Shown here piece after piece: positions 1-44,525 of a DNA stretch of 44,525 nt. The position numbers and the translations under genes are program-made. The DNA comes from Candidatus Thiodiazotropha sp. (ex Ustalcina ferruginea). GTDB lineage: Bacteria; Pseudomonadota; Gammaproteobacteria; Chromatiales; Chromatiaceae. The notes beneath the pieces were generated by a model. It worked only from the letters and a program-made list of their open reading frames with translations. It had not been told where the DNA came from and did no database searches. Within the stretch, counting starts at the first letter, position 1. Each line of letters opens with the position of its first letter. The stretch spans positions 1 to 44,525 of the forward strand of contig JAHXHU010000120.1 of assembly GCA_025656375.1 (NCBI GenBank), written 5' to 3'.

Positions 1-132
1 AACTGCTGAATTCATTTTTTCCTTCCTTTGCCATAAACCGGAACACTGGGAATTATAAATGAATATTTTATTCAGGACACTACACTAGGTGAGATAAGTG
101 AACATGGAAAGAGATTATTAAATATTCTTTCA

Positions 133-747
133 ATGCAGGCCAGTTCTGCATTCAAGAATATTGACCTTTTTGAGCTGATCTCTCGCGAACATCAAGAAAC
201 AATCAATCTACTTGCGATTGCCTCAGAATACAAAGATGAAGATACCGGAGAACATATCAGAAGAATTGAAAACGTTACCCGTTTACTGGCTCTGGAACTG
301 GGTATGAGTGAGGCATATGCAGTTCAGCTTGGTCAATCTTCAACACTGCATGATATTGGTAAATTGTCAGTACCGGACAGTGTATTGCAGAAACCGGAAA
401 AATTGACATCAGAAGAGTTTGAAATAATAAAATTGCATACATTAAATGGTGAGAAAATACTTGCTGGCCATGGACAGTTTGAACTCGCAAGCAATATTGC
501 TAGAACGCATCATGAACACTATGATGGATCCGGTTATCCAGAGGGTACTACGGGGGATGATATTCCGATCTGTGGGAGAATTACTGCCCTTGCCGATGTT
601 TATGATGCCTTGTCGAATGAAAGGCCCTATAAGAGGGCTTGGCCCAAAGAAGACGTGCTTAATCTTGTTCGCTGTGAGCGGGGTAAGCAGTTTGATCCTG
701 ATGTGGTTGATGCCTTCTTTAGACTTATTGATAAAGGTGTCATTTAA
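133..747 (+). CDS. HD-GYP domain cyclic-di-GMP phosphodiesterase, 5' end disrupted
   Basis: The product is a 204-residue HD-GYP hydrolase, a family that degrades cyclic di-GMP in the cytoplasm. The metal-binding HD pair is at H73-D74 and the signature HHExxDGxGYP is complete at residues 126-136, so the catalytic core looks intact. The reading frame stays open upstream of this ATG back to position 37, and the extra residues (for example IINEYF and RLLNILSMQASSAFKN) look like the end of a GAF-type sensor domain. No ATG, GTG or TTG lies in that extension and a stop stands at 34-36. A different frame is open from the window edge to about position 55. The natural protein was therefore probably longer, and its 5' part is frameshifted or lost. 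The ATG at 133 is the only usable start left. Confidence 0.8.
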   Translation: MQASSAFKNIDLFELISREHQETINLLAIASEYKDEDTGEHIRRIENVTRLLALELGMSEAYAVQLGQSSTLHDIGKLSVPDSVLQKPEKLTSEEFEIIKLHTLNGEKILAGHGQFELASNIARTHHEHYDGSGYPEGTTGDDIPICGRITALADVYDALSNERPYKRAWPKEDVLNLVRCERGKQFDPDVVDAFFRLIDKGVI

Positions 748-875
748 TCAATCAAACAGAACGTTAATTTATAGATAATTATCGAATGTCTCTAATGCTG
801 TATTTCAATGTTAAGTAGTCATAGTTACTGGCAATGTTAATGAATACTGAAATGATGAGATAAGATAGGTGATTC

Positions 876-2406
876 ATGCAACGAACGTTGATTCGTCGAT
901 ATGGCGTCATATTCTCGAGCCTTTTTTTTCCGCCGATAATATTCTTGATCGCGATTTCATCTTGGCTTCTATATCTGGAAACTGAGAGTGGTGTCAGTCT
1001 GGTCAAGCAGTCAGAATTATTGAGTGTTGCACAGCAGCGGGATATTCTAGAGCATCGAATTGATGATGCTATGACTGATCTTCTTTTTCTTGCAGGTCTT
1101 GATGTCCTCCAGCAGATTATCCGACAACCAGAAAACAGACAGTATCGAGAGATACTGGCTAAAGATTTTAAGTCTATGATGGAGAAAAAGGGTATATACG
1201 ATCAGGTACGTTATCTTGATGCGGAAGGGTATGAGCTAGTCAGGGTCAACTATGAATCAGGGATGGGTAAAATTGTGCACGATAACCAGCTTCAGTTTAA
1301 ATATTACTTTAAAGACTCATTAAAGAAGCAAAGTGGCGAAGTGTTTCTGTCACCATTAGATCTGAATGTTGAGCAGGGAGTGATTGAGAGGCCATTCAAG
1401 CCAGTGATTCGTGTTGGAACACCCATTTATGATGCGTATGGGGAAAAGCATGGAATAGTTATAATCAACTATCTGGCAGGCGGTTTGATTGAACTCTTAG
1501 AGACTGCCGGTGCATCGTCAGCCAGTAAGATTTCGCTGCTAAATCGAGATGGTTACTGGCTCAAAGGAGAGAGCCCTGCGGATGAGTGGGGTTTTATGTT
1601 CCCGGAAAAACAAGATACAAAAATGATCAACAAGTATCCTGCTGCATGGTATCAGATAAGTGGAAGTGATACGGGACAGTTTATCAATGATGATGGCATG
1701 TTTACTTATGCAACTGTTGCAACACAAATAACTTATACCGGATCGACAAATAGAACGCTTGAAAAAAATGATATAGCATTGAAAGACACTTTAAATTGGA
1801 AGCTTGTACGCCAAATACTTACTAAAGATATTGATGCTCCTTTTTTTGACCTACTTCAAAAATATTTGATTGTTAATATTGCTCTAGTGGTTACATGGGG
1901 GGTCGTGGCGAATTTACTTAGCCGTGCCAACTTATATAAATCAGATGCACAGCAAATATTGCATGAAAAGGAGCAAAAAATAAGTGAAATTGTCAACTGT
2001 GCATTTGATGGCATTATTACGATAAATGAGCGGGGTATTATAGAGACGTTCAATCCCTCAGCCTGTAAAATGTTTGGATATGATGAGGACGAGGTGATCG
2101 GTGAGAAAGTTAACATGCTTATGACTTCACCTGACCGTGAGTATCATGATCTGCATATTCAAAACCATATAGAGAGCGGCGTTGGAAAGTTTATCGGACA
2201 GCCTGGTCGTGTTACAGGAATTAAAAAAAGACGGTGAGTCATTTGATATAGAAATTAATATTGGTGCCAAGCAAATACATCGTAATTGGTTCTTCACAGG
2301 TGTCTGTCGACATTATCGTGATGAGATTGCAGTCCTTGAACAGACAAAACAAGGTGAACAGGATAAGTCTAATGGCGAAACAGATATTAGTGATGATCTG
2401 GTCTAG
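876..2406 (+). pseudogene. Cache-PAS membrane sensor protein, frameshifted and truncated
   Basis: Residues about 13-33 form a transmembrane helix, followed by a roughly 290-residue periplasmic region of Cache type, a second helix near 328-346 and a PAS domain from about 365. The PAS part resembles FixL-type domains (FNPSACKMFGYDEDEVIGE). The first frame stops at 2237 just after GRVTGIKKRR. Dropping one A from the A7 run at 2223-2229 restores the normal PAS ending KKDGESFDIEIN...FFTGVC, which then runs to a stop at 2406. No kinase, GGDEF or EAL output domain follows in any frame. The gene starts 128 bp after the HD-GYP gene with an AGGTG site ahead of the ATG. Either it is a decayed signalling gene or the A-run is a sequencing error. 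The missing output domain argues for real truncation. Confidence 0.75.
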
Positions 2407-2484
2407 AGTGAGTACTGGAAAGCTGCATAAACATTTGACTCAATATATGGTTAGATCCATTTTCCATACTGGTAAGTTCAGCTG

Positions 2485-3327
2485 TTATGAACGGCGACCT
2501 GTCTTTTTTCGGCATTTTGCGTTTCTCGCTCTTCCTCTTGCCTCCTTGAAATAGTTACGAAGACGCTCTGTAAGTGGCAAGTTACTCATGGGGCAGCTAC
2601 TTGTGATGGAAGACGGTGGTTTTGGTATGTCGTTCCATGCCTCTACAATCTGTCCGTCAGCCAGTTTTATGAGGCGGCTGGCTGCTTGCTTGACGTCCGG
2701 GTCATGGGATGAAATGAGAAAGGTTGTACCGAGTCGCTGATTGAGCTCCCGCATTAAATGAATCAGGTGCCTGCCTGTCATACTGTCGAGGTTTGCAGTA
2801 GGTTCGTCAGCGAGTATTAATTTTGGATTGGATGCGAGAGCACGGGCAACCGCTACTCGTTGCTGCTGTCCACCGGACAGTTGGTCCGGGCGACGATAAC
2901 CGAGATGCCCTATCTCGACTTCCTGTAACCAGTGGTTCGCAATCTCCATACTCTCTTTTTTGCTCTTACCCTGGAGTTGACAAACATAGGCGACATTTTC
3001 ACGTGCGCTGAAAACACGAATGAGATTATAGGCCTGAAATATGAATCCAATATTGTGTAGACGAAAATGGGTACGTTGGTCTTGATTCATGCTAAGGATA
3101 TCCTGACTCAGTACCTCAATCCTGCCGCTGTCAGTGGATTCTAAAGCGCCTACAATGTTTAGTAGGGTGCTTTTCCCCGAACCCGAGCGTCCGGCTAATA
3201 CTGCAAACTCCCCTGGTTCGATCTCCAGATTTATCCCGTACAAGGCAGGAAAAGGCATAGTGCCGACCCAGTAGCATTTGTGCAGCTCCCGGATCTTAAT
3301 AACACTTTCGGCCTGCTGATTAAGCAT
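2485..3327 (-). CDS. ABC transporter ATP-binding protein, LolD/MacB-type
   Basis: This 280-residue nucleotide-binding subunit energises the two permeases encoded just upstream. Walker A is GRSGSGKST at residues 46-54, the Q-loop Q98, the signature LSGGQ 150-154, Walker B LILADE 170-175 and the H-loop H208, all intact. The sequence belongs to the LolD/MacB/FtsE branch, which works with FtsX-fold permeases to move lipoproteins or other ligands out of the inner membrane rather than importing solutes. The last 50 residues are a basic tail ([20 protein letters not shown]) not usual in LolD, which is about 230 residues. The start lies 7 bp after the permease stop, so this is the last gene of the operon. 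The substrate is unknown. Confidence 0.88.
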
Positions 3328-3334
3328 GAACTTC

Positions 3335-4576
3335 CTATTGAATGCGTAGTGCTTGGCTGAGCGGTAGACGTGTCGCTTTCCATGCCGGATAAATACCGGC
3401 TAACAGTGCTGCTGCCAGCGTGGTGCCTAAAATCTTTATCGCTGAACTCTGTGTGAGTTGTGGGTGTATGACTGGATCCATGTAGAAAAACTCAAAGGCG
3501 TTCGCAAAGTGTGTCAGGTTGATTCCGTTATCAGCCACAGAATAGACTATTAAGCTTCCCGCCAGGTAACCCAGAATGGCGCCGATAAAAATAAGCATCA
3601 CCGCTTCCAGGAGAAGCATCAGAAAAATCTGGTACCGCTTGGTGCCAATTGCCACGATCACCCCCAACTCTTTTTGACGTTCATGTAAGGAGATGAGCAT
3701 GGTATTAAGAATTTCAATGAGTACCAGTATGATCACAACAAAAAGAATAACAAAACCATAAGCATCACTGAACTCGAGCCATTGCCTGACCATTGGGTCC
3801 AACTCCTGCCATGGCATTATTTCGTACTTTAAGTCGGATAATTGTTGTACAAAGAGTCGATAGAGCACATCTGTGTTGTCATGAACATCTGCCCGAATAA
3901 CAATATCAGTGACGGTCTGATCCATCTGTAGCCATTGTTGGGCGCTGTTGAGTGTAATGACAGCCAATGTGCGGTCTATCTGTGGTGCGCCGGTCTCGAG
4001 TACCCCCCGCAGAAAAAAGACTTCAGAGACCATTTCGCCGTTCAGGCGTTGTGCCATCAGGATTACCCTGTCACCCAGTTCTGCTCCCAGGTTCTGTGCA
4101 ACGGTACGGCCCAGTAGAAGGTCATGGCTCATACCGGGTCTTAGCCAGATACCCTCCTTGATACCCTGGTCCATAGAGGTAACCCAAGTCTCCTGTTCTG
4201 GATCGGTCGCCATAATCTGAATGCCGGCGCTATTGCCACTCACCGAAGCCAGGCCGGAAGTGCGTATACGTTGAGTCCAACCGATGATTTCAGGATAGCT
4301 TTGCATCAGCCTGGAGACCTCTTCCGGATCTTTAATCCGATCATTGAGATTTTGTGAAGTCTCGAAGCCTTTGGCATGGATCTGTAGATGACCGGTATAG
4401 CTGAGAATGAAATTTGTCTTCATCTGACTCAGCCAGCCATCGTTTAAGGCACTCAATAAAGTCAATGTAGCGATGCCGAATATCAGTGTGATCAGTGTGC
4501 GGCGTCGATTACGCAATAGATTGCGAGTAGCGAGTGAGAGGTAGGTGAACAGACCGAGACGATCAGATTCAGCCAT
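3335..4576 (-). CDS. FtsX-like ABC permease, LolC/LolE family
   Basis: The product has about 413 residues and the typical FtsX/MacB layout: one N-terminal helix (RTLITLIFGIATLTLLSAL), a large periplasmic domain, then three C-terminal helices. The cytoplasmic coupling segment NTMLISLHERQKELGVIVAIGT is the conserved LolC/E-type motif between the helices. I chose the ATG at 4576 (MAESDR) because it overlaps the upstream permease stop by 8 bp, a normal translational-coupling arrangement. An ATG at 4591 (MRQSEMAESDR) is the alternative. The protein is a paralogue of the broken permease just upstream, and the two would form a heterodimer like LolC-LolE, with the ATPase encoded next. Confidence 0.85.
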   Translation of the reverse strand: MAESDRLGLFTYLSLATRNLLRNRRRTLITLIFGIATLTLLSALNDGWLSQMKTNFILSYTGHLQIHAKGFETSQNLNDRIKDPEEVSRLMQSYPEIIGWTQRIRTSGLASVSGNSAGIQIMATDPEQETWVTSMDQGIKEGIWLRPGMSHDLLLGRTVAQNLGAELGDRVILMAQRLNGEMVSEVFFLRGVLETGAPQIDRTLAVITLNSAQQWLQMDQTVTDIVIRADVHDNTDVLYRLFVQQLSDLKYEIMPWQELDPMVRQWLEFSDAYGFVILFVVIILVLIEILNTMLISLHERQKELGVIVAIGTKRYQIFLMLLLEAVMLIFIGAILGYLAGSLIVYSVADNGINLTHFANAFEFFYMDPVIHPQLTQSSAIKILGTTLAAALLAGIYPAWKATRLPLSQALRIQ

Positions 4577-5811
4577 TTCGGATTGCCTCAACAGGCTGTA
4601 GCAGACTTGCTCTCCATGCGGGGTAGATGCCAGCGAAAACAGACGCTAGAAGAATCATCCCGACAGTGATACCCAGGTTGTCCAATTTTAGATGAGGATA
4701 AATCAGTGGATCGACATAAAATCGCGATGTAGAACCGAGTAGAATCGAGAGGTCGATACCTATGATGCTGGTTACCAGGATGATGCTATAACCAAGCATG
4801 ATGCCAGATGTAATACCAATGACACCAATGAGTACGGCCTCAACCAATAGCATACTAGCCACTTGGTAACGCGTTGTACCAATGGCCATTAATACCCCAA
4901 ACTCCCTGGTCCTCTCCAACATGGATAGCAGCATGGTATTCATTTCACCTGCAAGCACAATAAATAGCACGACACCAATGAACAGATAGAGAAAGCCATT
5001 GTGTAGTAATCCACTCCTTCATCACCGGAAACATGGTGTACCAAGGCATAATTTCCAATGACTCGCCTTGCAGCGATTGATTCAGTTCATCGATCAGGGT
5101 GGGAATCCGTTTTTCCTCAGCGCTGATAACGATAGTTGTGACTTGTTCAGGTAAATCCACCATCTCTTGGAGAGTGGATAGGCTGGTGATGGCCATACCA
5201 CTATCAAGCCCCATTTCGCCGCTGGTGATGATGCCAACCAGGGTAAATGACTCAGCCACCATAGCGCCATATCGGTCATAGCCGATAATGATGATCTCGT
5301 CGCCTAGCCTGACCTGAAGATTGCTGGCTGTTGTCGCGCCTACCACCAGACTGTAATCATCTTCTGGTTGTAAAAACCGACCTATGCCTATTCGTTTCTC
5401 GAGTTCTGTAACAAGGCCCTCCCGCTGTGGGTCCATACCGATCAACATGACCCCCTGGGTTGTGGTATCGGATGCAGCGAGGCCAAAGGTCTCAAGTCGA
5501 CGGCTATAGTTTGTAATGCCGGCTTGCTCCAGGTTGGTGATTATCCCGTCAGGATCAGCTATCACTCTGGAGAGTTCAGGACGCTGAAAAAATCCCTGAT
5601 GATGAATCTGAATAGAACCTATGATGGCTTTTTGGAAATTACCCAGCATGTTTCGATGCAGGCCTTCGTTGAAGCCCCAAAGAAATATCAGAGAAGCGAG
5701 CCCAACCGCGATCGCCCCGACGGTTAACAGGGTGCGACGGAGATGGCTAAGCAGGTTGCGTATCGCTGCAGCTAGGATGGTGGAGTTGACTACTGACTTC
5801 GACAGGGTCAT
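4569..5811 (-). pseudogene. FtsX-like ABC permease, LolC/LolE family, frameshifted
   Basis: Two overlapping frames together make one permease of about 413 residues. The N-terminal part (4945-5811) has the first helix and the periplasmic domain and derails after VMKEWITT. The C-terminal part (4569 to about 5015) resumes in another frame as HNGFLYLFIGVVLFIVLAGEMNTMLL and carries the conserved segment ERTREFGVLMAIGT and the last helices. Alignment with the paralogue downstream (MVRQWLEF...FVILFVVIILVL) places the break near 5000-5020, where a few codons also seem to be missing. The start codon at 5809-5811 has GGGAG a few bases upstream, directly against the edge of the hairpin element. The lesion would remove the membrane-anchoring half, so the transporter may be inactive unless the shift is a sequencing error. 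Confidence 0.78.
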
Positions 5812-5819
5812 CTGCTCCC

Positions 5820-5983
5820 TAGGCGTCTGTCGGACTTAGGATGAATCTACTGCGGAAAAGCCATTTTGGCCAGATTTCCCGATTAAATTCGTTAAATATA
5901 CTCATATACGCCTCATTTAATCGATAAATCTGACTCAAAATGGCTTTCCCTCGCTACGATCACCTAAGTCCGACAGACGCCTA
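5820..5983. mobile_element. MITE-like palindromic element with IS630-type TA flanks
   Basis: Positions 5819-5840 and 5963-5984 are perfect 22-bp inverted repeats beginning CTAGGCGTCTGTCGG. The symmetry continues inward: AAAGCCATTTTG at 5857-5868 matches CAAAATGGCTTT at 5936-5947, and CGATTAAAT at 5880-5888 matches ATTTAATCG at 5915-5923, so almost the whole element folds as one long interrupted hairpin. There is no coding capacity. Each end is C-TA-G, and a TA duplication inside CTAG is the known target habit of IS630/Tc1-mariner elements, so this is probably a non-autonomous IS630-family derivative. It lies between the LolA-like gene and the first permease, 8 bp from the permease start. Confidence 0.72.
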
Positions 5984-6091
5984 GTGTAGTGTAACGTATA
6001 AAATGTACCTATCAGTGAGACGCTGTGATCCGTATCTATAAAGAGCTTAGCGGTTGTTTATCATTTGCGCTTATCAGGTGCGAACAGGTTA

Positions 6092-6811
6092 TCAGTCAGT
6101 GGGACATTCATTGAACTCGATCGATTTTAATGTAATGACTGTGCGTTTGCCTTCATCGCCCAAGGGGGTCATTGTCCAGCGGGTTGGAATATGACGTCCT
6201 CCCATCTCCTGGATCAGGTCAAAAGTCATTCGTCTGTTCGCCCTTTTTTCACATTGGTATTCCATTTCCAGAGGTATTCCATCAGCGCGGATACGCTGTA
6301 TTAGCTGTTTCCAGGTTACCTTCGCGGTGGGAGATGGGGTGGATTCGATGGTTATGACAGCCTGGTTTCCGCTGCCATCACGCTGAATGATACGGTGGCT
6401 GTAGTCACTGATGAGTGAATCGGTCTCCAGTAGATCCTGGTTGTTGAAATCTGATCCCATCCAAGGATCCTGCATCATCGCCGGAGAGATTTTGATCTGT
6501 CGCCGCAGTTTGGGTAGGTACATGGAGAGTATATTGTCGACCTTGAGATAGACAGTACCCTTCGTTTTGCGCGGAGAGAGGATCTCCATACGAAACCGGT
6601 TTTTATCCACATCATCATGACTGCGGAAAGCCATACTACGTTGCCAATCCGGACGTATGATATCGACTTGATATTCTGCAATGGTGCCGGTTGAGCGCAT
6701 TAATGCCTCGGCTTTTTTAAGCAGGTCGATCGCTTCCAGTTCGCTTTCGCTGGCCATGGTCCCGGTAGCGTGGAAGATCAGAAGCCAGATTGCCTGAATA
6801 AACAGTTTCAT
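6092..6811 (-). CDS. LolA-like outer membrane lipoprotein-sorting protein
   Basis: This protein of about 239 residues starts with a probable signal peptide (MKLFIQAIWLLIFHATGTMAS) and would be periplasmic. The body matches the outer membrane lipoprotein-sorting family with a LolA/LolB-type half-barrel (IEILSPRKTKGTVYLKVDNILSMYLP-like strands, the SPAMMQDPWMGSDFNNQDLL segment and a C-terminal GRHIPTRWTM strand). I set the start at 6811 rather than the longer 6889 because the signal peptide begins there and AGGAG precedes it. Members of this family are commonly encoded next to FtsX-type ABC permeases, as here, and are thought to pass hydrophobic cargo across the periplasm. It is the first gene of the four-gene set, separated from the rest by the hairpin element. 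It is not the housekeeping LolA itself. Confidence 0.75.
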   Translation of the reverse strand: MKLFIQAIWLLIFHATGTMASESELEAIDLLKKAEALMRSTGTIAEYQVDIIRPDWQRSMAFRSHDDVDKNRFRMEILSPRKTKGTVYLKVDNILSMYLPKLRRQIKISPAMMQDPWMGSDFNNQDLLETDSLISDYSHRIIQRDGSGNQAVITIESTPSPTAKVTWKQLIQRIRADGIPLEMEYQCEKRANRRMTFDLIQEMGGRHIPTRWTMTPLGDEGKRTVITLKSIEFNECPTD

Positions 6812-7219
6812 AGAAAAACTCACTCCTAGAGTCAGGAATTCAGGATAGATGGTTAGATTATAAGCATTTGTTAATATATTGCCAATCAAATGCCCCCTCA
6901 GGGATAGTGAAGAAGTGTGATGTAAAGGCCAATAGGGGGGATATTGAATTGAGATGGTGGCTCTTCCGACGGTCCATTTAATAAAACGCCTGATTACCCA
7001 CCATGCTCAGCAATTGTGTAGGCACCAAAGGAGATCTGAATCGTTAATACGAGGGCTTGTATGGACTTCCTGTGCGTTATGGTGGGTAATCAGGAAAAAA
7101 TAAATCCGTAGGTTTAAGATGGTATGTAGCATAAGCTTATGATTCAATTGGATAATTAATGCCTTGCGTCTTGTATTTGCCAGAGTCTCCCTGTATTAAG
7201 GCTTAGTAGCGCGGCAGGT
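6812..7219. other. Non-coding gap between pth and the LolA-like gene
   Basis: No convincing gene is present in this 408-bp gap. It holds the upstream region of the LolA-like gene, a 16-bp inverted repeat pair at 6989-7094 and the sequence downstream of pth. The gene ychF, which often follows pth in related bacteria, is not here. Confidence 0.6.
6989..7094. repeat. Inverted-repeat element of about 106 bp
   Basis: CCTGATTACCCACCAT at 6989-7004 is the exact reverse complement of 7079-7094. The 74 bp between them hold only a small internal hairpin (ATAC/GTAT) and no coding frame. The layout suggests a small MITE or a mobile hairpin, but no clear target-site duplication is visible. A bidirectional transcription-end hairpin between pth and the ABC operon is an alternative, though a 74-nt loop is long for that. 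Confidence 0.5.
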
Positions 7220-7813
7220 TTAGCGGCTGCTATGGAGGTGATTCATGGCTTTTTGTAATTCACCCTTTACAACCTCATCGAGGCAGTCAATGGCACTATC
7301 GATGGCTGTATTGATCGCTTCCCGATCAGCCTTAGAGGGTCGCCCGAGTACGTAGTTAACGACCTCACCACGATCGTTAGGATGGTCAATCCCGATTCGC
7401 AAACGGGGAAAATCACAACTCCCCAGGGCGCTCATGATGTTTCTCAACCCATTATGCCCAGCGTGCCCACCACCGATTTTAAGGCGTATTTGTCCAGGAT
7501 CCAGGTCGAGTTCATCGTGAGCAACCAGGATCTGGTCAGGGCTGATACGAAAATAGTTAGCCAGACTGGAGACTGACTGACCACTGCGGTTCATATAGGT
7601 TGCAGGTTTCAGGAGACGCACTTCCTCTCCCCGGATGTTCAGTTTGCACACTGATCCGTGATGGCGCGAATCACTTCGGAAATGTTGGTGATATTGCTGG
7701 GCCAGCTTGTCTACAAGCCAAAAGCCGGTATTGTGGCGGGTCTCTTCATAGTCGGGTCCTGGGTTTCCCAGGCCAACGATGAGCCTGATGGGGGGGTTCA
7801 CCCTATTACTCAT
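7220..7813 (-). CDS. pth: Peptidyl-tRNA hydrolase
   Basis: The enzyme cleaves peptidyl-tRNA released from stalled ribosomes and recycles the tRNA. The family signature LIVGLGNPGPDYEETRHNTG is at residues 11-30. The catalytic and binding residues expected from the E. coli enzyme are all found shifted by seven positions: N17, H27, N75, D100 and N121. The length of 197 residues is normal. The gene follows rplY on the same strand after 69 bp, a very common bacterial pair. The Shine-Dalgarno site ahead of the ATG is weak. Confidence 0.96.
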   Translation of the reverse strand: MSNRVNPPIRLIVGLGNPGPDYEETRHNTGFWLVDKLAQQYHQHFRSDSRHHGSVCKLNIRGEEVRLLKPATYMNRSGQSVSSLANYFRISPDQILVAHDELDLDPGQIRLKIGGGHAGHNGLRNIMSALGSCDFPRLRIGIDHPNDRGEVVNYVLGRPSKADREAINTAIDSAIDCLDEVVKGELQKAMNHLHSSR

Positions 7814-7882
7814 CGGCTAACCAACATAACGTATTACTCAATAGAGGGTAAGGGGAGGTGGTTGCCCCCCCCTTCATATGGC

Positions 7883-8524
7883 TTACTCGGTGGGTTCCTC
7901 TCCACCTTCTTCTGCCTCTTCACCCTCAATATCTTCCTCTTCTTCTTCCGTTGTGTGAGCGGCGTGGAGGGTGACAACGATAGGATCCTCGTTACCTTCA
8001 TGAGTGATCAACTCAACCCCCTCTGGAAACTGGAGATCTGAAGCATGCAGAATTGCACCCATCTCCATATTGGCCATATCAACTTCAATGAATTCAGGCA
8101 AATCCTTCGGCAAGCAACTGATCTCCATATCGGTCATAACATGGCTTGCCTGGCCACCTGACTTGATGCCCGGACAGGTTGCTTCATTGATGAAGTGGAC
8201 CGGTACGTTCAGACGAATCTTCTCGTCAGCCTGTACGCGTTGAAAATCTACGTGCAGGATGATTGGTTTGCCTGGATGGCGTTGAAGATCCTTCAGTATC
8301 ACCGTCTCTACTTTACCATCGACCTTCAAACTCAGAAGGTTGGCGTAGAAGCCCTCGTTTTCCAGAGAGTGGCTCAGTTCATGGTGTAGAACGCTGATCT
8401 TGGAAGGCTCTTTATGGGCACCGTAGACGATGCCAGGGACTAGGCCGGTCCGACGCAGGCGGCGGCTCGCACCTTTCCCCGAATCGCTCCGTGATTGAGC
8501 GTTAACTTCAAAATTGGCAGACAT
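7883..8524 (-). CDS. rplY: 50S ribosomal protein L25/general stress protein Ctc
   Basis: L25 binds 5S rRNA in the central protuberance of the large subunit. The 213-residue product is the long, two-domain (TL5/Ctc) form: an N-terminal 5S-binding domain (FEVNAQSRSDSGKGASRRLRR, VPGIVYG) and a C-terminal beta domain (RLNVPVHFINEATCPGIKSGG, DLPEFIEVDM), ending in an acidic tail rich in glutamate. The E. coli protein has only the first domain. I placed the start at 8524 (MSANFEV) because GGAG lies just upstream and the longer frame up to 8587 has no family match. The gene sits between prs and pth, the usual place. Confidence 0.95.
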   Translation of the reverse strand: MSANFEVNAQSRSDSGKGASRRLRRTGLVPGIVYGAHKEPSKISVLHHELSHSLENEGFYANLLSLKVDGKVETVILKDLQRHPGKPIILHVDFQRVQADEKIRLNVPVHFINEATCPGIKSGGQASHVMTDMEISCLPKDLPEFIEVDMANMEMGAILHASDLQFPEGVELITHEGNEDPIVVTLHAAHTTEEEEEDIEGEEAEEGGEEPTE

Positions 8525-8587
8525 GGCAATCTCCGTATCTGGTTGGTTCAGTTCATAGGGAGTGCCGCTCCGCGACCAAAGCGGCAC

Positions 8588-8699
8588 CGTATCGCTGTGT
8601 GACAGCGGACGCGCGATTCTAACAGGACTGGCTTTTTTTTCCAGTCTTTATACGCTCTAACAATTCAGTAGGTCCTGCTATTCCATCATTGAGGACATA
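8588..8699. other. prs-rplY intergenic region with a small hairpin
   Basis: On the minus strand GACTGG and CCAGTC flank a loop of eight A residues and one G, close to the midpoint of the gap. There is no T-run after it, so it is not a standard intrinsic terminator. It may act in mRNA processing or as part of an rplY promoter region. No gene is seen here. Confidence 0.3.
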
Positions 8700-9653
8700 C
8701 TAATCGATGAACAGAGAGCTGACTGACTCCTCATTTGAGATACGACTCATAGTCTCAGCCAATAGCTCAGCAATGCTAACCTGACGTATGGCGGTACACT
8801 GTTTGGCCTCTTCGGATAGAGGAATGGTGTTGGTAACCACAAGTTCATCGAGCAAAGAGTTGCTAAGATTGGTAACTGCCGGTCCGGAGAGGACAGGGTG
8901 TGTGCAGTAGGCTACAACTTTGGCCGCACCGTGTTCTTTGAGTGCTGCGGCTGCCTGACATAGGGTGCCAGCGGTATCGACCAGGTCATCAATCAGAATA
9001 CAACTGCGGCCCTCTACCTTACCGATGATATTCATCACCTTGGCTTCATTGGGGCGGGGACGGCGTTTGTCGATGATGGCCAGCTCAGAGTCATCCAGTC
9101 GTTTCGCTAGAGCCCGAGCCCTTACAACGCCACCCACATCAGGTGAGACGACTACGATATCCGGATGTTTCTGGCGCCAAACATCACCTAGCAGTATTGG
9201 CGAGGCGTAGACATTATCGACAGGAATATCGAAAAAGCCCTGTATCTGATCTGCGTGGAGATCGACCGTCAGTACCCGATCCGCGCCGGCAGCACCAATC
9301 ATTTTGGCGGCCAAGCGGGCGGTGATGGGTACGCGAGCTGAACGAGGGCGCCGATCCTGGCGAGCGTAACCGAAATAGGGGATGACGGCTGTTATACGTT
9401 TGGCAGATGACCAACGCATGGCGTCGATCATTACCAGCAGCTCCATCAGGTTTTCATTGGTTGGGGCAGAGGTAGGCTGAACGATGAAGGCATCACGCCC
9501 CCGTACATTCTCGTGGATTTCCGCCATGACCTCGCCGTCACTGAAGCGGCCAACCTGCATCTTGCCGAGTGGGAGGTTGAGGTGAGTAGCGATTTCACTG
9601 GTCAGTTCCGGATTGGCGTTACCAGAGAAAACCATCATGGCATTGGAAGGCAC
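8700..9653 (-). CDS. prs: Ribose-phosphate pyrophosphokinase
   Basis: The enzyme makes phosphoribosyl pyrophosphate from ribose 5-phosphate and ATP, feeding purine, pyrimidine, histidine, tryptophan and NAD synthesis. The 317-residue length matches class I enzymes. The ATP and metal regions are visible: FSDGE at 37-41, the [11 protein letters not shown] catalytic flexible-loop region at 94-104, [11 protein letters not shown] at 131-141, and the PRPP-binding loop DDLVDTAGT at 222-230. It lies 39 bp after tRNA-Gln and is followed by rplY on the same strand. Confidence 0.97.
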
Positions 9654-9692
9654 GGTTTTGATCCCCTATCTCAAACGGTGATTTGTATGAAA

Positions 9693-9767
9693 TGGCTGGG
9701 GCGGCAGGATTCGAACCTACGAATGCTGGGATCAAAACCCAGTGCCTTACCGCTTGGCGACGCCCCA
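9693..9767 (-). tRNA. tRNA-Gln (TTG)
   Basis: On the minus strand the acceptor arm GGGGCG pairs with CGCCCC and CCA is encoded. The anticodon stem CTGGG/CCCAG holds a loop with TTG at its centre, giving glutamine, and the T arm is normal. The 5' end lies one base after the ispE stop codon, and prs follows 39 bp later, so the tRNA is probably cut from an ispE-tRNA-prs transcript. The same order is known in Pseudomonas. Confidence 0.95.
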
Positions 9768-9768
9768 A

Positions 9769-10638
9769 TTAAATCTCATCGGGTTGGAGAAACTCCAGTA
9801 GCGGGGAACGGTTGACCCCCCGCGCAACAAAACCATTAAGACCGGCAGGTAGATCGTGAAGGTGTTCACGGGCCTGCTGCTGGTCAGCAAAGGCGGCGAA
9901 TACACAGCCACCGGTGCCGGTTAGTCGGGCATCAGCATACTGGTTCAGCCAATCCATTGCTTCTGCCACCTCTGGGTGGCGTCTGCGAACAACAGGCAAA
10001 CAGTCATTCTGGTTGTTGCCCTGCAGAAAGGCGCGTATTTTGATCCGGGGGGAGTGGCGTGTCAAATCGGTTTGATTGAATATTTCCGCAGTTGAGACAT
10101 GACAGGCGGGTTGTAAGACCAGATGCCAGCTTTGCGGGAGTTCTATGTTGGTCAAATGTTCACCGATACCTTCGGCCCATGCAGCGTGTCCATGGACGAA
10201 AATCGGTACATCCGCTCCCAGTGTTAAAGCTATTTTATTTAGCGCTGCCCGGTTGAGTGAAAGCTCCCATAGCCGGTTGAGTGCAATCAGGGTGGTGGCT
10301 GCGTCAGAGCTTCCCCCGCCAAGGCCACCCCCCATCGGGAGGTGCTTTTCAAGTTTGATTTCGACGCCTTGGGAAGATCCGCTGGTCATCTGCAGTTGAC
10401 GGGCTGCCCGATAGCAGAGATTGTCCTTTTTTGGCAGTCCGGGAATGTCATCCTGCAGGATGATCTTGTTATCTACACGTCGCTTGAATCTGAGTCGATC
10501 ATGGATGTCGAGAAACTGGAAGACTGTTTGTAGTTCGTGGTACCCATCACTGCGTCTACCAAGGATTCGCAGCATCAGGTTTAGTTTTGCAGGTGCCGGG
10601 TAGGCAATGCTCTCGATAGGCGGTGTGCTGACCGACAT
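9769..10638 (-). CDS. ispE: 4-diphosphocytidyl-2-C-methyl-D-erythritol kinase
   Basis: This GHMP-fold kinase phosphorylates the 2-hydroxyl of CDP-methylerythritol in the non-mevalonate isoprenoid pathway. The 289-residue product has PAPAKLNLMLRILGRR near the N terminus with the conserved lysine K18, and the ATP-binding glycine-rich loop PMGGGLGGGSSDAA at 101-114. The C-terminal motif LTGTGGCVFAAF is also present. The start is 8 bp after the TPR gene stop. In many relatives lolB lies between these two genes, and here it does not. Confidence 0.96.
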   Translation of the reverse strand: MSVSTPPIESIAYPAPAKLNLMLRILGRRSDGYHELQTVFQFLDIHDRLRFKRRVDNKIILQDDIPGLPKKDNLCYRAARQLQMTSGSSQGVEIKLEKHLPMGGGLGGGSSDAATTLIALNRLWELSLNRAALNKIALTLGADVPIFVHGHAAWAEGIGEHLTNIELPQSWHLVLQPACHVSTAEIFNQTDLTRHSPRIKIRAFLQGNNQNDCLPVVRRRHPEVAEAMDWLNQYADARLTGTGGCVFAAFADQQQAREHLHDLPAGLNGFVARGVNRSPLLEFLQPDEI

Positions 10639-10646
10639 GGAGAAAT

Positions 10647-12377
10647 TCAGATATCAGCGCCTAAGCGGCTCATCACCTGATTAATGAATCGGTTATTGGG
10701 CTCGCGCTGATTGGCGGCCTTCCATACCTTCAAGGCGCGTTGTTGTTGACCCATTTGCCAGAGTACTTCACCCAGATGGGATGCAATCTCAGCGTCAGGG
10801 CTGAGTTCTGCCGCTTTGTTGAGGAATTCCAAGGCGGATTCAAGATTACCCATACGGTATTCAACCCAGCCCATGCTATCCAGGATCGCCGGGCTGTCTG
10901 GTTTTAATGAAAAGGCTTGTTGAATGTACTGCTTAGCCTCCTCCAGACGGTCAGTCTGATCAGCTAATGTATAACCCAGTGCATTGAGCGCATCGGCATG
11001 TTTAGGCTGAGCGGTAAGAATCTTTCGAAGGTCTTTTTCCAACAGATCGACACGTTTTAGATCGGCAGCATTGAGTCCTCGAGCGTAAAGGAGGTCGGTG
11101 TTGTCCTGAAAAAGATCCAGGGCCTTGCTGTATACTTTGTGTGCAGCCTCGAACTGCAATGCCTCACGTAAAAGTTCGGCTTCTATGATATAGAATTTAA
11201 CCTGATTCTGGGACTGGTTGATACGTAACCGCTGGAGTGTCTCACTGGCTTGGTTCAGGTTGCCTTGATCTGCCAGTATTTTGGCAATGCGTACCTGGGC
11301 ATCAGCCAGATTCTTCCCCTCCACCTGGCTGTACCAAGCGAGCGCCTTTTCAGGTTCTTCCTCTTCTTCGGCGATCATACCGAGATAGTAGTTGGCTTCA
11401 TTGCGCTTCTGACGCTTGTCGACCAGTTTCTCCAGATGGCTTTTTGCACGCTCTAATTGCTCTAGTTGCAAGTGAATAATGCCTAGGGAGAAAACGATAT
11501 CATCATCAGGAGCTAGTGTATGGAGCTTCTCGAATGTGTCGAGAGCGGCCTCTGGCTGATTCAGCTCAAGCAGTGTTCTGGCGTAGGCTTTACCTAGCTG
11601 AACATTGTCTGGAGAATCATCTACAGCCTGCTTCATGAAAGCCAGGCCTTCACTCTGTTTGCCCATTGCAATCAATGTGTGTGTCTTGAGTACAAGGCTT
11701 TGAGTCGATTTGGGGTTGAGTGACAGAGATTGATTGATGTAGTCTAGAGCAAGATCGCGTTGCTTAGCGTGATTAGCGGTCAATGCCAAGGCATAAAGTG
11801 CTTTCGGATCACTGCTCTCTTCCTCTACCAGTTGCTGCATGATGATCAATGCCTGGTCAGGTGCCCCCGACTTTTCTGCAATTGCCGCCGCCTGGAGGTG
11901 GCCTGATTGCCCTTTACTATTGGCAATTTTCACGACCTGTTGCAGGTGCTGAATGGCATCGCTTAGATTTTTCTTGCGAATGTACAGGATGGCAGCGATT
12001 TGATGGGCTTTGAGGGAGCTTGGGGAGATATCGACCCACAGCTTTGCGGCAGTCAGGGCTGAGTCAGGCCTATTCGCCTGTAAACCAAGGCCGGTAGCAC
12101 GCTCAGCTGCGCTTTCATCTCTTGATTCACGAGCTGCCTGTAGGGCATGTTCAAATGCGAGGCGGTTCTGTCCCCGTTGAGCCGCGATTTCGCTGGTCAG
12201 TGTATTGTATATGAGGTCTCTACTGAGGCTGTCTGGCTGATTTTCCGATGTTGATTGTTCCACACCCGCCCCTGGTTCAGGCAGGGTATTGGTCGTGCCG
12301 GTTGGGCCGGTCGCACAAGCGGAAAGCAAGATGCTCGATAGGACAGGGAAATACTTTATTGGTTGGTTGATTCGCAT
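10647..12377 (-). CDS. TPR-repeat lipoprotein
   Basis: The 576-residue protein starts with a lipoprotein signal peptide (SSILLSACATG, lipobox LSAC with the cysteine at about residue 21) and so is predicted to be lipid-anchored, probably in the outer membrane. The rest is a long superhelix of tetratricopeptide repeats, clear for example in PKALYALALTANHAKQRDLA and in DALNALGYTLADQTDRLEEA near the C terminus. TPR lipoproteins of this type are commonly encoded next to lolB and ispE in gammaproteobacteria, but their role is not established. The Shine-Dalgarno site is poor. The gene diverges from the tRNA-tuf operon across a 196-bp gap. Confidence 0.85.
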   Translation of the reverse strand: MRINQPIKYFPVLSSILLSACATGPTGTTNTLPEPGAGVEQSTSENQPDSLSRDLIYNTLTSEIAAQRGQNRLAFEHALQAARESRDESAAERATGLGLQANRPDSALTAAKLWVDISPSSLKAHQIAAILYIRKKNLSDAIQHLQQVVKIANSKGQSGHLQAAAIAEKSGAPDQALIIMQQLVEEESSDPKALYALALTANHAKQRDLALDYINQSLSLNPKSTQSLVLKTHTLIAMGKQSEGLAFMKQAVDDSPDNVQLGKAYARTLLELNQPEAALDTFEKLHTLAPDDDIVFSLGIIHLQLEQLERAKSHLEKLVDKRQKRNEANYYLGMIAEEEEEPEKALAWYSQVEGKNLADAQVRIAKILADQGNLNQASETLQRLRINQSQNQVKFYIIEAELLREALQFEAAHKVYSKALDLFQDNTDLLYARGLNAADLKRVDLLEKDLRKILTAQPKHADALNALGYTLADQTDRLEEAKQYIQQAFSLKPDSPAILDSMGWVEYRMGNLESALEFLNKAAELSPDAEIASHLGEVLWQMGQQQRALKVWKAANQREPNNRFINQVMSRLGADI

Positions 12378-12529
12378 AGGTGTGTAGTAAAGAGGTAATT
12401 GCGATTCTCTGCAAGTGTTGTGAGGCGGTTCCTATCATGAATAGTCCTGGATTCACAATCCTATCCTACTGATAAGTCGGCTAGATATCCGGTTAATGCA
12501 ATAGACAAGTAATTGTTTGAAATGTTGTA

Positions 12530-12558
12530 TTGACTTTGGCTGATGTAGGCGTCAGAAT
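12530..12558 (+). promoter_or_regulatory. Sigma70 promoter of the tRNA-tufB operon
   Basis: TTGACT at 12530-12535 and CAGAAT at 12553-12558 are separated by exactly 17 bp, and tRNA-Tyr begins 16 bp after the -10 box. The spacing and boxes are close to consensus for a strong stable-RNA promoter. A GC-rich discriminator (GCCCGGC) follows, as in stringently controlled promoters. Confidence 0.75.
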
Positions 12559-12573
12559 GCCCGGCTCTCGCTA

Positions 12574-12658
12574 GGAGGGGTTCCCGAGTGGCCAAAGGGA
12601 TCAGACTGTAAATCTGACGGCTCAGCCTTCGGAGGTTCGAATCCTCCCCCCTCCACCA
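12574..12658 (+). tRNA. tRNA-Tyr (GTA)
   Basis: The 85-nt class II tRNA has acceptor GGAGGGG/CCCCTCC, a long variable arm and an encoded CCA. The anticodon stem TCAGA/TCTGA closes a loop CTGTAAA with anticodon GTA. It is the first gene after the promoter. Confidence 0.96.
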
Positions 12659-12702
12659 GATGTTGGTTTTGTAGCGGTAAATGGTGAGCGACGCGTCGCT
12701 GC

Positions 12703-12776
12703 GCGGGTGTAGTTCAATGGTAGAACTTCAGCCTTCCAAGCTGAATACGTGGGTTCGATTCCCATCACCCGCTCCA
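12703..12776 (+). tRNA. tRNA-Gly (TCC)
   Basis: The 74-nt tRNA has acceptor GCGGGTG/CACCCGC, an encoded CCA and a T arm with GGTTCGATTCC. The anticodon loop CTTCCAA reads TCC, glycine. It lies 44 bp after tRNA-Tyr in the same operon. Confidence 0.96.
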
Positions 12777-12908
12777 TATCCCCGGGGCGACCGTGATGGC
12801 CGGTTCGGGTGGACGGTAGTACTGATGGTACCACCGTTTCTTGTGATCCTGTATAAGGGTCGCGGACGGGCACAGGCGTCATTTGGGCGCTGTTTGAAAG
12901 TGAAATTT

Positions 12909-12984
12909 GCCCAGATAGCTCAGTTGGTAGAGCACACCCTTGGTAAGGGTGAGGTCGGCAGTTCAAATCTGCTTCTGGGCTCCA
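12909..12984 (+). tRNA. tRNA-Thr (GGT)
   Basis: The 76-nt tRNA has acceptor GCCCAGA/TCTGGGC and an encoded CCA. The anticodon loop TTGGTAA reads GGT, threonine. It precedes tuf by 65 bp, as in the E. coli thrU-tyrU-glyT-thrT-tufB operon. The 132-bp gap before it holds no recognised feature. Confidence 0.96.
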
Positions 12985-13049
12985 ATATTGAAAGGCGTGC
13001 GGAAGCATGCGAATTTATCTTTATACAATAGAGAACCTGGAGAACACTC

Positions 13050-14240
13050 ATGTCCAAGGAAAAATTCGAACGCACAAAGCCGCATGTCAATGTGGGCACG
13101 ATCGGTCACGTAGACCATGGTAAGACCACGCTGACGGCGGCCATCACGACGGTACAAGCGGCCAAGTTTGGCGGCGAGCAGCGTGCATTTGATCAGATAG
13201 ATAACGCCCCGGAAGAGCGTGAGCGCGGTATCACCATTGCGACCTCGCATGTGGAATACGAATCAGAGTCACGCCACTACGCGCACGTTGACTGCCCCGG
13301 CCATGCGGATTATGTCAAGAACATGATCACGGGTGCGGCGCAGATGGACGGAGCGATCCTGGTGGTGTCAGCAGCAGACGGCCCGATGCCGCAGACCCGG
13401 GAGCACATTCTGCTGTCGCGTCAGGTAGGCGTACCGTACATTGTGGTCTACCTGAACAAGGCAGACATGGTGGACGATGAAGAGCTGCTGGAATTGGTTG
13501 AGATGGAAGTGCGAGAGCTGCTGGACAGCTACGAATTTCCAGGAGACGACACTCCGATCATCGTGGGTTCGGCCCTGAAGGCCCTGGAAGGGGATACCTC
13601 AGAGATTGGTAGCCAGTCGATCGACAAGCTGGTCGAAGCACTGGACAGTTACATCCCGGAGCCGGAGCGAGCGGTGGATGGAGCCTTTCTGATGCCGATC
13701 GAGGACGTATTCTCGATATCGGGACGAGGCACGGTAGTGACAGGGCGTGTTGAGCGCGGTGTAGTGAAGGTGGGAGAAGAGGTCGAGATAGTCGGCATTA
13801 AAGAGACCACCAAGACGACCTGTACCGGCGTAGAGATGTTCCGCAAGCTGCTGGATCAGGGCGAGGCTGGAGATAATGTGGGGGTGCTGTTGCGAGGCAC
13901 CAAGCGAGACGAGGTAGAGCGCGGGCAAGTATTGGCGCACCCTGGCTCGATCACGCCGCACACGCATTTTGAGTGTGAAGTGTATGTATTGAGTAAGGAC
14001 GAGGGTGGACGACACACCCCGTTTTTCAGTAACTACCGGCCACAGTTTTACTTCCGTACGACAGACGTAACAGGCGCCTGTGATCTGCCAGAAGGTGTAG
14101 AGATGGTGATGCCTGGAGACAACGTGAAGATGGTGGTGAATCTGATCGCGCCGATCGCGATGGAAGACGGCTTGCGCTTTGCGATTCGCGAAGGCGGCCG
14201 GACCGTGGGTGCCGGTGTGGTATCCAAGATTATCGAGTAA
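13050..14240 (+). CDS. tuf: Elongation factor Tu, copy 1 (tufB position)
   Basis: EF-Tu carries aminoacyl-tRNA to the ribosomal A site as a GTP complex. The 396-residue product has the P-loop GHVDHGKT at 19-26, the switch I region around ERERGITIA (56-64), DCPGH at 81-85 and NKAD at 136-139, followed by the two beta-barrel domains. The start is ATG, with AGGAG-like GGAGAA about 10 bp upstream. From its second base this copy is identical, as far as I can read, to the copy at 29615. Arginine codons are unusual for a highly expressed gene: CGA and CGG make up 9 of 22. Confidence 0.98.
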
Positions 14241-14296
14241 ATCGGTAGAGATGTTTGCGGGGCGGGTCTATGATTTGCCCTGCATTTACTATTTTT

Positions 14297-14372
14297 AGGC
14301 CAATGGCTCAATTGGTAGAGCAGCGGTCTCCAAAACCGCAGGTTGGGGGTTCGATTCCCTCTTGGCCTGCCA
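14297..14372 (+). tRNA. tRNA-Trp (CCA)
   Basis: The 76-nt tRNA has acceptor AGGCCAA/TTGGCCT, discriminator G and an encoded CCA. The anticodon loop CTCCAAA reads CCA, tryptophan. It lies between tuf and secE, the usual place, and is probably processed from the same transcript. Confidence 0.96.
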
Positions 14373-14394
14373 TATATATCGGCAAATAGAAACT

Positions 14395-14769
14395 ATGAAT
14401 TCGAAGTCCCAGGTAGAGGCATCGAGTCTCGACACCGCCAAGCTCATATTGGCGGTAGGGATCATTGTGGGCGCTATTCTTGGTTTTTACTACCTTGATG
14501 GCTACTCGCAACTTTTACGTGTCCTGGGCCTATTGGCACTGGTGGGCGTATCAGCATTGATTGCCTATCAAACGACGGTGGGTCGAACAGTTTGGGAATT
14601 CGCCTCGGCTGCCAAGGTCGAGGTACGTAAGGTTGTATGGCCAAGTCGTCAGGAGACGGTGCAAACCACACTGATTGTGTTTGTGATGGTCTTGATTATG
14701 GGTATTGTGTTGTGGCTGTTTGACATGATGCTGGGTGAGATTCTGCGCGCCTTGACTGGGTCTGGATAG
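14395..14769 (+). CDS. secE: Preprotein translocase subunit SecE
   Basis: SecE clamps SecY in the inner-membrane protein channel. The 124-residue product has three predicted helices (around [35 protein letters not shown] and [19 protein letters not shown]), as in the three-helix E. coli form. The conserved amphipathic segment [13 protein letters not shown] before the last helix is present. I chose the ATG at 14395 because the frame further upstream runs into the tRNA-Trp gene. nusG follows after 10 bp. Confidence 0.95.
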
Positions 14770-14779
14770 GGAGAGTGAT

Positions 14780-15313
14780 ATGACCATGCGTTGGTATGTA
14801 CTGCACGCCTACTCCGGCTTTGAATCCCAGGTTCAGCGCTCACTTAAAGAGCGTATCGAACGTTATGATATGCAGGATAAATTTGGCGAAATTCTGGTCC
14901 CTACCGAAGAAGTGGTGGAGATGCGCGCTGGTCAACAGCGTAGGAGTGAACGAAAATTTTTCCCTGGGTATGTGTTGGTGCAAATGGAGATGACTGACGA
15001 TACCTGGCATTTGGTGAAGGATGTGCCGAAAGTGATGGGATTTATTGGCGGAACAGGTGACCGGCCGGCACCCATCTCCAATAAGGAGGCGGATGCTATC
15101 CTGCAGCGGGTTCAGGAGGGTGTTGAAAAACCCCGTCCGAAGGTGTTGTTCGAGCCTGGCGAGGTGGTGCGTGTTGTCGATGGACCTTTCAATGACTTCA
15201 CTGGTGTGGTTGAAGAGGTCGATTATGACAAAAGCCGCCTGAAGGTGTCGGTACTGATTTTTGGCCGCTCCACACCTGTAGATCTGGAGTTTGGCCAGGT
15301 GGAGAAGGGCTGA
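14780..15313 (+). CDS. nusG: Transcription termination/antitermination protein NusG
   Basis: NusG binds RNA polymerase through its NGN domain, increases processivity and links polymerase to Rho or to the ribosome. The 177-residue product begins with [12 protein letters not shown] and has the NGN motif [10 protein letters not shown] and VMGFIGG. The KOW domain ([20 protein letters not shown]) covers about residues 125-177. The ATG at 14786 (MRWY) is an equally possible start, but GGGAGAG fits the first ATG. Confidence 0.97.
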
Positions 15314-15340
15314 CGCTCTGAATCCTGGAATTGTAACTAT

Positions 15341-15376
15341 TGAATGGGGAGCCGAGGTGAGAGTCCAAGGCATTTG
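15341..15376 (+). promoter_or_regulatory. Candidate L1-binding leader of rplKA
   Basis: The 84-bp gap between nusG and rplK contains GGGGAGCC, then GGTGAGAGTCC and GGCATT. AAT and GCC can pair with the later GGCATT, leaving a purine-rich internal loop and a GTGAGAG segment. This resembles the 23S rRNA site of L1 and the L1 repressor site in the E. coli L11 mRNA leader, where L1 blocks translation of rplK-rplA. The identification rests on reading only. Confidence 0.5.
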
Positions 15377-15397
15377 CACCCATAACAGAGGTATGAC

Positions 15398-15832
15398 ATG
15401 GCTAAGAAGATAATGGCTTACATCAAGCTTCAGGTGAAGGCTGGTGAAGCTAATCCGAGTCCTCCTGTTGGTCCGGCGTTGGGTCAGCATGGCGTGAATA
15501 TCATGGAGTTTTGTAAGGCCTTCAATGCGAAGACGCAAAACGTGGAGAAGGGACTGCCTATTCCAGTGGTCATCACTGTTTATGCCGATCGTTCGTTCAG
15601 CTTTATTACTAAAACACCCCCAGCATCAGTATTGCTGAAGAAGGTGATGGGCCTACCAAAAGGTAGCTCGGTCCCCAATACTCAAAAAGTGGGAACCGTG
15701 ACACGTCAGCAGTTGGAAGAGGTTGCCACGATCAAGATGCCGGACCTCACTGCCGCCGATATGGATGCAGCTGTTCGTACCATTGCGGGTAGTGCCCGTC
15801 AGATGGGGCTCGATGTTGAGGGGGTGGAGTAA
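15398..15832 (+). CDS. rplK: 50S ribosomal protein L11
   Basis: L11 forms the base of the GTPase-associated stalk on 23S rRNA and is needed for RelA activation. The 144-residue product has the expected N domain ([31 protein letters not shown], written here only to mark residues about 10-40) and the rRNA-binding C domain with [10 protein letters not shown]. It is the first gene of the L11 operon, with rplA 3 bp downstream. Confidence 0.97.
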
Positions 15833-15835
15833 ATC

Positions 15836-16531
15836 ATGGCTAAGTTGACAAAACGAGCTAAGGCAATCCGTGAAAAACTGGAAGCTGGTAAGAGCTATCC
15901 GGCTGATGAGGCTTTCAGCTTACTGAAAGAGCTATCTGCCGTGAAATTCAGTGAGTCCATAGACGTCAGTGTGAATCTTGGTGTTGATGCAAAAAAATCT
16001 GATCAAGTAGTACGTGGGGCGTCAGTACTGCCTCATGGTACCGGTAAATCTGTGCGTGTGGCCGTTTTTGCACAAGGTGCGAATGCGGATGCAGCTAAAG
16101 CGGCAGGCGCAGACGTGGTCGGTTTTGAAGACCTGGCTGAAGAGATCAAGGGCGGCAAGATGGATTTTGACGTGGTCATTGCCTCTCCGGATGCAATGCG
16201 TGTTGTGGGTAAACTGGGGCAGATCTTAGGGCCACGAGGTCTTATGCCAAACCCCAAAGTTGGCACCGTTACACCGAATGTGGTGGAGGCAGTTGAGAAT
16301 GCCAAGGCTGGGCAGGTGCGCTATCGCACAGACAAAGCAGGCATTATCCATTGCTCGATCGGTAAAGTTGATTTTGAACCACAGAAATTGAAAGAGAATC
16401 TGGAACATTTGCTGCGTGCTTTGGTTAAGGCAAAGCCAAGTTCGGCAAAGGGTGTTTTTCTGGGAAAGGTGACAGTCTCCTCGACCATGGGTCCAGGGCT
16501 GACACTTGATCAGGCAACGCTCACAATTTAA
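15836..16531 (+). CDS. rplA: 50S ribosomal protein L1
   Basis: L1 makes the mobile stalk that helps deacylated tRNA leave the E site, and it is the translational repressor of its own operon. The 231-residue length is normal. The C-terminal block [15 protein letters not shown] and the central [16 protein letters not shown] motif are clear. It starts 3 bp after rplK, consistent with translational coupling. Confidence 0.97.
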
Positions 16532-16539
16532 TGAACTCG

Positions 16540-16573
16540 AGCGGTTAGGTGGCATGTTATCTACCTGGCCGCT
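16540..16573 (+). terminator. Hairpin after rplA
   Basis: Positions 16540-16552 and 16561-16573 form a 13-bp stem without mismatches (four G-U pairs) and an 8-nt loop, followed by TTCTT. It looks like a weak intrinsic terminator or attenuator between rplA and rplJ, and could also be an RNase III site. It would lower expression of rplJL-rpoBC only in part, because the block is usually co-transcribed. Confidence 0.5.
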
Positions 16574-16601
16574 TTCTTGAACTTTGGGGTGCCGGTTCAC
16601 C

Positions 16602-16668
16602 GGTGCTGTCAAAGACCGCAGGCGCATGATTTAGCATGCTTAATCTATGCCTGCGCAGACGGAGCACC
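16602..16668 (+). promoter_or_regulatory. L10(L12)4-binding leader of rplJL
   Basis: GGTGCT at 16602-16607 pairs with AGCACC at 16663-16668. Inside, CGCAGGC at 16617-16623 pairs with GCCTGCG at 16649-16655. The two helices are joined by a lopsided internal loop (GTCAAAGAC opposite CAGACGG) of kink-turn type. This is the layout of the known L10 leader, where the L10-L12 complex represses rplJ translation. A further small hairpin, TGACAC/GTGTCA, follows at 16710-16726. Confidence 0.7.
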
Positions 16669-16776
16669 CCCAATCAGGAATTTTCCTGGTGATGGTGCGC
16701 GTTAGGTTGTGACACATATGGTGTCATGTTGTGTTTGGGAAATATGATGTTTCCCCATTATCAGGAGGTGACGACT

Positions 16777-17304
16777 TTGCCACTCAATCTTGAGCAAAAA
16801 AGAGCCATCGTTGCCGAAGTCAGTGACGTAGCCAATAGTGCGCTTTCAGCGATTGCCGCTGAGTATCGGGGGCTGACCGTCGAGGAGATGACCGCATTGA
16901 GACGCGAAGCGCGTAACAATGGTGTCTACCTTCGAGTGGTTAGGAATACCCTGGCTAAGCGTGCTGTTGAGAATACAGATTTTGCCTGTATGCAGGAGGG
17001 TTTGACGGGTCCTTTGATCCTCGCCTTCTCACAGGAAGATCCAGGTTCTGCAGCTCGCGTTATTAAGGACTTTGCTAAGGAGCACAAGCTTCTCGAGGTC
17101 AAAATGGTATCCATAGGTGGCAAGATGCTGGCGCCCGGTGATATCGATGCTTTGGCCAAATTACCGACCTATGACCAGGCTATCAGCATGCTGATGGCTG
17201 TCATGAAGGCACCGGTAGAGAAGTTGGCCCGCACCATGAACGAGGTGCCTGGCAAGCTGGTCCGGACTGTGGCTGCGATCAAGGACGCCAAACAGGCGGC
17301 CTAA
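16777..17304 (+). CDS. rplJ: 50S ribosomal protein L10
   Basis: L10 anchors the L7/L12 dimers to the ribosome and represses its own operon. I set the start at a TTG codon (16777), not the upstream ATG at 16726. The family begins there (PLNLEQKRAIVAEV aligns with the E. coli N terminus), and the near-perfect Shine-Dalgarno AGGAGGTG at 16763-16770 is 6 bp before it. The 51 bp between the ATG and this point code for nothing like L10. The resulting 175-residue protein is close to the usual 165-175. The C-terminal L12-binding helix ends at KDAKQAA. Confidence 0.93.
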   Translation: MPLNLEQKRAIVAEVSDVANSALSAIAAEYRGLTVEEMTALRREARNNGVYLRVVRNTLAKRAVENTDFACMQEGLTGPLILAFSQEDPGSAARVIKDFAKEHKLLEVKMVSIGGKMLAPGDIDALAKLPTYDQAISMLMAVMKAPVEKLARTMNEVPGKLVRTVAAIKDAKQAA

Positions 17305-17361
17305 TCGGCTTTACCTTTCACACGTATATATCGTGCAAAACAATTTTCAGGAGTTTTAATA

Positions 17362-17739
17362 ATGGCCGTTTCTAAAGAAGATATCCTCGACGCGATTGCC
17401 GAGATGTCCGTGATGGACGTTGTCGCGCTTATCGAGGCAATGGAAGAGAAGTTTGGTGTTACCTCTGCAGCTGCTGTTGCCGCTGCACCGGCAGCTGCTG
17501 GTGGTGGTGAAGCCGCAGCAGAAGAGCAGACCGAGTTTGACGTAGTACTGGCTGAAATCGGCGGCAACAAGATTGCTGTCATCAAGGCTGTCCGCGGCAT
17601 GACCGGTCTGGGCCTCAAAGAGGCAAAGGAAGCTGTCGAAGGTGCACCGACCACATTGAAGGAAGGCGTGAGCAAGGATGAGGCCGAAGAGGCCAAGAAG
17701 AAGCTCGAAGAGGCAGGCGCCAAAGCCGAGATCAAATAA
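17362..17739 (+). CDS. rplL: 50S ribosomal protein L7/L12
   Basis: L7/L12 forms the flexible stalk that recruits translational GTPases. The 125-residue product has an N-terminal dimerisation domain ([21 protein letters not shown]), an alanine- and glycine-rich hinge at about 38-55 and the C-terminal domain with [20 protein letters not shown]. It lies 57 bp after rplJ and is normally made in four to six copies per ribosome. The upstream spacer has AGGAG before ATG. Confidence 0.98.
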
Positions 17740-17762
17740 GATTCTCGTCTCGATCGTCTGCA

Positions 17763-17816
17763 GACAAGTGCGGTTGAGGCTGGTGGCCTAAAGCCGCCGG
17801 CCTTTTACCGCTTGTC
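17763..17816 (+). terminator. Long rplL-rpoB hairpin: attenuator or RNase III site
   Basis: The inner stem GGCTGGTGGC/GCCGCCGGCC (17778-17802) is followed by TTTT and looks like an intrinsic terminator. Outside it, GACAAG pairs with CTTGTC and CGGT with ACCG, extending the structure to 54 nt. In E. coli the rplL-rpoB gap has both a partial terminator and an RNase III cleavage hairpin. This structure could do both jobs and set the ratio of L12 to RNA polymerase. Confidence 0.65.
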
Positions 17817-17912
17817 ACGCAGGAATTTTACTGAATCCCTAATTCTATGGGGATGAGGTGAAGATCAGGTTCCCTGAGCCGAATTAAATCAGGCGTTAGT
17901 TTGAGGCGTTGT

Positions 17913-17940
17913 TCACTACCTGACGGGAAGTAGGTAGTGA
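17913..17940 (+). promoter_or_regulatory. Second hairpin in the rpoB leader
   Basis: TCACTACCT at 17913-17921 is perfectly complementary to AGGTAGTGA at 17932-17940 across a 10-nt loop. It sits 40 bp ahead of the rpoB start and has no T-run, so it is more likely a translational or mRNA-stability element than a terminator. I know of no named family for it. Confidence 0.4.
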
Positions 17941-17980
17941 TAGCGCAACCACCAAGCCTTTGACACCGAGGGATGGCAGT

Positions 17981-20900
17981 ATGGCCTATTCTTTCACCGA
18001 AAAAAAGCGTATCCGTAAAGACTTCAGTAAGCGACCCAGTATACTGGACGTACCGTTTCTTTTAGCAACCCAAATCGATTCCTATCGTGGCTTTTTACAG
18101 GATGGCGTAGCCCCTGATGAGCGCCAGGATATGGGACTACACGCGGCTTTTAAATCGGTAATGCCGATTACCAGTTACTCAGGTAACGCTGTACTGGAGT
18201 ATGTGAACTATAAGCTCGGTGAACCTGTTTTCGATGTCAGGGAGTGCCAGCTTCGAGGTACCACCTACGCGGCTCCACTGCGGGTTCTGGTGCGCCTTGT
18301 CATCTATGATAAAGAGGCACCCGCCGGTTCCAAGGTGGTTAAAGATATCCGTGAACAAGAGGTCTACATGGGTGAACTGCCTCTGATGACCAATACGGGT
18401 ACTTTCGTAATCAATGGTACCGAGCGCGTTATAGTGTCTCAGTTACACCGCTCTCCTGGTGTCTTTTTTGACCATGACCGGGGCAAAACCCATTCTTCCG
18501 GCAAGCTGCTGTTTTCGGCACGGGTGATCCCCTATCGTGGGTCTTGGCTCGATTTCGAGTTTGATCCAAAAGATAATGTATTCGTGCGCATTGATCGGCG
18601 TCGGAAACTGCCTGCAACCATTCTGTTACGTGCACTGGGATTCGATACTGAACAGATTCTTGAGATGTTCTTCGAAACTGACTCGTTTAGCCTGACTAAA
18701 AGGACATTGAAAGTTGATCTTGTACCGGAACGTTTGCGCGGCGAAACCGTCAGTTTTGATATTAAGGTTGCTGACCAGGTTATTGTTGAAGCTGGACGGC
18801 GTATCACAGCGCGGCACATTCGTGATCTTGAAAAAGCCGGTGTTAAGAAGCTGGATCTGCCTCGCGATTTTGTCTATGGAAAGGTGTTAGCCCACAATGT
18901 AGTTGACAAGAAAACGGGTGAGCTGATCGCAGAAGCCAATGCTGAGATCACCGAAGAGTTGTTCGATGTACTTGTCGAGAATGGTGTGAAAAAGCTGAAA
19001 ACGCTGTTCACTAACGACCTGGATCATGGTTCGTTTGTCTCGGAGACACTACGCATCGATCCAACCACCAATCAGCTGGAGGCCCAGGTCGAGATCTATC
19101 GCATGATGCGTCCAGGTGAGCCGCCTACTAAAGAAGCCGCTCAGAATCTATTTAATAATCTCTTTTTTACGCCGGAACGCTACGACCTTTCAGCAGTCGG
19201 CCGTATGAAGTTCAATCGCCGATTGAGTCGTGAGGATGAAGTTGGTGAAGGCGTGTTGTCCAAAGAGGACATAGTCGATGTTCTCAGGGAATTGATAAAT
19301 ATCCGCGACGGGAATGGTGTGGTGGATGACATCGATCATCTGGGTAATCGCCGTATCCGATGTGTCGGTGAGATGGCGGAGAATCAATTTCGTGTGGGTC
19401 TTGTTCGTGTTGAACGTGCTGTTAAGGAGCGGCTGACCCAGGCTGAATCCGAAGGGCTGATGCCCCAGGAGATGATCAACTCCAAGCCAGTTTCTGCTGC
19501 CATCAAAGAATTTTTCGGCTCCAGTCAACTGTCTCAGTTCATGGACCAGAATAATCCGCTTTCCGAGGTAACCCACAAGCGCCGTGTTTCAGCACTGGGT
19601 CCAGGCGGTCTGGCGCGTGAGCGTGCCGGCTTTGAGGTGCGCGATGTTCATCCAACGCACTATGGTCGAGTCTGTCCCATCGAGACGCCTGAAGGGCCGA
19701 ATATCGGCTTGATCAACTCCCTCGCAGTCTACTCGCGTACCAATCGCTACGGCTTTCTCGAAACACCGTACCGTAAGGTCGAGAACAGCAAGGTCACAGA
19801 TCAGATCGACTATCTCTCCGCCATTGAAGAGGGTCGTTACGTCATCGCCCAGGCCAATGCCACGTTGGATGCGAGTGGAAAATTGGCTGATGAGCTAGTC
19901 TCTTCCCGATTTCAAAATGAATTCACACTCTCTACCCCGGAAAAGGTGCAGTATATAGACGTTTCACCAAAGCAGATCGTCTCTGTGGCGGCTTCCTTGA
20001 TTCCGTTTCTGGAACATGACGATGCCAACCGAGCTTTGATGGGATCCAACATGCAACGTCAGGCTGTTCCTGTGTTGCGAGCCGAGAAGCCATTGGTTGG
20101 TACCGGCATCGAACGTGTGGTTGCAGTTGATTCCGGCGTCACTGTGGTGGCGACCCGTGGTGGTGTGATTGAGTCGGTTGACGCAGCCCGTATCGTAGTG
20201 CGCGTTAATGATGATGAGACTGAGGCAGGTGAACCTGGCGTCGACATCTACAATCTGACCAAGTACACCCGATCCAATCAGAACACCTGCATCAACCAGC
20301 GTCCACTGGTTGATGTGAATAACGTGATTGCACGGGGTGATGTGTTGGCCGATGGTCCCTCTACAGACATGGGCGAACTGGCGCTTGGACAGAATCTGCG
20401 TGTCGCATTCATGCCCTGGAACGGCTACAACTTCGAGGATTCGATCCTAATCTCCGAGCGAGTGGTACAGGAGGATCGTTTTACATCGATCCACATTGAA
20501 GAAATGACCTGTATGGCTCGCGATACCAAATTGGGTCCTGAAGAGATCACCGGCGATATCCCGAATGTGGGTGAAGCTGCGCTCTCCAAGTTGGATGAGT
20601 CCGGCATTGTCTATATCGGTGCAGAGGTACGTGAAGGGGATATCCTGGTTGGTAAGGTCACACCCAAAGGTGAATCTCAGCTGACTCCTGAAGAGAAGTT
20701 GCTGCGTGCCATTTTTGGTGAGAAAGCCTCTGATGTAAAAGACACTTCACTGCGTGTCTCATCCGGTATGGTCGGGACCGTTATCGATGTCCAGGTATTT
20801 ACCCGCGATGGTGTGGAAAAAGATGCTCGGGCACTACAGATAGAACAGGTTGAGTTGGATCGTGTCCGTAAGGATCTCGATGATCAACTGCGTATCATGG

Positions 20901-22063
20901 AAGAGGATACCTTTCAGCGTGTTGAAAAAATGCTTGTGGGCAAGTTAGTTGATGGTGGACCCAACCAGATCAAGGCTGGCACCAAAGTCACCAAAAACTA
21001 TCTTGCAGACATGGAGCGTGACAAGTGGTTGGAAATCCGCCTGCGTAATGAGGAGTCTGCTACACAGTTGGAGGCGATTGCCGAGCAGATCAGGGCTCAG
21101 CGTGAATCTTTCCGTGACAAGTACGAAGAGAAGAAACGCAAATTGACTGCCGGGGACGATTTAGCGCCTGGTGTGTTGAAGATGGTCAAGGTCTACGTGG
21201 CGGTAAAACGTCGTGTTCAGCCAGGTGACAAGATGGCGGGACGTCATGGTAACAAGGGTGTTATCTCCACTATCGTACCGGTAGAAGATATGCCGTTCGA
21301 CGAACATGGCGAACCGGTGGATATTGTGCTTAATCCGCTTGGCGTACCTTCGCGTATGAATGTCGGACAGGTACTTGAGACCCATCTTGGGTTTGCAGCC
21401 AAGGGGGTCGGTCGCCGTATCGGTACGATGCTGGATGCCCACAATAAGATGACTGAACTGCGTGGTTTCCTTGAAAAGGTTTATAACACCAGCGGCAAGA
21501 AAGAGGATATCAACTCTATGACCGATGAAGAGGTGGTGGCCATGTGTCAGAACCTCAGAAGCGGTGTGCCGATGGCAACACCGGTATTTGATGGTGCCCA
21601 TGAATCTGAAGTGAAACAGATGCTGGAGCTGGCAGGACTACCGGAAAGTGGCCAGTGCAGACTGTATGACGGTCGTACCGGTGACACATTTGAACGTGAG
21701 GTGACGGTTGGCTACATGTACATGCTTAAACTCAACCACTTGGTGGATGACAAGATGCATGCTCGTTCAACCGGTCCCTACAGTTTGGTGACGCAGCAGC
21801 CACTGGGTGGAAAAGCCCAGTTTGGTGGACAACGTTTCGGTGAGATGGAAGTCTGGGCGTTGGAAGCATACGGTGCTGCCTATACCTTGCAGGAGATGCT
21901 TACCGTCAAGTCTGACGATGTCGTCGGGCGTACCCGGATGTACAAAAACATCGTGGATGGCAATCATCAAATGGAGGCCGGTATGCCCGAGTCATTCAAC
22001 GTGCTGGTCAAGGAGATACGTTCTCTGGCCATCAATATCGAATTGACTGACTCAGGTCAGTAA
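17981..22063 (+). CDS. rpoB: DNA-directed RNA polymerase subunit beta
   Basis: Beta forms one half of the RNA polymerase active-site cleft. I chose the ATG at 17981 ([15 protein letters not shown]), which matches the family start and has GAGG upstream; the frame runs back to 17960 without homology. The product has 1360 residues. The rifampicin pocket ([20 protein letters not shown], from about residue 514) is wild type, with D522, H532 and S537 at the positions of E. coli D516, H526 and S531. The C-terminal [19 protein letters not shown] motif, which meets beta', is intact. Confidence 0.98.
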
Positions 22064-22085
22064 CCGAAATGCAGGAGAGACGATC

Positions 22086-25000
22086 TTGAAAGATCTACTG
22101 AATATTCTTAAGCAGCAGGGTCAGACCGAAGATTTCGATGCCATCCGCATCGGCTTGGCGTCACCGGACATGATCCGTTCCTGGTCCTATGGCGAAGTAA
22201 AGAAGCCGGAGACCATCAACTACCGTACTTTCAAGCCGGAGCGGGATGGATTGTTCTGCGCCAAGATCTTTGGCCCGGTAAGCGATTACGAGTGTCTCTG
22301 TGGCAAATACAAGCGACTCAAGCACCGCGGTGTGGTGTGTGAGAAGTGTGGTGTCGAGGTAACCCTGGCTAAGGTGCGTCGTGAGCGTATGGGCCACATT
22401 GAGCTTGCCAGTCCAGTTGCGCATATCTGGTTCCTCAAATCATTGCCATCACGAATTGGTCTGTTGATGGACATGACCTTGCGTGATATCGAACGGGTGC
22501 TCTACTTCGAATCATTTGTCGTGGTCGATCCCGGTATGACGCCCTTGGAACGTGGCCAGCTGCTAACCGATGAGCAGTACCTTGATGCTATCGAGGAGAA
22601 TGGAGACGAGTTTGATGCCAGGATGGGTGCCGAAGCGGTCTACGAACTGTTAAAGACTATTGATATTCCGGAGGAGATAAAGCGCCTGCGGGAAGAGATT
22701 GAAGGCACCAATTCAGAGACCAAGATCAAGAAGTTCACCAAGCGGTTCAAATTGCTGGAGTCCCTCAATGAGTCGGGTAACCGGCCTGAGTGGATGGTAA
22801 TGACTGTGCTGCCTGTGCTGCCGCCGGAGTTACGGCCTCTGGTGCCATTGGATGGTGGGCGATTCGCAACCTCTGACCTGAATGATCTCTATCGTCGAGT
22901 CATCAATCGCAACAATCGCCTGAAACGACTGCTTGACCTCAACGCGCCGGATATCATCGTACGCAATGAAAAACGTATGCTGCAGGAGTCGGTGGATGCC
23001 TTGTTGGACAACGGACGCCGCGGTCGTGCCATTACAGGTACCAATCGTCGTCCTCTGAAGTCCCTGGCAGACATGATCAAAGGCAAACAGGGACGCTTCC
23101 GTCAAAACCTGCTGGGTAAACGTGTCGACTATTCAGGTCGTTCAGTTATCGTGGTAGGTCCAACATTGAAATTGCATCAGTGTGGTTTGCCCAAACGGAT
23201 GGCCCTGGAGCTGTTTAAGCCGTTTATCTTCAGCAAACTGCAGTTGCGTGGGTTGGCAACAACCATCAAAGCTGCCAAGAAACTGGTGGAACGTGGCACC
23301 GGTGATGTGTGGGATATCCTGGAAGAGGTGATCCGTGAGCATCCCGTTATGCTCAACCGTGCGCCTACCCTGCATCGACTCGGTATTCAGGCCTTTGAAC
23401 CGCTGCTTATCGAAGGTAAGGCTATCCAGCTCCATCCTCTGGTCTGTACTGCTTTCAACGCCGATTTTGATGGTGACCAGATGGCTGTCCATGTGCCACT
23501 GTCACTCGAGGCGCAGCTAGAGGCGCGCAGCCTCATGATGGCCACCAACAATATTCTCTCCCCGGCCAATGGTGATCCAATCATTGTACCATCACAGGAC
23601 GTGGTGCTTGGTCTCTACTTCATGACCCGTGATCGGGTTAACGCCAAGGGCGAGGGTTCTGTATACGCTGATGTCAAAGAGGCGAAGCGCGCCTATGAAT
23701 CGGGCCATGCTGATCTACAGGCACGTGTCAGAGTACGTATGAAAGAGGTGGTGCTGGATGAGGATGGTAATCTCAGTGAGTCAATCCGTATTATCAATAC
23801 CACAATTGGGCGTACACTTGTCTTTGATGTAGTCCCTGATGGCCTACCCTTCTCCCTGGTCGATCAACCAATGGGTAAGAAGTCGATCTCAAACCTTATC
23901 AATGCCTGCTATCGCAGACTTGGTTTGAAGGACACGGTGATATTCGCCGATCAGCTCATGTATATGGGCTTTCGCTATGCTACCCGGGCAGCAGTCTCCT
24001 TCTCCTCAAATGATATGGTGGTTCCTGAGGAGAAAGGTAAAATACTGGCACGTGCCGAAGCGGAAGTGAAAGAGATCGAGAATCAGTACACATCCGGCCT
24101 CGTAACCAATGGTGAGCGATACAACAAGGTAGTCGATATCTGGTCGCATACGAATGATCAGGTAGCAAAGGCCATGATGGGCAAGTTGGGCAAAGAGAAG
24201 GTGATTGACCGTGATGGTAACGAGGTCGAGCAGGACTCCTTCAATTCCGTCTACATGATGGCCGACTCCGGTGCTCGTGGTTCTGCCGCGCAGATTCGCC
24301 AATTGGCTGGTATGCGTGGCCTGATGGCCAAGCCGGACGGCTCCATCATCGAAACGCCGATCACCGCTAATTTCCGCGAAGGTCTTGACGTACTGCAGTA
24401 CTTCATCTCCACCCACGGTGCTCGTAAAGGTTTGGCCGATACCGCATTGAAAACAGCCAACTCAGGCTACTTGACCCGACGTCTGGTTGATGTGGCGCAG
24501 GACATGGTGGTGCTGGAAGTGGATTGTGGAACGGATGATGGACTGTTGATGCAGCCCATCATTGAGGGTGGTGATGTGGTAGAGGCGCTCCGTGAGCGTA
24601 TTCTAGGACGGGTCACAGCTGTACCTGTCTATGCACCTGGTAGCGACAAGGTAGTCTGCGAAGGTGGTGTGCTATTTGATGAAAAATGGGTTGAGATACT
24701 TGAGTCTGCGGGTGTGGACCAGGTGGTTGTTCGTTCCGCTATTACCTGTAATGCCAAAGTCGGTGTCTGTGCAAAGTGCTATGGACGTGATCTGGCGCGT
24801 GGCCATCAGGTCAATATGGGTGAATCGGTGGGCGTCATCGCCGCTCAGTCAATTGGTGAGCCAGGTACACAGCTTACGATGCGCACCTTCCACATCGGTG
24901 GTGCAGCCTCCCGTTCTGCAGCAGTCAACAATATCCAGGTTAAGTCTACTGGTATTGCAAAGCTGCACAACATCAAGACAGTAAAGCATTCAAGCGGTCA

Positions 25001-26300
25001 TTTGGTTGCGACCTCCCGTTCCGGTGAGCTGACCATTGTTGATGAAGTTGGGCGTGAACGTGAACGCTATAAGGTTCCCTATGGTGCCACGCTACAGGTT
25101 GAAGATGGAAGCGCGGTGGATGGTGGACAGATCGTCGCCAACTGGGATCCTTACACCCATCCGGTTATTACCGAAGTTGCAGGTGTACTGCGTTTTGACG
25201 AATTTGTCGATGGCGTTACAGTACAGAAGAAGACCGATGAGGTTACTGGACTGAGTTCACTTGAGGTCATCGATCCCAAGCAACGCCCACCGGCCGGTAA
25301 AGATATCCGACCAATGGTCAAGCTCGTGGATGATAATGGTAAGGACCTCAACATTGCTGGCACCGATATTCCCGCTCACTACTATCTACCCGCTAATGCA
25401 GTAGTTAACGTGCAGGATAGCGCTGCAGTGGGTGTGGGTGACGTACTTGCTCGCATTCCACAGGAGTCATCCAAAACCCGTGATATCACCGGTGGTCTTC
25501 CCCGTGTGGCAGACCTGTTTGAGGCGCGCAAACCGAAGGATCCGGCAATTTTGGCTGAAGCAACAGGTACAGTGAGTTTTGGTAAGGACACCAAAGGTAA
25601 GCAGCGACTTATTATTACCGATTCTGAAGGTGAGCATCATGAAGAGCTGATTCCGAAATGGCGACATGTCAATGTGTTCGAGGGCGAACATGTAGAGAAG
25701 GGTGAAATGATCTCAGATGGAGAACTCAATCCCCATGACATTTTGCGCTTGAAAGGAGTGACGGATCTGGCTGAATACCTGGTGAAGGAAATACAGGATG
25801 TCTATCGCTTGCAGGGTGTAAAAATCAATGATAAGCACATTGAAGTAATCATTCGGCAAATGTTGCGCAAGGTCGAGGTGGCAGCTACTGGTGACAGCCA
25901 CTTCCTGAAGGGGGAGCAGGTAGAGAAGTCGGCTCTGCTGGAAGAAGCTGAGAGGCTTCGTGCAGAGAGCAAACATCCAGCACTTTACACGCCGCTCTTG
26001 TTGGGCATCACAAAGGCGTCACTGGCCACTGAATCGTTCATTTCGGCTGCATCCTTCCAGGAGACGACACGTGTATTGACAGAAGCTGCGGTGCGCGGTC
26101 TGTCTGATCGTCTGCATGGTTTAAAAGAGAACGTGATTGTTGGACGACTCATACCATCGGGTACCGGCCTCTCCTTCCACAATGACCGTAGACGCAGACG
26201 TCAAGAGGAGCTGATGGAGCCTGAGGCTAAACCAGAGCTTGTGGTGGAAGAGGTTGAGCAGGCATTTAAGGAAGCACTCAACACCCCTGAGACTGAATGA
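22086..26300 (+). CDS. rpoC: DNA-directed RNA polymerase subunit beta'
   Basis: Beta' holds the catalytic magnesium. The 1404-residue product starts with TTG (22086), supported by AGGAG 8 bp upstream and by the family N terminus [10 protein letters not shown]. Key parts are visible: the first zinc-binding site [19 protein letters not shown] (about residues 70-88), the active-site triad NADFDGD at 458-464 (numbering identical to E. coli), and the second zinc site around [11 protein letters not shown]. It follows rpoB after 22 bp. Confidence 0.98.
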
Positions 26301-26331
26301 CCTGTTTCGGGGGGTATATTGTTACAGTCTC

Positions 26332-26360
26332 TTGACAAGAGGATAGAGCAAGCATAGAAT
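26332..26360 (+). promoter_or_regulatory. Sigma70 promoter of the str operon
   Basis: TTGACA at 26332-26337 is a perfect -35 box and TAGAAT at 26355-26360 a near-perfect -10 box, 17 bp apart. A GC-rich discriminator (GCGCGC) follows, typical of stringently controlled ribosomal promoters. The expected start of transcription is near 26367, about 195 bp ahead of rpsL. Confidence 0.8.
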
Positions 26361-26372
26361 GCGCGCTCCTTA

Positions 26373-26398
26373 GACAGGCCGGCCCATGCCGGCCTGTC
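26373..26398 (+). promoter_or_regulatory. Perfect 11-bp hairpin at the 5' end of the str mRNA
   Basis: GACAGGCCGGC at 26373-26383 and GCCGGCCTGTC at 26388-26398 form a perfect stem with a 4-nt loop CCAT. It lies only about 6 nt after the predicted transcription start, so the str mRNA would carry a 5'-terminal hairpin, which commonly protects against RNase E. CGTTTCTGCC follows, so it could also act as a terminator for rpoBC transcripts, though the T content is low. Confidence 0.6.
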
Positions 26399-26561
26399 GT
26401 TTCTGCCACTCAATTCGTCGACTAAGGCGTTGTTGGGTAAGGTTATTTTAACCAGAGAAAATGCATTCGCTTTTTGTTGTTTTAACTGCAACAGGAAGGA
26501 TTCGGCTTCTCCGGTTTTTTTTGTGCATATAGCAAACATCACGTCCCTGGAGACGGAATAG

Positions 26562-26936
26562 ATGGCGACAATTAACCAGCTGGTGCGTAAGCCCAGGAAA
26601 CGTAAAGCCCAAAAGAGTAATGTGCCGGCACTGGAGTCCTGCCCGCAGCGGCGTGGCGTGTGTACTCGTGTCTATACTACGACACCTAAAAAACCAAACT
26701 CTGCACTTCGTAAGGTTGCGCGTGTCAGGTTGACCAATGGCTATGAAGTCTCGAGTTACATTGGTGGTGAGGGGCACAATCTGCAGGAGCACTCGGTGGT
26801 GCTTATTCGTGGTGGTCGTGTAAAGGACTTGCCTGGTGTTCGTTATCATGTGGTGCGTGGCAGTCTTGATACCTCGGGTGTCGAGAAGCGGCGTCAAGGT
26901 CGATCCAAGTACGGCGCTAAGCGTCCGAAAGGTTAG
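26562..26936 (+). CDS. rpsL: 30S ribosomal protein S12
   Basis: S12 helps control decoding accuracy at the A site. The 124-residue product has the conserved [18 protein letters not shown] block with the streptomycin-site lysine K43 unchanged, and [18 protein letters not shown]. It is the first gene of the str operon, after a 200-nt leader, with rpsG 44 bp later. A GTCTG/CAGAC hairpin at 26939-26953 lies in that gap, where S7 binds in E. coli. Confidence 0.98.
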
Positions 26937-26971
26937 TAGTCTGCTGGTCAGACATTCTTCAACGAGTTTGA

Positions 26972-27451
<480 letters not shown>

Positions 27452-27497
27452 GCGATCTATTAATCTTAACTTAGCTCTTTAAAAACAGGTTTGTAAC

Positions 27498-29594
27498 GTG
27501 GCACGGAAAACTCCTATCGAGCGCTATCGCAATATCGGTATCATGGCGCACATCGATGCTGGTAAGACGACGACAACTGAGCGTGTGCTCTATTATACTG
27601 GCGTATCTCACAAAATTGGTGAGGTGCATGACGGTGCGGCTACCATGGATTGGATGGAGCAGGAGCAAGAGCGGGGTATCACGATCACCTCAGCAGCCAC
27701 GACCTGTTTCTGGAGCGGTATGGGGCAACAGTTTCCTGAGCATCGCTTCAATATCATCGATACTCCCGGACATGTAGACTTCACTATTGAGGTGGAGCGT
27801 TCATTGCGTGTACTTGACGGCGCCGTTTTCGTGCTGTGTGCCGTGGGGGGTGTTGAGCCCCAATCCGAGACTGTTTGGCGTCAGGCCAATAAATACAATG
27901 TACCCCGTATGGCGTTCGTCAATAAGATGGATCGTATGGGTGCTGACTTCTTTCGTGTGGTTGGCCACCTGAAAGATCGTCTCGGTGCCAACGCAATACC
28001 GATTCAAGTGCCGGTTGGAGCTGAAGAGGGTTTTAAAGGTGTTATCGACCTCATAAAGATGAAATCAATCGTCTGGAGTGAGGAGAATATGGGTACCCAG
28101 TTTGAGTATGCCGATATCCCGGCTGACCTGCAGGACACCTGTGACGAATGGCGTGAGCACATGGTTGAGGCTGCGGCGGAAGGCAATGATGAGTTGATGG
28201 AGAAATATCTGGAAGAGGGTGATCTTTCAGAAGAGGAAATCCTTGCGGGCCTGCGTGAGCGGACCCTGCGACTTGAAATTGTGCCGGTTACCTGTGGGTC
28301 GGCTTTTAAGAATAAAGGTGTTCAGGCGGTTCTGGATAAGATTATTGAAGTGATGCCGTCTCCTGTAGATGTACCCGCTATAACCGGTGTGCTGGATGAC
28401 GCGGACGGGACAGAAGAGGCGCGACCATCTGATGACAGTGCGCCGTTCGCTGCTTTAGCGTTCAAGGTCGCAACAGATCCGTTTGTCGGTACGTTAACTT
28501 TCTTCAGGGCCTATTCGGGGACGCTGAAGTCAGGTGACTCGGTATATAATCCGGTGAAAGGAAAGAAAGAGCGTATCGGACGTATTCTTCAGATGCACTC
28601 CAACTCCCGTGAGGAGATCAAAGAGGTGCTGGCTGGAGACATTGCAGCTGCGGTGGGTCTTAAGGATGTCACCACTGGTGATACATTGTGTTCCTTGGAT
28701 AAGCCAATAACGCTAGAGCGTATGGAGTTTCCTGAGCCTGTTATCTCCGTAGCTGTTGAGCCTAAGACCAAAACTGACCAGGAGAAAATGGGTATTGCCC
28801 TTTCTAAGCTGGCCCAGGAAGATCCTTCATTCCGAGTTAGTTCTGATGAAGAGTCGGGGCAGACAATTATCTCTGGTATGGGTGAGTTGCATCTCGATAT
28901 TATCGTCGATCGCATGCGTCGTGAGTTCAAGGTTGAGGCAAATGTGGGCGCACCTCAGGTTGCCTACCGCGAAACCATCCGTAAATCGATTGAGAAGGAA
29001 GGAAAGTTTGTGCGTCAGTCAGGTGGTCGTGGTCAGTTTGGTCATGTCTATCTGCGCATCGAGCCTCAAGTGGCGGGTGAAGGTTACGAGTTTGTGAATG
29101 AGATTGTTGGCGGTGCAGTACCCCGTGAATACATTCCGGCTGTTGATAAGGGTATCCAAGAGGCGATGGGTAATGGTGTAATTGCTGGATATCCGATGGT
29201 GGATGTGAAGGTTACGCTTTACGATGGCTCGTACCATGATGTCGATTCCAGCGAGATGGCCTTTAAGATTGCCGGCTCTATGTGTTTTAAAGAGGGTGCT
29301 GCAAAAGCGAGGCCAGTCTTGCTTGAGCCAATGATGAAAGTCGAAGTCATTACGCCTGAAGAGTACATGGGTGACGTGATGGGCGACCTTAACAGTCGGC
29401 GCGGACTTGTTCAGGGTATGGATGACACACCGGCAGGAAGACAGATAAAAGCTGAAGTTCCATTGTCCGCGATGTTCGGTTATGCAACCGATTTACGCTC
29501 AGCCACTCAGGGCCGAGCAAATTACAGCATGGAATTTGCTAAATACGCAGAGGTGCCGGCTAGCATAGCTGACGCCGTCATCAAGAAACAGTAA
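27498..29594 (+). CDS. fusA: Elongation factor G
   Basis: EF-G drives translocation and, with RRF, ribosome recycling. The 698-residue product starts with GTG. The GTPase motifs are AHIDAGKTT at 17-25, DTPGH at 88-92 and NKMDR at 142-146. Domains II to V follow at normal length, and domain IV carries [15 protein letters not shown]. The Shine-Dalgarno site is weak (CAGG about 9 bp upstream). tuf copy 2 starts 20 bp later. Confidence 0.97.
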
Positions 29595-29614
29595 ACGGGT
29601 ATAGGGGTAGCACT

Positions 29615-30805
29615 GTGTCCAAGGAAAAATTCGAACGCACAAAGCCGCATGTCAATGTGGGCACGATCGGTCACGTAGACCATGGTAAGACCACGCTGAC
29701 GGCGGCCATCACGACGGTACAAGCGGCCAAGTTTGGCGGCGAGCAGCGTGCATTTGATCAGATAGATAACGCCCCGGAAGAGCGTGAGCGCGGTATCACC
29801 ATTGCGACCTCGCATGTGGAATACGAATCAGAGTCACGCCACTACGCGCACGTTGACTGCCCCGGCCATGCGGATTATGTCAAGAACATGATCACGGGTG
29901 CGGCGCAGATGGACGGAGCGATCCTGGTGGTGTCAGCAGCAGACGGCCCGATGCCGCAGACCCGGGAGCACATTCTGCTGTCGCGTCAGGTAGGCGTACC
30001 GTACATTGTGGTCTACCTGAACAAGGCAGACATGGTGGACGATGAAGAGCTGCTGGAATTGGTTGAGATGGAAGTGCGAGAGCTGCTGGACAGCTACGAA
30101 TTTCCAGGAGACGACACTCCGATCATCGTGGGTTCGGCCCTGAAGGCCCTGGAAGGGGATACCTCAGAGATTGGTAGCCAGTCGATCGACAAGCTGGTCG
30201 AAGCACTGGACAGTTACATCCCGGAGCCGGAGCGAGCGGTGGATGGAGCCTTTCTGATGCCGATCGAGGACGTATTCTCGATATCGGGACGAGGCACGGT
30301 AGTGACAGGGCGTGTTGAGCGCGGTGTAGTGAAGGTGGGAGAAGAGGTCGAGATAGTCGGCATTAAAGAGACCACCAAGACGACCTGTACCGGCGTAGAG
30401 ATGTTCCGCAAGCTGCTGGATCAGGGCGAGGCTGGAGATAATGTGGGGGTGCTGTTGCGAGGCACCAAGCGAGACGAGGTAGAGCGCGGGCAAGTATTGG
30501 CGCACCCTGGCTCGATCACGCCGCACACGCATTTTGAGTGTGAAGTGTATGTATTGAGTAAGGACGAGGGTGGACGACACACCCCGTTTTTCAGTAACTA
30601 CCGGCCACAGTTTTACTTCCGTACGACAGACGTAACAGGCGCCTGTGATCTGCCAGAAGGTGTAGAGATGGTGATGCCTGGAGACAACGTGAAGATGGTG
30701 GTGAATCTGATCGCGCCGATCGCGATGGAAGACGGCTTGCGCTTTGCGATTCGCGAAGGCGGCCGGACCGTGGGTGCCGGTGTGGTATCCAAGATTATCG
30801 AGTAA
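29615..30805 (+). CDS. tuf: Elongation factor Tu, copy 2 (tufA position)
   Basis: This is the str-operon copy of EF-Tu. Its 396-residue product equals that of the copy at 13050, with the same P-loop, DCPGH and NKAD motifs. It starts with GTG instead of ATG. As far as I can read, the 1190 bases after that first base are the same, synonymous sites included, and identity ends at the stop codons, where the flanks differ. This is the pattern of gene conversion between duplicate tuf genes. rpsJ starts 6 bp later, leaving no room for a separate S10 leader. Confidence 0.98.
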
Positions 30806-30811
30806 GAGATA

Positions 30812-31123
30812 ATGGCTAACCAGAGAATACGAATTCGTCTGAAAGCATTTGATCATCGACTGATTGATCAATCTGCCCGTGAAATAGTGGAGACTGCCAA
30901 GCGCACTGGTGCGCATGTGCGTGGCCCTATTCCACTGCCGACAAAAAACGAGCGATATACCATTTTGGTTTCACCGCATGTCAATAAAGATGCCCGTGAT
31001 CAATATGAGATTCGCACCCACAAACGTCTGCTCGATATTGTTGAGCCAACTGATAAAACTGTGGATGCATTGATGAAGCTCGATTTGGCTGCCGGCGTCG
31101 ATGTGCAGATCAAACTGAACTGA
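30812..31123 (+). CDS. rpsJ: 30S ribosomal protein S10 / NusE
   Basis: S10 sits in the 30S head and also acts as NusE, joining NusB in antitermination and NusG in transcription-translation coupling. The 103-residue length equals that of E. coli. The motifs [14 protein letters not shown] and [15 protein letters not shown] are clear. It starts just after tuf copy 2, so the S10 gene set is transcribed with str. Confidence 0.98.
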
Positions 31124-31134
31124 GGTTAAGAACG

Positions 31135-31785
31135 ATGGCGATTGGAGTAGTCGGCCGGAAGGCAGGAATGACCCGAGTATTTACCGAGCAGGGTGAGTCA
31201 ATACCTGTCACGGTAATCGAGGTTGAACCCAACCGTATCACTCAATTGAAGAGTGAAGATGCGGACGGATATTTGGCTGTTCAGGTAACCACCGGATCCC
31301 CTAAGACCTCACGTGTGAATAAGCCTGCTTCTGGACACTTTGCGAAAGCGGGAGTGGAAGCCGGTCGTAATGTCTGGGAGTTCCGCACTCAGCAAACCGA
31401 TATGGAAGGTATGGAAGTGGGTAGCGAAATTAAAGCTGACCATTTTGGGCCTGGACAGATCGTAGATGTGCGTGGCCGCTCCCAAGGTAAGGGTTTTCAG
31501 GGTGGCGTAAAACGTCATAACTTTCGGATGCAGGACGCGACCCATGGTAACTCGCTGTCTCATCGCGCGCCTGGTTCAATCGGGCAGTGCCAGACTCCGG
31601 GGCGCGTGTTTAAGGGCAAGAAAATGGCTGGCCAGATGGGTGCAGTGCAGCGTTGTCAGCAGAACCTAGAGGTTGTGCGTGTAGATACAGAACGCAATCT
31701 GTTGTTGGTCAGGGGTTCTGTGCCTGGTTCCAGAGGTGGTGATGTTATCGTCACTCCCGCTGTGAAGATGAAGAATAAAGGGTGA
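31135..31785 (+). CDS. rplC: 50S ribosomal protein L3
   Basis: L3 is an early-assembly 23S-binding protein near the peptidyl-transferase centre. The 216-residue product has [20 protein letters not shown] at the N terminus and the central loop [20 protein letters not shown] with the glutamine that PrmB methylates. Spacing to rpsJ is 11 bp. Confidence 0.97.
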
Positions 31786-31790
31786 CAGTA

Positions 31791-32402
31791 ATGGATCTCA
31801 ATGTACAAACAGCCGTAGGCGCTCAAACACTGGAGGTTTCAGATGAGATCTTTGGTGCAGAGTTTAAAGAGTCACTGGTCCATCAAGTGGTTTCTGCTTA
31901 CATGGCAAGTGCTCGTGCCGGCACTAAGGCACAAAAAAACCGTGCAGCAGTAAGAGGTGGTGGCGCTAAACCTTTTCGTCAGAAGGGTACTGGACGAGCT
32001 CGGGCGGGTACCAGTCGAAGCCCTATTTGGCGAAGTGGTGGTGTGAATTTTGCCGCTAGCCCTCGCAGCTATGCACAAAAGGTTAATCGTAAGATGTACC
32101 GTGGTGCAATCCGTTCAATTCTTTCTGAGCTGAACCGCCAGGAAAGGCTCGTTATCGTCGATGAGATAAGTGTATCTCAACCGAAAACCAAGGAGTTGGT
32201 CGATAAGCTGAAAGGTATGGATTTGAGTGATGTATTAGTGGTCTCACTCAACCCGGACGAGAATCTTCATCTGGCTTCTCGCAATCTTTATGGCGTCGAT
32301 GTGCGAGATGTTGATGAGATTGATCCGGTTAGTCTGGTAGCCTACGAGAAAGTGCTGGTTACCGAGGGTGCGGTGAAGAAACTTGAGGAGCGGCTGGCAT
32401 GA
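31791..32402 (+). CDS. rplD: 50S ribosomal protein L4
   Basis: L4 lines the peptide exit tunnel and, in E. coli, represses the S10 operon. I took the ATG at 31791 ([10 protein letters not shown]) as the start; an in-frame GTG at 31782 overlaps the rplC stop and is less likely. The product has 203 residues. The tunnel-loop block [19 protein letters not shown] (about residues 60-80) is intact and of normal length. The gene overlaps rplW by 4 bp (ATGA). Confidence 0.95.
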
Positions 32403-32695
32403 ACAATGAGCGTCTCATGAAGGTTCTTCTGAGTCCGGTAGTATCAGAGAAGAGCAGCATAATAGCTGATGCCAATCGGCAGTACACTTTTCGCGTTACT
32501 ACTGATGCAACTAAGCGAGAAATTGCCAAGGCAGTTGAGAAACTGTTTGAGGTAGAAGTCGAGCAAGTGCAGGTAGTGAATTGTAAAGGTAAGCAAAAGC
32601 GCTTTGGTCAAGTAAACGGAAAGCGTTCTGACTGGAAAAAAGCATATGTTCGTCTCAAGCCGGGTAGCGATATCGATTTCGCAGCCGGTGCGTGA
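32399..32695 (+). CDS. rplW: 50S ribosomal protein L23
   Basis: L23 lies at the exit of the peptide tunnel and docks trigger factor and SRP. The 98-residue product has [19 protein letters not shown] and the loop [20 protein letters not shown]. It begins inside the last codon of rplD (ATGA overlap), so translation of the two is coupled. Confidence 0.96.
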
Positions 32696-32718
32696 GCAAG
32701 TAAAACAGGATTGGGATA

Positions 32719-33546
32719 ATGGCAGTCGTTAAAACAAAACCGACCTCTGCAGGCCGCAGGTTTGTGGTTAAGGTTGTCAATGATGAGCTCCATAGGGGTG
32801 AACCTTTTGGGCCGCTATTGGCAAAGAAGAGTAAGAGTGGCGGTCGTAACAACAACGGTCGAATAACTACTCGTCATCGTGGTGGTGGCCACAAGCAGCG
32901 TTACCGCATTATCGATTTTAAGCGTAATAAAGAGGCAATACCGGCAACTGTAGAGCGTCTGGAGTATGATCCAAACCGTACAGCACGTATTGCACTGATC
33001 CGCTATGCGGATGGCGAACGCACTTATATCATTGCGCCAAATAACCTGCATGTAGGTGACAAGATTGAGTCAGGTTCTGGCGCGCCGATCAAGACAGGTA
33101 ACTGCTTACCATTAAGAAATATTCCACTGGGTTCAGTGATGCATTGCATCGAAATGAAGCCTGGAAAAGGTGCACAGATCGCTCGCTCCGCTGGAGCATC
33201 AGTTCAGTTGGTCGCTCGTGAAGGTGGATATGCTACCTTGCGTTTGCGCTCAGGAGAGATGCGTAAAGTACCTGCTGATTGTCGTGCTGTAATCGGTGAA
33301 GTATCCAACTCTGAGCATACGCTTCGTTCACTGGGAAAAGCCGGGGCGAAACGCTGGAAGGGTGTACGTCCAACAGTACGTGGTGTCGCCATGAATCCGG
33401 TTGATCATCCGCATGGAGGTGGCGAAGGTCGTACCTCAGGCGGGCGACATCCCGTATCGCCATGGGGCACGCCAACCAAAGGGTATAAAACCCGCACCAA
33501 CAAACGTACGAATAAGATGATCGTGCGCCGTAGAAACCGTAAATAA
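32719..33546 (+). CDS. rplB: 50S ribosomal protein L2
   Basis: L2 is essential for subunit joining and peptidyl-transferase activity. The 275-residue product has [20 protein letters not shown] near residue 45 and the conserved C-terminal [20 protein letters not shown] with the functionally important histidine. Spacing to rplW is 23 bp and to rpsS 19 bp. Confidence 0.98.
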
Positions 33547-33565
33547 TTGATTAGGGGTTAGAGTC

Positions 33566-33838
33566 GTGCCACGTTCAATCAGAAAAGGCCCATTCATAGA
33601 CCACCATCTGACAAAGAAGGTGGATGAGGCAGTAGCCCAGAACAATAAGCGTCCTATCAAGACCTGGTCACGGAGATCGGTCGTCATCCCGGAGATGGTG
33701 GGATTGACCATTGCTGTTCACAACGGTAAGCAGCATGTACCGGTACTGGTATCAGAAAATATGGTTGGACATAAATTGGGTGAGTTTGCGCAGACCCGCA
33801 CCTATCGCGGTCATTCCGCAGATAGGAAGTCCACGTAA
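33566..33838 (+). CDS. rpsS: 30S ribosomal protein S19
   Basis: S19 forms a heterodimer with S13 in the 30S head. The 90-residue product starts with GTG and has [21 protein letters not shown] and [13 protein letters not shown]. It ends two or three lysines shorter than the E. coli protein, a common variation. rplV follows after 5 bp. Confidence 0.97.
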
Positions 33839-33843
33839 AGGAT

Positions 33844-34182
33844 ATGACGATGCAGACAACAGCAAAATTGCGTCATGCCCGCATCTCTGCTCAAAAAGGA
33901 CGCTTGGTCGCTGACCAGATTCGCGGTCTTCCTGTTGAGCAGGCCCTCAATATCCTGACATTCAGTAAGAAGAAGGGCGCGGAGCTGGTAAAAAAGGTTC
34001 TTGAATCGGCAATCGCCAATGCGGAACACAATGACGGCGCCGATATTGATGAATTGAAGGTTTCGGCCGTCAGTGTTGATGAAGGTCCGACTATGAAACG
34101 TATCCGTGCTCGCGCCAAGGGGCGTGCATCCAGGATTCTCAAGCGCACCAGCCACATTAACGTGACTGTCGCGGAAAAGTAA
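33844..34182 (+). CDS. rplV: 50S ribosomal protein L22
   Basis: L22 contacts all 23S domains and lines the tunnel with L4. The 112-residue product has [19 protein letters not shown] and the beta-hairpin region [20 protein letters not shown], both intact. The ATG at 33850 (MQTTAKL) is an alternative start that fits the family length of 110. Confidence 0.96.
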
Positions 34183-34200
34183 CAGGCAAGAGAGGCCGAA

Positions 34201-34884
34201 ATGGGTCAGAAAGTACATCCAACTGGGATACGTCTTGGCATCGTCAAAGATTGGACGTCCAAGTGGTATGCAGATTCCAAGCACTATGCAGATCTGTTGA
34301 ATAATGATCTCGAAGTCCGTGATTTCTTGAAAAAGAAACTGTCACAGGCTTCAGTCAGTCGAATTCAAATCGATCGTCCGGCCAACAATGCCCATATTAC
34401 TGTCCATACGGCACGACCGGGATTGGTAATCGGTAAAAAAGGTGAGGATATCGACGCCTTGAGAGCTGAGGTCTCAGGCATGATGGGTATCCCTGTTCAT
34501 ATGAGCATTGAGGAGATCCGCAAGCCGGAGCTGGATGCGCAATTGGTCGGCGAGAGTATTGCTCAACAGTTGGAACGTCGTGTGATGTTCCGTCGTGCTA
34601 TGAAGCGAGCCGTTCAAAATGCAATGCGCCTGGGTGCCGAAGGCATCAAAGTTCATATCAGCGGGCGCCTAAATGGCGCTGAGATTGCACGTTCTGAATG
34701 GTATCGTGAAGGCCGCGTTCCACTACATACACTGCGAGCAGACATTGACTATGGCTTCGCTGAAGCAAATACCACCTACGGTATTATCGGCGTCAAAGTA
34801 TGGGTCTTCAAAGGTGAAGTCTACGGTGACCGTGAGGAAGTGGAAGTGGAAACTAAGACAGCCTCACCGAGTAAGAGGTCGTAA
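34201..34884 (+). CDS. rpsC: 30S ribosomal protein S3
   Basis: S3 helps form the mRNA entry channel. The 227-residue product has the start [17 protein letters not shown], a type II KH domain with the GxxG loop in [10 protein letters not shown], and the C-terminal domain with [19 protein letters not shown]. It follows L22 after 18 bp, with rplP 3 bp downstream. Confidence 0.97.
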
Positions 34885-34887
34885 GTC

Positions 34888-35301
34888 ATGTTGCAACCAA
34901 AACGGACAAAATTTCGAAAGCAGCACAAAGGACGCAATCGCGGTTTAGCAATAACGGGTAGCGATGTCTCCTTTGGTGAGTTCGGCTTGAAATCAACGGG
35001 CAGAGGTCGTCTTACGGCAAGGCAGATTGAGTCAGCGCGTCGCGCCATAACTCGACACGTAAAACGTGGCGGTAAAATCTGGATTCGTGTCTTTCCAGAT
35101 AAACCAATCACTAAAAAGCCGTTGGAAGTACGCCAAGGTAAAGGTAAGGGTAATGTTGAATACTGGGTAGCTCAGATTCAACCGGGCCGAATGCTTTATG
35201 AGATTGAAGGTATCTCTGAAGAGTTGGCCCGCGAGGCATTTGCACTCGCTTCTGCCAAGCTGCCTGTTTCTACTGCATTCGTGAAGCGGACGGTAATGTA
35301 A
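34888..35301 (+). CDS. rplP: 50S ribosomal protein L16
   Basis: L16 helps position A-site tRNA on the large subunit. The 137-residue product has [17 protein letters not shown] and [18 protein letters not shown] near the N terminus, and the conserved arginine region [20 protein letters not shown] (R81 in E. coli is the YcfD hydroxylation site). Its stop and the rpmC start share one base (TAATG). Confidence 0.97.
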
Positions 35302-35501
35302 TGAAAACATCTGAACTTAGAGCAAAATCGCAACAAGAACTAACGACCGCACTCGATGAACTTTTAAAAGAGCAGCTTTATCTGCGCATGCAGCGTGGTA
35401 CTGGACAATTGGCCAAGCCTTCTCGCATGAATGAGGTTCGCAAGGATATTGCACGGGTTAAGACTCTTATGAACGAACAGAAGTCGGGTAATGCATCATG
35501 A
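35301..35501 (+). CDS. rpmC: 50S ribosomal protein L29
   Basis: L29 is a small helical protein next to L23 at the tunnel exit. The 66-residue product has the usual start [14 protein letters not shown] and the signature [30 protein letters not shown], shown here to mark residues about 27-55. It overlaps both neighbours: TAATG with rplP and ATGA with rpsQ. Confidence 0.95.
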
Positions 35502-35758
35502 GTGAGCAACAGACAACTAACCGTACACTGGTTGGGCAGGTCGTCAGTAGTGCAATGGATAAATCCATCACTGTAACTGTTGAACGTCTCGTAAAGCATC
35601 CGGTGTACGGTAAGTTTATGCGTCGTTCAACTAAAGTACATGCGCATGACGAGGCAAACGAGTGTCAGAAAGGGGATAAGGTGATGGTAGAACAGTGCCG
35701 TCCCCTGTCGAAAACCAAAACATGGCGTTTGGTAAAAGTACTGGAGCGTGCTAGCTGA
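35498..35758 (+). CDS. rpsQ: 30S ribosomal protein S17
   Basis: S17 binds the 5' domain of 16S rRNA early in assembly. The 86-residue product has [38 protein letters not shown] and [17 protein letters not shown]. It is the last gene of the S10 set, and the next gap (53 bp) marks the start of the spc set. Confidence 0.96.
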
Positions 35759-35811
35759 GTGATATGCTCAGCATGCGTCCATTCGAAACTATTTGGAATT
35801 AGGGCAATACC

Positions 35812-36180
35812 ATGATTCAGATGCAGACCAACCTCAGTGTTGCTGATAACAGTGGTGCTAAGCGGGTTCAGTGCATAAAGGTGCTAGGTGGTTCACATCG
35901 TCGTTATGCCGGGATCGGAGACATTGTGAAGGTCAGTGTCAAAGATGCAATACCTCGAGGCAAAGTGAAGAAAGGCGATGTCTACAATGCAGTTGTTGTA
36001 CGTACTACCAAGGGTGTACGTCGTCCCGACGGCTCGGTGATACGTTTCGATACCAATGCAGCGGTGCTTTTGAATAATGCGCTGCAGCCTATCGGCACTC
36101 GCATATTCGGCCCCGTTACCCGTGAATTAAGGAGTGAGCGATTTATGAAAATCATCTCGCTTGCTCCAGAAGTTTTGTGA
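35812..36180 (+). CDS. rplN: 50S ribosomal protein L14
   Basis: L14 forms part of inter-subunit bridges. The 122-residue product has [19 protein letters not shown] and [20 protein letters not shown], and ends in [12 protein letters not shown]-like sequence ([12 protein letters not shown]). It is the first gene of the spc set; I see no clear separate promoter in the 53 bp before it. Confidence 0.97.
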
Positions 36181-36192
36181 GGCAGCATTAAT

Positions 36193-36513
36193 ATGGCTAA
36201 CAAGATTAAAAAAGGTGACGAAGTCATCGTTATTGCCGGTAAGGATAAAGGTAAACGCGGCACTGTAGTCAAAAGGCTACAGGAAGACCGGCTGGTAGTT
36301 GAAAACGTCAATATGGCGAAAAAACATACCAAACCGAATCCGAATAAAGGCGAACCAGGCGGAATCCTTGATAAGGAGATGCCACTGCACATCTCAAACG
36401 TCGCTCTATACAACCCGGAAACCGGTAAGGGCGATCGTGTTGGATTTAAAATTCTAGAAGACGGCAAAAAGGTTCGGATATTTAAATCGAATCAAGAAGT
36501 CGTCGATATTTAA
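36193..36513 (+). CDS. rplX: 50S ribosomal protein L24
   Basis: L24 starts assembly of the large subunit. The 106-residue product has a KOW motif near the N terminus ([20 protein letters not shown]) and [18 protein letters not shown]. Spacing to L14 is 12 bp and to L5 13 bp. Confidence 0.97.
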
Positions 36514-36526
36514 GGCGTGATCAGAC

Positions 36527-37066
36527 ATGGTAAGGTTACAGCAACATTATAAAGAAACTGTGGTCCAGGAACTAATGGGCAAGTTTCAGTTCAGCAGCAT
36601 AATGCAGGTGCCTAAGATTACCAAGGTTACCCTGAATATGGGTGTTGGTGAGGCGATTGGCGACAAGAAAATCCTGGAACACGCAGTAGGAGACATGGAG
36701 AAGATTGCAGGTCAAAAAGCAATCATTACACATGCTCGAAAATCGATTGCAGGATTTAAAGTCCGTGAAGGATGGCCGATCGGTTGTAAGGTTACCTTGC
36801 GCCGCGAGCGGATGTATGAGTTTCTTGACCGTCTTATTAATGTCGCGATTCCGCGTATCCGAGATTTTCGAGGACTGAATGGTAAAGCCTTTGATGGCCG
36901 TGGCAACTACTCCATGGGTGTTAAAGAACAGATCATGTTTCCAGAGATTGATTACGACAAGATCGATGCGCTGCGTGGATTGGATATTACCATTACCACT
37001 ACAGCACGTACCGATGAAGAGGGTCGTGCATTACTGGAAGCCTTCAAATTCCCCTTTAAGAACTGA
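36527..37066 (+). CDS. rplE: 50S ribosomal protein L5
   Basis: L5 binds 5S rRNA and contacts P-site tRNA. The 179-residue length is as in E. coli. Motifs are [40 protein letters not shown] and [20 protein letters not shown]. In E. coli the S8 repressor binds the start of this gene. Confidence 0.97.
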
Positions 37067-37075
37067 GTTTTAAAT

Positions 37076-37381
37076 ATGGCAAAGAAGAGCATGATTGCAC
37101 GCGAATTCAAACGTGCGCAGACAACTTCACGCTACGCTTCCAAGCGTAATGCACTGAAGGCTGTAGTTAAAAACCCTAACAGCAGTTTTGAAGAGATAGA
37201 GCAGGCAACTTTGAAACTACAGAAATTGCCCAGGGATGCAAGTCCGTCTCGAAAGCGAAATCGCTGTCGAGTGACCGGACGGCCTCATGGCGTGTACCGT
37301 AAATTCGGTCTCTGCAGAAATAAATTGCGCGAGGCGGCAATGCGTGGAGATATACCGGGGCTTGCTAAAGCGAGTTGGTAA
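37076..37381 (+). CDS. rpsN: 30S ribosomal protein S14, zinc-independent type
   Basis: S14 packs between the helices of the 30S head. The 101-residue product is the long form without a CxxC zinc site: [20 protein letters not shown] at the start and [20 protein letters not shown] in the C-terminal half. It follows rplE after 9 bp. The next gap, 100 bp, is the largest inside the spc set. Confidence 0.97.
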
Positions 37382-37393
37382 GAGTATTATTTT

Positions 37394-37460
37394 GCGCCTT
37401 TATCCGGAGCAGGTACTGGTCCGGTGGTTTTACTTTTTGGGTATCGCGCCATAAAGGCGG
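37394..37460 (+). promoter_or_regulatory. Structured leader between rpsN and rpsH
   Basis: CGCCTTTAT at 37395-37403 pairs perfectly with ATAAAGGCG at 37451-37459. Directly inside, CCGGA at 37404-37408 pairs with TCCGG at 37420-37424, and CAG/CTG continue the helix to a GTA loop. About 26 nt stay unpaired before the outer strand returns. The structure ends 22 bp before the rpsH start. It may be an S8 autoregulatory site moved from its E. coli position at rplE. That reading is inference. Confidence 0.5.
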
Positions 37461-37481
37461 ACTGACCTCAGGAGCTCTAAT

Positions 37482-37877
37482 ATGAGTATGTCAGATCCCA
37501 TCGCGGATATGCTTACGCGCATCCGCAATGGCCAGGCAGCTAAGAAAGCAACTGTCGAGCTGCCTTCCTCTAAGCAAAAGCTGGCAATTGCTAATCTTCT
37601 GAAAAATGAAGGATTTCTTAAGGAAGTCTCTGTAAATAGCGAATCAACTAAACCTATCCTTGTGCTAGAGTTGAGCTATTTTCAAGGTCGCCCCGTCATC
37701 GATATCATCAAGCGTGTAAGTCGTCCTGGTCTTCGTGTCTACAAAGGTAGAGACGAACTTCCTAAGGTGCGTGGTGGTCTTGGTCTGGCGATTATATCCA
37801 CTTCTCAAGGTGTGATGACAGACCGAGCTGCCCGAGAGATCGGACAGGGCGGAGAAGTTGTCGCCTTTGTCGCCTAG
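37482..37877 (+). CDS. rpsH: 30S ribosomal protein S8
   Basis: S8 binds the central domain of 16S rRNA and is the translational repressor of the spc operon in E. coli. The 131-residue product has [20 protein letters not shown] at the N terminus, ISRP-like region [19 protein letters not shown] and the ending [17 protein letters not shown] with a normal C terminus. AGGAG lies ahead of the start. Confidence 0.97.
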
Positions 37878-37888
37878 AGGTTATTGAT

Positions 37889-38425
37889 ATGTCACGCGTA
37901 GCTAAGAGTCCTATATCGATACCATCTGGCGTTACTGTAAAAAGAGCTGACCAATCGCTGAGTGTCAAGGGACCTAAGGGTGAAATTGCAATGAACATGC
38001 ACCCGATGGTCGATGTTACAGAAGAAGACAACACGCTGAACATTTCACCTAAAGCTGAGAGTAAATCTGGATGGGCCATGGCTGGCACAATTCGCGCCCT
38101 GGTCAATAACATGGTTACTGGTGTCAGCCAGGGATTTGAAAAGAAACTTCAGTTGGTGGGCGTTGGTTATCGTGCACAGGCAGGCGGTAAATCACTTAAT
38201 CTCAATCTTGGTTTCTCGCACCCAATTGATTACCCAGTGCCTGAAGGTATCAGCAGCATAGCAACACCTTCGGCAACTGAGATAATTGTCAGTGGAAGCG
38301 ACAAGCAGCGAGTTGGCCAGGTGGCTGCGGAGATCCGGGCCTATCGTCCGCCTGAACCTTACAAGGGTAAGGGTGTACGTTATTCTGATGAGCACGTTGT
38401 GCGTAAAGAAGCCAAGAAGAAATAG
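37889..38425 (+). CDS. rplF: 50S ribosomal protein L6
   Basis: L6 sits near the sarcin-ricin loop and the factor-binding site. The 178-residue product has [14 protein letters not shown] at the start and the conserved C-terminal [20 protein letters not shown] and [17 protein letters not shown]. Spacing to S8 is 11 bp. Confidence 0.97.
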
Positions 38426-38434
38426 GGTATAACG

Positions 38435-38791
38435 ATGGAAAAGAAAATATCACGTATACGTCGTGGACGTCGAACACGAGCCAAGATTCAAGAGCTCGGT
38501 GCTTATCGTCTGTCTATTCATCGTACACCCCGCCATATTTATGCCCAGGTGATTAGTCCTGATGGCGCAAATGTATTAGCGAGTGCCTCTACGCTTGATA
38601 AAGCCATTCGTAGTGAAATCAATGGTGCCAGTGGAAATGTCAGTGCTGCAACGGTAGTGGGGAAGTACATTGCTGAGAGAGCCAAATCCGCTGGTGTTGA
38701 AAATGTTGCCTTCGATCGTTCAGGTTTTAGATACCACGGTCGTGTGAAGGCGCTTGCTGATGCGGCCCGTGAAGCCGGTCTCCAATTTTAA
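38435..38791 (+). CDS. rplR: 50S ribosomal protein L18
   Basis: L18 binds 5S rRNA together with L5 and L25. The 118-residue product has [20 protein letters not shown] and [20 protein letters not shown]. The gene spacing of 9 bp upstream and 12 bp downstream fits a tight operon. Confidence 0.96.
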
Positions 38792-38803
38792 AGGTTCAGG
38801 ATT

Positions 38804-39313
38804 ATGGCAAATTTTAGTGCGAAGCCTGAGGGTGACGATCTGCTTGAAAAGCTGGTCAATGTAAACCGGGTAGCAAAAGTAGTAAAAGGTGGCCGCCAAT
38901 TCGGTTTTTCCGCCTTAACTGTCGTTGGTGATGGCAAGGGTCGCGTCGGCTTCGGAACGGGTAAAGCCCGCGAAGTACCTGTAGCTATACAGAAGGCGAT
39001 GGAAACGGCACGTAAGAACATGGTGTCTATCAGACTGAATGGTTCTACATTGCAATATCCTGTAATGGGCAGACATGGTGCAGCCAGGGTTCACATGCAA
39101 CCTGCTTCAGACGGTACCGGTATCATCGCCGGCGGTGCGATGCGAGCGGTTTTCGAGGTTCTTGGTGTACAGAATGTTTTAGCCAAGTGTATCGGGACAA
39201 ACAATCCCATGAACGTTGTTCGGGCCACTATCAATGGCTTGAATGAGATGACAGATGCTGAATCCGTCGCACTTAAGCGCGGTAAGAGTGTCGAAGATAT
39301 CCTGGTGGGGTAA
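38804..39313 (+). CDS. rpsE: 30S ribosomal protein S5
   Basis: S5 helps form the mRNA entry pore and affects accuracy. The 169-residue product has the N-terminal double-stranded RNA-binding domain with [20 protein letters not shown] and [18 protein letters not shown], and the C-terminal fold with [20 protein letters not shown]. No spectinomycin-type deletion is visible in the KVVKGGR loop. Confidence 0.97.
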
Positions 39314-39316
39314 GTC

Positions 39317-39505
39317 ATGGTAAAAAAGAAAACAATGCAGGTGACTCTGACTCGCAGCACAAGTGGCCGCCTAGCAAGCCATAAAGCATGTGTTACTGGG
39401 TTAGGGCTGCGACGCATGTACCAGATTGTCGAGGTAGAGGATACTCCTGCTACTCGGGGTATGGTGAATAAAGTTAATTATATGGTTAAGGTAGTGGAGG
39501 CTTAA
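39317..39505 (+). CDS. rpmD: 50S ribosomal protein L30
   Basis: L30 is a small protein of the large subunit. The 62-residue product has [20 protein letters not shown], followed by [20 protein letters not shown], the family signature. rplO follows after a single base, so translation is likely coupled. Confidence 0.95.
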
Positions 39506-39506
39506 A

Positions 39507-39938
39507 ATGCGCTTAAATACACTACAGCCAGCTCCAGGTAGTAAACCAGCTCGAAAACGTGTCGGCCGCGGTATTGGTAGCGGTCTCGGAAAAACCTGTG
39601 GGCGTGGTCACAAGGGGCAGAAATCCCGTTCCGGCGGTTTTCAAAAGGTTGGTTTTGAAGGTGGCCAGATGCCCCTCCAGAGAAGACTGCCAAAGATCGG
39701 TTTTACCTCACGCATTTCCATGTCAACCGCACAAGTACGACTTGGTGAGTTGGCTAAAGTGGAAGGTGACGTCATCGATCTTGAAACCTTACAGAAGGCA
39801 AATGTCGTCACACGCTCAATCAAGAAAGTGAAAATATTTGCATCTGGTGCAATCGATCGCGCAGTTACTGTAAAGGGACTGGGTGTTTCAAAGGGTGCGA
39901 AAGCTGCAATCGAAGCAGCTGGCGGTAAGGTCGAATAA
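39507..39938 (+). CDS. rplO: 50S ribosomal protein L15
   Basis: L15 is a late-assembly protein with a long basic N-terminal extension. The 143-residue product has [20 protein letters not shown] and [18 protein letters not shown] (the arginine after PLQR is the YcfD-related hydroxylation region in L27/L16 neighbours only, not here). The C-terminal globular part ends in [11 protein letters not shown]. secY starts 3 bp later. Confidence 0.96.
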
Positions 39939-39941
39939 GTT

Positions 39942-41273
39942 ATGGCCAATCAAGGTTCACCGATGATGGGGGCTCTAGGTAACATGGGTCGGTTGACGGA
40001 ACTTCGTCAACGACTTTTGTTTGTTGCTGGTGCTCTACTGGTGTTCCGCATTGGTACCTTCATACCGGTACCTGGTGTGAATCCAGTTGCCTTGGCAGCG
40101 CTTTTTGAGCAAGCTCAAGGTTCGATTCTGGATATGTTCAATATGTTTTCAGGCGGTGCTCTGGAGCGTGCCAGTTTGTTTGCTCTTGGCATTATGCCTT
40201 ACATATCCGCCTCGATTATTATGCAGTTAATGTCTGCCGTTATCCCTACCCTGGAGCAACTTAAAAAAGAGGGTGAGGCAGGACGCAGAAAAATAACTCA
40301 ATATACCCGCTACGGAACTGTCGTTTTAGCGACATTTCAAGCAGTCGGTATTTCAATCGCCCTGCAAAGCCAGACTGTTGGTGGAGAGACGATTGTCATA
40401 CATCAAGGTGTGGGCTTTGTTGTAACTGCAGCTGTCTCATTGGTTACAGGTACGATGTTCCTGATGTGGTTGGGTGAGCAAATCACCGAGCGTGGTATCG
40501 GAAACGGTATTTCAATGATCATTTTTGCGGGCATTGTAGCTGGGTTGCCAGCGGCTATCGGTGGGACACTAGAGCTTGCGAGAACAGGTGAACTGAATGC
40601 GCTTACAATTCTTTTCCTGTTTGTATTGGCAATTGCTGTTACTGCTTTTGTCGTATTCGTAGAGCGTGGACAACGACGGATAACGATTAACTATGCAAAG
40701 CGTCAGCAGGGTAGGAAGATGTTGGCTGCTCAAAGTACGCATTTGCCGCTCAAACTCAATATGGCTGGGGTAATACCACCTATTTTTGCATCGAGTATTA
40801 TTCTATTTCCGGCAACACTTGGACAGTGGTTTGGAAATACTGAGGATACACGCTGGATACAGGATATATTCTCCAAGTTATCTCCTGGTGAGCCGGTCTA
40901 TGTCATGGCTTATGCAGCAGCGATCATCTTTTTCTGTTTTTTCTATACAGCATTAGTGTTCAATTCTCGTGAGACGGCTGATAATTTGAAGCGCTCGGGG
41001 GCCTTTATTCCAGGAATAAGACCAGGTGATCAGACAGCTAAGTATATCGATAACGTCATGTCGAGACTGACGATGGCCGGCGCAATCTATATTACTTTGG
41101 TTTGCCTGCTACCGGAATTTCTAATAGTCGGTTGGAATGTACCCTTCTACTTTGGCGGTACCTCACTATTGATTATCGTGGTAGTGGTTATGGATTTCAT
41201 GGCGCAAGTACAAGCACACCTGATGTCACACCAATACGAAGGCTTGATGAAGAAAGCCAATCTGAAAGGGTAG
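39942..41273 (+). CDS. secY: Preprotein translocase subunit SecY
   Basis: SecY is the channel of the Sec translocon in the inner membrane, working with SecE (encoded at 14395) and SecG. The 443-residue product has ten predicted helices. Motifs are [18 protein letters not shown] in the first periplasmic/plug region, [20 protein letters not shown], the cytoplasmic loop [19 protein letters not shown] and [20 protein letters not shown]. It is the second-last gene of the spc set. Confidence 0.98.
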
Positions 41274-41336
41274 TGGCGCAGGGCTGTTACGTTAACGAAT
41301 CTTGACCAGTATGGAACATATTTTGGAGTCTATATC

Positions 41337-41450
41337 ATGAAAGTGCGTGCATCGGTAAAGAAAATCTGCCGCAATTGCAAGATCGTGCGCCGGAATGGCG
41401 TTGTCAGAGTGATCTGTAAAGAAGGACGCCATAAGCAGCGTCAGGGTTAA
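41337..41450 (+). CDS. rpmJ: 50S ribosomal protein L36, zinc-binding type
   Basis: This 37-residue gene was found by reading the gap after secY. The product begins [19 protein letters not shown] and ends [11 protein letters not shown]. It has the full zinc ligand set of the C+ form (CxxC at 11 and 14, C27 and H32). TTTTGGAG lies about 10 bp before the ATG. It closes the spc set as in E. coli. Confidence 0.95.
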
Positions 41451-41557
41451 TCACAGCGAAAAATTTCCTACGTCCGCTTGATAGAGGCGGTTGTGTAGGG
41501 TAGTATTGCTCGTTTACCTCTGGTGGAGAGCCAGGGGTTTCTTCAGGAGATTTAGAG
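41451..41557 (+). promoter_or_regulatory. Alpha operon leader, S4-binding type
   Basis: The 107-bp gap holds two hairpins: CCTAC (41467-41471) with GTAGG (41495-41499), enclosing a CCGC/GCGG stem, and ACCTCTGG (41516-41523) with CCAGGGGT (41531-41538). The second is followed by TTTCTT and could act as a terminator too. In E. coli, S4 binds a pseudoknot here and blocks rpsM translation. AGGAG lies ahead of rpsM. I could not trace the pseudoknot pairing itself. Confidence 0.55.
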
Positions 41558-41914
41558 ATGGCTCGAATTGCAGGGGTCAACATTCCAGACCGGAAACATG
41601 CGGTTATAGCGCTGACATCAATATTTGGTATCGGGCGCTCGCGAGCGGGTGATATTTGTAAAGAAGCCGGCATCGAACCTGATACAAAAATACAAGAACT
41701 CAGCGAGGATCAAGTTGAATCGATACGTGCGATAGTGGCTCGTTTTTCGGTAGAAGGTGATCTGCGCCGTGAAGTCTCGATGAATATCAAGCGTCTGATG
41801 GATTTAGGTTGTAATCGTGGGATTCGCCACCGTCGCGGTTTACCGTTGCGTGGCCAGCGTACTCGCACAAATGCGAGAACGCGTAAAGGTCCTCGTCGCC
41901 CAATCAAGCGCTAA
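41558..41914 (+). CDS. rpsM: 30S ribosomal protein S13
   Basis: S13 forms bridges to the large subunit from the 30S head. The 118-residue product begins [20 protein letters not shown], has [16 protein letters not shown] and ends in the basic tail [20 protein letters not shown]. It is the first gene of the alpha set. Confidence 0.97.
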
Positions 41915-41948
41915 ACAAACATATTTTACGAATCTGTAGGTACAGAAG

Positions 41949-42338
41949 ATGGCAAAACCCAGTAACCGTGCCAAGAAAAAGGTAAGGAAGAGTGTGACCG
42001 ACGGGGTCGCTCACATCCACGCCTCTTTCAATAACACAATTATCATGATTAGCGACCGTCAGGGAAATACCCTGGCTTGGGCAACGTCTGGTGGGTCCGG
42101 ATTTCGTGGATCTAGGAAAAGTACACCCTTTGCCGCTCAGGTCGCTGCAGATCGCGTAGGCCAGATGGTCAAGGAGTACGGGGTAAAAAAACTTGATGTC
42201 AATGTCAAGGGTCCGGGGCCAGGTCGCGAATCGGCAGTTCGCTCACTGAATAATGCAGGGTTTAAAATAACCAGCATTTCCGACGTAACGCCTATTCCTC
42301 ATAATGGCTGTCGTCCCCCCAAGAAGCGCCGCGTCTAA
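41949..42338 (+). CDS. rpsK: 30S ribosomal protein S11
   Basis: S11 lies at the platform near the Shine-Dalgarno helix. The 129-residue product has [40 protein letters not shown] and the ending [18 protein letters not shown]. Spacing to rpsM is 34 bp. Confidence 0.97.
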
Positions 42339-42358
42339 TTACTGGAGTTACATGAATC

Positions 42359-42979
42359 ATGGCAAGGTACATCGGACCTAAGTGCAAACTGAGTCGTAGA
42401 GAGGGGACTGACCTCTTTCTCAAGAGTCGCGTTCGCTCACTTGATTCCAAATGCAATATGGAAAAGGTGCCTGGACAGGCGGGTGATCGTCGTCGTCGGG
42501 TGTCTGATTACGGCCTGCAGTTGCGCGAAAAGCAGAAGGTACGTCGAATCTACGGTGTTATGGAAAAACAGTTCCGTAACTACTATAAAGCTGCAGCTCA
42601 GAATAAGGGTGCAACGGGTGAGAACCTGTTGCAATTGCTTGAGACGCGTTTGGACAATATTGTCTATCGTATGGGGTTTGGGGCTACACGCGCGGAGGCT
42701 CGCCAACTGGTAAGTCACAAGGCGATTGAGGTTAACGGCAAGGTTGTAAATGTACCTTCCTTTAAGCTTGCAGCTGAAGACGAAGTCTCCATCCGCGAAA
42801 AAGCAAAAAAGCAGCTTAGAATTCAAGGGGCACTTGAACTGCAAGGGCAGTTTGGTTTTGTTGATTGGGTTGAAGTTGATCCCAAGGCAATGAAAGGTAA
42901 GGTAAAGCGAATACCTGATCGTTCCGATCTATCTGCTGAGATTAATGAGCAACTGGTCGTCGAGCTCTACTCTAAGTAA
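42359..42979 (+). CDS. rpsD: 30S ribosomal protein S4
   Basis: S4 nucleates assembly of the small subunit and represses the alpha operon in E. coli. The 206-residue product is the zinc-free form. It has [40 protein letters not shown] and an S4 RNA-binding domain with [20 protein letters not shown]. rpoA follows after 20 bp. Confidence 0.97.
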
Positions 42980-42999
42980 GTCTTGACGAGGGAACATAC

Positions 43000-43998
43000 A
43001 TGACCGAAAGCGTTACGGAATTTCTCAAGCCTCGCATCGTTAATGTTCAGCCTGTCACCGCTACACGAGCGAAGGTGACACTTGAACCATTAGAGAGAGG
43101 TTTTGGACATACATTGGGTAATGCGCTAAGGCGCATCCTTCTCTCATCAATGCCTGGAAGTGCTATCACTGAGGTAGAGATAGCTGATGTACTCCATGAG
43201 TACACGACTATGGAAGGCGTTCAGGAAGATGTCCTGGATGTACTTCTCAATCTCAAGCAAGTTGCAATCGTCATGCATACACGTGACGAAGCAACGTTAA
43301 AGCTGCAGAAAAAGGGACCTGGGCAAGTATTGGCTAGCGACATTACGTTAGATCACGATGTTGAGATCGCCAACCCTGATCATATTATCGCAACCCTGAC
43401 AAAATCGGGCGAGATCAATATGACACTGAATGTTCGTCGTGGACGCGGTTACCATCCAGCGGCAGCGCGACAGGGAAGTGCAGGTGATGAGCGTCCGATT
43501 GGAATGTTACAGGTAGATGCCTCATTCAGCCCTATCAGAGAAGTGGCATACAGCGTAGAGGCTGCCCGTGTTGAACAGAACACCGGCCTTGATCGTCTTG
43601 TGATAGAGCTTGAAACAAATGGTACGATAGATCCTGAAGAGGCTATCAGACGCTCAGCTAGCATTCTGCGCGACCAACTGTCAGTTTTTGTTGATCTTGA
43701 AGCTGAAGCGGCTGAGTCAATTGCAGAGCCAGAAGAGCCGGCAATTGATCCTATTCTGCTACGGCCTGTTGACGACCTTGAGCTCACTGTACGCTCTGCG
43801 AACTGTTTAAAAGCTGAAAATATATTCCTTATCGGTGATCTTATTCAGCGCACAGAAGTAGAGTTGCTCAAAACACCTAATCTGGGCAAAAAGTCTCTCA
43901 CTGAGATCAAAGACGTACTTGCTCGTCGAGGGCTGTCACTGGGGATGCGTCTTGAGCATTGGCCACCTGAAAATATCGAAGAGCAACTGACTCATTGA
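43000..43998 (+). CDS. rpoA: DNA-directed RNA polymerase subunit alpha
   Basis: Alpha dimerises to start polymerase assembly and contacts UP elements and activators through its C-terminal domain. The 332-residue product has the N-terminal assembly domain with [20 protein letters not shown] (about 28-47) and NLKQV. After the acidic linker, the C-terminal domain is marked by [18 protein letters not shown] and [19 protein letters not shown]. It completes the polymerase set with rpoB and rpoC, 17-26 kb upstream. Confidence 0.98.
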
Positions 43999-44049
43999 AT
44001 TCAGTTGTCCTGACCTTTTATTAACTATTGAATTTGTGGAAGTTGACCC

Positions 44050-44442
44050 ATGCGCCATCGTAAATCTGGACGGCAGCTGAATCGTAACAGTAGCCATCGC
44101 AATGCCATGTTCAGAAACATGACTGTCTCATTGATCAATCACGAATTGATTAAGACAACCCTGCCTAAGGCAAAAGAGTTGCGTCGTGTTGCTGAACCTC
44201 TTATTACAATGTCTAAAACAGACAATGTTGCAAAACGTAGGCTGGCATTCTCACGGCTGCGTGACAATGCAGCAGTCGGTAAGTTATTTGCTGAACTAGG
44301 ACCTCGATATCAGGAGAGAGCTGGCGGATATCTGCGCATACTGAAGTGCGGTTACCGTGATGGGGATCAAGCGCCAATGGCTTACGTTGAGTTAGTAGAC
44401 CGTCCGATTCCGGAAGTCACGGAAGATGCTGAGGCTGGGTAA
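44050..44442 (+). CDS. rplQ: 50S ribosomal protein L17
   Basis: L17 lies near the tunnel exit. The 130-residue product has [20 protein letters not shown] at the N terminus and [18 protein letters not shown], with [20 protein letters not shown] near the end. It is the last gene of the alpha set. Spacing to rpoA is 51 bp. Confidence 0.97.
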
Positions 44443-44448
44443 TCTCCC

Positions 44449-44464
44449 CATTAATAATGGGACT
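44449..44464 (+). terminator. Possible weak hairpin after rplQ
   Basis: CCCATT and AATGGG form a 6-bp stem with a 3-nt loop just after the rplQ stop. There is no T-run after it. It may mark the end of the ribosomal block, but the support is thin and the window ends 60 bp later. Confidence 0.25.
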
Positions 44465-44525
44465 CAAAAGTAGTCACTGTTAAGCTGTCTGAGCCAGCTT
44501 CTGTATCGGGGTGATTCCACCTAAT

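Follow-up and report, generated by a model that had tools for sequence, protein, structure and literature searches.

A conserved S8-site-like hairpin ahead of rpsH in the order Chromatiales, probably an S8 autorepressor leader

Results

The window analysed here is a 44,525-nt contig of Candidatus Thiodiazotropha (Chromatiales). Ribosomal protein genes of the S10, spc, and alpha sets lie on this 44.5-kb stretch. Within the spc set, the ORF of rpsN (ribosomal protein S14; 37076–37381, + strand) is followed by rpsH (ribosomal protein S8; 37482–37877, + strand), the latter identified by its ORF and by whole-genome matches. The 100 nt between them are the largest gap inside the set from rplN to secY, consistent with the sequence-only reading, which had singled out this spacing. 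In E. coli, the rpsN-rpsH gap is 33 nt long and contains nothing resembling either the 9-bp complement or the leader element described below. Elsewhere in the window, the secY-rpsM gap (41274–41557) gives no match to the Rfam S4 leader (Alpha_RBS) at the gathering score.

The gap contains a 30-nt hairpin, the rpsH-leader element, at 37439–37468 (+ strand), defined by its order-wide occurrence, covariation, and a covariance model. Specifically, pairs 37439-37468, 37440-37467, and 37441-37466 are followed by a bulge of U37442 and A37443, then by pairs 37444-37465 and 37445-37464, the bulged U37463, and pair 37446-37462. G37460 and A37461 lie between this last pair and the apical stem, which is formed by pairs 37447-37459, 37448-37458, 37449-37457, and 37450-37456. 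The rpsH Shine-Dalgarno sequence AGGAG (37470–37474, + strand) is directly 3' of the element. In all genus and family gaps the consensus is GGUAUC-(G/A)-hairpin-(C/U)-UGACC, then the Shine-Dalgarno sequence. The covariance model finds a single match in the window, with 41.3 bits, and a single copy in the whole genome. No Rfam 15 family matches the element; at the gathering score only tRNAs are found in the window, and at a relaxed threshold nothing real is added.

The paired structure of the element is strongly supported by covariation. Among 115 distinct element sequences, 95.7% of the cells are paired, and 82 cells have compensatory double changes, compared with 21.9 ± 3.6 after shuffling (0 of 500 shuffles reach 82). 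When the register is shifted by 1–3 columns, pairing drops to 22–56%. On a tree built from rpsH-rplF DNA, apical pair 2 has undergone at least 23 changes, with about nine independent co-changes and no opposite ones (p ~0.004, independent comparisons on the tree). The pair equivalent to 645-594 of 16S rRNA is G-C in 105 of the distinct sequences, G-U in 6, and A-U in 4, and is never broken. Long insertions occur in the apical loop at four loci (L136, L153, L154, and L158), and the core is unchanged there.

No variation is seen in the bases GG, UAUC, and U-GA-CC. Because this invariance exceeds the needs of a mere stem, it suggests recognition by a protein. The two core pairs beside the bulge never vary, so covariation gives no test of them, and we infer the core fold at these positions. 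The proposed arrangement, a 2-nt bulge including the equivalent of A642 and a single bulge at 595 with two pairs between, fits the invariant sequence, and pair 645-594 beside it covaries; the intervening pairs are themselves invariant, and RNAalifold leaves this loop open, favouring an internal loop with U37442-A37465. With no ligand bound, the core may contain an open loop, as this model predicts.

The element is present ahead of rpsH in 104 of the 105 loci sampled in the order Chromatiales. The sole exception (L162, genome G310) has a 39-nt gap and may represent a loss, a deep branch, or a taxonomic misplacement. A GTDB-wide pattern scan returned at least 117 matches, at least 99 of them directly before rpsH. 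The rpsH-adjacent matches include Sedimenticola, Ca. Thiodiazotropha, Allochromatium, Marichromatium, Thiocapsa, and symbionts of tubeworms and Solemya; those listed are Chromatiales-type organisms or unclassified or oddly binned MAGs. The 18 matches away from rpsH, among the matches listed, are scattered over taxa and look like chance. The element is absent from the ~45 loci sampled in other gammaproteobacterial families, most of which have short gaps. Covariance-model scans of 369 genomes of the class and 399 of the phylum gave nothing but weak matches outside the order; the 11 weak matches inspected, all from the class scan, do not lie near the start of rpsH. In most relatives the Shine-Dalgarno sequence begins 0–4 nt past the helix. 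In one genus (g267; L146, L147, L156, and L157) there are ~15 extra nucleotides between the two.

The sequence-only reading had drawn a different structure in the gap, in which a perfect outer helix of 9 bp stacks on a hairpin inside it. The complement is present, CGCCTTTAT (37395–37403) with ATAAAGGCG (37451–37459), but is not supported as a significant structure. The gap folds with ordinary energy (z = -1.24; 21 of 200 shuffles fold equally well). In an alignment of 21 congeners (18 distinct sequences), the outer helix pairs in 81.5% of the cells, compared with 82.4% in shuffles, and one pair with a double change is observed against 1.3 expected; compensatory changes are not in excess. The 5' arm of the helix runs into a promoter-like site, where it shares positions with the GC-rich discriminator. 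The 3' arm is part of the local hairpin 37447–37459, which is kept across the whole order. The sequence-only reading would have been refuted by helices without conservation or covariation in relatives. Both are strong for 37439–37468, but the outer helix does not pass this test, and we reject it as a conserved structure on its shuffle-level pairing in the genus. The conserved RNA in the gap is 37439–37468, not the two-helix stack.

Alternatively, the stack itself might be what functions, perhaps by forming as a second state at the expense of the 37447–37459 stem. The 3' arm AAAGGCG is common to both folds, and seven of the nine pairs are mostly retained in the genus. Nevertheless, the helix lacks covariation, and its last two pairs are disrupted in most of the 18 distinct sequences (15 and 10, respectively). 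It is not evident beyond the genus in the gaps inspected, and transcription from the internal promoter would start within its 5' arm. We consider this fold very improbable.

Two further features precede the element. A σ70-like promoter, TTGCTA-17-TATTAT (37362–37390, + strand) followed by the GC-rich discriminator TTTTGCGCC, was located by a consensus scan; with its discriminator the site covers 37362–37398. An exact TATAAT is present in 18 of 21 congeners, and in 36 of 88 order-wide gaps a TATAAT-like box has GCG or CGC within 4 nt (1.4 expected). This promoter with its GC-rich discriminator, like those under stringent control, is kept in the genus and recurs in other Chromatiales genera. A GC-rich hairpin, CCGGAGCAGGUACUGGUCCGG (37404–37424), with a U-rich tail extending the feature to 37438 (+ strand), is of a terminator-like or processing type. 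A strict scan for intrinsic terminators, defined by a GC-rich stem with a T run immediately after it, finds none in the window, while a looser scan finds the hairpin with its U-rich tail in 21 of 21 congeners and in 44 of 88 order-wide gaps (3.6 expected). In the genus it is placed between the TATAAT-like box and the leader element. It is terminator-like in several congeners, L005, L013, and L016 among them. Because RNA polymerase passes the hairpin first, S8 bound at the element cannot act on it as an attenuator. The hairpin may serve to terminate or to protect the upstream message, or may be a cleavage site. The processing site suggested by the sequence-only reading may thus exist as an additional feature of the gap.

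The excess of both features over expectation would suit a gap that is mainly a junction of transcription and processing, with a stringent-type rpsH promoter, a hairpin ending or protecting the rplN-rpsN message, and an element that serves mRNA stability or as an RNase site. We regard this explanation as quite unlikely, since neither the promoter-like site nor the hairpin is detected in more than half of the gaps whereas the element is nearly universal, and the invariant unpaired bases suggest protein recognition over mere stability. The promoter-like site and the hairpin probably coexist with the leader.

We compared the core of the element, position by position, with the S8 site in helix 21 of the same genome's 16S rRNA. 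On its 5' side, the putative S8 core consists of GGUAUCG (37440–37446, + strand), which corresponds to 16S positions 639–645 (GAUACUG in this genome), and on its 3' side of CUGACC (37462–37467, + strand), which corresponds to 594–599 (UAAGUC). In 16S numbering the element therefore reads G639 G640 U641 A642 U643 C644 G645 and C594 U595 G596 A597 C598 C599. U641 and A642 are identical in the two RNAs. In the proposed fold, the element also has the 1-nt bulge at 595, and pairs 594-645, 596-644, 597-643, 598-640, and 599-639 are all retained with the same purine/pyrimidine orientation. The core pairs that differ do so by transitions on both sides, except 594-645, where U-G is replaced by C-G. With the strand order reversed, such that the 5' strand is 594–599, a U-U mismatch arises at 598-640, and this register was rejected by inspection.

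Taken by itself, the S8-like geometry is not rare among random RNAs. A loose descriptor of the core proved unspecific as a search tool, with 135 matches in a 6-kb rRNA operon and 101 in shuffles. The argument for mimicry of the S8 site instead rests on the occurrence of this geometry in a covariation-supported hairpin at rpsH. The S8 encoded in the window retains both the STS motif and the tyrosine region, through which E. coli S8 contacts the RNA.

Every distinct copy of the element has A-U at pair 597-643, while the 16S rRNA of the same clade keeps G-C. In 399 Pseudomonadota genomes scanned by pattern, no 16S rRNA has A597-U643, and one genome has A597/C643. The 16S rRNA at L333 (G722) contains A597, G641, A642, and C643, an unusual S8 core triple. 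The departure of the element's 597-643 pair from all rRNA S8 sites examined would be compatible with another ligand, namely another spc protein (S14, L5, L6, L18, S5, or L15) or a complex, and a conserved RNA before a ribosomal protein gene in a multi-gene operon suits any protein encoded there. However, S8 is the known repressor of the spc operon in E. coli (PMC10931766), rpsH is immediately downstream of the element, and the proposed core has the geometry of an S8 site, including the equivalent of A642. A ligand other than S8 is therefore unlikely.

The S8 operator of E. coli lies at rplE, as the sequence-only reading noted. A descriptor of this site, which recovers the E. coli site exactly (+6/+78) as a positive control, has no match in the 41 family loci. 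An E. coli-type operator at the rplX-rplE junction or in the first rplE codons is rejected for these loci; the element instead sits at rpsH. Among 24 loci of other gammaproteobacterial families, only L047 (G277) has the E. coli-type rplE site, which indicates that this site is narrowly distributed.

Discussion

The element at 37439–37468 is probably a lineage-specific, cis-acting leader at rpsH through which S8 represses its own synthesis in the order Chromatiales, which holds purple sulfur bacteria together with related symbionts. From sequence comparison we infer S8 as the ligand, repression as the outcome, and coupling to the downstream genes. The sequence-only reading had suggested that S8 might regulate itself directly at a site preceding rpsH; that idea stands as the best-supported reading, transferred from the helices on which it had been based to the S8-site-like hairpin.

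In the proposed mechanism, S8 that is left free when it outnumbers 16S rRNA would bind the hairpin core that mimics 16S helix 21. Bound S8 would clamp the RNA beside the rpsH Shine-Dalgarno sequence and block initiation at rpsH. Because the end of the helix is close to the Shine-Dalgarno sequence, immediately ahead of it in the window and 0–4 nt away in most relatives, bound S8 would stand in the path of the 30S subunit and could act by steric block or by trapping. Direct occlusion is less obvious in genus g267, where the Shine-Dalgarno sequence is ~15 nt further on. The downstream products, L6, L18, S5, L30, L15, and SecY, would follow rpsH repression by translational coupling. S14, L5, L24, and L14 would be reached only through backward degradation of the message from rpsH. 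In E. coli, as the title of a work cited by PMC10931766 indicates, binding at rplE extends S8 control by retroregulation to the cistrons upstream.

A broader proposal can be put forward tentatively, with rather less confidence than the leader itself. S8 feedback in Chromatiales may be exerted at rpsH and not at rplE, through a core with A597-U643 and U641, a combination without a counterpart in the rRNA sampled, such that S8 would read mRNA and rRNA by different base triples. L14, L24, L5, and S14 would then escape direct S8 control, and rpsH would have gained its own stringent-type promoter in many lineages.

According to a 2024 review, regulation of the spc operon beyond E. coli and Vibrio is unknown and phylogenetic studies are not advanced (PMC10931766). 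Within the literature covered, the element may be without earlier description. It offers a defined 30-nt candidate across a whole bacterial order with culturable members, such as Allochromatium. If S8 does act at the element, the leader would represent a second S8 operator with an independent location, and would offer a natural experiment on which bases can be exchanged in the S8 core.

The leader can be compared with three known systems. It resembles the ribosomal leaders catalogued in 2020 (PMC7247131), judged by the catalogue's table of new leaders, in being lineage-limited, covarying, and directly before a ribosomal protein gene; the difference is that this table contains no S8 leader. With the S8 site of 16S helix 21 its proposed core shares the geometry, and 12 of the 13 core positions agree as purine or pyrimidine. 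It differs from helix 21 in being mRNA with a permuted strand order, in the transition-equivalent replacements of pairs 596-644, 597-643, and 598-640, and in having U instead of A at 595.

The base triple of the E. coli spc mRNA site is A80-(A81-U11) (PMC4176348), which places the 640–644 strand first and the 595–598 strand second, the reverse of 16S rRNA. In its proposed core fold, the leader resembles the E. coli operator in this permutation, in the bulged N641-A642 on the 5' strand, in the two pairs that follow, in the bulged 595 on the 3' strand, and in the G-C at 645-594, and S8 translational autocontrol is expected for it as well. In contrast, the leader precedes rpsH whereas the E. coli site is at rplE; it is a compact 30-nt intergenic hairpin whereas the E. 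coli one is long and within rplE; and its 597-643 pair is A-U instead of G-C. The leader is thus not homologous to the E. coli operator by position or sequence, and in its proposed working it is like an S8 operator.
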